In this document: piece by piece, positions 1 through 48,405 of the stretch | Numbering within the stretch: position 1 is the stretch's first letter | How the letters are laid out: each line of letters starts with the position of its first letter | Source of the DNA: Spirochaetales bacterium | GTDB lineage: Bacteria > Spirochaetota > Spirochaetia > Treponematales > UBA12059 | Assembly (NCBI GenBank): GCA_016926955.1 | Contig: JAFGNN010000011.1 | Coordinates: 1-48,405 of the forward strand | Length of the DNA: 48,405 nt | Reading direction: 5' to 3' | Position numbers and translations under genes: made by a program | The notes under the pieces: model-generated | What the model was told of the DNA's origin: nothing | What the model saw: only the letters and a program-made list of their open reading frames with translations | Databases searched by the model: none

Positions 1-6
1 AAGGAC

Positions 7-23
7 TCGGATTTCGAATCCGA
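7..23. repeat. Perfect 17-nt palindrome at the left edge
   Basis: TCGGATT, TCG, AATCCGA forms a perfect 7-bp stem with a 3-nt loop. It lies in the non-coding leader before the activase gene. It could be the end of a terminator or repeat whose other part lies outside the window; no T-run follows directly. Confidence 0.6.
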
Positions 24-79
24 TACCGAATCCCTTTTCCCTTCCTCTCCCTGTCTTGGTTCCTCTTCCTCCCTCTCCT

Positions 80-103
80 CCTCCGTGCCTCCGTGCCTCC
101 GTG
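80..103. repeat. Three tandem CCTCCGTG octamers
   Basis: Three exact copies of CCTCCGTG lie head to tail in a pyrimidine-rich leader. They resemble the right-hand arm (CTCGGCGCCTCSGCG) of the inverted-repeat elements at 1018-1211 and 46896-47091, so this may be the right end of a related element that begins left of the window. That link is inferred from arm similarity only. Confidence 0.55.
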
Positions 104-126
104 GTTCAATTCCTCCGGACGGGCTC

Positions 127-972
127 GTGGCGAGGATACTGTACTCGTCGGCGGTGGACGGCCCGGGCAACCGGGCGGTGGTCTTCCTGCAGGGCTGCGA
201 CTTCGACTGCGCCTACTGCCACAACCCCGAAACGCGAAACCTGTGCGACCACTGCGGCGCCTGCGTCGGCGCGTGCGCGTACGGCGCGCTCTCCCTCATC
301 GACGGGGCCGGGGAGCGTCGCGTGCGCTGGGACGAGGGCGCCTGCCGCGACTGCGGCGCGTGCATCCGCGCCTGCCCGAAGGGCTCGTCGCCGAAGACGC
401 GGCGAATGACGCCCGCCGAAATCCTTTCACGGCTCGAAGCGCGGAAGCCCTTCCTCTCCGGCATCACGGTCTCGGGCGGCGAGTGCGGCCTGCAGGCCGC
501 CTTCCTCGAGGAGCTCGCCGTCGCCGCGCGCGCGGCCGGCCTTCCGGCGCTGATCGACACGAACGGCTCGACCGACTACTCCAAGTTGCCGCGCCTGGTC
601 GAGGCGGCCGAGGGCTTCATGCTCGACGTGAAGGCCTGGGACGACGGCGTCCACCGCGCGCTGACCGGCGCGGGCAACGCCATGGTCAAGCGCAACCTGG
701 CCTTCCTCGCGGGCGCGGGCAAATTGGCCGAAGCGCGCGTCGTCGTGGTGCCGGGCCTCGTGGACGCGGAGGCCTGCGTCCGGGGCATCGCGGAAATATT
801 GAGGACGGGGGGGGCCGCGGGCCGGGGCCGGACCGTCCTCAAACTCATCGCGTTCCGCCGCGAGGGTGTCAGGCCCGCCCAGGTCGCGCTCCCCGTCCCG
901 GGCCGGGAAGAGCTGGAGGCGCTCGCCGCCCTGGCAAGGTCCGAAGGCATCAACGACGTCGTCATAATCTGA
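127..972 (+). CDS. yjjW: YjjW-type glycyl-radical enzyme activase (radical SAM)
   Basis: Predicted to make the 5'-deoxyadenosyl radical that installs the glycyl radical on a partner enzyme in the anaerobic cytoplasm. Visible: the radical SAM cluster Cys24-x3-Cys28-x2-Cys31, two ferredoxin-like 4Fe-4S motifs (Cys40/43/46/50 and Cys73/76/79/83) inserted after it, and SGGE near residue 115 for SAM binding. This layout is that of glycyl-radical activases, and the short 281-residue form fits YjjW. I use the GTG at 127 because the next upstream start (85) lies inside the CCTCCGTG repeat and gives a low-complexity leader; the RBS is weak. No glycyl-radical enzyme follows, so the partner (YjjI-like) may lie left of the window. 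The family call is firm, the symbol less so. Confidence 0.82.
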   Translation: MARILYSSAVDGPGNRAVVFLQGCDFDCAYCHNPETRNLCDHCGACVGACAYGALSLIDGAGERRVRWDEGACRDCGACIRACPKGSSPKTRRMTPAEILSRLEARKPFLSGITVSGGECGLQAAFLEELAVAARAAGLPALIDTNGSTDYSKLPRLVEAAEGFMLDVKAWDDGVHRALTGAGNAMVKRNLAFLAGAGKLAEARVVVVPGLVDAEACVRGIAEILRTGGAAGRGRTVLKLIAFRREGVRPAQVALPVPGREELEALAALARSEGINDVVII

Positions 973-1017
973 GGCCGCACGACCGGGCGCGAATCGCGGG
1001 ATGTTCGATCAATACGA

Positions 1018-1211
1018 ACGCCGAGGCGCCGAGGCGCCGAGACGCAGAGGCGCGGATGAGGTCGCCTGCGCGAAGCGCGGGCTCTCGATCCTTCCATTCC
1101 GAAAGCGGCGCGGGCGCCGAGAGGAAGCCGGCGAGGGGTGAAAATCAGAAGCACGATTCCCCGATTGTTCATGCCGTCCCTATTTTTCGTCCTCCTCGGC
1201 GCCTCCGCGCT
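1018..1211. mobile_element. Copy A of a ~195-bp inverted-repeat (MITE-like) element
   Basis: The left arm ACGCCGAGGCGCCGA (1018-1032) is matched by an imperfect inverted right arm, TCGGCGCCTCCGCGCTT (about 1196-1211). The interior shares GCGGGCTC, TCGATCCTTCC and AAGCGGCGCG in the same order as the copy at 46896-47091, which has almost the same length (196 bp). No protein is encoded. It sits between the 3' ends of the activase gene and the opposite-strand MocR gene. The left arm carries an extra tandem GCCGAGGC unit. It looks like a small non-autonomous element, or a transcribed hairpin element, of unknown mobility. Confidence 0.65.
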
Positions 1212-1220
1212 TCGGCCTTC

Positions 1221-2678
1221 TTACGGCGAGCGCCTGGCCGGGAGCAGGGTGGCGAGGATCCGGAGGCCGCGTTCGAGCGCGGCTCCGTCGACAGCGGCGA
1301 ACGAGAGGCGGAGGTGGCGGTCCGGGGCCGTCGGCGAGGGGCGGCGGAAGGATCGCTCGGGCGAGACGAGGACGCCTGATGCCTTCGCGCGGGCGGCCAG
1401 AGCGGAGGCGGGAGCGCCGGGCGGCAGCTCCACCCAAAGGGACAGGCCTCCGCCCGGCGGCGCGACGCGGACACCGGAGCCCGCAAGCTCCGCGAGCGCG
1501 TCCAGGGCCGCGCGGTAGAGCTTTCCGTATTCCGAGCGCAGGGACGCGAGATGGACGCGGTCGAGGCCGCGGCGCAGGTAGAGCTCGAGGGCGCGCTGGG
1601 CGAGGCCTCCCGTGCCCACGTCGGCGTCGCGCTTGGCGCGGGCCAGGGCGGCGCGGAGCCGGGGCGGCGCCACGAGGGCGGCGAGCCGCAAACCCGGCAT
1701 GAGGATTTTCGAGAAGCTCTTGACGTAGACCACGCGGTCGTCGCGGTCGAGCGCCTTGAGGGACGGTCCCGGAGCGTCCTCGTAGGCGAGGTCGGAGACA
1801 TGGTCATCCTCGAGCACGAAGACGTCGCGGGCCGCAGCGAACTCGAGGAGGGCGCGCTTCCGCTCCGCGTTCCATGACAGTGTGGTCGGGTTCTGGAAGC
1901 GCGGGATGCATGAGACGAGGCGGAAGGGGCGTCGTTCGGCGACCCGGGCGAGGGCGTCGGGGTCGAGCCCCTCCGGATCGAGTTCGAGGGCTTCCACCGC
2001 CGCGCCACGGGAGTGGAAGGCGGCTGCGCCCCCGCGGTAGGCGGGATCCTCGACGAGCGCTCGGTCGCCGGGGGCGAGCAGGGCGCGCGCGCAAAGGTCG
2101 ACGCCCTGCTGGGCGCCGGACACGATTATCACGTCGCGGGGGTCGGGACGGAAGCCCTGGGTCTCGGCGAGCCAGTCCGCGACGGCCTCGCGGAGCGGCG
2201 GCCAGCCCGCGGACTCCTGATAGTCGAAGGCGTAGCCCCCGTCGCGGTCGAGCACCTCTGCCAGCAGGTCCTTGAAGGCGACTGTCGGGAAACGTTCCGG
2301 CGAGGGAGAGGCCGTGGCGAAGTCGACGGGGGTGGCCTCCGGCGCATCGAGGTCTGTCCCCGTCGGCCCGGCCCGGCCGGGGCTGCTGCCTGGCCGGGCG
2401 CCGAATTCCTCGTCGGCGGTGGCGGCGCCGGGCTCGGGCGCGACGTACATGCCGGAGCCCGCGCGCGGCTCGACGAGGCCCTCGCGCTCGAGCACGCGGT
2501 ACGCGGCCACGACGGTGGACGGGTTGACCGCGTTCCAGGCCGCGAGCGAGCGGACGGACGGGAGCTTCGAGCCGGGCTCGAGCTCGCCGGATTCGATGCG
2601 CCGCGCGATGGAACGGGCGAGCCGCTCGTAGGCGGCGCCGGGCCCCTCGATGGAGGCCGTATCGGTACGGAAGGCCAT
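1221..2678 (-). CDS. MocR/PdxR-family GntR regulator with aminotransferase-like domain
   Basis: 485 residues, the usual MocR length. The N-terminus is a GntR winged helix (about 10-80, LPSVRSLA and NPSTVVAAYRVLE). From about 110 it becomes a fold-type-I PLP aminotransferase domain with the PLP lysine in SFSKIL near residue 322 and EDPAYRGG and DDHVSDL motifs. Such proteins use PLP as an effector, often to control vitamin B6 or amine metabolism. The ATG at 2678 directly follows a TACAGT -10 box, so the mRNA may be leaderless; a longer reading to 2867 has only a low-complexity leader. The divergent neighbour is a nitroreductase, a possible target by position only. Its 3' end abuts the inverted-repeat element. 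Confidence 0.9.
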   Translation of the reverse strand: MAFRTDTASIEGPGAAYERLARSIARRIESGELEPGSKLPSVRSLAAWNAVNPSTVVAAYRVLEREGLVEPRAGSGMYVAPEPGAATADEEFGARPGSSPGRAGPTGTDLDAPEATPVDFATASPSPERFPTVAFKDLLAEVLDRDGGYAFDYQESAGWPPLREAVADWLAETQGFRPDPRDVIIVSGAQQGVDLCARALLAPGDRALVEDPAYRGGAAAFHSRGAAVEALELDPEGLDPDALARVAERRPFRLVSCIPRFQNPTTLSWNAERKRALLEFAAARDVFVLEDDHVSDLAYEDAPGPSLKALDRDDRVVYVKSFSKILMPGLRLAALVAPPRLRAALARAKRDADVGTGGLAQRALELYLRRGLDRVHLASLRSEYGKLYRAALDALAELAGSGVRVAPPGGGLSLWVELPPGAPASALAARAKASGVLVSPERSFRRPSPTAPDRHLRLSFAAVDGAALERGLRILATLLPARRSP

Positions 2679-2685
2679 ACGGCGC

Positions 2686-2691
2686 ACTGTA
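2686..2691 (-). promoter_or_regulatory. -10 box for the MocR gene (leaderless-type)
   Basis: Read on the minus strand, TACAGT ends 7 bases before the ATG at 2678. This places the expected transcription start at or within a base or two of the start codon, leaving no room for a Shine-Dalgarno sequence. No convincing -35 box is visible. Confidence 0.4.
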
Positions 2692-2725
2692 TCGCGGGGG
2701 AGCTCCGAGCGCAAGGCGAAAGGGC

Positions 2726-2752
2726 GCCCGCCGGCCATTGCGGCAGGCGGGC
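2726..2752. repeat. Inverted repeat in the MocR/nitroreductase divergent region
   Basis: GCCCGCC and GGCGGGC form a perfect 7-bp stem around a 13-nt loop. It lies about 48 bp upstream of the MocR start, a plausible place for an operator in this 276-bp divergent region. The rest of the gap shows no gene. Confidence 0.35.
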
Positions 2753-2954
2753 AACGCGAGCCTGCTGGTGCCGACGGAAGCGGCGGCGGTACGCGGGGCG
2801 GGTTCCGCGGTCCGCGGCCGGAGGCGACCGAGTTGCCTTTTCCCCTGAATCCCCGAAACGCTCGCAATTACCTGAAAGGCGACGGCTCGTGCGGGCGGAA
2901 TCCGGGTTTGCCCGCGCGGCGCCTCCGTGCCTACCTTGGGAAGCGGAGGAATTC

Positions 2955-3530
2955 ATGGAATTACTCAAGGAAATCGAGACCCGCCGCGCGTATCGCGCGC
3001 TCGCCGCCGACCCGATCGGGCGCGAGACCCTGCAGCGTCTGGCCCTGGCGGCGCACATGGCGCCCTCGAGCATGAACAATCAGCCGTGGCGCATGATCAC
3101 GGTGACGGAACCGGAACCTCTCGCGGCTTTGCGCGCGAGCTTCACGAGCGGGAACTACTGGGCGCTGAAGGCGCCCGCGGTGACGGCTTTCGTGACGTCC
3201 GCGGACTGGGGCCTCCGCATGCCGGACGGCCGCGAGCTCGCGTGGTTCGAGCTCGGCATGGCCGCCATGGCCTACCAGCTCGAGGCCGTTCACGAAGGCC
3301 TCGTGGCTCACCCGATCGTGGGCTTCGACGCGAAAGCGGCCGCCGCGGCCCTCGGCCTGCCGCCCGAGGCGACGCTCGTGATCCTCGTGGTGGTCGGAAA
3401 GCCCGGCGACGCCTCGGGGCTCTCGGAAAAGCACCTGGAGGGCGAACGGGGTCCGCGGATCCGCAAGCCGCTCGACGAGGTGGCGGCCTTCGACGCCTGG
3501 CACGAAAGGCTCCTGCCGCAGAAGGGCTGA
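2955..3530 (+). CDS. Nitroreductase-family FMN oxidoreductase
   Basis: 191 residues, normal for a small NfsB/NOX-type nitroreductase. These are soluble FMN dimers that reduce nitroaromatics, quinones or flavins with NAD(P)H. Visible: the N-terminal ETRRAYRAL motif (phosphate/FMN contact), APSSMNNQPWRM near residues 35-47 (the hallmark SxxNxQPW segment), a central region rich in Met, Ala and Tyr (dimer/FMN), and a GKPGD segment near 150. The ATG at 2955 has GGAGGA 4 nt upstream. It diverges from the MocR gene across 276 bp. Substrate cannot be told from sequence. Confidence 0.9.
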   Translation: MELLKEIETRRAYRALAADPIGRETLQRLALAAHMAPSSMNNQPWRMITVTEPEPLAALRASFTSGNYWALKAPAVTAFVTSADWGLRMPDGRELAWFELGMAAMAYQLEAVHEGLVAHPIVGFDAKAAAAALGLPPEATLVILVVVGKPGDASGLSEKHLEGERGPRIRKPLDEVAAFDAWHERLLPQKG

Positions 3531-3576
3531 GCCGGTCGCGGGACCGGCCACGGAACGCCCGGGGGCATCCGCGAAC

Positions 3577-3606
3577 TTGCGGACGGCCCGGGGCGGCGGC
3601 TATACT
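3577..3606 (+). promoter_or_regulatory. Promoter of the S51 peptidase gene and cluster
   Basis: TTGCGG (3577-3582), an 18-bp spacer, then TATACT (3601-3606), 25 bp before the ATG at 3632. It may serve the whole co-directional run to 10242, because most later junctions overlap. Confidence 0.6.
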
Positions 3607-3631
3607 CGCCCGCGCGCGGGAGGGCGGAACC

Positions 3632-4411
3632 ATGGCGGGCGGGCGCGGGGCCATCGTGGCGATAGGCGGCGGGGAACTCAGGCTCGGCGAGACGGAGCAC
3701 ATTGACCGCGCCATCGTGGATCTGTGCCGCCGCGCCGAGCCTCGGCACCTCTTCATCCCCACCGCGAGCGGAGAACCGGAGCCGTACATCGAGAACGTCG
3801 CGCGTGTCTACGACGCGCTCGGCTGCGCGTGCTCGGCGCTCCGCCTGAAAGCGGAACCGTCGGCCGCGGAGATCGAGGACGCGGTGCTCGGTGCCGATAT
3901 CGTGTACGTGGGTGGGGGAGACACCGCGACCATGTTGCGGGAGTGGCGCCGCTTCGGCGTCGATCGCCTGCTCGAGCGGGCGTGGCGCGGCGGGGCGATC
4001 ATGTCCGGCCTTTCCGCCGGCTCGATCTGCTGGTTCGAGCGCGGCCTTTCCGATTCCGCCTCGTTCGGCGACGGCGCGGACGACTGGGACTACGCGACGA
4101 TCGAGGCGCTGGGCTTCCTGCCCGGCGCGCACTGCCCGCACTACGACGAGCGCTCGCGCGAGGGGAAATTCCGCGCCTGGCTCGGACGGACCGACATCGA
4201 CTTCATCGGCGTCGAGAACCGGGCCGCGCTGGTCGTGGAGGGCGGGCGCTTCCGGACCCTCGCGGCGGGAAGGCCTGACGGACGGATGCCGCGCTCGTTC
4301 GCCGTGTCGTGCCGCGGTGGATCCGTGACCGAGACGGAATTGCCCGGCGAAGGGCCGCTCGCGGAGCTGGTCTCGCTTGCCGCGCCATTCGTACGCGGGG
4401 AAGCGCGATGA
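3632..4411 (+). CDS. Peptidase S51 (cyanophycinase/PepE-like) family protein
   Basis: 259 residues, class-I-glutamine-amidotransferase-like fold. S51 enzymes are cytoplasmic serine peptidases acting on Asp- or beta-Asp-containing peptides. Visible: GGGE near residue 12, a YVGGGDT turn at 92-98, and the nucleophile elbow GLSAGS with Ser128. The following GADDWDY and GAHCPHYDE segments fit the family's His-containing region. The ATG at 3632 is preceded by a purine-rich AGGGCGG and a clear promoter. The stop overlaps the next start (ATGA). Nothing indicates cyanophycin metabolism nearby, so a dipeptidase-like role is more likely than cyanophycinase; the substrate is unknown. Confidence 0.82.
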   Translation: MAGGRGAIVAIGGGELRLGETEHIDRAIVDLCRRAEPRHLFIPTASGEPEPYIENVARVYDALGCACSALRLKAEPSAAEIEDAVLGADIVYVGGGDTATMLREWRRFGVDRLLERAWRGGAIMSGLSAGSICWFERGLSDSASFGDGADDWDYATIEALGFLPGAHCPHYDERSREGKFRAWLGRTDIDFIGVENRAALVVEGGRFRTLAAGRPDGRMPRSFAVSCRGGSVTETELPGEGPLAELVSLAAPFVRGEAR

Positions 4412-4812
4412 GGGTAGACAGCCACATCCACTCGAGCTTCTCGATCGACGGGAAGGCGACGGGGCGCGTCGAGCGCGAGAAGCGCGTCGTGCGCTTCATG
4501 ATAGCCGCTTTCTGCCGTGCCCGGCACGGCCGCGACGGAACGCGGGACGCGGCAGGACTCTGCGACGATTGCGCCGAGCTCGCCGCATACGCCGAAGCGC
4601 GGCTCGCCGCGTGCCGCTACGGGGAGCGGAAGCCGTCCTGCGGCCTCTGCCCGACGCGTTGCTACCGGAGCGACATGCGCGAGCGGATCCGCGCCGTCAT
4701 GCGCTGGAGCGGGCCCCGGATGCTCTACCTGGCGCCGCTCGATTTCTTCCGGCACCTCGGCGAGCGGCGGGGCGGGTCCAGGGACGGCGCGCGATTCCGG
4801 AATCCGGGGTAG
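4408..4812 (+). CDS. YgbA-type (nitrous-oxide-stimulated promoter family) protein with PHP-like N-terminus
   Basis: 134 residues. From about residue 20 it matches the E. coli YgbA family: REKRVVRFMI, CDDCAELAAYAEARL, KPSCGLCPTRCY and IRAVMRWSGPRMLY. The Cys pairs suggest a small metal or Fe-S protein, and YgbA is linked to nitrosative stress in enterobacteria. The first 17 residues, MRVDSHIHSSFSIDG and so on, are unlike YgbA and read like the start of a PHP phosphoesterase (DxHxHSxxSxDG). This suggests that a deletion joined a PHP start to a YgbA body. The start at 4408 overlaps the upstream stop (ATGA), so it is probably translationally coupled. Biochemical function is unknown. Confidence 0.8.
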   Translation: MRVDSHIHSSFSIDGKATGRVEREKRVVRFMIAAFCRARHGRDGTRDAAGLCDDCAELAAYAEARLAACRYGERKPSCGLCPTRCYRSDMRERIRAVMRWSGPRMLYLAPLDFFRHLGERRGGSRDGARFRNPG

Positions 4813-4823
4813 GGAGCGAAGGC

Positions 4824-6032
4824 ATGGAAACACGGAAGATACCCCTGGCGATCGACTCGGCCGACGCGACGGCCCTCATCGACTTCGCTTCGGCTTTGGT
4901 CCGGACCGAAAGCCCTTCGGGGCGCGAGGAAGCCGACGTCCGGCTCGCGGCGCGCACGATGGAGGAGCTCGGCTTCGACGAAGTGCTGATCGACGGCTTC
5001 GGGAACGCGCTCGGCCGCATCGGGAACTCGGGGCCGTCCATCCTCTTCGATTCGCACCTGGATACGGTGGAAGCCGGAGACGCCGCAGCCTGGCGGGTGC
5101 CGCCCTTTTCGGGCCTGATCGGCGACGGGCGCCTCCACGGCCGCGGCTCGGTCGACATGAAGTCGGGCGCGGCGGCGTCGATCTTCGCCGCAGCCCTGGC
5201 CCGCGACGCGGGACTCGTCGAGGGGAGGACGGTGTACGTCTCGTGCACGGTGCTGGAGGAGGATTGCGACGGCGAGAACCTGGTCCACCTTTTCCGCGAG
5301 ACCGGCATCAGGCCGGACCGCTGCGTCGTCTGCGAGCCCTCGAACGCCCGACTCGCCGTCGGCCACAAGGGCAAGGCCCAGGTCGCGATCCGGACCGAGG
5401 GCGTCTCGGCGCACGGCTCGACGCCAGAACTGGGCGTGAACGCGGTCTATCCGATGGCCGCCGTCATCGCCCGCGTGGAACGCCAAGCCCGCGGCCTCGA
5501 GACCGGACCCGAGCCCCGCGGCACACTGGCCCTGACGCGCGTCGCCAGCGAGGCGGTCTCGCTGAACGCGGTGCCCGCGGCCTGCGAGGTCTACCTGGAC
5601 CGTCGACTCGCCCCGGGCGAAAGCGTCGCGGATTTCCGCCGGAGCATGGACGATCTGGTCGCGGGGACGGGCGCCTCGTGGCGCGTCGGCTCGTTGCGCA
5701 GACGTACCTGGACCGGGCTCGAGGTCCGCTACGAACCACTCCACGAAGCCTGGAGGCTCGAGGACGGAGACCCCTTCCTCGACGCTGCTGTCGAAGCGTA
5801 CCGGGACGCGTTCGGCGCCGGGCCGGATCCGTTCCTGTTCTGGAATTTCAGCACCAACGCCGTCGCCACGACCGCGCGCAGCATCCCGACCCTTGGCTTC
5901 GGCCCCGGGGATCCAGCGCTGGCCCATATGGTCGACGAGAGCTGCCCGCTCGAGCAGATCCTCGGCGCCTGCCGCCTGTACCAGGCGCTGATCGCCCGCC
6001 TGGTTCCCGACGGGGAGGGCGCTCGTGGCTGA
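4824..6032 (+). CDS. M20-family metallohydrolase, YgeY-like
   Basis: 402 residues. M20 enzymes are di-zinc hydrolases that cleave peptides or N-acyl/carbamoyl amino acids. Visible: SHLDTVE (His78, Asp80), GRGSVDMKSG (bridging Asp111), LEED (catalytic Glu145, metal Glu146), CEPSN (Glu171), and a late His in ALAHMVDES near 375. The lid/dimerisation domain lies at about 180-300. The C-terminal FSTNAVATTARSIPTLGFGP pattern recalls YgeY, a hydrolase found in selenium/purine gene clusters, but none of those partners is here. Start: ATG 4824 with GGGAG upstream. It follows the YgbA-like gene by 11 bp and overlaps the next start by 8 bp. DapE/ArgE-like specificity cannot be excluded. Confidence 0.85.
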   Translation: METRKIPLAIDSADATALIDFASALVRTESPSGREEADVRLAARTMEELGFDEVLIDGFGNALGRIGNSGPSILFDSHLDTVEAGDAAAWRVPPFSGLIGDGRLHGRGSVDMKSGAAASIFAAALARDAGLVEGRTVYVSCTVLEEDCDGENLVHLFRETGIRPDRCVVCEPSNARLAVGHKGKAQVAIRTEGVSAHGSTPELGVNAVYPMAAVIARVERQARGLETGPEPRGTLALTRVASEAVSLNAVPAACEVYLDRRLAPGESVADFRRSMDDLVAGTGASWRVGSLRRRTWTGLEVRYEPLHEAWRLEDGDPFLDAAVEAYRDAFGAGPDPFLFWNFSTNAVATTARSIPTLGFGPGDPALAHMVDESCPLEQILGACRLYQALIARLVPDGEGARG

Positions 6033-6507
6033 TCTTTTTACCGAACCCGTGCGGATCTTCCTCGAAAAAGGCCTCGAGGCGCTCGAGCGGAGCTCGAAGT
6101 TCGGCGACCTGAAGCGTTCGGTGGCCGAGCGCGTGCGGCGCGAGGCCGCCTTCGACCGCGAGATATTCCAGGCGACAGCGACGGCGGGCGCCGACGGCGC
6201 CCGCGTCCGCGCGCTGCTGGCGACGCTCGAGGACGGGGAATTCCGCGCCGCCTGCAGCAGCCCGATACCGCTCGCGCGGCTCCTGCCGCGGAGGCTCGAC
6301 CGGAACGCGTGGCCGGAACGGTTCAGGTCGGGGCGCTTCGCAGCGCGCACGGCGGCCGACCGCAGCCAGGCGGACCTTGCGGAACGGGCTTTCCGCAGGG
6401 TAAAGCTGATGCGCAACCCGGCACTCGCGGAGGGCGCCAATTTCGACTACGCGTACGCGCGCGACCTCATGGCGGCGCTCGAGCGGGAACTCGGCCGCCC
6501 GCGCTGA
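6025..6507 (+). CDS. Hypothetical protein, charged and helical
   Basis: 160 residues, no family recognised. It starts at a GTG that overlaps the end of the M20 gene by 8 bp, so it is likely translated by coupling. The sequence is rich in Arg, Glu, Ala and Leu and looks mostly alpha-helical, with an amphipathic start (LFTEPVRIFLEKGLEALE). There is no signal peptide, membrane segment or Cys cluster. Base and codon use match the neighbours, which supports a real gene. Position suggests a role alongside the M20 hydrolase, but nothing in the protein shows what it does. Confidence 0.7.
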   Translation: MADLFTEPVRIFLEKGLEALERSSKFGDLKRSVAERVRREAAFDREIFQATATAGADGARVRALLATLEDGEFRAACSSPIPLARLLPRRLDRNAWPERFRSGRFAARTAADRSQADLAERAFRRVKLMRNPALAEGANFDYAYARDLMAALERELGRPR

Positions 6508-6571
6508 CAGGATATGAACGACGGACCGTCTCCGCGGGAGCCGTCAATAGCACCAGCAAGGAAGGACGACG

Positions 6572-7015
6572 ATGAAGATCGGAACCCTCATGAAGACGCT
6601 CTGGTTCGCGTTTCCCCTGACCAAGCTCGTCTACCTTTTCGTGGCGAGCCAGCGCGCCGGGTTCGGCGACACGCAGGCGTTGCCCTTCACCGTCGTGGGC
6701 TTCCTCACCCTGCTCGGCCTCGCGACGGCGACGGCCGGCGGTCTGCTCGGCTGGTTCCTGTTCCGGAGCCCGCGCCTCCGCGCCCGGCTCGCGCGCTTCG
6801 CGAAGCGCTCGAGCGGCCTGCCCGGCGGCGCTCCCTACGCGTTCTGGGTCGTCGCCCTCGGCCTGGCGGAAAACGCCTCGATTTTCGGCCTCGTGCTTTC
6901 CGTGCAGTCGGGCGAGCTCCGGCACCTTGTCGCCCTGGCCATCTGCGGCCTGGTTGCCTGGGCCTTCTCGTATCCGAGGCTCGATCTCGTGGCGGACGGG
7001 GAGGACGCGTCATGA
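6572..7015 (+). CDS. Small integral membrane protein (about four TM helices)
   Basis: 147 residues with four hydrophobic segments near 9-27, 38-63, 84-106 and 112-131, and an Arg-rich loop (SPRLRARLARFAKRSS) between helices 2 and 3 that should face the cytoplasm. I do not recognise the family. AAGGAAGG lies 7-10 nt upstream of the ATG. The stop overlaps the next gene by 4 bases (ATGA), tying it to the DinB gene. The neighbouring Pr6Pr proteins are unrelated in sequence. Confidence 0.75.
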   Translation: MKIGTLMKTLWFAFPLTKLVYLFVASQRAGFGDTQALPFTVVGFLTLLGLATATAGGLLGWFLFRSPRLRARLARFAKRSSGLPGGAPYAFWVVALGLAENASIFGLVLSVQSGELRHLVALAICGLVAWAFSYPRLDLVADGEDAS

Positions 7016-7527
7016 AGCGGGCGCTCGAAGGCTTCGCGGACTACAACGACATGGCCGACCGGGCCATGCTGGCGATCCTGGACGGCCTGGCGCCCGAGCG
7101 GCGCGAAGAGCCGACCGGGGCCTATTTCGGCAGCCTCCACGGCACGGTGGCGCATATGGCCTGGGCCGGGGCGCTCTGGCTCAAGCGCTTTTCGAGCTTC
7201 GGCGACTGGAGCGCGTGCGCCGCCTGGGCGGACGCGGACCTGGCCGCGCGAAAGGACGGCGCCAAGGCCGACTGGGGCCAAGCCCGCGCCCTGCTCGCCG
7301 AGACCGACGGAGCGCTCGGCCTGCTCGTCACGCAGATCGGGGAAGCGGAGCTCTACCGCCGCGTCCGCTACGCGACCACGGACGGGACGGAGCTCGAGCG
7401 GACGCTCTGGCACCTCGTCATGCACGCGCTGAACCACGGCACGCACCACCGGGGCGAGATCTCCGCCATGCTCGACCGCATGGGCGTGGAGAACGATTTC
7501 AACAGCCTCGTCGAGTACGTGGAGTGA
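7012..7527 (+). CDS. DinB-family putative metal-dependent protein
   Basis: 171 residues, the usual DinB four-helix-bundle length. The family contains Ni/Zn-binding proteins, some acting as thiol (bacillithiol or mycothiol) transferases, many of unknown function. The expected metal-binding pattern is visible: a His in GSLHGTVAHMAW near residue 43-48 and the late pair in ALNHGTHHRGEI near 143-150. The N-terminal FADYNDMADRAML also fits. It overlaps the preceding membrane protein (ATGA) and the following Nudix gene (GTGA). Enzyme activity cannot be assigned; a thiol-dependent stress role is a guess from the family. Confidence 0.85.
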   Translation: MKRALEGFADYNDMADRAMLAILDGLAPERREEPTGAYFGSLHGTVAHMAWAGALWLKRFSSFGDWSACAAWADADLAARKDGAKADWGQARALLAETDGALGLLVTQIGEAELYRRVRYATTDGTELERTLWHLVMHALNHGTHHRGEISAMLDRMGVENDFNSLVEYVE

Positions 7528-8150
7528 GCGCCCCGGGTAGCGGAGAACCCCGCGCGACGCTGCTCCGGGGCCTCGCGGCCTATGCGGCCGATTTTCCCGC
7601 CGAGGCGGACATGGCCGGGCGCTTCCGCCGCTTCGTCGAGGAGAACCCGGACTGCTTTTCGCGCGGCTGCGAGCCGGGCCACATCACCGGCTCGGCCTTC
7701 GTGTTCGACGCGACGACGGACAGGCTCCTCTTCGTGCACCACGCCAAGCTCGACAAGTGGCTCCAGCCGGGAGGCCACTGCGAGGCGGGCGAGAGCGCGC
7801 TCGAAGCGGCGCTCCGCGAGACCGAGGAGGAGACGGGCGTCCGCTGCGTCCCCGTCTCGACGGATATCTTCGACCTTGACGCCCACGGGATTCCCGCCCG
7901 CGGAAGCGCGGGCGCCCACGTCCACTGGGACGTGCGCTTCCTGCTCAGTCCCCTCGAGGCGGGCGCGGCGCCGGTCGCCAGCGCGGAGTCCCGCGCGGTC
8001 GAGTGGCTCGAAGCCGAGGAAGCCTTGCGGCGGAATCCCGAGGAATCCTTGCGCAGGCCCTTTGCGAAGCTCCGCAATTCCGCGAGGCTCCGCGAATCCG
8101 CGAAGCTCCGCGAATCCGCGAAGCTCCGAGGAAGCGCGTCGGAGGGCTGA
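7524..8150 (+). CDS. Nudix hydrolase with a repetitive C-terminal tail
   Basis: 208 residues. Nudix enzymes hydrolyse nucleoside diphosphates linked to another group. The Nudix box runs about 84-106 (GHCEAGE, then RETEEETGV), with a leading WLQPGG. An N-terminal extension of about 50 residues precedes it. The C-terminus is an 18-bp tandem repeat translated as six-residue units (AKLRES-like) four times, an extension that is not part of the fold. The start is a GTG overlapping the DinB stop (GTGA); no better start is visible. Substrate unknown. The distinct Nudix gene at 9679 is not a recent duplicate. Confidence 0.85.
   Translation: MSAPGSGEPRATLLRGLAAYAADFPAEADMAGRFRRFVEENPDCFSRGCEPGHITGSAFVFDATTDRLLFVHHAKLDKWLQPGGHCEAGESALEAALRETEEETGVRCVPVSTDIFDLDAHGIPARGSAGAHVHWDVRFLLSPLEAGAAPVASAESRAVEWLEAEEALRRNPEESLRRPFAKLRNSARLRESAKLRESAKLRGSASEG
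8064..8135 (+). repeat. Four 18-bp tandem repeats in the Nudix 3' end
   Basis: Units start at 8064, 8082, 8100 and 8118; the consensus begins GCGAAGCTCCGCGAATCC. The second and third differ by one base and the fourth has drifted. They keep frame (six residues each, alternating Leu/Arg/Glu/Ser), giving a positively charged tail. The copy number could vary between strains by slippage. Confidence 0.85.
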
Positions 8151-8174
8151 GCCTTCCCGAGCCCCGCGCGGATG

Positions 8175-8216
8175 CCCGGGGCTGCCGGAAAAAAACGCTT
8201 TTCCGCGGAGCCCGGG
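8175..8216. terminator. Two-tier hairpin after the Nudix gene
   Basis: The inner stem CGGAAAA/TTTTCCG (8186-8192 with 8199-8205) lies inside an outer stem CCCGGGGCT/GAGCCCGGG (8175-8183 with 8208-8216). It lies 25 bp after the Nudix stop and could act as a partial terminator or processing site inside the cluster. It has no terminal T-run. Confidence 0.5.
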
Positions 8217-8261
8217 TGTGGCATGCTGTCGCGCGCCCGGGGGTTTCCGACACCGGGCGCG

Positions 8262-8280
8262 CCGCGGCGTTCCGCCGCGG
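8262..8280 (+). promoter_or_regulatory. Hairpin abutting the ribosome binding site of the first Pr6Pr gene
   Basis: CCGCGGCG, loop TTC, CGCCGCGG: a perfect 8-bp stem ending at the base before GAAAGGGAAA (8281-8290), the presumed ribosome binding site for the TTG at 8295. It could modulate access to that site or protect the 5' end of a processed transcript. Confidence 0.4.
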
Positions 8281-8294
8281 GAAAGGGAAATACA

Positions 8295-9014
8295 TTGAGC
8301 TTCGACAAAAACATGCGGACGATCCGCGTCGTCGCCCACCTCGCGCTCGCGGCGCTCGCCATAGCCGGCAGCGCAATCGAGATCGCCCTGCCCGTCGCCT
8401 GGTCGGATTCCGCGGGCATGCTCAGGTACTTCACCATACAGGCCAATTTCCTCGTGGCCGCCGTCTCGCTCGCCGAGGCCGCGCGCGCCGCCGCTGGACT
8501 CAGGCCGGGCCGCCTGCTTTCGCTCGCCCGCGGGATGGCCCTCATGGGCATCGCGCTCACCGGCCTCGTGTTCGGCCTCTTCCTCGCGCCCCTCTGGAGG
8601 CCGGCCGGCCTGCTCGGGGTGGCGAACGCCATCGTGCACGGATGGGTGCCGGTCCTCTCGTTCCTGGTCTGGGCTGCGCTCGACGCCAAGGGACGCTTCA
8701 GGCGGAGCGACGCCTTCGCGTGGACCCTGTTCCCGCTCGCCTATCTGGCGTGGTCGCTCGCGTACGGGGCGGCTTCGGGATTCTATCCCTACTGGTTCCT
8801 CGACCCGAGCTCGCCGCCTCCGGAGGGCATGGGTTCGGCCGCCGGCGTGGCGGCGTTCAGCGCGATCGCGTCGGCGCTCTACCTGGCCCTGGGCTTCGCG
8901 CTCGTCGCCGCGGACGGGGCGCTCGCCAGGGTGGAAGGCCCCGCGCTGGCGCGCTGGATCGCCGGCGCGTTCCGCTCCGTCTTCATGCAGGGCGGGGCGA
9001 AGGAGAGCGAATGA
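8295..9014 (+). CDS. Pr6Pr-family membrane protein (first of two)
   Basis: 239 residues, about six TM helices. The MLRYFTIQANFLVAA and GFYPYWFLDP motifs mark the Pr6Pr (FAR-17a/AIG1-like) family, whose members are putative membrane serine hydrolases or proteins of unknown role. I choose TTG 8295 because AGGG lies 7 nt upstream; ATG 8313 has no RBS. A longer reading to 8172 runs through the hairpins and is unlikely. It overlaps the second Pr6Pr gene by 4 bp (ATGA). The two paralogues share the two motifs but differ elsewhere, so the duplication is old. Confidence 0.8.
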   Translation: MSFDKNMRTIRVVAHLALAALAIAGSAIEIALPVAWSDSAGMLRYFTIQANFLVAAVSLAEAARAAAGLRPGRLLSLARGMALMGIALTGLVFGLFLAPLWRPAGLLGVANAIVHGWVPVLSFLVWAALDAKGRFRRSDAFAWTLFPLAYLAWSLAYGAASGFYPYWFLDPSSPPPEGMGSAAGVAAFSAIASALYLALGFALVAADGALARVEGPALARWIAGAFRSVFMQGGAKESE

Positions 9015-9682
9015 AATCCGCGACCCTCACAGCCGCCCGTCTGCTTGCCCACGCGCTCGTGATGGGCGTCGCGCTGGCGGGCGTGTACATCCTGGTCGGC
9101 AATCCCTTCGAGGGACAGGGCAAGGCGGGCATGCTCCGCTATTTCACCATACAGAGCAACCTGCTCGTGGCCGCGCTCGCGCTCGCAGAGTTCGCGTTGG
9201 TCGCCCTGGGCCGGATGCCGGGGCGGCGCTTCGCGCGCGCGCGCGGCTTCGGCCTCGTGGCCATCTCGCTGACCGGCTCGGCCTACGCGCTCTTCCTCGC
9301 GCGCGTCTGGAGCCCGACCGGCATGATGGCCGTGGGCGACACGCTGGCGCACTACGTCTCGCCGCTGGCCGCGCTCGCGATCTGGGCGCTCTTCTCGGAA
9401 AAAGGGAAGCTGCGGCTCCGGGACGCGGCGCTCTGGCTGGCCTATCCGGCCGCCTACCTGGTCTGGTCGCAGATCAACGGGGCGCTGACCGGCTTCTATC
9501 CGTACTGGTTCGTCAACCCGAAGCCCGCGCCCGAGGGACTCGGCTCCGCCTGGCTCGTGCTCGCCTTCGCCGCCGGCACCTGCGCCGTGCTCTGGCTGCT
9601 CGGCGCGGCCCTGGTCGGAATCGACCGCGCGCTCGCCCGAAAGCGGGGGAGCCGCGGCGCCTCCGTGGAGGGCTTGCGATGA
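9011..9682 (+). CDS. Pr6Pr-family membrane protein (second of two)
   Basis: 223 residues, about six TM helices, again with MLRYFTIQSNLLVAA near residues 38-52 and GFYPYWFVNP near 158. The start ATG overlaps the first copy's stop (ATGA) and its own stop overlaps the downstream Nudix start the same way, so all three are probably made from one transcript with coupled translation. The tail is basic (ARKRGSRG). Family biochemistry is poorly known; adjacent duplication suggests a heteromeric complex or divided substrates, which is inference. Confidence 0.82.
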   Translation: MKSATLTAARLLAHALVMGVALAGVYILVGNPFEGQGKAGMLRYFTIQSNLLVAALALAEFALVALGRMPGRRFARARGFGLVAISLTGSAYALFLARVWSPTGMMAVGDTLAHYVSPLAALAIWALFSEKGKLRLRDAALWLAYPAAYLVWSQINGALTGFYPYWFVNPKPAPEGLGSAWLVLAFAAGTCAVLWLLGAALVGIDRALARKRGSRGASVEGLR

Positions 9683-10242
9683 AGAATTCAGCCGGGGGGC
9701 TCGTGGAGCCGTTCCGTTTCGAGCTCGTGCGCGACGGGGGACTGGACCTCGCCTCGACGAGCCGCGTGACGCGCCGCGCCGCGCGCGCGGTGGTGGAGCG
9801 CGACGGCCGCTACCTGATGATCCGCTCGGAGAAACCGGGCGAAGGCGACTGGAAATTCCCGGGCGGCGGCATCGAGCCGGGCGAGTCCGAGGAGGAGGCC
9901 GTCGCGCGCGAGCTCGAGGAGGAAACCGGCTACCGCGCCGCGCGCGTCGGGCCGCTTCTCGGCAGGGCTACCGAGTTCAGGACGCCGAAGGAGGCGGGCT
10001 TCGAGCTCTTCGTCATGGAGTCCACGTACTGGCGCGTCGAGCTCGCCGCCGAAATGGGCGAGCGCCGGCTCGACCCCTACGAGGAGGAACTCGACTACCG
10101 CCCGCGCTGGGTCCGGCTCGAGGAAGCCATCGCGGCGAACCGCGAGCTCATGGAGTCGCCCGCGGGCGCGCGCATGCCCTGGGCGCGCCGCGAGACTCAG
10201 GTGATGGAACTGCTGCTCGCGGACGCGGAACGCGGGGCCTGA
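9679..10242 (+). CDS. Nudix hydrolase (second)
   Basis: 187 residues. The Nudix box lies at about 63-85 (GGIEPGESE, then RELEEETGY), preceded by WKFPGG. Unlike the gene at 7524 it has a short N-terminal arm and ends in a helical region. It overlaps the second Pr6Pr gene by 4 bp (ATGA). The mostly acidic protein carries FRTPKEAGFELFVMES, a strand that often lines the substrate pocket in MutT-like enzymes, but I cannot name the substrate. It is the last gene of the co-directional run. Confidence 0.86.
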   Translation: MKNSAGGLVEPFRFELVRDGGLDLASTSRVTRRAARAVVERDGRYLMIRSEKPGEGDWKFPGGGIEPGESEEEAVARELEEETGYRAARVGPLLGRATEFRTPKEAGFELFVMESTYWRVELAAEMGERRLDPYEEELDYRPRWVRLEEAIAANRELMESPAGARMPWARRETQVMELLLADAERGA

Positions 10243-10256
10243 CCCGCCCCGACTTT

Positions 10257-10349
10257 TCAGGATTCCGCGAACGGCGGCAGGAGCTCGCCGAAATACCGGC
10301 CGATCTTCTCCGCCTCCTCCATGGCGACGCGGATTTTCGCGCCGCCTCG
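10257..10349 (-). pseudogene. Probable C-terminal remnant of a lost gene
   Basis: On the minus strand one frame reads VAMEEAEKIGRYFGELLPPF and then stops at 10257; just upstream the frame becomes Pro/Arg/Gly-rich filler. This looks like the last 25-30 codons of a real protein whose body has been lost or replaced by the palindromes at 10386-10474. A 21-residue start at ATG 10322 is possible but no RBS is evident. No family recognised. Confidence 0.3.
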
Positions 10350-10385
10350 GGAAGGGCGGGGCGCCGCCCTCCGGGAGTCGCGCCA

Positions 10386-10474
10386 GGGATGGAAGGAAGT
10401 ACCCCGCAGCGCAGCGAGGAGTACTTCCGGACAGCCCGACCCCGGGCCGGGCGCGCGGGGGCGGGCGCCATCCC
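10386..10474. repeat. Nested inverted repeats in the gap before hsmA
   Basis: The outer arms GGGATGG (10386-10392) and CCATCCC (10468-10474) enclose an 11-bp arm pair, GGAAGTACCCC (10395-10405) and GGAGTACTTCC (10418-10428), with one mismatch. The remaining sequence is plain GC-rich DNA without a gene. It may be a terminator for genes on either side or the scar of an insertion; the gene remnant lies beside it. Confidence 0.5.
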
Positions 10475-10517
10475 GCGTCGGAGCCCCGGACCGGGGTGGC
10501 GCCCGGATCGGGAACCC

Positions 10518-10892
10518 TTACCCGATCGCGCCGGAGCCGAGCAGGACCCCGCTCAGGTAGGGGACGAGCCAGAGCGCCCAGACCGCGATGGAGAGGCGAT
10601 GGAAGCCGCGCGCGGCGCGTTCGTCGCGGCGGAGGAGCACGACGGTGGCCCAGAGGGCGTGCGCGCCCATGAGGACGATGGCGAGGAGGCCCGTGACGCC
10701 GTGGAGGTCGAGGCGGAACTCGCCGCCCGCGATGCGGCCCATGGCGGTGGTGCCGGCCGTGTCGAGGACGAGGCCGAGCCAGAAGAAGGCGAGCCAGTGC
10801 GGCTTGAGGCCGCCCGAGAGTTTTTCTCCCCAGACTCCGACCGTGTAGAGGACGAGGGCTCCCGAGATGGCGACGATGGCGATGGCGAGCAT
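10518..10892 (-). CDS. HsmA-family membrane protein
   Basis: 124 residues, four TM helices. The conserved pattern of the HsmA/TIGR03987 family is clear: YTVGVWGEKLSGGLKP, FFWLGLVLDTAGTTAMGRI, LHGVTGLLAI and WLVPYLSGVL. The function is unknown; members are small inner-membrane proteins often next to MarR/TetR regulators. ATG 10892 has AAAGGAA 5-8 nt upstream. It follows the MarR gene on the same strand by 37 bp, so the two form an operon. Confidence 0.85.
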   Translation of the reverse strand: MLAIAIVAISGALVLYTVGVWGEKLSGGLKPHWLAFFWLGLVLDTAGTTAMGRIAGGEFRLDLHGVTGLLAIVLMGAHALWATVVLLRRDERAARGFHRLSIAVWALWLVPYLSGVLLGSGAIG

Positions 10893-10929
10893 TTGGATTC
10901 CTTTGGCGGCGCCGGGGCGGCGCCGGCTT

Positions 10930-11391
10930 TCAGGCGAGGATGGCTTCGAGCGAACGCTCGAGCGCGGCGAGGGTTTCGGGAGGAACGCCCGCGAAGGCGG
11001 ACGCGAAGGCCGAGTCGACCAGGGCGCGGATCTCGCGCACGCGGGCCGCGGCGGACGGGGCGAAGGCGACGAGGACCTCGCGGCGGTCGTCCGATGAGCG
11101 GCGGCGCTCGAAAAGGCCCTGGGCTTCGAGGCGGTCGACGATGCCGACCACGGTGCTCTTGGTGGCGGCGATGGCGCGCGCGAGGGCGGTGACGGTGAGG
11201 GGCCCCGCGTGCGCGACGGCCTTGACGGCGGTGATCTGCGGCAGGGTGAGGCCGGTGGCCTCGAGGCTGGCTGCGACGCGGGCATGCACGCGCGACTCGA
11301 GCTCGCGGAGGAGGAGGGCGACGCGGAAGGCGGTCTCGCCGGGAGCGGGGCTGTTCGGGTCAGGAGTGGTTCGTGTCGATACCGTACGCAT
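10930..11391 (-). CDS. MarR-family transcriptional regulator
   Basis: 153 residues, normal MarR length. The winged helix spans about 50-110: LPQITAVKAVAHAGPLTVTA, then AIAATKSTVVGIVDRLEAQG (recognition helix) and RRSSDDRREVLVAFA, the typical MarR wing. Flanking helices give the dimer. It should repress its own operon (with hsmA) and perhaps the divergent MFS gene; the four 21-bp repeats between them are possible binding sites. ATG 11391 lies just after a TATTTT box, so the transcript may be leaderless. The ligand is unknown. Confidence 0.88.
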   Translation of the reverse strand: MRTVSTRTTPDPNSPAPGETAFRVALLLRELESRVHARVAASLEATGLTLPQITAVKAVAHAGPLTVTALARAIAATKSTVVGIVDRLEAQGLFERRRSSDDRREVLVAFAPSAAARVREIRALVDSAFASAFAGVPPETLAALERSLEAILA

Positions 11392-11397
11392 GCGAAC

Positions 11398-11403
11398 AAA
11401 ATA
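11398..11403 (-). promoter_or_regulatory. -10 box for marR-hsmA (leaderless-type)
   Basis: On the minus strand TATTTT (in CCTATTTTG) ends 6 bases before the marR ATG. No Shine-Dalgarno sequence fits between. Confidence 0.4.
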
Positions 11404-11434
11404 GGTCGAAATACGCGTGTCCGTCAAGGGGCGT

Positions 11435-11518
11435 CCGGGTGGTGTCACGAAGCTTCCGGGTGGTGTCATGAAGCTTCCGGGTGGTGTCACGAAGCTTCCG
11501 GGTAGTGTCACGAAGCTT
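11435..11518. repeat. Four 21-bp tandem repeats between marR and the MFS gene
   Basis: Units start at 11435, 11456, 11477 and 11498 and carry CCGGGTGGTGTCACG then AAGCTT. They differ only by a C/T in unit 2 and a G/A in unit 4, and each has one HindIII-type AAGCTT. They end 11 bp before the TATACT box of the MFS promoter. Twenty-one base pairs is two helical turns, so a repeatedly bound protein would sit on one DNA face. They are not a CRISPR: there are no spacers. Confidence 0.9.
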
Positions 11519-11535
11519 CCGGGGCGCGCTATACT
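11506..11535 (+). promoter_or_regulatory. Promoter of the MFS transporter gene
   Basis: TATACT at 11530-11535 with a weak TGTCAC -35 (11506-11511, 18-bp spacer) taken from the last 21-bp repeat. GGAGG follows at 11551-11555. The -35 being inside the repeat makes these repeats likely regulatory. Confidence 0.55.
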
Positions 11536-11563
11536 CGGGACCGCTCGGACGGAGGTTCCTGTC

Positions 11564-12748
11564 GTGGTCGCTTCGTGGCTCCTTGTCGCGGTGGTGTATG
11601 CCGCCTTCATTTCCCTGGGTCTGCCCGACGGCGCGACCGGCGTGGCCTGGCCCGCGATGCGCGCGACGCTCGCCCAGCCGCTCGAGGCGCTCGGGCTGGT
11701 ATCGCTGGTCGGCACGATCGGGTCGGCGCTTTCCGGCTTCGCCTCGGGGCGCGTGCTCGCGCGGCTCGGCACGCCGAAGGTGGTGCTCATATCGGGGCTG
11801 CTCACCGGCTCCGCGCTCCTGGGCTTCGGCCTCGCGCCGGGTTACCTCTTCGTGGTCCTGCTGGCCCTGCCGCTCGGCTTCGGTGCGGGCTCGGTGGACG
11901 CGGGACTCAACCACTACGCGGCCGAGCGCTGGTCGAGCCGCCGCATGAACTGGCTGCACGCCTCGTGGGGCATCGGGGCGACGCTCGGGCCGCTGGCCAT
12001 GACGGCCGCCATCGCCGCGGGCTCGGGCGGGCAAGGCTGGCGCGCGGGCTATCTCGCCATCGGCGCCGCGCAGCTCGCGCTGGCCTTCGTGTTCCTCCTG
12101 ACGCTCGGGCTCTGGGACAAGGCTCCCCCGGTTTCGCGCGCGGGAGAGGGCGGCGGCGCTCCGGGCGCGCCCAGGAAGCTGGTGCCCGGCACCCGCGGCG
12201 CGAGGCTCGCGGGCATCCTCGCGCCGGCCACCTACGCGCTCTACGCCGGTTGCGAGGTGGGCCTGGGAAGCTGGGCGGCGAGCGTCATGCGGGACGGGCG
12301 CGGTTTCGACGCGACCGTGGCCGGCTCGATCGTCGCCCTGTATTTCGGCAGCATCACCGCGGGGCGCGTGGTCTCGGGGCTGGTCGCAGACCGGATCGGA
12401 AACCGCCGCATGGTCCGCCTCGGGCTCGCGACCGCGGCTGTCGGCGTGGCGCTCTTCTCCCTGCCGCTCGGGCCGATCGCGGCCGCCGCGGGGCTCGCTC
12501 TGGCGGGCTTCGGCTACGCGCCGGTCTATCCCTGCCTGATGCACGAGACGCCCCGGCGCTTCGACCCGGAGACGACGCGCAAGGTGGTGGGGCGCCAGGT
12601 GGCCAGCGCCTATCTCGGCGGCATGGTGTTGCCGCCCGCCCTCGGGCTCGCCGCCGGCTGGCTCGGCGCGGGCGCGGTCGGGCCCGGCGTGCTCGCGTAC
12701 ATCGCGCTCATGTCCGTGGCGGTGCTCGCCCTCGACCGGCTCACCTGA
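11564..12748 (+). CDS. MFS transporter
   Basis: 394 residues, twelve hydrophobic segments, typical of a major facilitator superfamily carrier in the inner membrane. The FASGRVLARLGTPKVVL stretch in the first half fits the MFS loop-2/3 signature, and VVSGLVADRIGNRRMV in the second half is its copy. GFGYAPVYPCLMHE recalls FucP-like or YbjJ-like sugar/drug carriers, but the substrate is unknown. Start: GTG 11564 with GGAGG 8 nt upstream; a longer frame runs back through the 21-bp repeats (as PGGVTKL units) and is not likely to be translated. The proximity to a divergent MarR suggests efflux. Confidence 0.87.
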   Translation: MVASWLLVAVVYAAFISLGLPDGATGVAWPAMRATLAQPLEALGLVSLVGTIGSALSGFASGRVLARLGTPKVVLISGLLTGSALLGFGLAPGYLFVVLLALPLGFGAGSVDAGLNHYAAERWSSRRMNWLHASWGIGATLGPLAMTAAIAAGSGGQGWRAGYLAIGAAQLALAFVFLLTLGLWDKAPPVSRAGEGGGAPGAPRKLVPGTRGARLAGILAPATYALYAGCEVGLGSWAASVMRDGRGFDATVAGSIVALYFGSITAGRVVSGLVADRIGNRRMVRLGLATAAVGVALFSLPLGPIAAAAGLALAGFGYAPVYPCLMHETPRRFDPETTRKVVGRQVASAYLGGMVLPPALGLAAGWLGAGAVGPGVLAYIALMSVAVLALDRLT

Positions 12749-12788
12749 GCATCCCGCGGCGTTGCCGTCCCGACAGCAAGGAGACCAG

Positions 12789-13475
12789 ATGCCTTCCATG
12801 TACGAGATCTACGACAAGCACGCGGCGGAGTATGACGAGCTCGTGGACCGCGAGGACTGCCGCGGCGAGCTCCGCGACTTCGTGACCGCTTTCGTCCGCC
12901 CGGGCGATCGCGCGCTCGAGGCGGGGACAGGCACGGGCCGCGTGACGGCGCTCTACGCGGAGCGCGTGGCGAGGGCGCTTTGCTGCGACCGGTCCGCCCA
13001 CATGCTGGAGCGCGCGCGAGCGCGGCTCGCCGCGCATGGCGCCACGATCGAGCACCGGGAGCTCGGAAACCTGGAACTCGCGCGCGCGGCGGACTCGGGG
13101 CCTTTCGACCTGGTCGTCGAAGGCTGGTCCTTCGGGCACACGGTGTCGGACTTCTCGGGGCGCGAGGACGAAACCTGCGACGCCCTCGTGGCCGCGTGCC
13201 GCGCCTGCCTCGCGCCGGGCGGGCGACTGCTCTTCCTCGAGACCCTCGGCACGAACTCGGACGAACCCGCGGCGCCCGCGCCCTTCCTCGACGCCTTCTA
13301 CCGCCGCCTCGAGGATGCGCACGGCTTTTCGCGGACCGTGCTCCGCACCGACTACCGCTTCCCCTCCGTCGCGGAGGCGCGCCGCGTCATGGGCTTCTTC
13401 TTCGGCGAGAAAATGGCCGCCGGGGTCGAGGCGGCCGAGGTGATCGAGTGGACGGGGGCCTGGACCCTGGGCTAG
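12789..13475 (+). CDS. Class I SAM-dependent methyltransferase
   Basis: 228 residues. The start reads MYEIYDKHAAEYDELVDRED, motif I ALEAGTGTGRVT is at 43-54, a later acidic/aromatic motif is CCDRSAHML, and ALCCDRS and LAPGGRLLFLETLG lie in the expected order of a Rossmann methyltransferase. Substrate unknown; the small size and N-terminal motif resemble methylases of small molecules or ubiquinone-like quinones. ATG 12789 has AAGGAGA 4 nt upstream; ATG 12798 is too far from it. The gap to the MFS stop is 40 bp, so the two may share a transcript. Confidence 0.86.
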   Translation: MPSMYEIYDKHAAEYDELVDREDCRGELRDFVTAFVRPGDRALEAGTGTGRVTALYAERVARALCCDRSAHMLERARARLAAHGATIEHRELGNLELARAADSGPFDLVVEGWSFGHTVSDFSGREDETCDALVAACRACLAPGGRLLFLETLGTNSDEPAAPAPFLDAFYRRLEDAHGFSRTVLRTDYRFPSVAEARRVMGFFFGEKMAAGVEAAEVIEWTGAWTLG

Positions 13476-13488
13476 CGGCGGGCACGCG

Positions 13489-14835
13489 TCATTTACCCGC
13501 CTTGAGGGCGAAGTCCGCGATGGCCTTGACGACGCCCGAGTCGACGTGGCCGGCCGTCGAGTATTCCGCGGGCGAAGGCGTGCCCTTGCCCGCGATGAAC
13601 AGGTGGTTGAGCGCGGGGAAGGTCTTCAGCGTCGCGGCTTTCAGCGAGCCGACGCCGGCTTTCCAGAGCGCGGCGTCAGCAGCCGGCACCTGGTAGTCGC
13701 GGCCGCCGTGCAGCACGAGGAGCGGGAGCCCCGTCGCCTTGGCCGCGGCCACCGGGTCGTAACCCGCGAGCGAGAGCCAGTACGCCGCGGGGGCGCCGAG
13801 CGGCAGCTCCGCGGGCGGGTAGGTCTTTCCTGAGGGCAGTTCCTTGACGCGGGCCACCGCCTTCTCGAGCTCCGCCAGCACGCCTTTCTGCTCGTCGCTG
13901 AGCTTCGGCTCGAGGCTGGCGAGGTAGCGCGACTGCTCGAGCACCAGGTCTTCGAGGGGGCGGGCGGGCGGGGCCAGCAGGACGAGGGCGGACGCGCCGG
14001 GGAGCTTCCGCCCGGCGGCATCGAGCGCGATCATGGGCGCGAGCTGGGCGCCGAGGGAATGGCCGACGAGGGCGATGCGCCCCGCGTCGATCCGCGCGTC
14101 GCGGGAAAGCAGCTCGAGGGCGGCGAGGGCGTCCTCCACGACTTCCTCGCGCACGCCGAAGCTGTCGACGAGGGGACCGAGGCGGAGGGCGTGGACCTTG
14201 GTGCGCTTGTCGTAGCGCAGCACCGCGACGCCGCGCGTGGCGAGGCCCCAGGCGAGGTCCTTGAAGACCTTGTTCGGCCCCATGGTCTCGTCGCGGTCGT
14301 TGGGGCCCGAGCCGTGCACGAGGACGACGGCGGGGAAGGGGCCCTTGCCCTTCGGGAGCGTGAGCGTCGCGGGCAGCGGCCAGCCGCCCGCATCCACGGT
14401 CAGTTCCTCTTCCGTGAATTTCGCCGCGTCCGCGTAGGAGGGCGCGAGCCACGCGCCCGTCGGGAGCCGCGGGTTCTGGGCGAAGAAGCCAGCCACCTTG
14501 CCCTCCCCGTCGAACACGACGCGGAAATCGAATTCGAGCCTCTCGTACGTGCCGACCGTGATGACGACGAGATAGGGGCCCTGCTCCTCGACGCGGGCGG
14601 CGCCGAAGGCGACGAAGTTCCCACCCGCGGCGACGAGCTGGTCAGCGGTCGCGGCGGCCTGCGCGGACGTGAAGGCCTTCGCCATGGTCGCGTCGAAGCG
14701 CCCGGACAGGCGCGCGTCCTTGGCCAGGAACAATTCGAGGAAGGCTTTCGCCTCGGCTATCGGATCGGCGGGAAAGCCCTGGGCCACGGCGTCGGCGGCG
14801 GCGATGAGGACGAGGGCGAGGGCGAGGGTGCGCAC
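13489..14835 (-). CDS. Exported alpha/beta hydrolase with an N-terminal DUF3887-like domain
   Basis: 448 residues. A signal peptide (VRTLALALVLIAAADAVAQG) leads; then a DUF3887-like region of about 90 residues, followed by an alpha/beta hydrolase: HGSGPNDRD oxyanion loop, nucleophile GHSLGAQ (Ser260), acid HGGRDYQV and base LNHLF. This arrangement is that of secreted esterase/S9-like peptidases. The GTG at 14835 is chosen because AAGGAGG lies 5 nt upstream; longer starts lack any RBS. It converges on the methyltransferase 13 bp away. Natural substrate unknown. Confidence 0.88.
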   Translation of the reverse strand: MRTLALALVLIAAADAVAQGFPADPIAEAKAFLELFLAKDARLSGRFDATMAKAFTSAQAAATADQLVAAGGNFVAFGAARVEEQGPYLVVITVGTYERLEFDFRVVFDGEGKVAGFFAQNPRLPTGAWLAPSYADAAKFTEEELTVDAGGWPLPATLTLPKGKGPFPAVVLVHGSGPNDRDETMGPNKVFKDLAWGLATRGVAVLRYDKRTKVHALRLGPLVDSFGVREEVVEDALAALELLSRDARIDAGRIALVGHSLGAQLAPMIALDAAGRKLPGASALVLLAPPARPLEDLVLEQSRYLASLEPKLSDEQKGVLAELEKAVARVKELPSGKTYPPAELPLGAPAAYWLSLAGYDPVAAAKATGLPLLVLHGGRDYQVPAADAALWKAGVGSLKAATLKTFPALNHLFIAGKGTPSPAEYSTAGHVDSGVVKAIADFALKAGK

Positions 14836-14960
14836 GGGAACCTCCTTGGGCATGGCGACGCGCCCGAGATGCCGGCGCGCGCCGTCGGCGACTGGCCGCG
14901 GCCTCACGCGGGCGCCACGGCTTCCTCCGCTGATTGTAGTACCGCCGGCGCCGAGTCGGC

Positions 14961-14966
14961 TACACT
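14961..14966 (+). promoter_or_regulatory. -10 box of the radical SAM gene
   Basis: TACACT, 24 bp before the ATG at 14991, with AAGGAGG between them. A -35 box is not convincing. Confidence 0.45.
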
Positions 14967-14990
14967 GAAAGACAAGGAGGACCGATCCGG

Positions 14991-15953
14991 ATGTTCGCGC
15001 CGACCGAAGTCATCTTCGCGCCCACCTCGCGCTGCAACCTGTACTGCGCCCATTGCCGCGTCCGCCGCGGCCCCGAGGAGCTCGAGCCGGCCGCGGCCGC
15101 GCGCTTCCTGGAAAGCTGCGCGGAAGCGGGCGTCGAGCGCGTGGGCTTTTCCGGCGGCGAGCCCTTCCTGCGTCCCGATTTTCTCGAGGCTGTGATCCGC
15201 GCCGCCGTCGAGCGGGGCCTCATGTTCGACCGGCTCATGACGAACGGGACCTGGGCCCGCGACGGGGCGGAGCTCCGCGCGACGCTCGGGCGGATCTTCG
15301 ACGCGGGCTTCGACGGGCGGATCGGGCTTTCGTGGGACCTCTGGCACGGGCAGTCCGCCGCCGAGGCGTCAGCCTTCGTCCGCGCGTGCCACGAAGCTTC
15401 CGGGCGGCGCGACTCGGTCGAGCTCGCCTGGTCGCGCTCGAAGGACGACGGCGACCTTGTCCCGCGCTTCCGGGCCCTGGCCGACGCGCTCGGCGGCGCC
15501 CTCGCGCTCGAGGACGGAGATCCGGCCGCGATCGTCGACGAGCCGGGCGGAGGACCGGGGGAAGGCGCTGCGGACGGCGAGGCCCTGCTCGTCCCGATCG
15601 TCCTTACGCCCTATTCGGCCGGAGCGTCGGAGAACGCCTGGACCGACGGGCAGTGGTTCGTCGACGATTTCTGCGAGGGGCCCGGGCAGGTGCTCTACGT
15701 GCATCCGGACGGTTCCGTCGCGCCCTGCTGCGGCTTCGCCAACGAGAACCCCGAGCTGCTCCTCGGACGCATGGATGAGGGCGCCGCGGCCCTCATCGCG
15801 CGCGCGGCGGAAAAGCCCCATGTGGCGACCTGTTACGGAAAAGGTCTCGGCCGCGTGCGAGAAGAAATGGAAGCGTCCGGCTTCCGCTTTCCCGGAAAGA
15901 CCGGGGACCAGTGCTTTTTCTGCGACTGGCTCTGCGCGCTCAGGCGTGGTTGA
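14991..15953 (+). CDS. Radical SAM protein with Cys-rich C-terminus
   Basis: 320 residues. The radical SAM cluster is Cys15-x3-Cys19-x2-Cys22 in RCNLYCAHC, followed by SGGEPFLRPDF and NGTWARD. The C-terminal third carries CEG, CCGF, CYGKG and CFFCDWLC, a SPASM/twitch-like set that could hold one or two auxiliary Fe-S clusters. Such enzymes often modify peptides or proteins. No small peptide substrate gene is visible beside it. The ATG is preceded by AAGGAGG and a -10 box. The substrate is open; the family assignment is firm, the SPASM reading is inferred from Cys spacing. Confidence 0.84.
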   Translation: MFAPTEVIFAPTSRCNLYCAHCRVRRGPEELEPAAAARFLESCAEAGVERVGFSGGEPFLRPDFLEAVIRAAVERGLMFDRLMTNGTWARDGAELRATLGRIFDAGFDGRIGLSWDLWHGQSAAEASAFVRACHEASGRRDSVELAWSRSKDDGDLVPRFRALADALGGALALEDGDPAAIVDEPGGGPGEGAADGEALLVPIVLTPYSAGASENAWTDGQWFVDDFCEGPGQVLYVHPDGSVAPCCGFANENPELLLGRMDEGAAALIARAAEKPHVATCYGKGLGRVREEMEASGFRFPGKTGDQCFFCDWLCALRRG

Positions 15954-15988
15954 GCCCCGGCTCGAGCCGGGCCCGCGTGTGTTCGGTA

Positions 15989-16945
15989 CTATTTTTCCAT
16001 GGCCTGGCTTTCGTCCAATATTCCCGCGTCCACAAGGCGATAGATCAGGTCCCACAGGGGTTCACCTGACTCGTTGAGCTCCGGCTTCTCGCCCTCGACG
16101 CAGGCGGTCGCCTCGATCCAGGCGTACTCCACGCCCCACCAATCCCAGGACGCCACGCCGACACGGTACCAGGTGCTTTCGCCTTCTCCGCCGGCTTCCG
16201 CGCTTACGACCCCCTCGAAGTCAAGCCAGGCGCCCGGCTCGACCGAGTCCACCCGGGAACCCAGGAATCCGTGCGCGCCGACCAGGGGGGCGTAGACGTC
16301 CAGGGCCTGGAATTCTTGCTTCGACGCCGCTGCGTCCGGCTGCCGGCGGAACGCGGTCCGCTCCGTCACGAGCACCGAACCGCGGCGCTTCAGCACCTCG
16401 CGTCCCGAGAGCTCGTAAACCCGGCCCTCGGGGGAATCTCGCAGGAGGGAGGGCAGCGAGATGCCTTCGCCGACCAGGCGGCCCTGCGAGAAGAAGTCGG
16501 CCCATGCCCCGTCATAGGCGAGGACGAGGCCCCGGCCCGGCTCCGGAAAGAGCGACTCGAGGTAGCCCTTGGCGTGCTCGTTGTCGACGACGTCCGAACT
16601 GAGCTCCGCCGGGTAGTCGAGGAGCGCCTTGCCGTCCTCGACGCGCCAGGAGCCGCTGCCGACCGTGCCGAGCCCGAGTCCGTCGCCGAACTCGTAGCTG
16701 CCGTCGGCCTTGAACGAAAGCCCCGCGTATTGGTGGTCGGCGATGGCCCAGCCCCCGTTTTCGACGAAGGGGCGGAGCTCTACCGGAATCGCTGGCGCGC
16801 CCGCGTCATCCGCGGATGCCGCGGGAGGAGCCGTTTCGCCTTCGGCCGCTCCGGGCGACTCGGGCTGTCGGGCGCAGGCGGCGAGCGCGAGGGCGAGCGC
16901 GAGGGCGAGCGCGGCGAGCCCGACGAGTTTCCTTGCCGGAATCAC
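15989..16945 (-). CDS. Lipoprotein of unknown function
   Basis: 318 residues. The signal peptide ends in the lipobox LALAAC with Cys24, so the mature protein is lipid-anchored; a Pro/Ala/Gly-rich linker (about 25-55) separates the anchor from a globular part rich in Trp, Gly and Asp. SWDWWGVEYAWIE near the end is distinctive. No family recognised. The poly-Leu/Ala signal is encoded by a run of 12-bp GCGAGCGCGAGG-type repeats (about 16884-16912). Its start overlaps the upstream lipoprotein gene by 4 bp, so the two are translated together. Confidence 0.78.
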   Translation of the reverse strand: MIPARKLVGLAALALALALALAACARQPESPGAAEGETAPPAASADDAGAPAIPVELRPFVENGGWAIADHQYAGLSFKADGSYEFGDGLGLGTVGSGSWRVEDGKALLDYPAELSSDVVDNEHAKGYLESLFPEPGRGLVLAYDGAWADFFSQGRLVGEGISLPSLLRDSPEGRVYELSGREVLKRRGSVLVTERTAFRRQPDAAASKQEFQALDVYAPLVGAHGFLGSRVDSVEPGAWLDFEGVVSAEAGGEGESTWYRVGVASWDWWGVEYAWIEATACVEGEKPELNESGEPLWDLIYRLVDAGILDESQAMEK

Positions 16946-17922
16946 GGCAGCGCCCCCGGGTTCGCCTCGCGGATGATCATGAGCCGGTCGGCCACCACGG
17001 CTTCGTCGTCCGCGAGCTGGAAGTCGTGGACGAAGACCAGGATGCGCCGGTTGATGTGGTCCAGGGTGATGACGCTCGCGTAGAGCCAGATCGGCTGGCC
17101 GATTTCGTACTCGCCAGCCAGATAGGACTCGAAGCCTTCGGGCCAGTAGAGCGTCGCGTCGTAGTCGCCCGGCAGGTCGATGGGCGATTCATGCGTGAAC
17201 GCACCCGAGCCGCGGTAGAACTGGAGCTCGGTCATGGCCTTCGCGCCGCCACCGCCGGTCGGCACGGGATACGCGTCGAGCGCGAAGGGCGCGCGGATCC
17301 GGTCGAGAGCGGGGAAGTAGTGCAGGGTGAAGCCCTCGCCGGTCTCTCCCTCGTCGGCCCAGCGGCGATAGAAGTCCTCGATGTGGGCGGGAAGCGAAGG
17401 GACCGGGCGGTAACTCAGGAAAGTGGTATCGCGACCCAGGAGCCAGTCGGGCCTGAACCACCAGGCGCCGAGGTAATCCTGCGGCAGCTCGTCGGTGGAA
17501 CGGACGAGCCAGGGGTCGAGGGTTTCGCTCCTCGCGGCTAGGTAGGGCGTCTCGCCCATGGCGCCGATGACCGCGCCGGCCTCGACGGGGCCGAGTTCGA
17601 GGGCGACCGAATCGAGGCCGCCGACCAGGAGTTCGTAGTTGCAGACCCGCTCCCCGTCGGCCCAGTAGTAGGGCTGCTCGACGGCGATGGCGACGCGCGA
17701 GAGGCCGAACTCGTCGGTCTCGATGGCGACTATCGTGCCGGTCGCGGGGCACTGGACCTGGGTGCCGGGGACGGGAGAGTTCCAGGAAAGCACCGTGAAG
17801 GGCAGGTCGTCGACGGTCTCGGGCGCCGTGGGGCGCGAGGAGGCTGCCGGTCCGCCAGTGGCGCAGGCGGACAGGACGAGGGCGACGGCTGCGAGCGCGA
17901 CGAATGGAAAATTGGTTTTCAT
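16942..17922 (-). CDS. Lipoprotein with an M23-like (LytM) fold suspected
   Basis: 326 residues. The signal ends in LVLSAC with Cys20. The section from about 45 to 130 (VPGTQVQCPATGTIVAI, then GPVEAGAVIGAMGETPYL) has the strand-turn pattern of M23/LytM domains, but the zinc-binding His residues are not where an active enzyme would have them, so it is probably a non-catalytic wall-binding or scaffold protein. The remainder is unrecognised. ATG 17922 is chosen over a TTG six bases upstream. It precedes and overlaps the lipoprotein at 15989-16945, and the pair may form a partner set. Confidence 0.72.
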   Translation of the reverse strand: MKTNFPFVALAAVALVLSACATGGPAASSRPTAPETVDDLPFTVLSWNSPVPGTQVQCPATGTIVAIETDEFGLSRVAIAVEQPYYWADGERVCNYELLVGGLDSVALELGPVEAGAVIGAMGETPYLAARSETLDPWLVRSTDELPQDYLGAWWFRPDWLLGRDTTFLSYRPVPSLPAHIEDFYRRWADEGETGEGFTLHYFPALDRIRAPFALDAYPVPTGGGGAKAMTELQFYRGSGAFTHESPIDLPGDYDATLYWPEGFESYLAGEYEIGQPIWLYASVITLDHINRRILVFVHDFQLADDEAVVADRLMIIREANPGALP

Positions 17923-18025
17923 GCCCAACTCATATCACGGAGCATCCGCGGCTTCAAGAGTCCGGCGGCAGGGCGCGCGTTCGGCGGGCCTCAGCGCTGT
18001 CCGGGCGCCGCGACCCGGGGCCGCG

Positions 18026-18622
18026 TCAGCGCGCCTCGCCTTCGATGAAGGCTTCCACCTGCCCGACGTAGAGCCGGTGCCAGTCCTTGTCGTAATGCCC
18101 ATGGATGGCGGGATCGAGGAAGCCCTCCGGGTCGAGGTCCTGGCGGTGCAGGGTCCGGCAGACGAGGACGAGCGAATGTCCTTCGAGCGCGACGGCGCCG
18201 GGCGCGGGCTCGAAGGCCTCGAGCCCGGTCTCGGCGGCCTTGTCGTTGTCGCGGCCGGACTTCGCGCCGCAGAGCGCAAGGGCCTTGCGCCTCGACTCCG
18301 GGTAGAAGGAAGCGGCGAAGCGCGGCGAGCCGTTCATGAAGCCGAAGCTGTGGCGCGTCGGGCGGACGAAGGCGAACACGACGGGCCGGTTCCAGAGGAC
18401 GCCGAGTCCGCCCCAGCTCGCGGTCATGAGGTTCCATTCGCGGCCGCAGGTTCCGGGCGCGAAGGGATCGCGGAGGGCGCCGTCGGCGTGCGGAAGGGAA
18501 GCGCCGACGAGCATCCAGCGCTCGCCGATGGCGTCGAAGGGATCCGCAAGGCCCGCGCGCGCGAGCGCGGCGCCGAGGGGGGCGGTTTTCGCGGGATCGA
18601 CGGGAACCGGTTCGCGCTTCAT
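18026..18622 (-). CDS. Flavin reductase family protein (FMN-binding split barrel)
   Basis: 198 residues, normal for this family. These enzymes use NAD(P)H to reduce FMN for partner oxygenases or act as self-contained flavoproteins. Visible: MTASWGGLGVLWNRPVVFAF followed by VRPTRHSFGFM, the FMN-binding split-barrel core at about 65-95. GREWNLMT precedes it. The start ATG shares its A with the giant GH13 stop (TGATGA), so translation is coupled to the upstream gene; GGAG is 8 nt away. A physiological partner is not obvious, and the link to an amylase-like protein is unexplained. Confidence 0.85.
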   Translation of the reverse strand: MKREPVPVDPAKTAPLGAALARAGLADPFDAIGERWMLVGASLPHADGALRDPFAPGTCGREWNLMTASWGGLGVLWNRPVVFAFVRPTRHSFGFMNGSPRFAASFYPESRRKALALCGAKSGRDNDKAAETGLEAFEPAPGAVALEGHSLVLVCRTLHRQDLDPEGFLDPAIHGHYDKDWHRLYVGQVEAFIEGEAR

Positions 18623-21600
18623 CAGGCCTGCTCCGGAGTGTCGGATTTGGTCACGGGCTTCTTGCCGGCGCGGGCAGCGCCGCGTGGCTTTGCGGGAGCG
18701 GCAGTCGGGACGGCCGGGGCTGGCTCGGCGGCGCGGGCGGCCGTCTCGAGGAAGGCTTCAAGCGCGTCGAGGCGGTATCCGGAGGCCGCGGCGGCGGCCA
18801 GGCTGAAATCGAGCACCGCGCCGACGCGCTCGAGCGGATCGCGGGGTGGCGCGGCCTTGGGTCCGATGCCGCGGAGCGCGTCGACGGCGGCCGCGAAGGC
18901 GGCCGTGCCGCAGATTTCCTCGAAGCGCTCCTTGTTGAACCACACCACGCCCTCGAAAACGTTAACGAGCGCGGCGCGGCGAAGCTCCTCGCTGACGGCG
19001 GCGCGCGCGAAGAGTTCGCGGGCGCGGCCCGCGACCGAGGTCGAGGCACTGGCCGCCCGCGCGGTCTTGGGCCGTGGGGCGGTGGCGGCAGCGGGTTCGT
19101 CGAGCGCCGGAATGAGGGCTTTGGCCGTCGCTACCGAACGCCAGGCGGAGTCGCCGCTCACGCCTGCCGCCTGCATGGCTTCGCGCACCTTGCGGTCGAG
19201 CCCCCAGTGCTCCACGAGGCGCCTCCCAGAGTCGCGGTCCGCGTCGGGACCGAGCGCCGCGCGGACGCCGTCGAGGAGGCAGAAGGCCAGCGCCGTCCGC
19301 CTGCGCTCCTCGTCGCCCGGGCCGTAAAGCGTCGAGAGCGCTCGCGAAAGGACAGGGTCGCGCGCTTCCCGGCCGAGGCGCAGGGCGGCATCGAGGGTCT
19401 CGAGCCACTCGCGCGCGGCGAGCGCGGCGGCTTCCTCGTCGTCCTCCGCCGGGAAAGACTCGGGGAAGGCCGCCCACCCCGAGGAGCCGCGGAGCAGGGC
19501 GCGGGCGATCTCGAAGAAGCGCCGCGCGCTCCCTTCCATGCCCGCGAGGAAGGCGCGGTCGGACTTGGCCTCGTCGGGAACCTTTTTCGAAACGCCCTTC
19601 GCGGTGGGTTCGAGCGCTTCGCCGGTCGCGGAGTCCGCGCCGTCGAGCCGTGCGCAGAGACGCCGCACCAGGGCCGGGCCGGCCGTCTCCGCGAAGGCCG
19701 CGTAGAGGTCGGCGAGGAAGATGTCCTGGATCGCGGCCGCGACGTCGGGGGTGCCGGCTCCTCCGAGCCGGTCGTGCAGGACCCGGTAGTGGCCGTAGGC
19801 GTCGTCGGATATCTCGTGGGAGTCCAGGAAGACCTGGCAGCCGAAGCCCTCGAGATGCACGCGGAGTCCCGAGCGCGCGATCTCGTCGGAGCGGCGGATG
19901 TACCAGAGGCTGGTCCGCTCCTCGCGGAAGAGCAGGTAGCGGTCTTCCCCGGCGCTCAGGCCGAGCGCCCACGCGAGATCCCGCGTCTCGAGCCGCTTGC
20001 CGCCCGAGTCCTTGACGGCGAAGGGGCAGGAGACGCGGATGGCGCCGTCGGCGCGGGCGTAGGCGTTGTTGTAGAGCACGAGCGCGCGTTCGCCCGCGGT
20101 GCCGTTCGAGTAGGCGAAGACGTTCTCGTTGACCGAGCCGTCCTGCGCCACGAAATCGTAGAGCAGGAAGCGTTCGACGTCGGCAAAGAGGTAGCGTTTC
20201 TTGAGCAGGGGGAATATCTCGCGCTCGTGGCGCGCGACCAGCTCCGCGTCGGGCGCCTCGTCGCGGTAGGGCCGACGGTATTCCATGCCGTATTTTTCCT
20301 CGAAGCCCTCCACCTGGCCGTGGCCGAACATGGGCAGGCCGGGCATGGTGGCCATCAGCGTCGCGACGCCGAAGTACTTGTCGCCCTTGCCGAACTGCGC
20401 GACCGCGGTCTCCTCGTCGGGGTTGTTCATGAAGTTGACGAAGCGCTTGAGGATGTCCCTGTCGAATTCGAGCGTATTGCGGATGGTCGCGCGGTAGCTC
20501 GCGTTCTCCTCTTTCTTGAGCATGTTCATGAAGGCGGAGTTGTACACGCGGTGCATGCCGAGGGTGCGCACGAAGTAGCCCTCCAGCATCCAGAAGGCCT
20601 CGGCGAGCAGCAGGGTGTCGGGAGCCTCGCGGGCGCAGCGGTCGACCACCTCTCGCCAGAATTCCTCCGGCATGGCTCGCGCGAAGTCCTCGTCGGAAAG
20701 CGCGCTTTCGGAGCGGCTCGCGATGTCGCCGCCCTGCCCCGGCGCCGGATACCAGAGGCGGCGGACATGCTTGCGCGCCAGCACCATGGCCGCGTCGAAG
20801 CGGATGACGGGGAACTGCCGCGCCACCTTGAGGATCTCTCCGATGACGGCCTCGCGCGCCTCCGGGTTCAGGAAGTCGATCTGCGCCGTATCGTTCCAGG
20901 GCATGCTGGTGCCGTCGTTGCCGTGGTAAATGTAGCGCGTTTCGCCTGAGCGCCTGTCCACGCGGCGGAAGACGACGGCGGCGTCCGTGCGGTCGTAGTA
21001 GTGGTCCTCGAGCTTGATCTCGATCGCCGGGTCGCCCGAGAGGTCGCCCGAGTCGAAGCGGTAAGAAGGGAAGGGGCAGTGGCGGTGCTGCATGAACAGG
21101 TCGGGCCGCTCGCGCATCCATTTCGAGTCGATGCCAGTGTGGTTCGGCACCATGTCGGCAGCCAGGCGGATGCCCCGCCAGGCGCAGCGCGAGCGCAGGT
21201 TCTCGAGCGCGGCGTTCCCGCCGAGCTCCCCGGCTATCTCGTTGTCGTAGAGCGAGTAGGCGCTCGGGGCGGCCTCGGGGTTGCCGCAGCGGCGCTTGAT
21301 TTCGGCGCTGGCCTGGCTGCGCTCCCAGAGGCCGATGAGCCAGAGCGCGTTGAAGCCGCTCGAGGCCAGGCGGTCGAGCTCCCCGTCGGGAATCGCGTCG
21401 AGCGTGCGGATCTCGCGTCCGTACCATTTGGAGAGCTGCGCCAGCCAGACCAGGGTGCTCTTGGCCAGCATGACGACCTTGGGCATCCAGTCCTTGTCGG
21501 GGCTGAAGCGCTCGTATTCGTGCTCTAGACCGTCATAGGCGTAGGCCCGGCTCGGCCCCGGGCCGGGGAAGCGGGGTTTCTCCTCCTCGCGGATCAGGTC

Positions 21601-22413
21601 GAGGCCGCCGAGCAGGCGGAGCAGGTAGGAACCGAGAAAGAGGCCCCAGCGCGCGCGGATCCACTCGAGCTGGCCCGACAGGCTGTAGGGCTCCGCCCGC
21701 ATCGGCGCGCGCAGCATGTCCAGCAGGTTCTGGTTGTCGGGACCGAAGGGCGGCAGCGCGTCGAAATGCCCGCGCAGCAGGTCCAGGACGGTCTCGTAGG
21801 CGGAGCCCGCCTTGAGGGCGGTGTCGTCGAAGAGGAAGCGGAAGCCCTCCATGGCCGGGTTCTCGTTGGCCAGGGAGAGCATGAGCATTTCCTCGAGGGC
21901 TAGCTCGCGGTGGGAGAGCCCGCCGGACTCGAGCGCGAGCCAGGCCGAGGGCGAGAGCGTGCCCGAGTGCACCGCCTGCGGCGGAAATTCGGAAACGAAG
22001 GCGAGAAGGGTCCGGTCGAGCTCCTTCGCGCCGAGGCGGCGCTCGAGGACCGAGAGGGCGCCCGAAAAGGCGTCGGCGCGGGTGGTTTCGCGGTAGAGCG
22101 AGCAGACCCGGTGGAGTATCTCGTCGATCAGGGCCATGGCGTTGAGGCGTCCGGCCGTGATCGCGAGCTCGGGACGGACGGCCGCGCCGCGCTTCTCGTC
22201 GAGCCGCTGGGCCAGCACGCGCGTCGCGCCGAAATTGGTCAGGATGACGTTGCCCGTGCTGGCCATAAGGGTAGCGTCGATGCCGAAGGCCTTGCGCGCC
22301 TTCCGCGAGACGTGGAACTCCATGAGCACCGGGCCCGGCCGGGCTTCGGGTCGGCCGGAGCCTTCGATGGCCCCGAGCCTGATCGCGAGAGCGCCGAACG
22401 TCGTCTTGGCCAT
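18622..22413 (-). CDS. Very large GH13 alpha-amylase-like protein
   Basis: 1263 residues, far longer than ordinary alpha-amylases. A glycoside-hydrolase-13 core spans about 310-800, after an unrecognised N-terminal 300 residues and before a C-terminal helical 450. Region I DMVPNHTG near 418, region II VIRFDAAMVL near 538 (nucleophile Asp), region III LLLAEAFWML near 601 (acid Glu) and a region IV-like NFMNNPDEE near 658 are present. The last deviates from the usual NHD. No signal peptide is visible, so it may act on cytoplasmic glycogen or maltodextrin. I remember similar giant proteins from treponemes. Start ATG has GGAGGC 5-6 nt upstream. Confidence 0.85.
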   Translation of the reverse strand: MAKTTFGALAIRLGAIEGSGRPEARPGPVLMEFHVSRKARKAFGIDATLMASTGNVILTNFGATRVLAQRLDEKRGAAVRPELAITAGRLNAMALIDEILHRVCSLYRETTRADAFSGALSVLERRLGAKELDRTLLAFVSEFPPQAVHSGTLSPSAWLALESGGLSHRELALEEMLMLSLANENPAMEGFRFLFDDTALKAGSAYETVLDLLRGHFDALPPFGPDNQNLLDMLRAPMRAEPYSLSGQLEWIRARWGLFLGSYLLRLLGGLDLIREEEKPRFPGPGPSRAYAYDGLEHEYERFSPDKDWMPKVVMLAKSTLVWLAQLSKWYGREIRTLDAIPDGELDRLASSGFNALWLIGLWERSQASAEIKRRCGNPEAAPSAYSLYDNEIAGELGGNAALENLRSRCAWRGIRLAADMVPNHTGIDSKWMRERPDLFMQHRHCPFPSYRFDSGDLSGDPAIEIKLEDHYYDRTDAAVVFRRVDRRSGETRYIYHGNDGTSMPWNDTAQIDFLNPEAREAVIGEILKVARQFPVIRFDAAMVLARKHVRRLWYPAPGQGGDIASRSESALSDEDFARAMPEEFWREVVDRCAREAPDTLLLAEAFWMLEGYFVRTLGMHRVYNSAFMNMLKKEENASYRATIRNTLEFDRDILKRFVNFMNNPDEETAVAQFGKGDKYFGVATLMATMPGLPMFGHGQVEGFEEKYGMEYRRPYRDEAPDAELVARHEREIFPLLKKRYLFADVERFLLYDFVAQDGSVNENVFAYSNGTAGERALVLYNNAYARADGAIRVSCPFAVKDSGGKRLETRDLAWALGLSAGEDRYLLFREERTSLWYIRRSDEIARSGLRVHLEGFGCQVFLDSHEISDDAYGHYRVLHDRLGGAGTPDVAAAIQDIFLADLYAAFAETAGPALVRRLCARLDGADSATGEALEPTAKGVSKKVPDEAKSDRAFLAGMEGSARRFFEIARALLRGSSGWAAFPESFPAEDDEEAAALAAREWLETLDAALRLGREARDPVLSRALSTLYGPGDEERRRTALAFCLLDGVRAALGPDADRDSGRRLVEHWGLDRKVREAMQAAGVSGDSAWRSVATAKALIPALDEPAAATAPRPKTARAASASTSVAGRARELFARAAVSEELRRAALVNVFEGVVWFNKERFEEICGTAAFAAAVDALRGIGPKAAPPRDPLERVGAVLDFSLAAAAASGYRLDALEAFLETAARAAEPAPAVPTAAPAKPRGAARAGKKPVTKSDTPEQA

Positions 22414-22559
22414 GGGTGCCTCCGCCTCGAAGCGTTGTATTCCTCGATACTAGCTTGAAGCGTCGCGCGCCCGCAAGCTCGGAGCCGGGAGCGCTCCGAG
22501 TCCGTACCGACGGGTGGCGCCCTGGTTCGAACGGCTTCCAGGCGGCATACTGTAGGGAC

Positions 22560-23648
22560 ATGAGCGCAAAGCCTTCGCCGAGATCCGCCCGCTCCGTCTC
22601 CGCGCGGGGACTCGTGCTCGCCCTGCTGGCCGCCCTTGCCGCGACCGCCTGCTCGACGGCGCCTCCCGAGGCCCTCGCGCGCGCGCTCGAAGCCTATCCG
22701 CCCTCGAAGCCGTTCACGGACTCGGTCTTCGTCGAACTCCCGCTGGCCATGCTGCATTGCCGCGTCTCGGAGCCGGAGGGCGAGCCGATAGGACGGATAC
22801 TCCTCGTCCACGGCCTCGCGGGATCGACCTATTCGTGGCGCCTGCAGTACGAGTCGCTGTCGGCGGCGGGCTACCGGGTGGTGGCGGTCGACGTGCCGCC
22901 CTTCGGCTTCTCGGCGCGCTCCGACGGCTACCCGGCCGACGCCGCGGGGCGCGCCCGCCTGCTCTGGGACCTGCTCGACGCGCTCGGCCCCCCGGGCGGA
23001 ACGTGGATATTGGCAGGACACTCACTCGGAGGGCGTTATGTCGCGGAGATGGCCCTCGGGCGACCCGACCGGGCCGAAGCCTTGGTGCTGGCCGCCGCGG
23101 CGGTCGGAATTCCCGGGGAGTCTCCGCTTCTTCCCCGCGGGGTACCTTGGTACTTCCGGGTGCCGGGCGTCCGCGCCCTCGCGCGCGCCTGGGTCCGCTC
23201 GCGGCTCTCGGATCCGCGCAGGTTCGCGGCCATGCAGGCGCAGGCCTACGGCCGGGAACCAGGCCCGGACGAGTTCCTCGGGTATTGGGCGCCGCTCTCC
23301 CCGCCCGACGCCCCCGACGCCTTAGTGGCGTGGGCCTGGCGCGGAGCATTCGGCACGAGCCCCGACCCGCGCGAACTCGCGCTCCCGACCCTGCTGGTCT
23401 GGGGCACGAGGGACGCTTGGGTGCCGTTCGCCAACGGGGAGGCGCTGGCCGCGCTCGTGCCGGGAGCCCGGCTCGAGGCGATCGAGGGCGGGGGCCACTG
23501 CGTCGTCGAGACCGCCGGCGCCGCTGTGGACGCCGTGCTCCTTCCCTGGCTCGCGGCTCTCGATCAGGAGCGGAGCAGGGGCAGCTCCACCGTGAACCGG
23601 GTTCCGGATCCCTCCTCCGACGAGAAGGCTACGCGTCCGCCGAGGTAA
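22560..23648 (+). CDS. Alpha/beta hydrolase lipoprotein
   Basis: 362 residues. The signal peptide ends in LAATAC with Cys31, so it is lipid-anchored. The mature part is an alpha/beta hydrolase: VHGLAGSTYSWR oxyanion loop, AGHSLGGRY nucleophile near Ser155, WGTRDAW acid, and EGGGHCVV base His. The class includes esterases, epoxide and haloalkane hydrolases; substrate unknown. ATG 22560 follows a TGTAGGGAC leader with a weak RBS and CATACT box. Its last 85 bp overlap the 3' end of the opposite-strand sensor kinase gene, a real antisense overlap. Confidence 0.86.
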   Translation: MSAKPSPRSARSVSARGLVLALLAALAATACSTAPPEALARALEAYPPSKPFTDSVFVELPLAMLHCRVSEPEGEPIGRILLVHGLAGSTYSWRLQYESLSAAGYRVVAVDVPPFGFSARSDGYPADAAGRARLLWDLLDALGPPGGTWILAGHSLGGRYVAEMALGRPDRAEALVLAAAAVGIPGESPLLPRGVPWYFRVPGVRALARAWVRSRLSDPRRFAAMQAQAYGREPGPDEFLGYWAPLSPPDAPDALVAWAWRGAFGTSPDPRELALPTLLVWGTRDAWVPFANGEALAALVPGARLEAIEGGGHCVVETAGAAVDAVLLPWLAALDQERSRGSSTVNRVPDPSSDEKATRPPR

Positions 23649-24766
23649 CGCTCGGCGATCAGGCGCATGCCGTAGGTGCCGAAGCCGCGTCCCCGTCCCT
23701 TGGTGGAGAAGGCGCGCTCGAACACGCGCTCGCGCGCCGTCCGTTCCATCGGAGCCCGGTTCACCGTCCAGAAGAAGCCGGAGGGACCCGTCCCCGTATC
23801 GGACGGGTGGACCCGCGATCCGCCCTTTCCGTCGGATCCCGGATCGCCGTCAAAGGGCGGCAGCCGGCTCCCGTAGCCGACCAGTACCCGGTCGCCCCGC
23901 GTCGAGGCCTCGATGGCGTTCTTGACCATGTTGACCAGCACGCGCCTGAGCAGCGAACGGTCCACCAGGAGCACGAAGGGGGAGGACGCGGGATCCACTT
24001 CGAGCGATATGCCCTTGCCCTCCAGGGGGAAGCGGAAAAATTCGATCACGGTCCTCGCGAGCTCGGCCGCCTCGACCGGCACGGGATCCACGGTCAGGCT
24101 GCGGTCCTCGGCGGCCTGCAATGAGCGCTGTGATTCGATCTCCTCGACCAGGTGCTCGGCGGCCGAGCGGGCAAGGTCGATGCGCCTCCGTTCCCCTTCG
24201 CCGCACGAGAGCGTCGATATGAGTCCGCGGAGCCCGTGCGCCGTGTTGAGGATGTCATGGTAGAAGACGCGCTCCAGGGCGTCGCGCCGTCGGCTCGCGG
24301 AGATGTCGCTGATGGTCAGGACCGCGAAGCGGCTGTCGGCGAATTCGAAGGGTTTCGACCAGACCGAGAGATCGAGCGATTCGACCTTTCCCGTCCCGCC
24401 GCGCATGACGAGGTAGTCCTCCTCGTGGACCTCGCCGAGCAGGGCGTGCGCCATGCCGTGGGCGGCGCCGCAAAGCGCGCAGTGGGCGGCCGTGCCGCAC
24501 CCGTCCGGGGCGCCTCGGGCGTGGACGCAACCGAAGGCCTCGCCGACCCGGAGTCCCCAGGGTTCGGAATCGGCGGGAAGCTCGAACAGGGCCAGCGCGG
24601 CGCGATTCGCCCATACGAGCTGGCGCGCTCCGTTGACGAAGACGACGGGGACGGGGAAATCCTCAAGGACCACTGCCGAGGGAGCCTGGAGCAACGCGGC
24701 CCGTTCGGCGCCGATGCGTCGCGCCTCGTGGCGCTTCTCGGGATGTGCCAGGTAATCGACGCTCAC
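23564..24766 (-). CDS. PAS-domain sensor histidine kinase with a Cys-rich PAS insert
   Basis: 400 residues, no TM helix, so cytoplasmic. PAS domain at about 25-150, containing FGCVHARGAPDGCGTAAHC followed by ALCGA: four cysteines (one early, then CG, C, CG) that could bind a metal or sense redox. The phosphoacceptor His is in FYHDILNTAHGLRG near 170 (HDxxN type). The ATPase domain has the N-box LVNMVKNAIEAS, then AFSTKGRGRGFGTYGMRLI as a G2-like loop and EGSGTRFTVELP. I prefer the GTG at 24766; a TTG at 24883 would overlap the divergent TetR start and cover its promoter. No cognate regulator is adjacent. Confidence 0.84.
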   Translation of the reverse strand: MSVDYLAHPEKRHEARRIGAERAALLQAPSAVVLEDFPVPVVFVNGARQLVWANRAALALFELPADSEPWGLRVGEAFGCVHARGAPDGCGTAAHCALCGAAHGMAHALLGEVHEEDYLVMRGGTGKVESLDLSVWSKPFEFADSRFAVLTISDISASRRRDALERVFYHDILNTAHGLRGLISTLSCGEGERRRIDLARSAAEHLVEEIESQRSLQAAEDRSLTVDPVPVEAAELARTVIEFFRFPLEGKGISLEVDPASSPFVLLVDRSLLRRVLVNMVKNAIEASTRGDRVLVGYGSRLPPFDGDPGSDGKGGSRVHPSDTGTGPSGFFWTVNRAPMERTARERVFERAFSTKGRGRGFGTYGMRLIAERYLGGRVAFSSEEGSGTRFTVELPLLRS

Positions 24767-24827
24767 GGCGAGTCCCGCAGGCCGCGATGATTCGCCCCGA
24801 CCGGGCGCCGCGGGCGCCGACGGACCG

Positions 24828-24856
24828 TTTACGCTTTCGGCCTGTTCCTCTATACT
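24828..24856 (+). promoter_or_regulatory. Promoter of tetR-lipA-lpl
   Basis: TTTACG (24828-24833), a 17-bp spacer, TATACT (24851-24856), then GGAGG at 24866-24870 and TTG start at 24877. A textbook spacing; it drives the TetR gene and probably the overlapping lipoate genes. Confidence 0.75.
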
Positions 24857-24876
24857 AACAGACACGGAGGCCCGCT

Positions 24877-25470
24877 TTGTCAATCGTCGTCGAGCACGAC
24901 AAGCGCAAGAAGGACATCCTCGACAAGGCGCTCGACGTCTTCATCGAGGACGGTTACGAGGACGCGACGTTCCGCAAGATCTCCGAGCGCTGCGGCATCA
25001 CCCGCACCATCCTCTACCTCTACTTCAAGAACAAGCGCGAGATCTTCGCCTTCTCGATCAAGCAGTTCCTCGGCGCCCTCGAGTCCTCCATCCTCGAGGC
25101 GGTGGCGGTGGAAGGACGGGGCGCGGCCGAACGCATCCGCGCGGTCTGCTCCCTCGTATTCCGCGCCTGCGCCGGACAGCGACGCCTCCTCCAGGTCATC
25201 CTCGACTATCTCGACGGCGCACGGAAGGCAGGTTCCGACGTCGAGGAGCGTGTGCGGCGCAGGACCATCCGCATGCGGCACATTCTCGCGGGCCTCGTGA
25301 TCGAGGGCATGCGCTCGGGCGAGTTCGGCAAGGCCTCGGTCCGCGACGTCAACGACGCCCTGTACGCCCTGATCGAGGCGGGCATCTTCCGGACCGTGGT
25401 GCTCGGCCGGCCGGAGATCGACGAGCTGGACAAGGCCGTGGAGCGCGTGCTCGCGGGCATCCGCCCATGA
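24877..25470 (+). CDS. TetR-family transcriptional regulator
   Basis: 197 residues, standard TetR length. The N-terminal DNA-binding domain spans about 10-60: KKDILDKALDVFIEDGYEDA, then TFRKISERCGITRTILYLYF as helix-turn-helix and KNKREIFAFSIK. The C-terminal helices (about 65-195) form the ligand/dimer domain. The start is TTG 24877 with GGAGG 6 nt upstream. Its stop overlaps lipA by 4 bp (ATGA), so it is in the same transcript as the lipoate genes and may regulate them or simply itself. Ligand unknown; a lipoate or fatty-acid-derived signal would make sense but is inference. Confidence 0.88.
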   Translation: MSIVVEHDKRKKDILDKALDVFIEDGYEDATFRKISERCGITRTILYLYFKNKREIFAFSIKQFLGALESSILEAVAVEGRGAAERIRAVCSLVFRACAGQRRLLQVILDYLDGARKAGSDVEERVRRRTIRMRHILAGLVIEGMRSGEFGKASVRDVNDALYALIEAGIFRTVVLGRPEIDELDKAVERVLAGIRP

Positions 25471-26342
25471 TCGCCGCGCGCAAGCCCGAATGGCTCCGTG
25501 TGCCGCTTCCGACGGGTGAAAAGTGGCGCCGCCTCTCCGGCCTCGTTGAGCGGCGCGGCCTCCATACCGTCTGCGACTCGGCGCGATGCCCGAACAAGGC
25601 CGAATGCTGGGGCGGCGGTACCGCCACCTTCATGATCCTGGGCGGCGCGTGCACCCGCAACTGCCGCTTCTGCGCCGTTCCGACCGCGCGGACGGGCGAC
25701 GCGGTGAACGCCGACGAGCCGCGCGAACTCGCGGAGGCGGTGGCCGAACTCGGTCTCCGCTTCGCGGTGCTGACCAGCGTCGATCGCGACGACCTTCCCG
25801 ACCGCGGCGCCGGCCACTTCGCCGCCTGCGTCCGCGCCATAAAGGCCCGCAATCCCGGCGTCGGCGTCGAGGTGCTCTGCCCCGACTACCGCGAGGGCGA
25901 GATCGGAACCGTGCTCGATTCGGGCATCGAGGTGTTCGCGCACAACGTCGAGACCGTGCCGCGCCTCCAGAAGGTGCGCGACGCGCGCGCCTCCTGGGCC
26001 GCGAGCATGCATACCCTCGAGCTCGCCGCGGCGGACGGCAGGGTCCTCGTGAAGACGAGCCTGCTCCTGGGGCTCGGCGAGACGGAGGACGAGGTTTCCG
26101 CCGCCATGGACGCGCTTCGCGCCATCGGCGTCCGATCGCTGGTCATGGGCCAGTACCTCCGGCCGACGCCCGCCCAGCTCGACGTGGTCGAATACCTGAC
26201 GCCGGAGACCTTCGCGCGATACGCGGACCTCGCGCGCGCGAAGGGCTTCACGGCGGTGGCCTCCGCTCCGCTCGCGCGGACCAGCTGGCACGCGCGCGAG
26301 GGCTACGCCGAGAGCCGCGAGGCCGCTGGAGGCGCGCGTTGA
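25467..26342 (+). CDS. lipA: Lipoyl synthase
   Basis: 291 residues, usual LipA length. It inserts two sulfurs into octanoyl-carrier protein to make the lipoyl cofactor of pyruvate, oxoglutarate and glycine-cleavage complexes. Both clusters are visible: auxiliary Cys36-x4-Cys41-x5-Cys47 (CDSARCPNKAEC) and radical SAM Cys62-x3-Cys66-x2-Cys69 (CTRNCRFC). The usual RSSY ligand segment near the end is RTSWHA here, which keeps a Ser. The start overlaps the TetR stop (ATGA); its end overlaps the next gene (TTGA). In this operon it sits with lipoate ligase parts, so both routes to lipoyl protein are present. Confidence 0.95.
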   Translation: MIAARKPEWLRVPLPTGEKWRRLSGLVERRGLHTVCDSARCPNKAECWGGGTATFMILGGACTRNCRFCAVPTARTGDAVNADEPRELAEAVAELGLRFAVLTSVDRDDLPDRGAGHFAACVRAIKARNPGVGVEVLCPDYREGEIGTVLDSGIEVFAHNVETVPRLQKVRDARASWAASMHTLELAAADGRVLVKTSLLLGLGETEDEVSAAMDALRAIGVRSLVMGQYLRPTPAQLDVVEYLTPETFARYADLARAKGFTAVASAPLARTSWHAREGYAESREAAGGAR

Positions 26343-26644
26343 CGCCGCCCATGAGCGGCACGGGACGCTTCGTCCGCAAGATTCCCGGCGGCAAGCTCCT
26401 CAAGCTGGACGCCGAGTACGCGCTCGGCCGCCTCGCGCGGGTGAGCATCCGGGGCGACTTCTTCGCCCACCCCGAGGAAGCCTTCGACCGCGTCGAGGCG
26501 GCCCTCCAGGGCATCGATCCGGTCGATTTTCCCCGCTTGCTCCGCGAGGCTGTCGCGCGCGAGGGCGTCATCATCTACGGAGTCGGCGTCGACGACATAG
26601 TCGATGCCTTCGAAAGGGCGAGCGATGCGATTCAGGTTCCTTGA
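26339..26644 (+). CDS. Lipoate-protein ligase accessory (C-terminal) subunit
   Basis: 101 residues. It resembles the small C-terminal domain of LplA (PF10437-like), here as a separate gene, as in the two-part Lpl of Thermoplasma. Visible: TGRFVRKIPGGKLLKLDAEY, then RLARVSIRGDFFAHPEEAF, the strand-helix core. It should partner the large subunit encoded just downstream to activate lipoate with ATP. The start is TTG 26339 with GGAGG 6 nt upstream, overlapping lipA's stop (TTGA); ATG 26351 is an alternative. It overlaps the next gene by 20 bp. Confidence 0.8.
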   Translation: MTPPMSGTGRFVRKIPGGKLLKLDAEYALGRLARVSIRGDFFAHPEEAFDRVEAALQGIDPVDFPRLLREAVAREGVIIYGVGVDDIVDAFERASDAIQVP

Positions 26645-27383
26645 GACGGGCGCGGGAACGGCCGCGTTCAACATGGGTCTCGACGAGGCCGTCCTCGAGT
26701 CGGTCGCCGCGGGAGCCGCGCCGCCCACCTTGCGTTTCTACCGTTGGGAGCCCCGCGCCGTATCGATCGGCTACTTCCAGGGCCTGGAGGAGGAGGTCGA
26801 CCTGGACGCCTGCGCCCGGGCCGGGGTCGACGTGGTCCGGCGCGCCACCGGAGGCGGGGCCGTCTACCACGCGGCCGAGCTCACCTACTCGATCGTCGTC
26901 CCGGAAGATCACGCCCTCGTGCCGCGCGACGTGCTCGAGTCCTACTGGATACTCTGCCGCGGCGTCATCGAGGGTCTCGGGCGCCTCGGGGTCAAGGCGG
27001 ATTTCGCCCCCCTCAACGACGTCATAACCGGGGGGCGCAAGGTGTCGGGAAACGCGCAGACGCGCAAGCGGGGCTGCGTGCTCCAGCACGGCACCGTGCT
27101 TCTCGAGGTCGACGTGGACGAGATGTTCGGTTTGCTCAAGGTCCCGCAGGAGAAGCTGCGCGGAAAGCTGATCGAGGACGTCAAGCAGCGCGTCACCAGC
27201 GTCTCGCGCGAGCTGGGGCGGACGGTCGGATACGCCGAATCGCTCGCCGCATTCAAGGAGGGCTTCGCGATAGCCCTCGCGGCCGAGCTCGCGCCCGCGG
27301 AAGCGACGGAGAGGGAACTCGCGCGCGCCGCGGAGATCGCCGCGGATAAGTACGCCAACCCCGCCTGGAACCGCAAGCGCTAA
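26625..27383 (+). CDS. lplA: Lipoate-protein ligase A (catalytic subunit)
   Basis: 252 residues, the size of an LplA lacking its C-terminal domain. It joins free lipoate to the target lysine via lipoyl-AMP. Visible: VRRATGGGAVYH at 71-82 and GGRKVSGNAQ with the likely catalytic Lys139, then QHGTVLLEVD; these are the core motifs of the biotin/lipoate ligase superfamily. The start is ATG 26625 with AAAGGGCG upstream, 20 bp inside the accessory gene. An octanoyl-transferase (LipM/LipB-like) role cannot be wholly excluded, but the separate accessory domain argues for ligase. Confidence 0.88.
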   Translation: MRFRFLETGAGTAAFNMGLDEAVLESVAAGAAPPTLRFYRWEPRAVSIGYFQGLEEEVDLDACARAGVDVVRRATGGGAVYHAAELTYSIVVPEDHALVPRDVLESYWILCRGVIEGLGRLGVKADFAPLNDVITGGRKVSGNAQTRKRGCVLQHGTVLLEVDVDEMFGLLKVPQEKLRGKLIEDVKQRVTSVSRELGRTVGYAESLAAFKEGFAIALAAELAPAEATERELARAAEIAADKYANPAWNRKR

Positions 27384-27465
27384 CGTCAACGGCGCGAAGC
27401 GTCTTTCACGGTCGATCGACGAACCAACGGTTCGTCGCCGTCAACGGCGCGAAGCGCCGTTGACG
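27384..27465. terminator. Stacked hairpins between lplA and the lytic transglycosylase
   Basis: From 27417 to 27437: CGACGAACC, loop AAC, GGTTCGTCG. From 27439 to 27465: CGTCAACGGCGC, loop GAA, GCGCCGTTGACG (12-bp stem). The left half of the second stem, CGTCAACGGCGCGAAGCG, also occurs at 27384-27401 right after the lplA stop, so alternative pairing is possible. The two genes converge, so this acts on both sides. Confidence 0.8.
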
Positions 27466-27466
27466 C

Positions 27467-28276
27467 CTAGTCCACAGACACGCCCGAGTCCGAGCGGAGC
27501 AGCGCGGCCAGCAAGGGTCTCGCGGCCGTCGCGCTCCGCCTGGCTTCGGCTTCCGCCTCGGCGGCCTTGGCGAACGCCTGCTCCGCGATCACCCGTACCT
27601 CGAAAAGGTCTTCGAGATCATCGCGCCAGCGGACTATCCGCGCGGCGTAGTCGAGGGTGCTCCGGGGCGTGCCGCCCTTGCCGACGCGGGTCAGGCCGGC
27701 ATTGTAGATGGCCAGGGCCGCGACCTCGTTCCCGCCCTTGTCGAGACAGAAGTCCAGGTGCGCCACGCCGAGCCGGATGTTCGTCGGGATGTCGTAGAAT
27801 TCGCCCGTGGCCAGCTTGGGAAAGCTCTTCGAGTTGAGCTGGAAGAGTCCCCTGTCGACGGAATCGGAGTTGCGGTTCAAGGCCCGCGGATTGAAGTGGC
27901 TTTCCTCCCAGGCGACGGCGAAGGCAAGTGCCGGCGGTACCTCGCGCTTCGCCGCTTCCTCGAGTATCAAGGCGGCGATCTGCGGCGATCCGGTCAGCTC
28001 GGCGAAGAATCCGTTCACGAGAGGGCGGGTGTCCGCAGAGGCGTACAGCTCCGCTATCCGGTCGCCCGCGTCGCGCTTTCCCAGTTTCTCGGCCATGCCG
28101 CGGGCGGGGAGGTCGGCGTAGCGCTCGTACATGTCCGGCACCCAGGCTTCGGCCGTGTCGGCGGCGGCGGTGTCCGGGCGATTCGAGAGGAGCAGGGCCA
28201 TCAGCATCGCCGCGGCGGCGATCGGCACAATGGGCGCGGGGTGGTGCAGTCGGGGCGGCTTCTTCTCCGTAGGCAT
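27467..28276 (-). CDS. Lytic transglycosylase-like (SLT) protein
   Basis: 269 residues. An N-terminal hydrophobic segment (about 17-32) anchors or exports it. The SLT domain starts near 95: VAWEESHFNPRAL with the catalytic Glu near 125, then DRGLFQLNSKSFP and AALAIYNAG, the usual goose-lysozyme/Slt70-type motifs; it cleaves the peptidoglycan glycan with 1,6-anhydro formation. A C-terminal coiled, Ala/Glu/Arg-rich tail (about 230-269) is unassigned. Promoter TTGACC-N16-TAAAAT lies upstream at 28347-28374, and stacked hairpins lie at its end. Confidence 0.88.
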   Translation of the reverse strand: MPTEKKPPRLHHPAPIVPIAAAAMLMALLLSNRPDTAAADTAEAWVPDMYERYADLPARGMAEKLGKRDAGDRIAELYASADTRPLVNGFFAELTGSPQIAALILEEAAKREVPPALAFAVAWEESHFNPRALNRNSDSVDRGLFQLNSKSFPKLATGEFYDIPTNIRLGVAHLDFCLDKGGNEVAALAIYNAGLTRVGKGGTPRSTLDYAARIVRWRDDLEDLFEVRVIAEQAFAKAAEAEAEARRSATAARPLLAALLRSDSGVSVD

Positions 28277-28346
28277 GCGGTGGTGCTCCTGGTGGGGTTG
28301 GCGTTGTCGCGTCGCGGATGGCGCTGATTACGAAAACGCTATCGCA

Positions 28347-28374
28347 ATTTTATCCATTCCGTCCATATGGTCAA
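28347..28374 (-). promoter_or_regulatory. Promoter of the lytic transglycosylase gene
   Basis: Minus strand: TTGACC (28369-28374), 16-bp spacer, TAAAAT (28347-28352), about 70 bp before the ATG. This stretch is the most AT-rich in the surrounding kilobase. Confidence 0.75.
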
Positions 28375-28419
28375 GCCCCCAGCGCCGAGGCCGGGGATGG
28401 GACTAAGGAGGGGTGAATC

Positions 28420-29094
28420 ATGCCGGCCTTCGCTACCCGCTCGCTCCGACCCTCCCCTGGGGGCCGGCCCCCGAACGCGCACGGTCGGCATCTACGCTTG
28501 CGCAAGCCGGTCGGGATCCGCACCCTCATACCCGGTAAGCGACGGCAAGCCTTGAGCGTGACTGCGCAGGGCGGGTCCTGTCGAACGCAAGCACACCCCT
28601 ATCACTACCGTTCGGGGGCGCGCTTGCGTTCGCCGCCCGCCGTCCTTCCAAGGTCCGCGAGGCGCTTTGCCGGGTTCATTCCGCTGACGTCGCTTTCCGG
28701 GCCGCTCCCGGATGGCCGTAGACCCAAGGCGGTGCGCTTGACGCAGGCAGCTCCGTTGGCGGGTAGGGCTCGCATTACGTCACCCGCGGCTCCGGACGCT
28801 TCGCGGATCGGCGGAACCCGTCGCTTTTCCCCCACGCCGCCTTCGAGCCGCGAGGCGAGCGACGCGGCGGCTCCGCGATCGCCCGAGAAGGGCGCCCCTC
28901 CGTGGAAGCGGCGTGATAGCGCTCACCCGGCGCAGCGCCTCGCGGAAAACGGCAGGACGGCGCAGGCAACACCACCGCCCATGAAGGGCGCCCCTCCGTG
29001 GAAGCGGCGTGATAGCGCTCACCCGGCGCAGCGCCTCGCGGAAAACGGCAGGACGGCGGGTGACGCGCGGCAACGCGGCCCCGAATGTCAGTGA
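28420..29094 (+). CDS. Possible ORF with two in-frame 32-codon repeats (doubtful)
   Basis: 224 codons from an ATG with AAGGAGGG 7 nt upstream, a good ribosome site. The product would be Arg/Pro/Ala-rich, very basic, and contains two copies of KGAPPWKRRDSAHPAQRLAE because the 76-bp repeats are 96 bp apart and so remain in frame. No domain is recognised. The minus strand carries a related repeat peptide, so the repeat may be what is conserved, not a protein. I would treat it as non-coding unless expression is shown. Confidence 0.25.
   Translation: MPAFATRSLRPSPGGRPPNAHGRHLRLRKPVGIRTLIPGKRRQALSVTAQGGSCRTQAHPYHYRSGARLRSPPAVLPRSARRFAGFIPLTSLSGPLPDGRRPKAVRLTQAAPLAGRARITSPAAPDASRIGGTRRFSPTPPSSREASDAAAPRSPEKGAPPWKRRDSAHPAQRLAENGRTAQATPPPMKGAPPWKRRDSAHPAQRLAENGRTAGDARQRGPECQ
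28446..28507. ncRNA. Candidate structured RNA or DNA element
   Basis: CCGACC pairs with GGTCGG (28446-28451 with 28483-28488) around the 14-bp palindrome at 28459-28472; a 12-bp palindrome follows at 28496-28507. The close packing of three perfect helices is more than chance would give in a short stretch, though high GC raises the background. No known RNA family recognised. Confidence 0.25.
28636..28675 (-). repeat. Inverted copy of the 76-bp repeat core
   Basis: Read on the minus strand it gives ACCCGGC, AGCGCCTCGCGGA and AGGACGGCGGG in the same order as the copies at 28925-28962 and 29021-29060. It can pair with either direct copy to form a long hairpin. Confidence 0.7.
28887..28962 (+). 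repeat. 76-bp direct repeat, copy 1
   Basis: Identical over 76 bp to 28983-29058, with a 20-bp spacer between the two. Starts GAAGGGCGCCCCTCCG and ends GGCAGGACGGCG. The exact identity suggests recent duplication or selection. Confidence 0.92.
28983..29058 (+). repeat. 76-bp direct repeat, copy 2
   Basis: Second exact copy. It continues directly into the stem TGACGCGCGGCAAC/GTTGCCGCGTGTCA at 29061-29116. Confidence 0.92.
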
Positions 29095-29116
29095 GGGGTT
29101 GTGTTGCCGCGTGTCA
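29061..29116 (+). terminator. Long stem-loop at the end of the repeat region
   Basis: TGACGCGCGGCAAC (29061-29074) pairs with GTTGCCGCGTGTCA (29103-29116), one mismatch in 14. It separates the repeat region from the promoter of the HD gene. No strong T-run follows. Confidence 0.5.
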
Positions 29117-29163
29117 GGCCCTGCCCTGCAAGGTTTCTATGACGCCCGACGCCGCGCATGCGT

Positions 29164-29169
29164 TATACT
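29164..29169 (+). promoter_or_regulatory. -10 box for the HD-domain gene
   Basis: TATACT, with GAGGAGG at 29185-29191 and the ATG at 29198. No good -35 box. Confidence 0.5.
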
Positions 29170-29197
29170 CCCCGCGTTTCCCTTGAGGAGGTACGCC

Positions 29198-29770
29198 ATG
29201 AAGGAACGTGACCGCGATGCCGCCATCGCCCTGTGGCGCGAGCACAACGATGACGAGTCGCTCTTTCGCCACGCCCTGTCGGTGGAGGCCTGCATGCGGC
29301 ACTTCGCCCGCAAGGCTGGCGAGGACGAGGACTACTGGGGCTGCGTGGGGCTCCTCCACGACGTCGATTACGGATGCCACCCGGAGGAGCACCTCAAGGT
29401 CGCGCCGGGCCTGCTCGAGGGCGCGGGCTACGGTCCGGCTTTCGTGCGCGCGGTGCTCGCCCACGGCTGGGGGCTCTGCGCCGACGTGGAACCCGTCGCG
29501 CATATGGAAAAGGTCCTCTATGCGGTGGACGAGCTCACGGGCTTCGTGGCCGCCTGCTGCTACGTCCGCCCCTCGCGGAGCGTGCTTGACCTCGAGGTGT
29601 CGTCGGTGAAGAAGAAGTGGAAGACGGCCGCCTTCGCGGCGGGCGTCAACCGGGAGGTCGTGACCAAGGGCGCCGGCCTGCTCGGCATGGAGCTCGACGC
29701 GCTCGTCGCCGAGGTCATCGCCGCGCTGCGGCCCGTCGCCGCGGAGACGGGCCTCAAGGGGACCCTGTAG
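29198..29770 (+). CDS. HD-domain phosphohydrolase-like protein
   Basis: 190 residues. The HD motif is complete: His25 (FRHALSVE), His54-Asp55 (LLHDVDYG), a further His in AVLAHGWG near 88 and an Asp in YAVDELTGF near 112. The order H...HD...H...D is the metal-dependent phosphohydrolase pattern. Members act on nucleotides or other phosphoesters; no specificity here. It has RBS GAGGAGG 6 nt upstream of the ATG. The stop overlaps the opposite-strand GGDEF gene by 17 bp; both may be nucleotide-signalling related, but that is inference. Confidence 0.85.
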   Translation: MKERDRDAAIALWREHNDDESLFRHALSVEACMRHFARKAGEDEDYWGCVGLLHDVDYGCHPEEHLKVAPGLLEGAGYGPAFVRAVLAHGWGLCADVEPVAHMEKVLYAVDELTGFVAACCYVRPSRSVLDLEVSSVKKKWKTAAFAAGVNREVVTKGAGLLGMELDALVAEVIAALRPVAAETGLKGTL

Positions 29771-31190
29771 CTTTCCGCTTCCGCCCCTCGGACCTTGCCA
29801 CCACCCGGTTCCGGCCCGATTCCTTGGCCCGGTAGAGCGAGTCGTCCGCCTCCTTGAGGAAGTGGACGAGCTCCGCTTCCGGATCGGACCTGTCGACAGG
29901 GCCCGAATACGCGCCCACGCTCACCGTGAAGCGAAGCTCCGGTCGCCCGGGGAATTCGCAGAGCTCGGCCGCCCAGCGGATCCGCTCGGCGGCCTCGGAG
30001 GCTGCCTTGGCCGAGGCCGCCGGCATCAGCGCCACCAGCTCCTCGCCGCCGTAGCGGGCCACGAGGTCGCCCTCGCGAAGGGAGCTCCGGCAGATCGCGC
30101 CCAGAGCGGTCAGCACCGTGTCGCCCGCGGCGTGCCCGAAGCTGTCGTTGACCTGCTTGAAGCGGTCGATGTCGATCATGAGGAGGGAGGCGCCCCGGGT
30201 ACACCGTTCATCCGCCATGACGACCTTGCCGCGCTCCTCGAAGCGCCGCCGCGTCCCGAGGCCGGTCAGCCAGTCGGTCATGGCCTCGCGTTCGGTGGCG
30301 CCGAAGCGGAGGGCGTTCGCCAGGGCCACCGCGGCGGTTTCGCCGAAACTCATCGCGCGCCTGAGCGCCGCGCCATCGAAGGCTTCCTCGTCGAGCGAGA
30401 GGAATTCGAGCGCGCCGACCACCTTGTCCCGCAGCACGAGCGGTACGCAGAGCCGCGAGCGGGCAGGGTACCTGCAGGCCGCCTCGCCGCCGCGAACGAT
30501 GAGGCTCTGCCGGGTACGGATGGCCTCGAGCGTGGTCTCGTGAGGCGCGTCGGAACAGCGTTCGTCGATGCCGATGGATCCGACGCAGGCTGGCTCGGCT
30601 CCCTCGTTGGACCAGGCCAGGGCCGCGTCGAAGCGGATGATGGACCGGGCCTGCGCGAGCACGCGGTCGGCGGCTTCCACGGTGTCGAGGGCGCTCGAGG
30701 CCACGGCGCTCGCCGACCTCAGCAACTCGGCGTCGAGGAGCCGCCCCTCCGCCTCGACGCGTCGCGCCCGCTCGGCGTCGAGCGCGTCGGCCAGCTCGGT
30801 TATGTCGTCGTCCACCCCTACCGTCAGCGTGGGCACGCCGAGCCCGTCGCGCTCGAGGACCAAGGTCCGGTGCCGGATGCGGTGCCATTCGCCTTTAACA
30901 TCCGATATCCGGTACTCGCCGGTCCATGCGTCGGCCTCGCCGCGGTAGACCCGTTCCCACGAGGCGAGCACCCGATCCCGGTCGTCCGGGTGGAGGATGC
31001 GGCGCCAGAGGTCGTTGCGGAGCTCGTCGGGGCCGTAGCCGAGATCGGTCCACAACGTGTTCGGCAGGCTCGCCCCGCTCGCGTAGTCCTTGAGGAAGAC
31101 TCCAAGCCCGCGGAGTATCGCGGGCAATTTGCCCGTCGCGATAAGGCGATTGACCAGCGTTTCAACGTCCCTGTCGCCGCGTTTCGGCAT
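29754..31190 (-). CDS. PAS-GAF-GGDEF diguanylate cyclase
   Basis: 478 residues. A PAS domain (about 20-150: HPDDRDRVLASWERVYRGE, then GEWHRIRHRTL), a coiled linker, a GAF domain (about 170-320), and a GGDEF domain at the end. The active loop is YGGEEL near 380, a functional variant. The inhibitory site RxxD (REGD) sits five residues before it, so product feedback is predicted. Diguanylate cyclase makes cyclic di-GMP from two GTPs. ATG 31190 has GAGGGG upstream, and the promoter is TTGACC-N18-TATGCT. It diverges from ffh. Confidence 0.9.
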   Translation of the reverse strand: MPKRGDRDVETLVNRLIATGKLPAILRGLGVFLKDYASGASLPNTLWTDLGYGPDELRNDLWRRILHPDDRDRVLASWERVYRGEADAWTGEYRISDVKGEWHRIRHRTLVLERDGLGVPTLTVGVDDDITELADALDAERARRVEAEGRLLDAELLRSASAVASSALDTVEAADRVLAQARSIIRFDAALAWSNEGAEPACVGSIGIDERCSDAPHETTLEAIRTRQSLIVRGGEAACRYPARSRLCVPLVLRDKVVGALEFLSLDEEAFDGAALRRAMSFGETAAVALANALRFGATEREAMTDWLTGLGTRRRFEERGKVVMADERCTRGASLLMIDIDRFKQVNDSFGHAAGDTVLTALGAICRSSLREGDLVARYGGEELVALMPAASAKAASEAAERIRWAAELCEFPGRPELRFTVSVGAYSGPVDRSDPEAELVHFLKEADDSLYRAKESGRNRVVARSEGRKRKATGSP

Positions 31191-31237
31191 GGAGGCCCCT
31201 CGTCCGGCGCCCGCTTCCGGCGCGGGCGTACCGCTCG

Positions 31238-31267
31238 AGCATAATCGAGGCCGTACCCCGCGGTCAA
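31238..31267 (-). promoter_or_regulatory. Promoter of the GGDEF gene
   Basis: Minus strand: TTGACC (31262-31267), 18-bp spacer, TATGCT (31238-31243), about 48 bp before the ATG. Confidence 0.7.
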
Positions 31268-31295
31268 AGGCGGGCGCGGGCGTCCGGAGCGGCCG

Positions 31296-31325
31296 TTGAC
31301 CGGAGGCCCGTCCGGCGGGCATAAT
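31296..31325 (+). promoter_or_regulatory. Promoter of ffh
   Basis: TTGACC (31296-31301), 18-bp spacer, CATAAT (31320-31325). The divergent GGDEF promoter's -35 lies 28 bp away, so the two may compete for polymerase. Confidence 0.72.
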
Positions 31326-31378
31326 CGGCGCATCCACGCGCCGCCTCCGCGGCGCGTCCCCCCAGGCGGAACGACACC

Positions 31379-32725
31379 ATGCTCGAGAACCTCAGCCGGG
31401 CCTTCGGCGATATCGTACGCACCGTTTCAGGCAAGGCCTCCATCACCGAAAAGAACATCGAGGAGGCGGTCGAGGCCATCAAGCTCGCCCTGCTCGAGGC
31501 CGACGTCAACCTCCGCGTCGTGCGGCGCTTCGTCAACGCCACCATCGAGGAGGCGAAAGGCGAGAAGGTGCTCCGCGCGGTCCAGCCGGGGCAGCAGTTC
31601 GTCAAGATCGTGCACGACCGCCTCGTGGCCCTGCTCGGCGAGGGCGAAGCGGAACTCCTCCTGCGGGGACCGGACGTCGTGTCGGTCATCCTGCTCGTCG
31701 GCCTCCAGGGTTCGGGCAAGACCACCACGGCGGCCAAGCTCGCCCACCTGCTCAAGGGGAAGGGGCGCCGCGTGCTGCTCGCCGCCTGCGACCTCGTCAG
31801 GCCCGCGGCCGTCGACCAGCTCGTCGTCATGGGCGGCAAGGCAGGCGTCCCGGTCCACGCCGTCCCCGGCGCCTCCGATCCGGTCGCGGTGGCCAAGGCC
31901 GCGCTGGCCCGCGCCAAAAAGGAACAGCACGACGTCCTCGTCGTCGACACCGCGGGCCGCCTGCAGGTCGACGAGGCCCTCATGGCCGAGCTCGTCCGCG
32001 TGCGCGACGCGGTGTCCCCCGTCGAGACCCTCCTCGTAGCGGACGCCATGACCGGCCAGGCCGCGGTCGACATCGCCAAGGCCTTCGACGAGCGCGTGGA
32101 CCTCACGGGCGTGGTGCTGACCAAGTTCGACTCCGACGCCCGGGGCGGCGCCGCCCTTTCGCTCAAGAGCGTGGTCGGCAAGCCCATCAAGTTCGCCGGC
32201 GTATCCGAGAAGCTGGACGGCCTCGAGCCCTTCCGGCCGGAGCGCGTTGCCTCGCGCATCCTGGGCATGGGCGACGTGGTGAGCCTCGTCGAGAAGGCCC
32301 AGGAGACCGTAACCGAGGAGGAGGCGCGGGAGCTCGAGCGCAAGGTCATGGACGGCAACATGACGCTCGAGGACTGGCTGGCGCAGATCCGCCGGGCCCG
32401 AAAGATGGGGCCGCTCAAGGGACTTGTCGACATGCTGCCCGGCATGGCCGGCCAGGTCGACGAGGACGCGATCGACGAGGGCGCCATCGTCCGGGAGGAG
32501 GCCATCATCCTCTCGATGACTCTCAAGGAGCGGCGGAACCACCTCATAATCGGCCCCTCGCGCAGGGCGCGCATCGCGCGCGGCTCCGGCACCTCGGTGG
32601 GCGAGGTCGGGCGCCTCATCAAGAAATTCGAGAAGACGCGCATCATGATGAAGCAGATGGCGAAGGGCAAGGGTCGCTACGCCCAGGCGGCCGCCAGGAT
32701 GATGGGCGGTCCGGGTCGGCCCTGA
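31379..32725 (+). CDS. ffh: Signal recognition particle protein Ffh (SRP54)
   Basis: 448 residues, the bacterial length. It binds 4.5S RNA and signal sequences and delivers ribosomes to FtsY. N domain (about 1-85), G domain with G1 [44 protein letters not shown] and GEVGRLIKK-type linkers, and an M domain rich in methionine ([17 protein letters not shown]-like end). The order and motifs leave little doubt. Its own promoter is upstream. The usual neighbour rpsP does not follow; instead rpmB is next, with its own promoter. Confidence 0.97.
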
Positions 32726-32761
32726 ACCCGTCCGCTTTCGTCTTCCGCCAGTCCCGGGGTA

Positions 32762-32791
32762 TTTACACGATGCCGCGCGCCGCGCTATAGT
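32762..32791 (+). promoter_or_regulatory. Promoter of rpmB
   Basis: TTTACA (32762-32767), 18-bp spacer, TATAGT (32786-32791), about 44 bp before the ATG. GGGAG precedes the ATG. Confidence 0.72.
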
Positions 32792-32834
32792 CGCGCGACC
32801 ACCGGAATCCACCACCGTTTACGGGAGTATCGAT

Positions 32835-33026
32835 ATGGCTCGCAAGTGCGATCTCTGCGGAAAAGGCACCACGTTCGGCAACAATGTTTCGCATGCCAAG
32901 AACCACACCCGCCGCAACTGGAAGCCGAACCTCATCGGCATGAAGACGATGATCGGCGGCACCGTCCTGACCGTCAAGCTCTGCGCCCGCTGCCTCAAGT
33001 CGGGCAAGTTGCCCAAGGTCCTCTAG
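32835..33026 (+). CDS. rpmB: 50S ribosomal protein L28 (zinc-binding type)
   Basis: 63 residues, normal for L28. CDLCGKG (Cys5, Cys8) and [10 protein letters not shown] (Cys50, Cys53) form the zinc-ribbon pair of the C+ form; [11 protein letters not shown] is the conserved rRNA-binding loop. The C+ form depends on zinc, and a Znu-like importer is encoded nearby. A strong terminator follows at 33086-33117. Confidence 0.96.
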
Positions 33027-33085
33027 GAACGGGGAGCGCGGTCAGCGGACCGGGCGTTCCACTCAACCGGATGGCCCCGAAGCGG

Positions 33086-33117
33086 AGCCGCCCTCGACGG
33101 GCGGCTTTCCGTTTTTT
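33086..33117 (+). terminator. Rho-independent terminator after rpmB
   Basis: AGCCGCCC, loop TCGAC, GGGCGGCT, then TTTCCGTTTTTT. A perfect 8-bp GC stem and a T-run. Confidence 0.9.
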
Positions 33118-33155
33118 GCCCGCTCAGCGGCAGGCGCCGCGCGCCGGGAGCGGGT

Positions 33156-33184
33156 TTGACGGAGCGGCCGACCCGTGCTATACA
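33156..33184 (+). promoter_or_regulatory. Promoter of the CorC/CNNM-type gene
   Basis: TTGACG (33156-33161), 17-bp spacer, TATACA (33179-33184). Expected transcript start near 33191, so it includes the small ORF at 33195-33314. Confidence 0.78.
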
Positions 33185-33194
33185 CGTTGGACGT

Positions 33195-33314
33195 ATGAAT
33201 CCAGCCAACGACAGAGCATCATCAGACGAACGCGACTCCGGCCCCGACGCCGGAGAGTACCCGAGTAGCGAGCACCCTCCTTCCCGCCGCGCGGAGACCC
33301 GCCGTGGCGCTTGA
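33195..33314 (+). CDS. Possible 39-residue leader peptide
   Basis: ATG 33195 is the first start in the transcript of the CorC-type gene and the frame stays open for 39 codons (MNPANDRASSDERDSG and so on) to 33314, which is 11 bp past the CorC-type GTG start at 33304. No RBS precedes it. It is hydrophilic with many Arg, Ser and Asp and has no domain. It could be a leader peptide that couples translation, or just an open frame. Confidence 0.3.
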   Translation: MNPANDRASSDERDSGPDAGEYPSSEHPPSRRAETRRGA

Positions 33315-34611
33315 AATCCTCGTCATTCTCGCGCTCATCTTCGTCAACGGCTTCTTCTCCCTCTCGGAGATGGCCGTCGTCTCCTCGCGCAAGGCCAGGC
33401 TCAGGCAGCGGGCGGACGAAGGGCACAAGGGCGCCAGGCTCGCCCTCGAGACGGCCCAGAATCCCGGCCGCTTCCTTTCGACCATCCAGATCGTCATAAC
33501 GATGGTCGGCGTCATGGCGGGCGCTTTCGGCGGAGCCACCGTCGCGGAAGAGCTCCGCGATGCCTTCCTTGCCGCCGGCCTCCGCCCGGATTTCGCCGAA
33601 CCCCTGTCCATGGGCATCGTCATCATATCGACCACCTTCCTCTCCGTAGTTTTCGGCGAGCTGGTACCCAAGAATCTGGCGCTCGGACGCCCCGAGACGA
33701 TCGCCGGTTTCGTGGCCTGGCCCATGCGCGTCTTCTCGGTCCTCTTCGCCCCGGTCGTCAAGGTGCTTTCCGCGACGACCGACCTCGTGATGCTGATTCT
33801 CCGCGCGCGCGGCGCGGAGGAGCCTCCCGTCACCGAGGAGGAGGTGAAGGTCCTGATCGCCCAGGGAACCGAGACCGGCATCTTCGACGCGCGCGAGAAA
33901 GAGATGTTCGAGGGCGTGCTCTATCTGGGAGACCGCCGCGTCACCACCTTCATGACCCCGCGCACGGATATCGCGTATCTGGAAAAAGGCGAGGGCGCGG
34001 ACGAAATGGCCGCCGCAGTACTCGAGCACGCCCGCTACGCCAACCTGCCCCTCGTCGACGGCGACCTGGACCACGTGGTCGGCATGGTATCGGTGAAGTC
34101 AGTGCTGGCATCGATAGCGCGCGGCGAATTTCGGGGGGTCGAACCCTTCGTGGAGACGCCGCTGTTCGTGCCGGAGACGCTCGGCGCCCTCGACCTGTTC
34201 AGCCGGCTCAAGGAGCACCGCTGCAAGAGCGCCGTCATCATCGACGAGTACGGCGGCGTGGCGGGCATGGTCACCTTCTCCGATCTGGCCGAGGCCATAC
34301 TCGGCGAGGTCGCCGAGGCCGAGGTCCAGGACGAACCCGACGTGGTCAAGCGCGATGACGGGAGCTACCTGGTGGACGGGGGGCTTTCCATCGACGACTT
34401 CGCGGAGTACTTCGGGTTCGAGGAGGACGAGTTCGACGGCGACTACGAGACGGTCGCCGGCCTCGTGCTCGAGGGGCTCGGCTGCATACCCAAGGTCGGC
34501 GACCGCCTCGCCTGGAGGAGCGTCGGCATCGAGGTGATGGACATGGACGGGAACCGCGTGGACAAGGTGCTGGTCACGCCCGCGCCAGAGCCGGAGGGCG
34601 CGGCCCTCTAG
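33304..34611 (+). CDS. CNNM/CorC-type (HlyC-like) membrane transporter protein
   Basis: 435 residues. Four N-terminal TM helices (CNNM/DUF21 domain, about 1-170, beginning ALEILVILALIFVNGFFSLS), then two CBS domains (about 205-325, MTPRTDIAYLEK at the start and VIIDEYGGVAGMVT late), then a CorC_HlyC transport-associated domain (about 345-430). Related proteins control magnesium/cobalt efflux. The GTG at 33304 has GGAGA 5 nt upstream and starts directly at the first TM helix, as in relatives. It has its own promoter and ends in a bidirectional hairpin. Confidence 0.9.
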   Translation: MALEILVILALIFVNGFFSLSEMAVVSSRKARLRQRADEGHKGARLALETAQNPGRFLSTIQIVITMVGVMAGAFGGATVAEELRDAFLAAGLRPDFAEPLSMGIVIISTTFLSVVFGELVPKNLALGRPETIAGFVAWPMRVFSVLFAPVVKVLSATTDLVMLILRARGAEEPPVTEEEVKVLIAQGTETGIFDAREKEMFEGVLYLGDRRVTTFMTPRTDIAYLEKGEGADEMAAAVLEHARYANLPLVDGDLDHVVGMVSVKSVLASIARGEFRGVEPFVETPLFVPETLGALDLFSRLKEHRCKSAVIIDEYGGVAGMVTFSDLAEAILGEVAEAEVQDEPDVVKRDDGSYLVDGGLSIDDFAEYFGFEEDEFDGDYETVAGLVLEGLGCIPKVGDRLAWRSVGIEVMDMDGNRVDKVLVTPAPEPEGAAL

Positions 34612-34660
34612 CCGCGGCTCCCCGGCCGCGGCCCGCCGGCCCGGGCCCTCTAGGCCCGGC
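34612..34660. terminator. Bidirectional hairpins between CorC-type and znuB genes
   Basis: CCGCGG repeats (34614-34632 region) and CCGGGCC, loop CTCTA, GGCCCGG (34641-34659) overlap the znuB stop. The genes converge. The T-run is weak, so it may act with Rho. Confidence 0.55.
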
Positions 34661-35504
34661 CGCCGCGGGTGCGTGCGGCGCGGAGCGCCTGCGAAGCCAG
34701 GAACACGCCGCCCGACAGCACCACCACCACCGCGCCCGCCGGCAGGTCGAGCTCCCAGGCAAGCGCGAGGCCGGCCGTCGAGAAGACCGCGGCGAGCAGC
34801 GTCGAGGCGAACATCATGCGCTTCAGGTCGCGCGCCCCGTTTCCCGCGGTGCCGGCGGGAAGGGTCAGCATGGCGATGACCAGCACGATTCCCACGAAGG
34901 TCGAGAGCAGCACAACCGAAACCGCCACGGCTCCGAGTATGCCGAGGAACACCGCGTCGGTGTCGACGCCGCGGGTCCGGGCGAACTCTTCGTCGAACGA
35001 GGCGGCCTCGACCTGAGCGTAGAAGCGCCAGGCGAGCCCCGCCACGACGAGGTCGAGGACGGCCACCATGACCAGGTCGCCGGAACCCACGAGCAGGATG
35101 TTGCCGAACAGGTAGGCCATCGGATCGGCGTAGCCGGGCGTCCGGGCCAGGAAGAGCACTCCGATGGACATGCCTATGGCCCAGATGGCGTTGATCACCG
35201 TGTCCTCGCGGGCCTTGGCCTTGAGCGAGACGATCCCGACCAGGGCGGCGGCGAGCAGGGCGAAGGCGAGGGCTCCGATCCGGGGCGTGAGCCAGGGCGC
35301 GGCGCCCGAGGCCTTCAGGAAGAGCGCGAGGCCCACGCCGCCGAGCACGGCGTGGCTGATGGCGCCCGCGAGTCCGGCGATGCGCCTCACCGTCACCACG
35401 GAGCCGACGACGCCGAACAGCACCGATGAGAGCAGCCCCATGGCGAGCGCGTTTCGGACGAAGGGAAGTGACGGGTCGAACAGCGCCTCGATGAAGCTCT
35501 TCAT
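34650..35504 (-). CDS. znuB: Metal ABC transporter permease (ZnuB-like)
   Basis: 284 residues, about eight TM helices, the ABC-3 family. It forms the membrane channel of a zinc/manganese importer. SHAVLGGVGLALFL and the GVDTDAVFLGILGAVAVS segment are the usual conserved ABC-3 patches. The start ATG overlaps the ATPase stop (ATGA). Gene order on the minus strand is substrate-binding protein, ATPase, permease. Zinc rather than manganese is inferred from the binding protein's His-rich loop. Confidence 0.88.
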   Translation of the reverse strand: MKSFIEALFDPSLPFVRNALAMGLLSSVLFGVVGSVVTVRRIAGLAGAISHAVLGGVGLALFLKASGAAPWLTPRIGALAFALLAAALVGIVSLKAKAREDTVINAIWAIGMSIGVLFLARTPGYADPMAYLFGNILLVGSGDLVMVAVLDLVVAGLAWRFYAQVEAASFDEEFARTRGVDTDAVFLGILGAVAVSVVLLSTFVGIVLVIAMLTLPAGTAGNGARDLKRMMFASTLLAAVFSTAGLALAWELDLPAGAVVVVLSGGVFLASQALRAARTRGGRA

Positions 35505-36316
35505 GCCTTCGCTCCCTCGCGCGCGTCGGCGCAGTGCTCGCAATGCTCGCAGCCGTGGTCGTGGCCGTCGTGGACGACGCGGCGCGGACGCGGGCCGTAG
35601 ATGGCCGGGAACCTGCCGCCCTCGGCCGCGGGCACGGCAACGTGCCTGAGGACCCCGAGCGACCGGCCGTCCGGTCCACGTTCGCCGGCACAGAGCACGG
35701 CGTCGACGAGCTCGCTCACGAAGGTAGTGTCGTGCGTGACGATGAGCACCGTCGTCCTGTCCTTGATGCCCTCGAGCGTGCGGTAGAGCCGTTCCTCGCT
35801 CGCGGCGTCGACGCCGGCGGTCGGTTCGTCGAGCACCAGCATGCGGGGTTCGGAGGCCAGCGCCCGGGCTATGAGCACGCGGCGCCGCTGGCCGCCGGAA
35901 AGGGCAGGGTAGGGCCGATCGGCCAGATCGGCGATGCCGACCGAATCGAGCGCCGAGAGGGCGGCGTCGCGGTCCGCCGGGCCGTAGCCGCCGGAGTTCC
36001 CGCGGAGCCGCCCCATCGCCACGACCTCGCGAACCGCGACCGGGAAGGCGCGGTCGAAGGCCATGCTCTGCGGCACGTAGCCTATGGCGTCGCGTTCGGA
36101 ACCCGGGGATTTGCCGAAAACCCGTATCGAACCGGAGCGCGGGGTTTTAAGGCCGAGCAGCAGCCTGAGTATCGTGGTCTTGCCGGCGCCGTTCGGCCCG
36201 ACCAGGCAGGCGAACTCGCCCTCGTGGACGTGGAAGCACGCTTCGTCGAGTACCGGTACGCCCTCGTAGGCGAACGTGACCCTGTCGAATTCGATCGCCT
36301 TGGGAAGGCCGTCCAT
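35501..36316 (-). CDS. znuC: Metal ABC transporter ATPase (ZnuC-like) with His/Cys-rich tail
   Basis: 271 residues. Walker A GPNGAGKTT at 40-48, signature LSGGQRRRVLIARAL near 137, Walker B MLVLDEPTAG near 157, switch THDTTF. After the canonical ~235 residues it ends in a tail of about 25 residues with HDGHDHGCEHCEHC, a likely metal-binding motif not part of the standard ZnuC fold; it could store, sense or hand over zinc in the cytoplasm. The stop overlaps the permease start by 4 bp, and the gap to the binding-protein gene is 20 bp, so all three are one operon. Confidence 0.9.
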   Translation of the reverse strand: MDGLPKAIEFDRVTFAYEGVPVLDEACFHVHEGEFACLVGPNGAGKTTILRLLLGLKTPRSGSIRVFGKSPGSERDAIGYVPQSMAFDRAFPVAVREVVAMGRLRGNSGGYGPADRDAALSALDSVGIADLADRPYPALSGGQRRRVLIARALASEPRMLVLDEPTAGVDAASEERLYRTLEGIKDRTTVLIVTHDTTFVSELVDAVLCAGERGPDGRSLGVLRHVAVPAAEGGRFPAIYGPRPRRVVHDGHDHGCEHCEHCADAREGAKA

Positions 36317-36336
36317 GGTTTCCTCCTATGCCCCCG

Positions 36337-37254
36337 TCATCGGCCGGCGCCGAGCGCCGTCCCGATCCGCGCGAGGTTCGCGAGCCAGTCCTCGGCCAGA
36401 TCCTCGATGGGAACCACCGCCGCGCCGACCGCCTCGGCCACCGTTTCCGCGGCCGCGGTGGAGAACTGGGCCTGAACGAAGATGGCCCGGACCCCTTCCT
36501 CCCGTGCCCGACGGATCAGGGCAGCGAGCGCCTTCTGCGTAGGCTCCTTGCCGCCGGTTTCAACGGCCGCCTGCTCGATGCCGAAGTGGTCGAGGAAGTA
36601 GCCGAAAGCCGGGTGGTAGACGAAGACCGGGCTTCCGCGAAGCGGCGCCAGCAAGGGCTCGAGGGCGGCGAAGGCTTTGCGGGCATCCCGCTCGAAGGCC
36701 GCGCGATTGGCCTCGTAGGTCGCGGCGCCCGGGGGATCCAGAACGGAGAGGATCCGCGCCATGTTCGCCGCCTGCGAGAGGGCCCCATCGAGGCCGAGCC
36801 AGGTATGGGGATCGACGTCGAGCGGCTCATCGTGCTCCTCCGCTCCCCCGTCAGCCTCCGTTTCGTGATCATGCGCTTCCAGGGAGCGCAGACGCGCGCC
36901 CGAGTTCGCGTCGACCAGGCGGAGGGTCGGGTTCAGCGAAGCCAGTCGCGGCGCGAGGGAGCGCTCGGTCTCGATGCCTTGCAGGAACCAGGCTGACGCC
37001 CGCGAGAGCTCGGCGACCTGGCGCGGGCTCGGCTCGAAGGTGTGCGGGTCTGAGCCCGGCGGCACCACCGTCAGGATCACGGCGCGCTCTCCCGCGACGC
37101 GACGGGCGAAGTACGCCTGGGGTGGCACCGTGACCGCGACCACGAGGCCCGGAACCGTGGCTGTCTCGCGCCGGGGCTCACCGTCCGAGGGCGCGCAGGA
37201 AGTCGATACGACCAAAAGGAAGGCGGCCGCGAGGGCCGCCGTGGATGCTTTCAT
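36337..37254 (-). CDS. znuA: Metal ABC transporter substrate-binding lipoprotein (ZnuA-like)
   Basis: 305 residues. The signal ends in VVSTSC with Cys20, giving a lipid-anchored cluster A-I binding protein. Expected metal ligands: His71 (DPHTFEPS), His150 (DPHTWLG), His214 (YHPAFGYF) and a C-terminal acidic residue (IEDLAED). Between the first two is an acidic His-rich loop at about 125-145, typical of zinc binders. It feeds the permease/ATPase pair downstream. Manganese is possible since the same fold serves both. An operator-like palindrome lies just upstream. Confidence 0.92.
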   Translation of the reverse strand: MKASTAALAAAFLLVVSTSCAPSDGEPRRETATVPGLVVAVTVPPQAYFARRVAGERAVILTVVPPGSDPHTFEPSPRQVAELSRASAWFLQGIETERSLAPRLASLNPTLRLVDANSGARLRSLEAHDHETEADGGAEEHDEPLDVDPHTWLGLDGALSQAANMARILSVLDPPGAATYEANRAAFERDARKAFAALEPLLAPLRGSPVFVYHPAFGYFLDHFGIEQAAVETGGKEPTQKALAALIRRAREEGVRAIFVQAQFSTAAAETVAEAVGAAVVPIEDLAEDWLANLARIGTALGAGR

Positions 37255-37262
37255 GCGATGAG

Positions 37263-37281
37263 GGTAATACGAAGTTATACC
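37263..37281 (-). promoter_or_regulatory. Operator-like palindrome upstream of znuA
   Basis: GGTAATAC, GAA, GTTATACC: 6 of 8 bases of each arm pair. It sits 8 bp before the znuA ATG, near a TTGACC -35-like box, where a metalloregulator (Zur/DtxR/TroR-type) would block transcription. AT-rich and unlike the surroundings. Confidence 0.55.
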
Positions 37282-37310
37282 AAGGTCAAGCAGGGTCGCG
37301 CTTGACCTTG
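37281..37310. repeat. Perfect 11-bp inverted repeat across the chemoreceptor end
   Basis: CAAGGTCAAGC (37281-37291) and GCTTGACCTTG (37300-37310), loop 8 nt. It spans the last codons of the chemoreceptor gene (which ends at 37286) and the znuA promoter zone, and contains TTGACC on both strands. Could be a terminator stem, an operator, or both. Confidence 0.7.
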
Positions 37311-39943
37311 ATTTCCTTGGTCTGGGTTCCATCGGTCTTGTCGACGGACGCGGTGATGGGAGCTCCGGGGCTCGGGGTCGCGGAGGAAGCCTCCGCGGCA
37401 CCTTCGTTCTCCGGCTTTCCGCCGCCCGTCCCGTCGCTGGCAGTTCCCGCGTCCGACACGCCCGTCCCGAGGGATCCCGCGACGTCTGCGCCGCCCGGGC
37501 TCGAGCCGGATTTCGGGCCGACGGCACCGGGCGCCGCTAAATCCCGCGCGCCTGAGGCGGGGGGGACGCCGCCGTCGCGTTCCGGCGCCGAGCCGGAGGC
37601 TTCCTTCGCGGGCGTCCCGCGGGTCGATTTCGCGGGCGCCGGCCCCGTTGAAGAAACGCGGGCGATCGCGCCGCCCGTGCGGAAGCGGCCGACCGAATCG
37701 AGTATCCGCGCCGCGGTGTCGGCGTTCTCGCGCGACAGGTCCGTCAGCTTGGCGGCCGAATCGTCGATCTCGTGGATGCCGAGGGCGATCTCGTCCGCCG
37801 CGTTCCGGTTCTCCGCCGCGAGCCTGCGTACGTCCTCCATCGCCCGCGCGATGGCCTGAGACCCCTTTTCGAGGTTGATGCCCGCTCCTTCGAGCTGGCT
37901 GGCGGTGGAGGTGAGGCGCTCGAGGGCGCCCTGGGCTTCCCTGCCCCGCGAAACCGAGGAGCCGAGGGCGACCGAGGTCTGTTCCAGCTCGCGCGCGATC
38001 TCGGACAGTCCGTCGACGACGGACCCGATGCCCGCCCCGGTCTCGTCCGAACCCGCGGCCGCGGCGTGGATGGCGTCCGCGGTTTCCTTGATCGTGGCGC
38101 CTATGCCCTGGGCGTTCTCCGCGACGCTCTCGGAAAGCTTTCTGATCTCCTCCGCGACTACCGCGAAGCCGCGGCCGGCCTCTCCGGCGTGGGCCGCCTC
38201 GATGGCCGCGTTCATGGCCAGGAGCCGTGTCTGCTCCGCGATGCCGTCGATGATGCCGACGAGCTCCAGGGTCCGGGTGGCGCTTTCCTCCATGCGGCGC
38301 ATGGAGCTCGACTCGTTCTCGATGCGGTCGCGGCTCTCGGCGCCGAGGGCGCCTACCTTCGCCGCCACGTCGCGCTGCTCGTCGGCGCGGACAGCCAGAC
38401 GGTCGAGCTCCTCGACGATGCCGCCTATGACTGCCCCGACCCCTTCGACCGCGGACTCGAGCTCGCGCACCGCGTCGAGCACGGTGGTCGATGCTCCGGC
38501 GATCGCGTCCTTGGCCCCCTCGGCTTCCTCCGCGGCGCCGTCGAGCTTTTCCGTCTGGTTTCGCATGGAACCGATGGAGGCGCTCATCTGCGTGATCGTG
38601 GCCGCGGTCTCGGCAGCGTGGGCGGCCAGGGATTCGCTGCTCGCGTTCGAGGTTTCGGCGGATTGCCGGATGGCGTCGATGCTGCCGGTCAGCCTCGACG
38701 CGAGTTCCCTGAGCGAGTGCTGGATGCCCCCGATCTCGGTGCCGCTGGTCACGGGAATTTCGACGCTCAGGTCTCCCGCTCCCACGAGTCCCATGCTGCG
38801 GTTGACCTGGCCGACGCTCCCGGTGACGGAACGAACCACGATCAGGATGACGATGATGCCGACGGCGAAAGCCACGGCCGCCACGACTATCGACGCCACG
38901 AGGCCGCGCACGAAGGTTTCCATGGAAGCGGCGAGCGGCACGTAGACGATGATGGTCCAGTCGAGCCCGTTCTCGTCCACGAAGGGGCTCGAACTCACGA
39001 AGTTCAAGGCTCCTTCGACCATGATCTCGTCGAACCAGGTGCGCGACTCGGATATGCTCGCTTCGCCCGAGGCCGCGCTTGTGGCGTCCGCGGTCGGGTG
39101 GTCCATGGCCGCCGCCAGCACGGGATCGTCGCAGTCGATCGCGCGGATGCGGACCTGTGTGCCGGCCGCGGCCGCCAGGATCGGCGTGTCGTTCGAGGTG
39201 GCCACGAGGGCGCCCGTGTTGTCGACGAGGGCGGCGACCGCGCCGGAGCCGGCTACCGACTGCCGCACCAGTTCCTGAAGGCGCGCGAGCGCGAGGTCGG
39301 CGCCGACGACCCCGACGATCCCTTCGTCCTGCCCGCGGACCGGCGTGAAGGGGGTGACGACCAGGGAGCCGGAGACGAAGTCTATGTAGAGATCGGTCCA
39401 GCCCGATTCGCCGCGCGAGATGGCGCCCTCGAACCAGGGCCGCCCGACGGGGCTGAATTCCACCGACTGCTGCACCGGACCGATGGCCCCGCCCGGAAAG
39501 AGCTCGTGGTAGTTCATGAGGCCGTTCGTGTCGGCGTCGCGTATGGTCGCGACCCCTCCGCCGCTTTCGTTCCGCCCCACGAGGAGCACGCGTTCGGACG
39601 AGTCGCCGTAGAACAGCGTGGGAACGTCGGGATTGACGCCCGAAAGCCGGTAGAGCGTCTGGAGCAGGCCCTCGCTCCGCTCGAGGTCGATGCTCCCGCT
39701 CTCGGCGACCGCCGCGAAGCTCTCGAGGATGGAATGGGCCGAGCGGAAGAAGGACCTGGCCCGCGAGTCGATCTCTCCCGCCGTCTTCCAGGTGAGGGCC
39801 ACCGAGTTGTCGCGGAGCACCTGGCGCTGCGCGCTGACGGCGCTCATGAACACGAGTCCGATGGCGAGTCCGTAGACCAGCACGAAGGGCAGGACCAGGA
39901 TGACCCAGAGCCTGACTTTTACCCTGTTGCGATTTTCGCTCAT
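37286..39943 (-). CDS. Methyl-accepting chemotaxis protein with long disordered tail
   Basis: 885 residues. TM1 at 10-33, a dCache-like periplasmic sensor (about 40-335), TM2 at about 344-370, HAMP (about 372-425) and a long signalling coiled coil with the hairpin tip [20 protein letters not shown] near 575. It should signal to CheA/CheW. From about 780 to the end is a Pro/Gly/Ala/Thr-rich, low-complexity tail, EIKVKRDPA at the very end, which is not the CheR-tether pentapeptide. The ligand is unknown. GGAGGG precedes the ATG. It sits upstream of the metal operon on the same strand, but has its own sequence character. Confidence 0.93.
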
Positions 39944-39996
39944 GTTCCCTCCAGCGACGGCGCGACCGGGCGGCCCTTGTCGGCCGCCGCTGTATT

Positions 39997-41403
39997 CTAG
40001 TACCTATCTGTACGGGTCGCCATGTATGCGCCCGGACTTTCGGGCGAGGGCGGCTCGAAACGATGGGGGACCGGCAGCCGAACGAGGTGGGCGAAGTCCT
40101 TGCCGGCCCGCGCGACGAGCGTGCCGAGGCTCGTTTCGGCAGCGCTCTCGAGGACTGCCACCCGGAAGACTCCGCCCGAGTCGAACCAGGGCACCAGGAC
40201 GGCCACGTGGTACCAGCGCCTTACACCCGCCTCCTTCGGATCGGAGCGGCTGATCGCGGCGAGGTAGGCGTGGCCCGGTTCCTTCGAAGCCAAAAGGAAG
40301 AGGACGGGAGCCAGTCCGTCGACGCGGTAGCCGGAATCGGGGAATCGGTCCGGGTATGCCTCGTATGCCGACAGGCCGTTGACCGGATCGCCGGTCTTTA
40401 CGAGGAGGGCCGGTGGAGGAAGGCGCACGTCCAGGGCGCGCGCGGCGTCCGCCGGAATGCCGCCGTCGCGCGATCCCGCGGCCAACGCGGCAAGGGCGCG
40501 CGTGAAATCGAGCCCGTAGTAGGGTTCGAGCGCGGTTTCGTAGGAGCGCGTGAACGAGGAGCCGCGGGAGCCCGGTTGGCCGGCGAGCGCGGCCATGAGC
40601 GACTTGATCTCGGCCACCGAGCTCCAGGTGCCGCGCGAGGGACCGAGCAGACCGTCCACCACCCACTTTGCGAAGCCCGAGCAGTTCAGGCCGGGCCCGG
40701 GACCGGCCTGCGGGGCGGCGTCTTCCAGGCGTACCCAGGAGCCGTCCGCGTCGAGCGCTCCGTCGTCGGCGTAGGCGAGGGACGGAAGCGCCGCGCGGAC
40801 GCTCGCGACCATTGCGGCGATCTCGCGGTAGAGTGTGGGCTCGGGCGAGAAGAGCCCCCAATCGACCAGCTCGGAGCTGAGCTCCACCAGGCTCGGAAGC
40901 GAGGCGGTCAGGACGCGCTCGAAGGGCAGGGGCAGCGGCACCCCGAGGCGGAGTATGCCGCCGTAGGCGACTACGTCCAGCCTGCTGCGCGAGCCGTCCG
41001 GCGTTACCAGGGCGAAGGTTCCCGGATCGGAGCGGAGGAATATCTTGGCGGAGACCGGCGAACCGTCGGAAACGCGCCGCTTGAGTATCCACGCGCCCTG
41101 GGCGTAGACGGGATAGGCATCGCCCCGGCGCGGCAGGACGAGCATGTAGAAATAGTCGCGACCGCGCTCCACCCGGAGTTCCCACGTGCGTCCCGCGTCG
41201 CTGACGACCCGCGGCTTCATGGCCAGGGCCGCCTCGCGGGGGGCCACGAGGAAATCCTCCCAACGGGCCGCCCTGACTCTGGCGGAATCCGGCGCGCGCG
41301 CGAGCGGCAGGTCGCCCGGCAGGGGCGGCCAGGGCTGCGCCTCCAGCCGAGCCGCCGCGAAGGACAGCAGGAGCATGGAGGCGACAAGGGGGATGCGGAC
41401 CAT
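39997..41403 (-). CDS. Exported NlpC/P60-like cysteine-peptidase-like protein
   Basis: 468 residues. A signal peptide ([23 protein letters not shown]) leads. Near residue 241 there is [15 protein letters not shown], the Cys nucleophile motif of NlpC/P60 or transglutaminase-like peptidases, and near 399 [10 protein letters not shown] could supply the His. The long middle carries no recognised domain. I expect a role in cell-wall peptide cleavage but activity is unproven. The start could also be 41430 (nine extra residues); 41403 leaves a clean signal peptide, though the RBS is weak. Confidence 0.72.
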
Positions 41404-41550
41404 GCCGCCGTGACAGGTTCTACCGTGCATCGTACTACGAGTATCGGTCCGCCGGAGTCCGGAATGGAGGGGCGAGGGCGTTCGCGCGCTTCATTCCGGA
41501 AGCTTCCGAGCCGATCAGGTTAAGGACGACAAGAAAACCTCGGAGTATCC

Positions 41551-42621
41551 ATGCAACCCGCCAGAATCGCAGCCCGGGCCATCGTCCTCGCAGTCATCGT
41601 CGCCGTCCCGCTCGCCGCCTCCACCGGTACCGCCCCCCGTGCCTCGGGCGGCTCCGAGCCGGAGCTGGCGCCGTCCCCTGCCCAGCCGAATCCGTACAGG
41701 CTCTTCCCGTCGCTCTACCGCAAGGATTCGGGCATGCTGGTCGAGGGCGAGGAGCCGCTTCACGGCCTGGAAACCTTCCGCGATCCCGTGTTGCCCGCCC
41801 CGCAGGAGGACCCCGGTCAGGGGCCAGAGACCGACCCGTACGAGCGCATCCCGCTCGTGGTGGACACGGACATCGTCGCCTTCTACGGAAAGCCGGGCGC
41901 GGTCCGCATGGGCATACTCGGCGAGTACCGCAAGGAAGAGCTCGCCGTGATGCTCGACGCTTACGTGGGGCTCTACGACGGGCACAACGGCGAGCGCCGC
42001 GCCCGGGGCGCGTTCTACATCATCTACGGCACGGTATGGCCAGAGGGGGAGATCGGCATCCTCGCGGACCGGGTGGTCAGGGAATGGGTGGAATTCGCGG
42101 CCGAGCGCGGCATGCTCGTCTTCCTCGACCACCAGATCGGCAAGTACACGGTCGAACAGGCCACCCAGAAGCTCCTGCCCTGGCTCAGGTATCCGAACGT
42201 CCACCTCGCGCTCGATCCCGAATGGCGGACGACGAAGCCGATGGAGGAGATCGGATCTATCACGGGCGACGAGCTCAACATGGCCCAGCGCATGGTGGAC
42301 GACTATCTGCGGGAGAACGGGCTACCGGGGCTCCGCATGCTGGTGGTCCACCAGTTCAACCGCAAGATGATAGCTGCGCGCGAGCGGGTCCGGGCGGATT
42401 TCGACCGCGTCGTCCTCATCCACAACTCCGACGGCTTCGGTTCGCCGGCCCTCAAGCGCATGTCGTACGCGATGAACGCGGAGGCGGGCAACATGCCGCT
42501 CAAGGGCTTCAAGCTCTTCTTCAAGTCGAGGTGGCCGGGGGCCGGGTACGACGAACCCTTGCTCAAGCCGGAGGAAGTCCTCGCGCTCTCGCCGCGTCCC
42601 GTCCTCATCATGTACCAGTAG
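41551..42621 (+). CDS. Conserved secreted protein of unknown function
   Basis: 356 residues. A signal-like start (MQPARIAARAIVLAVIVAVP) with a small-residue cleavage region, then a Pro-rich linker to about 60, then a compact globular part. VDTDIVAFYGKPGAVRMGIL, then DGHNGERRARGAFYIIYGTVWPEGEIGILADRV and HLALDPEWRTTKPMEEIGS are the distinctive motifs. I recall similar proteins in spirochaetes but no known function. GGAG lies 5 nt before the ATG. It diverges from the NlpC-like gene across 147 bp. Confidence 0.75.
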   Translation: MQPARIAARAIVLAVIVAVPLAASTGTAPRASGGSEPELAPSPAQPNPYRLFPSLYRKDSGMLVEGEEPLHGLETFRDPVLPAPQEDPGQGPETDPYERIPLVVDTDIVAFYGKPGAVRMGILGEYRKEELAVMLDAYVGLYDGHNGERRARGAFYIIYGTVWPEGEIGILADRVVREWVEFAAERGMLVFLDHQIGKYTVEQATQKLLPWLRYPNVHLALDPEWRTTKPMEEIGSITGDELNMAQRMVDDYLRENGLPGLRMLVVHQFNRKMIAARERVRADFDRVVLIHNSDGFGSPALKRMSYAMNAEAGNMPLKGFKLFFKSRWPGAGYDEPLLKPEEVLALSPRPVLIMYQ

Positions 42622-42664
42622 GAGCTTTTTCCCCCGGATGGTTCCTCCCCGTCGCGCGCGGGGG

Positions 42665-42670
42665 TATACT
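42665..42670 (+). promoter_or_regulatory. -10 box upstream of the barrel/Ig/OmpA gene
   Basis: TATACT in GGGGTATACTTG, about 150 bp before the ATG at 42821. No strong -35 box. It leaves a long untranslated leader. Confidence 0.45.
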
Positions 42671-42820
42671 TGTAGCTCGGGTCGGTGCGCGCGCGTAACG
42701 AAAGCGACGCTCCGTCCGTTCTTTCCATCGGTGACGCGGCGGCGTCGTCTCGGCTCGCCCCGTGTCGCCCCGCGAAACCTAAGCCGAGCATCGATCATGA
42801 ACCGTCAGCGGAGGATGCCA

Positions 42821-45800
42821 ATGACCTCGCCACGCCGGGCTCTCGCCCTTCTCGTATCCGTCCTGGCCATCGCGACCGGGGCCGCCTGGGCCTTCGACCC
42901 CCCGACGGGGTCTGAAGCCCCTCCGGTCCTCTCCTCGCCCTTCCTTGTGGCCTCCGGCGGCCGCGTCGCGCAGGAGTGGGCTCCCATGGGCTCGTTCCTC
43001 AATCCCGCGGCCGCGGCCTGGGCGCAGCGCAGCTTCATCGAAGCCAGCTACCTTGCCTTGCCCGGTTTCGGTCCCTCGACCGGCTACGGGAGCGGTCTGG
43101 ACCTGGGCCTTACCCTGCCCCGCGCGTACGGCGTGTGGAGTTTCGGCCTTTCCTACCTCCACTCGCCCTTCCCGGCCCTGCCCCTCGAGACGAGCCTCTC
43201 GGCGCAGGCCTCGATCGCGAAGGAGCTTTCCGGTCGGGTGGCGCTCGGCCTTGGCCTCGGGGGCTCGATCGGCGGCCCCGCCGGCTGGTCGCTCGACGGC
43301 GACCTCGGCGTTCTGGTGCGTCATGGCGACTTGGGAGCGCTCAAGGAATTCGCGTGGGGAGCGGCACTGACCGGGCTGGGCAAGACCGTCGCCCCGAGTC
43401 CCTACACCTTCTCGATCGGCGCCTCCGGCTACCTGGTGCGCTCGAGCTCCTTCGACCTCGGCCTCGCCGCCGACCTTTCGTTCCCCTCGTTCCAGAACCT
43501 CGTGCTCGGCCTCGGCCTCGACCTGGCCATCGGGCGCGTGGCCTTCATCAACCTCGGGTGGGACGTCAACCTCCGCGAAGCCTTCGACGGGGCCGCCGAG
43601 AGCATGATCCCCTCCTTCGGCCTTTCCGCGCTCATCCCGCTCGACCGCAAGGCCGACGAGTCCTTCATCTCAAAGTCCGGCTGGGACCGCTCGGAGCTCC
43701 GCCCGGCGCTCGCCGCCCGCCCGCTTTATGACGGAATCTGGGGCATCTCTGCGGGTGCCGGCATGGCGCTCGGCGTCGTGGACCGCAATCCGCCGAGCAT
43801 AGAGCTCGGCTATCCCGCGACCGACTACGAGCTCTACTACATGTCGCCGAACGACGACGGCCGCAACGACGAGATTGTCCTTCCCCTTTCAATAGAAGAC
43901 GAGCGCTATCTGTCCGGCTATACCTTCATGGCCCTCGCCGAGGACGGGACCGTCGTCAGGTCCATCGGCAACAAGGAGACGCCGCCCGAGGCCGCCGATC
44001 TCAAGGGCGCGTTCCGGAGCCTGCTCTACGTCAAGAAGGGCATTCCCGTACCGGCCGAACTGACCTGGAACGGCCGCGCCGACTCGGGCGAAACGGTGGG
44101 CGACGGCACATACGTCCTCGTGGTAGAGGCCGTGGATGACAACGGCAACTCCGGCCGCTCCGTCGAGCGCCGCGTCGTCGTCGACCGGACGCCGCCCGCC
44201 GCGACGGTCAAATCGCCGACCGATTCGGCCGCCCTCATCTTCAGCCCCGACGGCGACGGCCTCAAGGACGTCTTCGTCCTGCCGCAGGAGGGTTCCGTCG
44301 AGGACAAGTGGATCGGCACGGTGCTCGACTCGGTCGGCACCGTGGTGCGTACCTACACCTGGGAGGCCGCCGCCCCCGCCGAGCTCTCGTGGGACGGCTC
44401 GACCGACTCCGGCGGCATCGCTCCCGACGGAGTCTATTCCTGGACCCTCCACGCGACCGACCGGGCCCGCAACGAGACCAATCGCCGCGTGGACAACATC
44501 CTCGTGAACACCCTGCGCCCGCCGGTTTCCGTCGCCATCGACATGGCGGCGTTCAGCCCGAACGGCGACGGCTCCAAGGACCGCATCAACCTGCTGCCCT
44601 CGGTGCCCGTGCCGAACGGCCTCGCGTCGTGGACGCTCTCCATTCTCGACAAGGCGGACGCGGAGGTGTGGAAGGCCTCCGGGACCGCGGGCGACCTGCC
44701 CTCGCGCGTGGCCTTCGACGGCCTCGGCTCGACCGGGAAGGTCCTGGCCGAAGGCAGCTACAAGGCCCGCTTCACGGTAAGCTACGTGAACGGCCACGAG
44801 CCGAGCGCCGACTCGCCGGCCTTCACCCTGGACTCCACGCCGCCAGCGGCCACCGTCTCCGCCGACCGCAGTGCCTTCAACCCCGTCGGCGTGGCCGATC
44901 AGGCCTTCGTGGCCTTCAGGCAGGCGGGCAGCTTCGAGGAAACCTGGACCGGCGAGCTTGCCGGTCCCGACGGCAGGACGATCCGGACCTGGCGCTTCAT
45001 CGGCGAGCCCGACGAGAGGCTTTCGTGGGACGGCCGCGATGAGGCGGGCCGCGTCGCCGCGGACGGGACCTACCGCTACCGGCTTTCCGCCGTCGACCGC
45101 GCGGGCAACGCCTGGACGAGCGCGCCGGTCGAAGTGAAGATCGACACCGAGAAGAAGGATGCCTTCCTGTCCACCGACCGCCGGGCTTTCAGCCCGAACG
45201 GCGACGGCGTCGCGGACACGCTCAGGCTCCTGCCTGAGATCCGGGCGACCGACGCTCCGGCCTCGTGGGAGCTCGGCGTCTACGCGGACCTTGGTCCCGC
45301 AGCCCCCGCCGGGCAAAAGCCCGTCAAGTCGTGGACCGGTCGCGGAGCCGCCCCGGCCTCGCTCGCCTGGGACGGAAAGACGGACTCAGGCGCGATGGCG
45401 GCGGATGCGGGCTATACGGCCGCCCTCGTCGTCCGTTTCGCGAACGGCACCGAAAAGACCGCCGAGGCGCCGCTCTTCCGTCTCGACACCAAGGCTCCGT
45501 CCATAGAGCTTTCGGCCGCGCCCATCCTCTTCTCGCCTAACGGCGACGGTTTCAAGGATAGCCTGGCGGTGACGCAGAGCTCCGCTCCCGGCGACGACTG
45601 GGAGGCGGTCATGGTCTCGGCCGACCGGAAGACGGTCCGCTCGTGGCGCTGGAAGGACAAGGTGGCCGCGCTCGAATGGGACGGCACCGACAGCGAGGGC
45701 AACCCCGTCGCGGACGGCGTGTACCGCTACGTCGTCGGCTCGACCGACGCCGCCGGCAACAAGACCGAACGGACCGTCGAGGGCATCCGGGTCGACCGCC

Positions 45801-46885
45801 GGGTCACGCAGGTCTTCCTGACCGCCAGCCGCATGGGCATCTCGCCCAACGGCGACGGCGTGGCGGACGAGCTCAGGTTCGTTCCGATCGTACGCCTGGC
45901 CGACGGCATCGAATCCTGGAGCGTTTCGCTGCTGGACGAGACCGATACGGCCCGCAAGACCTGGAAGGGAACGGGCGCGACGGTCCCGAAAGAGATAGCC
46001 TGGGACGGCAAGCTCGACGACGGCTCGACCCGCGAGGGCCTCATGAACGCCGTCTTCACGGTGGTCTACGCGAAGGGCGACAAGCCGGAGGCCCGCGTCG
46101 GCCCGATCGCGGTCGACGCCGAGGGGCCGCGGCTCCGCGTCACCGCCTCGCCCGCCATGTTCAGTCCCGACAATGACGGCGTCGACGACGAGCTTGTCTT
46201 CGGCATCGAGGCCCGCGATCTTTCGGCGGTCAAGAGCTGGAAGCTCGACATCCTCGAGGAGAACATCGACGACGCCACCAAGCGTCGCGTGTTCGCGGGT
46301 TTCGGCGGCGAAGGCTCGCCCAAGGAGCGCCTCGTGTGGGACGGACGCTCGTCGAAGGGCGAGCTCGTGGAGGCGGCCACCGACTACCCCTACGTCATCA
46401 CGGTGACGGACGAGTGGGGCAACACCGCCCGCCACGAGGGCCGCGTCGCGGTCGACGTCCTCGTGATCCGCGAGGGCGACCGGCTCAAGATCAAGGTGCC
46501 CTCGATCGTGTTCCAGTCGAACGGCGCCGGATTCACCGGGCTCGCGGCGGATACGGTCGACCGCAACACCCAGGTGCTCAAGCGCATCGCCATCATCCTG
46601 AACCGCTTCCGCGACTACGAGATCCGCATCGAAGGCCACGCGAATTCGATCGCCAAGATGACGGGCGCCGGAGCGGCGGCCATCGAACGCGAGGAGCGCG
46701 ACACGCTCATTCCGCTCTCGACGGCTCGCGCCGATTCGGTGCGCCGTCTGCTCGTCGAGTACGGCGTCGACCCGAAGCGCCTCTCCGTGGCGGGCGTGGG
46801 TTCGTCGGCGCCCGTCGTGGATTTCCGCGACGCCGAGAACCGCTGGAAGAACCGCCGCGTGGAGTTCATCCTCATCAAGAAATAA
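42821..46885 (+). CDS. Outer-membrane barrel, Ig-repeat and OmpA-domain protein
   Basis: 1354 residues. A signal peptide (MTSPRRALALLVSVLAIATG) is followed by a beta-barrel-like N-terminus (about 30-335) resembling spirochaetal UPF0164-type proteins. Eight FlgD-Ig-type modules follow, each starting with SPxxDG-type loops at about 341, 474, 578, 686, 790, 904, 1007 and 1114 (FNPVG at 686 is degenerate). The end (about 1220-1354) is an OmpA-type peptidoglycan-binding domain: RIEGHANS, LSTARADSVRRLLVEYGV and NRRVEFILI. It likely links outer membrane to wall. ATG 42821 has GGAGG 6 nt upstream; an upstream ATG lacks an RBS. Confidence 0.9.
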   Translation: MTSPRRALALLVSVLAIATGAAWAFDPPTGSEAPPVLSSPFLVASGGRVAQEWAPMGSFLNPAAAAWAQRSFIEASYLALPGFGPSTGYGSGLDLGLTLPRAYGVWSFGLSYLHSPFPALPLETSLSAQASIAKELSGRVALGLGLGGSIGGPAGWSLDGDLGVLVRHGDLGALKEFAWGAALTGLGKTVAPSPYTFSIGASGYLVRSSSFDLGLAADLSFPSFQNLVLGLGLDLAIGRVAFINLGWDVNLREAFDGAAESMIPSFGLSALIPLDRKADESFISKSGWDRSELRPALAARPLYDGIWGISAGAGMALGVVDRNPPSIELGYPATDYELYYMSPNDDGRNDEIVLPLSIEDERYLSGYTFMALAEDGTVVRSIGNKETPPEAADLKGAFRSLLYVKKGIPVPAELTWNGRADSGETVGDGTYVLVVEAVDDNGNSGRSVERRVVVDRTPPAATVKSPTDSAALIFSPDGDGLKDVFVLPQEGSVEDKWIGTVLDSVGTVVRTYTWEAAAPAELSWDGSTDSGGIAPDGVYSWTLHATDRARNETNRRVDNILVNTLRPPVSVAIDMAAFSPNGDGSKDRINLLPSVPVPNGLASWTLSILDKADAEVWKASGTAGDLPSRVAFDGLGSTGKVLAEGSYKARFTVSYVNGHEPSADSPAFTLDSTPPAATVSADRSAFNPVGVADQAFVAFRQAGSFEETWTGELAGPDGRTIRTWRFIGEPDERLSWDGRDEAGRVAADGTYRYRLSAVDRAGNAWTSAPVEVKIDTEKKDAFLSTDRRAFSPNGDGVADTLRLLPEIRATDAPASWELGVYADLGPAAPAGQKPVKSWTGRGAAPASLAWDGKTDSGAMAADAGYTAALVVRFANGTEKTAEAPLFRLDTKAPSIELSAAPILFSPNGDGFKDSLAVTQSSAPGDDWEAVMVSADRKTVRSWRWKDKVAALEWDGTDSEGNPVADGVYRYVVGSTDAAGNKTERTVEGIRVDRRVTQVFLTASRMGISPNGDGVADELRFVPIVRLADGIESWSVSLLDETDTARKTWKGTGATVPKEIAWDGKLDDGSTREGLMNAVFTVVYAKGDKPEARVGPIAVDAEGPRLRVTASPAMFSPDNDGVDDELVFGIEARDLSAVKSWKLDILEENIDDATKRRVFAGFGGEGSPKERLVWDGRSSKGELVEAATDYPYVITVTDEWGNTARHEGRVAVDVLVIREGDRLKIKVPSIVFQSNGAGFTGLAADTVDRNTQVLKRIAIILNRFRDYEIRIEGHANSIAKMTGAGAAAIEREERDTLIPLSTARADSVRRLLVEYGVDPKRLSVAGVGSSAPVVDFRDAENRWKNRRVEFILIKK

Positions 46886-46895
46886 GGCCAGGACG

Positions 46896-47091
46896 ACGCC
46901 GAGGCGCCGATGAGGATGCCCGCGCCAGACGCGGGCTCCTCGATCCTTCCGCTCCGGAAGCGGCGCGAAGCGAAGCAGACGCCGAGGCGTCGGGAATATG
47001 AAGGAGGAGGCGGGGTCGATGCCCCGCCTCCTCGCTTTATACCTGGTCATCCTGCCCGTTGCCCCGTCCCTGCTTCTCGGCGCCTCGGCGT
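46896..47091. mobile_element. Copy B of the ~195-bp inverted-repeat (MITE-like) element
   Basis: Left arm ACGCCGAGGCGCCGA (46896-46910) and right arm TCGGCGCCTCGGCGT (47077-47091) are a perfect 15-bp inverted pair. The interior matches copy A at 1018-1211 in several blocks. It sits between the 3' ends of the OmpA gene and murB, which converge, and contains a strong hairpin at 47004-47033. No direct target duplication was identified. Confidence 0.72.
47004..47033. terminator. Perfect 12-bp hairpin inside element B
   Basis: GAGGAGGCGGGG, loop TCGATG, CCCCGCCTCCTC, followed by GCTTTAT. A strong stem; likely terminates the OmpA-domain gene (plus) and perhaps murB (minus). Confidence 0.75.
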
Positions 47092-47096
47092 TGGAT

Positions 47097-48026
47097 TCAG
47101 TCGGTGAAGTCGCCGAGGAAGACCACCTCGGGCTCGAGTTTGAAGCCGAAGGCCTCGAGGGCGGCGGCGCGCGCGGAGTCGACCAGGGCCTTCATGTCGG
47201 CGGCGCGGGCGGAACCGAGGTTCACGAAGATGTTCGCGTGTTTCTCGGATACGGCAGCGTCGCCGATCCGCCGGCCGCGGAAGCCGAGTTCGTCGAGGAT
47301 TTTTCCCGAGGGTCGGCCGAAGCCGCGGTCGTTCTTGAACATGGAGCCGGCGCACGGGTGGTCGAAATGTCCCTTGGCGCGACGGTCGGCCTCGAGTTCG
47401 CGGGCGCGGGCCTTGAGAGCCGCGGCGTCGCCGGGCTCGAGCCGGAACGAGGCGCCGAGCACTATGGAACCATCATGCTCGCCGCCGCCCATGAAAGGCG
47501 TGCGCTTGTAGGCCCACGCGCCGCGCTCGATCGCATCCTCGCGGAGCGAGCCATCCCGATCGAGGCGGCGCACGGCAGACAGGACGTCGGCGAATTCCCG
47601 GTCGTAGCAGCGCGCGTTCATGTAGACCGCGCCGCCGACCGAGCCTGGCAGGCCCGCCGCGAAATCGAGCCCCGCCAGGGACGCGTCGATGGTCGCGGCC
47701 ACGAGCTCCGTGACGCGCGCTCCGGCGCCCGCGCGGACGACCGGGCCGTCGCGTTCGATCGAGGCGAGGGCGCGCGTCGTGACGACGACGCCGCGGAAGC
47801 CCGAATCGGATGCGAGCACGTTCGCCCCGCCTCCGAGGACGACCCAGGGCAGCCCGGACGCGCGCAGCGCCGCGACCAGGGCCGACATCGCCGCTTCGGT
47901 CCGCGGCTCGACCCAGGCGTCCGCCGGACCGCCGATGCGGAAGGTGGTGTGGGCGGAAAGAGGCTCGTCGAAGGCGAGCCTCGCGTCGATATTGATTTTC
48001 TCGAGGAATTCCCGTACCGTTGCCAT
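47097..48026 (-). CDS. murB: UDP-N-acetylenolpyruvoylglucosamine reductase
   Basis: 309 residues. It reduces enolpyruvyl-UDP-GlcNAc to UDP-MurNAc with NADPH and FAD, the second step of peptidoglycan precursor synthesis. Visible: SAHTTFRIGGPAD, VLGGGANVLASDSGF (FAD), GLPGSVGGAVYMNARCYDRE, YKRTPFM, catalytic GSMFKND (Ser), and a late Glu in EPEVVFLGDF. ATG 48026; longer forms to 48071 are unlikely because a TATGCT box lies 10 bp upstream of this ATG. It diverges from cysS. Confidence 0.95.
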   Translation of the reverse strand: MATVREFLEKINIDARLAFDEPLSAHTTFRIGGPADAWVEPRTEAAMSALVAALRASGLPWVVLGGGANVLASDSGFRGVVVTTRALASIERDGPVVRAGAGARVTELVAATIDASLAGLDFAAGLPGSVGGAVYMNARCYDREFADVLSAVRRLDRDGSLREDAIERGAWAYKRTPFMGGGEHDGSIVLGASFRLEPGDAAALKARARELEADRRAKGHFDHPCAGSMFKNDRGFGRPSGKILDELGFRGRRIGDAAVSEKHANIFVNLGSARAADMKALVDSARAAALEAFGFKLEPEVVFLGDFTD

Positions 48027-48036
48027 GGCGTCCGCG

Positions 48037-48042
48037 AGCATA
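48037..48042 (-). promoter_or_regulatory. -10 box for murB
   Basis: Minus strand TATGCT, ending 10 bases before the ATG. It leaves little or no leader, so the mRNA may be nearly leaderless. Confidence 0.4.
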
Positions 48043-48088
48043 GCCCGAAGTCCGCGCGCGCCGCAACGCATCGTCCACCGGAGGCCAA

Positions 48089-48405
48089 ATGCCGCTCAGG
48101 CTGTTCAACACCCTCGGGCGCGAGCTCCAGGAGTTCCGCCCCCTCGTTCCCGGCAAGGTCGGTCTCTACGGCTGCGGCCCCACCGTGTACAAATACGCCC
48201 ATCTGGGCAACATGCGGCCCTACGTCGTCCATGACGTGCTGGTCCGCTTCCTCCGCTCGCTCGGCTACGAGGTGACCCACGTCATGAACGTGACGGACGT
48301 CGGCCACCTTTCGGACGACGCCGACGAGGGCGAAGACAAGATGGTCAAGAGCGCGGAGGAACGGGGAAAGAGCGTCCTCGAGATCGCCGCTTTTTACACC
48401 GAAGC
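48089..48405 (+). CDS. cysS: Cysteinyl-tRNA synthetase, N-terminal part (cut by window end)
   Basis: Only the first 105 codons are in the window. Cys29 in YGCGPTVYKYAHLGNMRPY is the zinc ligand and HLGN is the class I HIGH-type ATP motif; HVMNVTDVGHL follows. The remaining catalytic and anticodon domains lie beyond the right edge. ATG 48089 with GGAGG 4 nt upstream. It diverges from murB across 62 bp. Confidence 0.96.
   Translation, partial: MPLRLFNTLGRELQEFRPLVPGKVGLYGCGPTVYKYAHLGNMRPYVVHDVLVRFLRSLGYEVTHVMNVTDVGHLSDDADEGEDKMVKSAEERGKSVLEIAAFYTE

Follow-up and report, generated by a model that had tools for sequence, protein, structure and literature searches.

A dispersed family of hairpin-forming repeats of the REP/MITE type in a genome of the Spirochaetales

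REPINs and BIMEs, inverted pairs of REP palindromes known from Pseudomonas and E. coli, are among the known systems closest to the repeats that we report here (PMC3116915, PMC3733652). REPs have been described close to the 3' ends of open reading frames (PMC3733652), and REPINs as hairpins with compensatory changes in their spacer (PMC3116915). The REPs that carry a terminal CGTC tag have stems of 8-9 bp and loops of 4-5 nt; no dedicated transposase is known for them, and they have been reported in five phyla, including the Spirochaetes (PMC3733652). Finally, ERIC/RU-1 and RU-2 are enterobacterial intergenic repeat units of 127 and 168 bp, described as MITE-like (PMC2759123).

The window, that is, the whole stretch of 48,405 nucleotides that was analysed, holds repeats of a comparable kind between positions 28375 and 29163. 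They belong to a family that is real, non-coding, of REP/MITE type, and not a gene. It is also previously unlisted, with no Rfam match and no description found in the literature searched. Like REPINs and BIMEs, its members are dispersed, intergenic and palindromic, they sit near the 3' ends of genes, they cluster in tandem and in inverted order, and they have conserved ends around a variable hairpin with compensatory spacer changes. Unlike them, the unit is 154 nt long with an asymmetric 5' domain, shows no GTAG tag and no association with RAYT, often occupies sites common to several species, and has hairpins that were apparently exchanged between sites. ERIC/RU-1 and RU-2 are also intergenic, multi-copy and of similar length, but they differ in lineage, sequence and core (here CGGGTG/CAGGnCCCG), ERIC being set apart by its description. 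The CGTC-tagged REPs share with the family the status of palindromic repeats without a known dedicated transposase; here, however, the units measure 154 nt and their stem exceeds 20 bp, and CGTC occurs inside the unit and is not fully conserved.

The stretch is bounded by a lytic transglycosylase gene (27467-28276, minus strand; Pfam SLT) and by an HD-domain gene that starts at 29198 on the plus strand. Its parts are as follows.

29004-29156, plus strand: complete unit of 153 nt (158.4 bits by cmsearch against the family model R1, covering model positions 1-154; this unit and the next are among the 28 training sequences of R1, so that their scores are not independent tests)
28538-28693, minus strand: second full-length unit (cmsearch R1, 130.5 bits, full length)
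28908-29000, plus strand: half unit, 5' domain only (cmsearch R1, 43.4 bits; direct repeat D1)
29065-29112 (approximate limits), plus strand: apical loop and variable inner stem of the hairpin in the plus-strand unit (consensus fold, pair counts on 28, 84, 21 and 19 copies)
28390-28864, no strand: segment with the inverted unit (three-way locus comparison and pairwise counts)
28420-29094, plus strand: 224-aa open frame across the repeats, judged not to be a gene (Pfam search, codon-position counts against the sister species G002)

The plus-strand unit opens with GCGGCGTG and closes with CGCCGCG, with its downstream end 41 bp ahead of the HD-domain gene. It makes a long hairpin, which is the strong terminal hairpin of the stretch. 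The two full units are inverted with respect to each other, in a divergent arrangement with a spacing of 310 bp, and the half unit stands in tandem with the plus-strand unit, with a period of about 96 bp. Half-unit duplications of a similar kind are present at other loci too. The first-pass annotation of the window had singled out this stretch of about 790 bp, without a sure gene and exceptionally rich in symmetry, as the best candidate for an undescribed element or RNA. Of the individual motifs that it listed, these are there: a 76-bp exact direct duplication (28887-28962 and 28983-29058), which exists because the half unit is in tandem with the full one; two perfect palindromes, GGGGGCCGGCCCCC (28459-28472) and GCTTGCGCAAGC (28496-28507); an 11-bp inverted repeat, CGAACGCAAGC (28582-28592 and 28622-28632); and an inverted partial copy, 28602-28675 against 29021-29094, with 76% complementarity. 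'Exceptional' was in part too strong a word. Exact stems of at least 11 bp are indeed commoner here than in the average tile (2 against a mean of 0.26), but values of 2-3 are found in a few further tiles of the window, and the two palindromes do not by themselves stand out, 0.7 being expected at the density of the window. That the stretch is an undescribed non-coding element agrees with its structured repeat, with the lack of an Rfam match and with the lack of a protein signal in the 224-aa frame, and no remnant of a known transposon was found inside it; the checks that the first-pass annotation had named as able to refute it thus came out negative. The stretch is made up, however, of two complete members and one half member of a dispersed family, rather than of one 790-bp element.

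The main signal is a structure that recurs tens of times genome-wide, beyond what the window alone could show. The first-pass annotation had proposed a search for copies elsewhere, and these were found both in the same genome and in related genera. In its own genome, the stretch has 51 BLAST matches. When aligned with those of two sister species, the matches share sharp ends that define a unit of about 154 nt, starting with GCGGCGTG and ending with CGCCGC. A covariance model, R1, was built from 28 units, and by its cmsearch hits the own genome contains about 40 full-length copies, many of them outside the training set. The sister species G001 and G002 have similar numbers, tens of units per genome. 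Weaker but full-length members are present in two further genera of the family (g3 and g7), and six genera of a second family of the same order also have full-length members, one of them at 121.5 bits. Beyond these two families, a phylum-wide sample of 296 genomes gave no units under strict filters. There was no match among 50,697 phage and 72,556 plasmid records, and no unit by exact pattern in viral contigs; an origin from phages or plasmids was ruled out on this ground. As for known RNAs, no Rfam 15 family reached its gathering score for the stretch or the unit, the two sub-threshold matches (mir-3180 and sX13) were at chance level, which led us to reject a known RNA family, and no tRNA or tmRNA was found in the stretch.

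RNAalifold and pair counts concur in making each unit one long hairpin, with the pairing kept across copies, which is what the folding and covariance analysis suggested by the first-pass annotation has brought to light. The closing stem, GCGGCG/CGCCGC, is formed in 98% of cells over 84 copies. It is followed by a conserved core, GGCGGGTG opposite CAGGnCCCGCC, in which three bases bulge out on the 3' side; the part CGGGTG/CAGGnCCCG is common to all copy sets, from the own genus, from other genera and from the second family. Further in, the inner stem differs in sequence between copies while its pairing is maintained. The unit may therefore be described as conserved inverted ends, GCGGCG...GGCGGG-TG and the near-mirror CA-GGn-CCCGCC...CGCCGC, that flank an interchangeable hairpin. 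In the 28 copies 96.0% of pair cells are paired, and 124 cells show a double change, against 32.8 after shuffling. For 84 copies from two species the figures are 94.4% standard pairs and 425 double-change cells, against 108 after shuffling and 31-78 with the partner strand shifted along. The 21 copies of two other genera (91.2% paired, 134 double-change cells against 46) and the 19 copies of the second family (92.4%, 141 against 40) lie outside the training set, though the model was used to align them.

The two strands are not equivalent. G.U pairs are fixed at particular positions (at one of them in 64 of 84 copies) and A.C mismatches are fewer, which means that one strand folds better; the plus-strand fold is indeed the more stable in 65 of the 84. 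GNRA is a common RNA tetraloop, and stable DNA loops of the cGNNAg type are also known. Among the 28 copies with the strict apex GA-X-C-GNNA-G-X-GA, the third base of the loop is a pyrimidine in 25, which excludes a GNRA loop there. Outside the unit, the immediate flanks are often complementary to each other, with a score of at least 9 in 52% of cases against 11% for flanks taken from different units, so that a longer inverted repeat encloses many of the units.

Nearly all copies are intergenic in both species. Their placement was counted on 73 units with called genes on both sides, the calls being those of a simple codon-usage caller; many of the sites are common to the two species, which makes the counts partly dependent on each other. 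At least one neighbouring gene turns its 3' end to the unit in 64 of the 73; convergent pairs flank 32 and divergent pairs 9, and 26% of comparable gaps are convergent. It is the 3' end of the unit that is the nearer to a gene in 68 of the 73, typically about 35 bp from the neighbour's stop codon (median 33 bp for convergent pairs). In most cases the gene in question lies on the opposite strand and turns its stop codon to the unit. The nearness of the 3' end was not reproduced in the smaller set from G004 and G008 (10 of 18). Units often run into a short T-rich stretch, T being found at positions +1, +2 and +3 in 51, 65 and 47% of cases. A link with the direction of replication was considered: local GC skew matched the strand of the unit in 58 of 84 copies, but the contigs have no large-scale skew, and the claim was dropped.

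Two other kinds of repeat were seen along with the units. Some units (L122, L123, L150, L153 and L154 in the own genome, G000; L131, L133, L134 and L140 in G001) have the outer arms CGGGAAGCGCG/CGCGCTTCCCG in common, along with more extended surroundings, and look as if larger composite repeats carried the unit. A second REP-like repeat, a double hairpin of the form CGACCGCC..GGCGGTCGCGGCGACGAAGCCG..GAACGGCTTCGTCGA, occurs in several of the same intergenic regions (L119, L112, L111, L121) and in one instance seems to lie in the apex of a unit (L140:12199-12413).

When species are compared site by site, inheritance of the site can be told apart from replacement of the hairpin. For 29 of the 40 copies of the own genome, G001 has a unit at the syntenic position; such partners are 66-99% identical, often less so than the genes that flank them. 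Changes in the stem of syntenic pairs are mostly double: 130 pair cells have both sides changed and the pair kept, against 40 with one side changed and 85 broken. The hairpins of positional partners are either near-identical (0.93-1.0) or quite different. Of 28 syntenic pairs, 19 have an own-genome hairpin whose nearest match is a copy at some other site and not the positional partner, a count in which moderate values could arise by chance, as the best match is chosen from about 80 copies. The striking cases, about 11 of the 28, have similarities of 0.88-1.0 to a copy elsewhere against 0.38-0.80 to the partner; some of the closest copies share larger repeated surroundings, and these figures are therefore not a count of independent exchanges. 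Because hairpins match copies at other sites, the covariation is partly exchange of whole hairpins rather than stepwise compensation. Exchanged or diverged, they are all still paired: the fold is what is kept.

At the locus of the window, the segment 28390-28864 is 94% identical in G002, where the neighbouring genes are at 81-90%, and 28540-28740 is almost unchanged. G001 is without the segment at the same site. Its ends are short similar sequences, GCGCCGAGG and GCGACGCGGCGG, and its presence or absence could equally be the outcome of an insertion or of a deletion between short direct repeats. This ambiguous case is the sole presence/absence locus, and no clean empty site with a target duplication was found.

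With moderate confidence, we read the region as two copies and a half copy of a dispersed family of non-coding hairpins of about 154 nt, REPIN/MITE-like, that behaves as a non-autonomous DNA element. It shares with MITEs a short (100-400 bp) non-coding sequence with terminal inverted repeats in many copies, and with REPs and REPINs the nature of high-copy intergenic palindromes with hairpin potential. Among the loci examined, no pair of unit ends flanks a transposase gene that could be the autonomous partner. The copies would originally have spread as DNA, probably via a folded single strand acted upon in trans by an enzyme, and would now be mostly fixed and inherited in place. Selection for the fold, together with recombination between copies, may keep the hairpins paired. 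Their placement just after stop codons might come from a target preference, terminator-like hairpins being the target, or from insertions that were tolerated there. The mobilizing step, as well as any cellular function of the family, is something that we infer. What makes the case worth following is a structured family present in two families of one order, with very strongly conserved pairing and a mover that co-occurrence tests did not find: how REP-like palindromes spread and remain paired becomes a question that can be tested in a new lineage.

The conserved G.U pairs and the more stable plus strand are a counterpoint to the reading as a DNA element, as they would also fit a function in RNA. 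The chief rival is thus a structured RNA element of 3' untranslated regions (a bidirectional terminator, an RNase III processing site or an mRNA stabilizer), kept for its effect on the flanking genes and repeated by duplication, with selection acting on RNA. We hold this to be possible, if rather unlikely. The position beside the 3' ends of genes, often between convergent ones, the strong fold, the sites common to several species and the short T-rich stretch at the end of many units all suit it well. Against it stand the 25 of 28 strict-apex copies with a pyrimidine where GNRA would have a purine, the better-folding strand, which is mostly antisense to the nearer gene, the patchy spread across the two families, the hairpins common to sites that do not correspond, and the lack of an Rfam match.

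A more doubtful proposal takes the exchange of hairpins as the essence of the system. Each site would keep a fixed docking frame, made of the 5' and 3' domains, while hairpin modules would be swapped between sites and between species by single-strand recombination involving neither RAYT nor an integron. If true, this would be a new kind of mobile palindromic element, the exchangeable unit being the hairpin itself.

Returning to enzymes already described, the units could be true REPs or REPINs moved by a Y1 transposase of the RAYT type, which we think improbable. Y1_Tnp genes are present in G000 (3), G001 (6) and G002 (3), and one unit of the own genome (L114:4902-5056) lies shortly past a RAYT-like pseudogene, the G001 unit at the same site following a Y1 gene. 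Yet G004, at 95% completeness, has 15 units and no Y1_Tnp, while G009, G010 and G015 have 4-5 Y1 genes and no units, and in the own genome no unit lies close to the Y1 genes. In the alignments the unit ends are GCGGCG/CGCCGC, with no conserved GTAG-like tag. Several Y1 genes carry instead GGGACAGA repeats, resembling the GGGGWSAS motif of tyrosine transposases flanked by terminal inverted repeats (PMC3733652). These repeats were seen near RAYT-like Y1 genes at L169, L170, L179 and L180, and recur in tandem at L193:10415-10470.

It is very unlikely that the units are dispersed attC-like recombination sites, used by IntI as folded bottom strands, despite several points of likeness with integron attC: an imperfect palindrome with one preferred folding strand, a variable terminal structure, and the same polarity to the nearer gene, whose stop is followed by a short gap and then by the unit on the opposite strand. 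An integron integrase scores above the family cut-off in G000, G001, G004 and G008, and a GAGCGTTAGCGA apex recurs in an attC-like site that belongs to a cassette array of the own genome. We set this reading aside, as integrase and units do not co-occur across genomes: beside these four unit-bearing genomes, five of the second family that also bear units (G025, G041, G056, G059 and G080) gave no IntI match. Moreover, units have a conserved sequence core and are mostly single and scattered, outside cassette arrays, and the array repeats of the own genome (L192:26-75 and 644-693) differ from them in sequence. The region L192:1-750 (G000:C27), with these repeats and AT-rich open reading frames, is probably part of an integron cassette array; an integron integrase is on the same contig, at 8906-9850.

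An ordinary, low-complexity protein gene, for which the uninterrupted frame 28420-29094 might speak, can be rejected with near certainty: the 224-aa product has no Pfam match, substitutions against the G002 copy are spread 11/6/9 over the codon positions along 445 bp, with no bias where the neighbouring real genes are strongly biased, and the frame crosses both an inverted and a direct copy of the non-coding repeat.

Possible signals for the flanking genes were noted at both edges of the stretch. A -10-like box, TATACT (29164-29169), is found 8 bp beyond the plus-strand unit, just upstream of the HD-domain gene, and is kept in both sister species; its -35 region would lie within the 3' end of the unit (29138-29169 for the whole). 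On the other side, a promoter-like pair, TTGACC and TAAAAT separated by 16 bp (28347-28374, minus strand), precedes the transglycosylase gene, in surroundings that are near-invariant in all three species.
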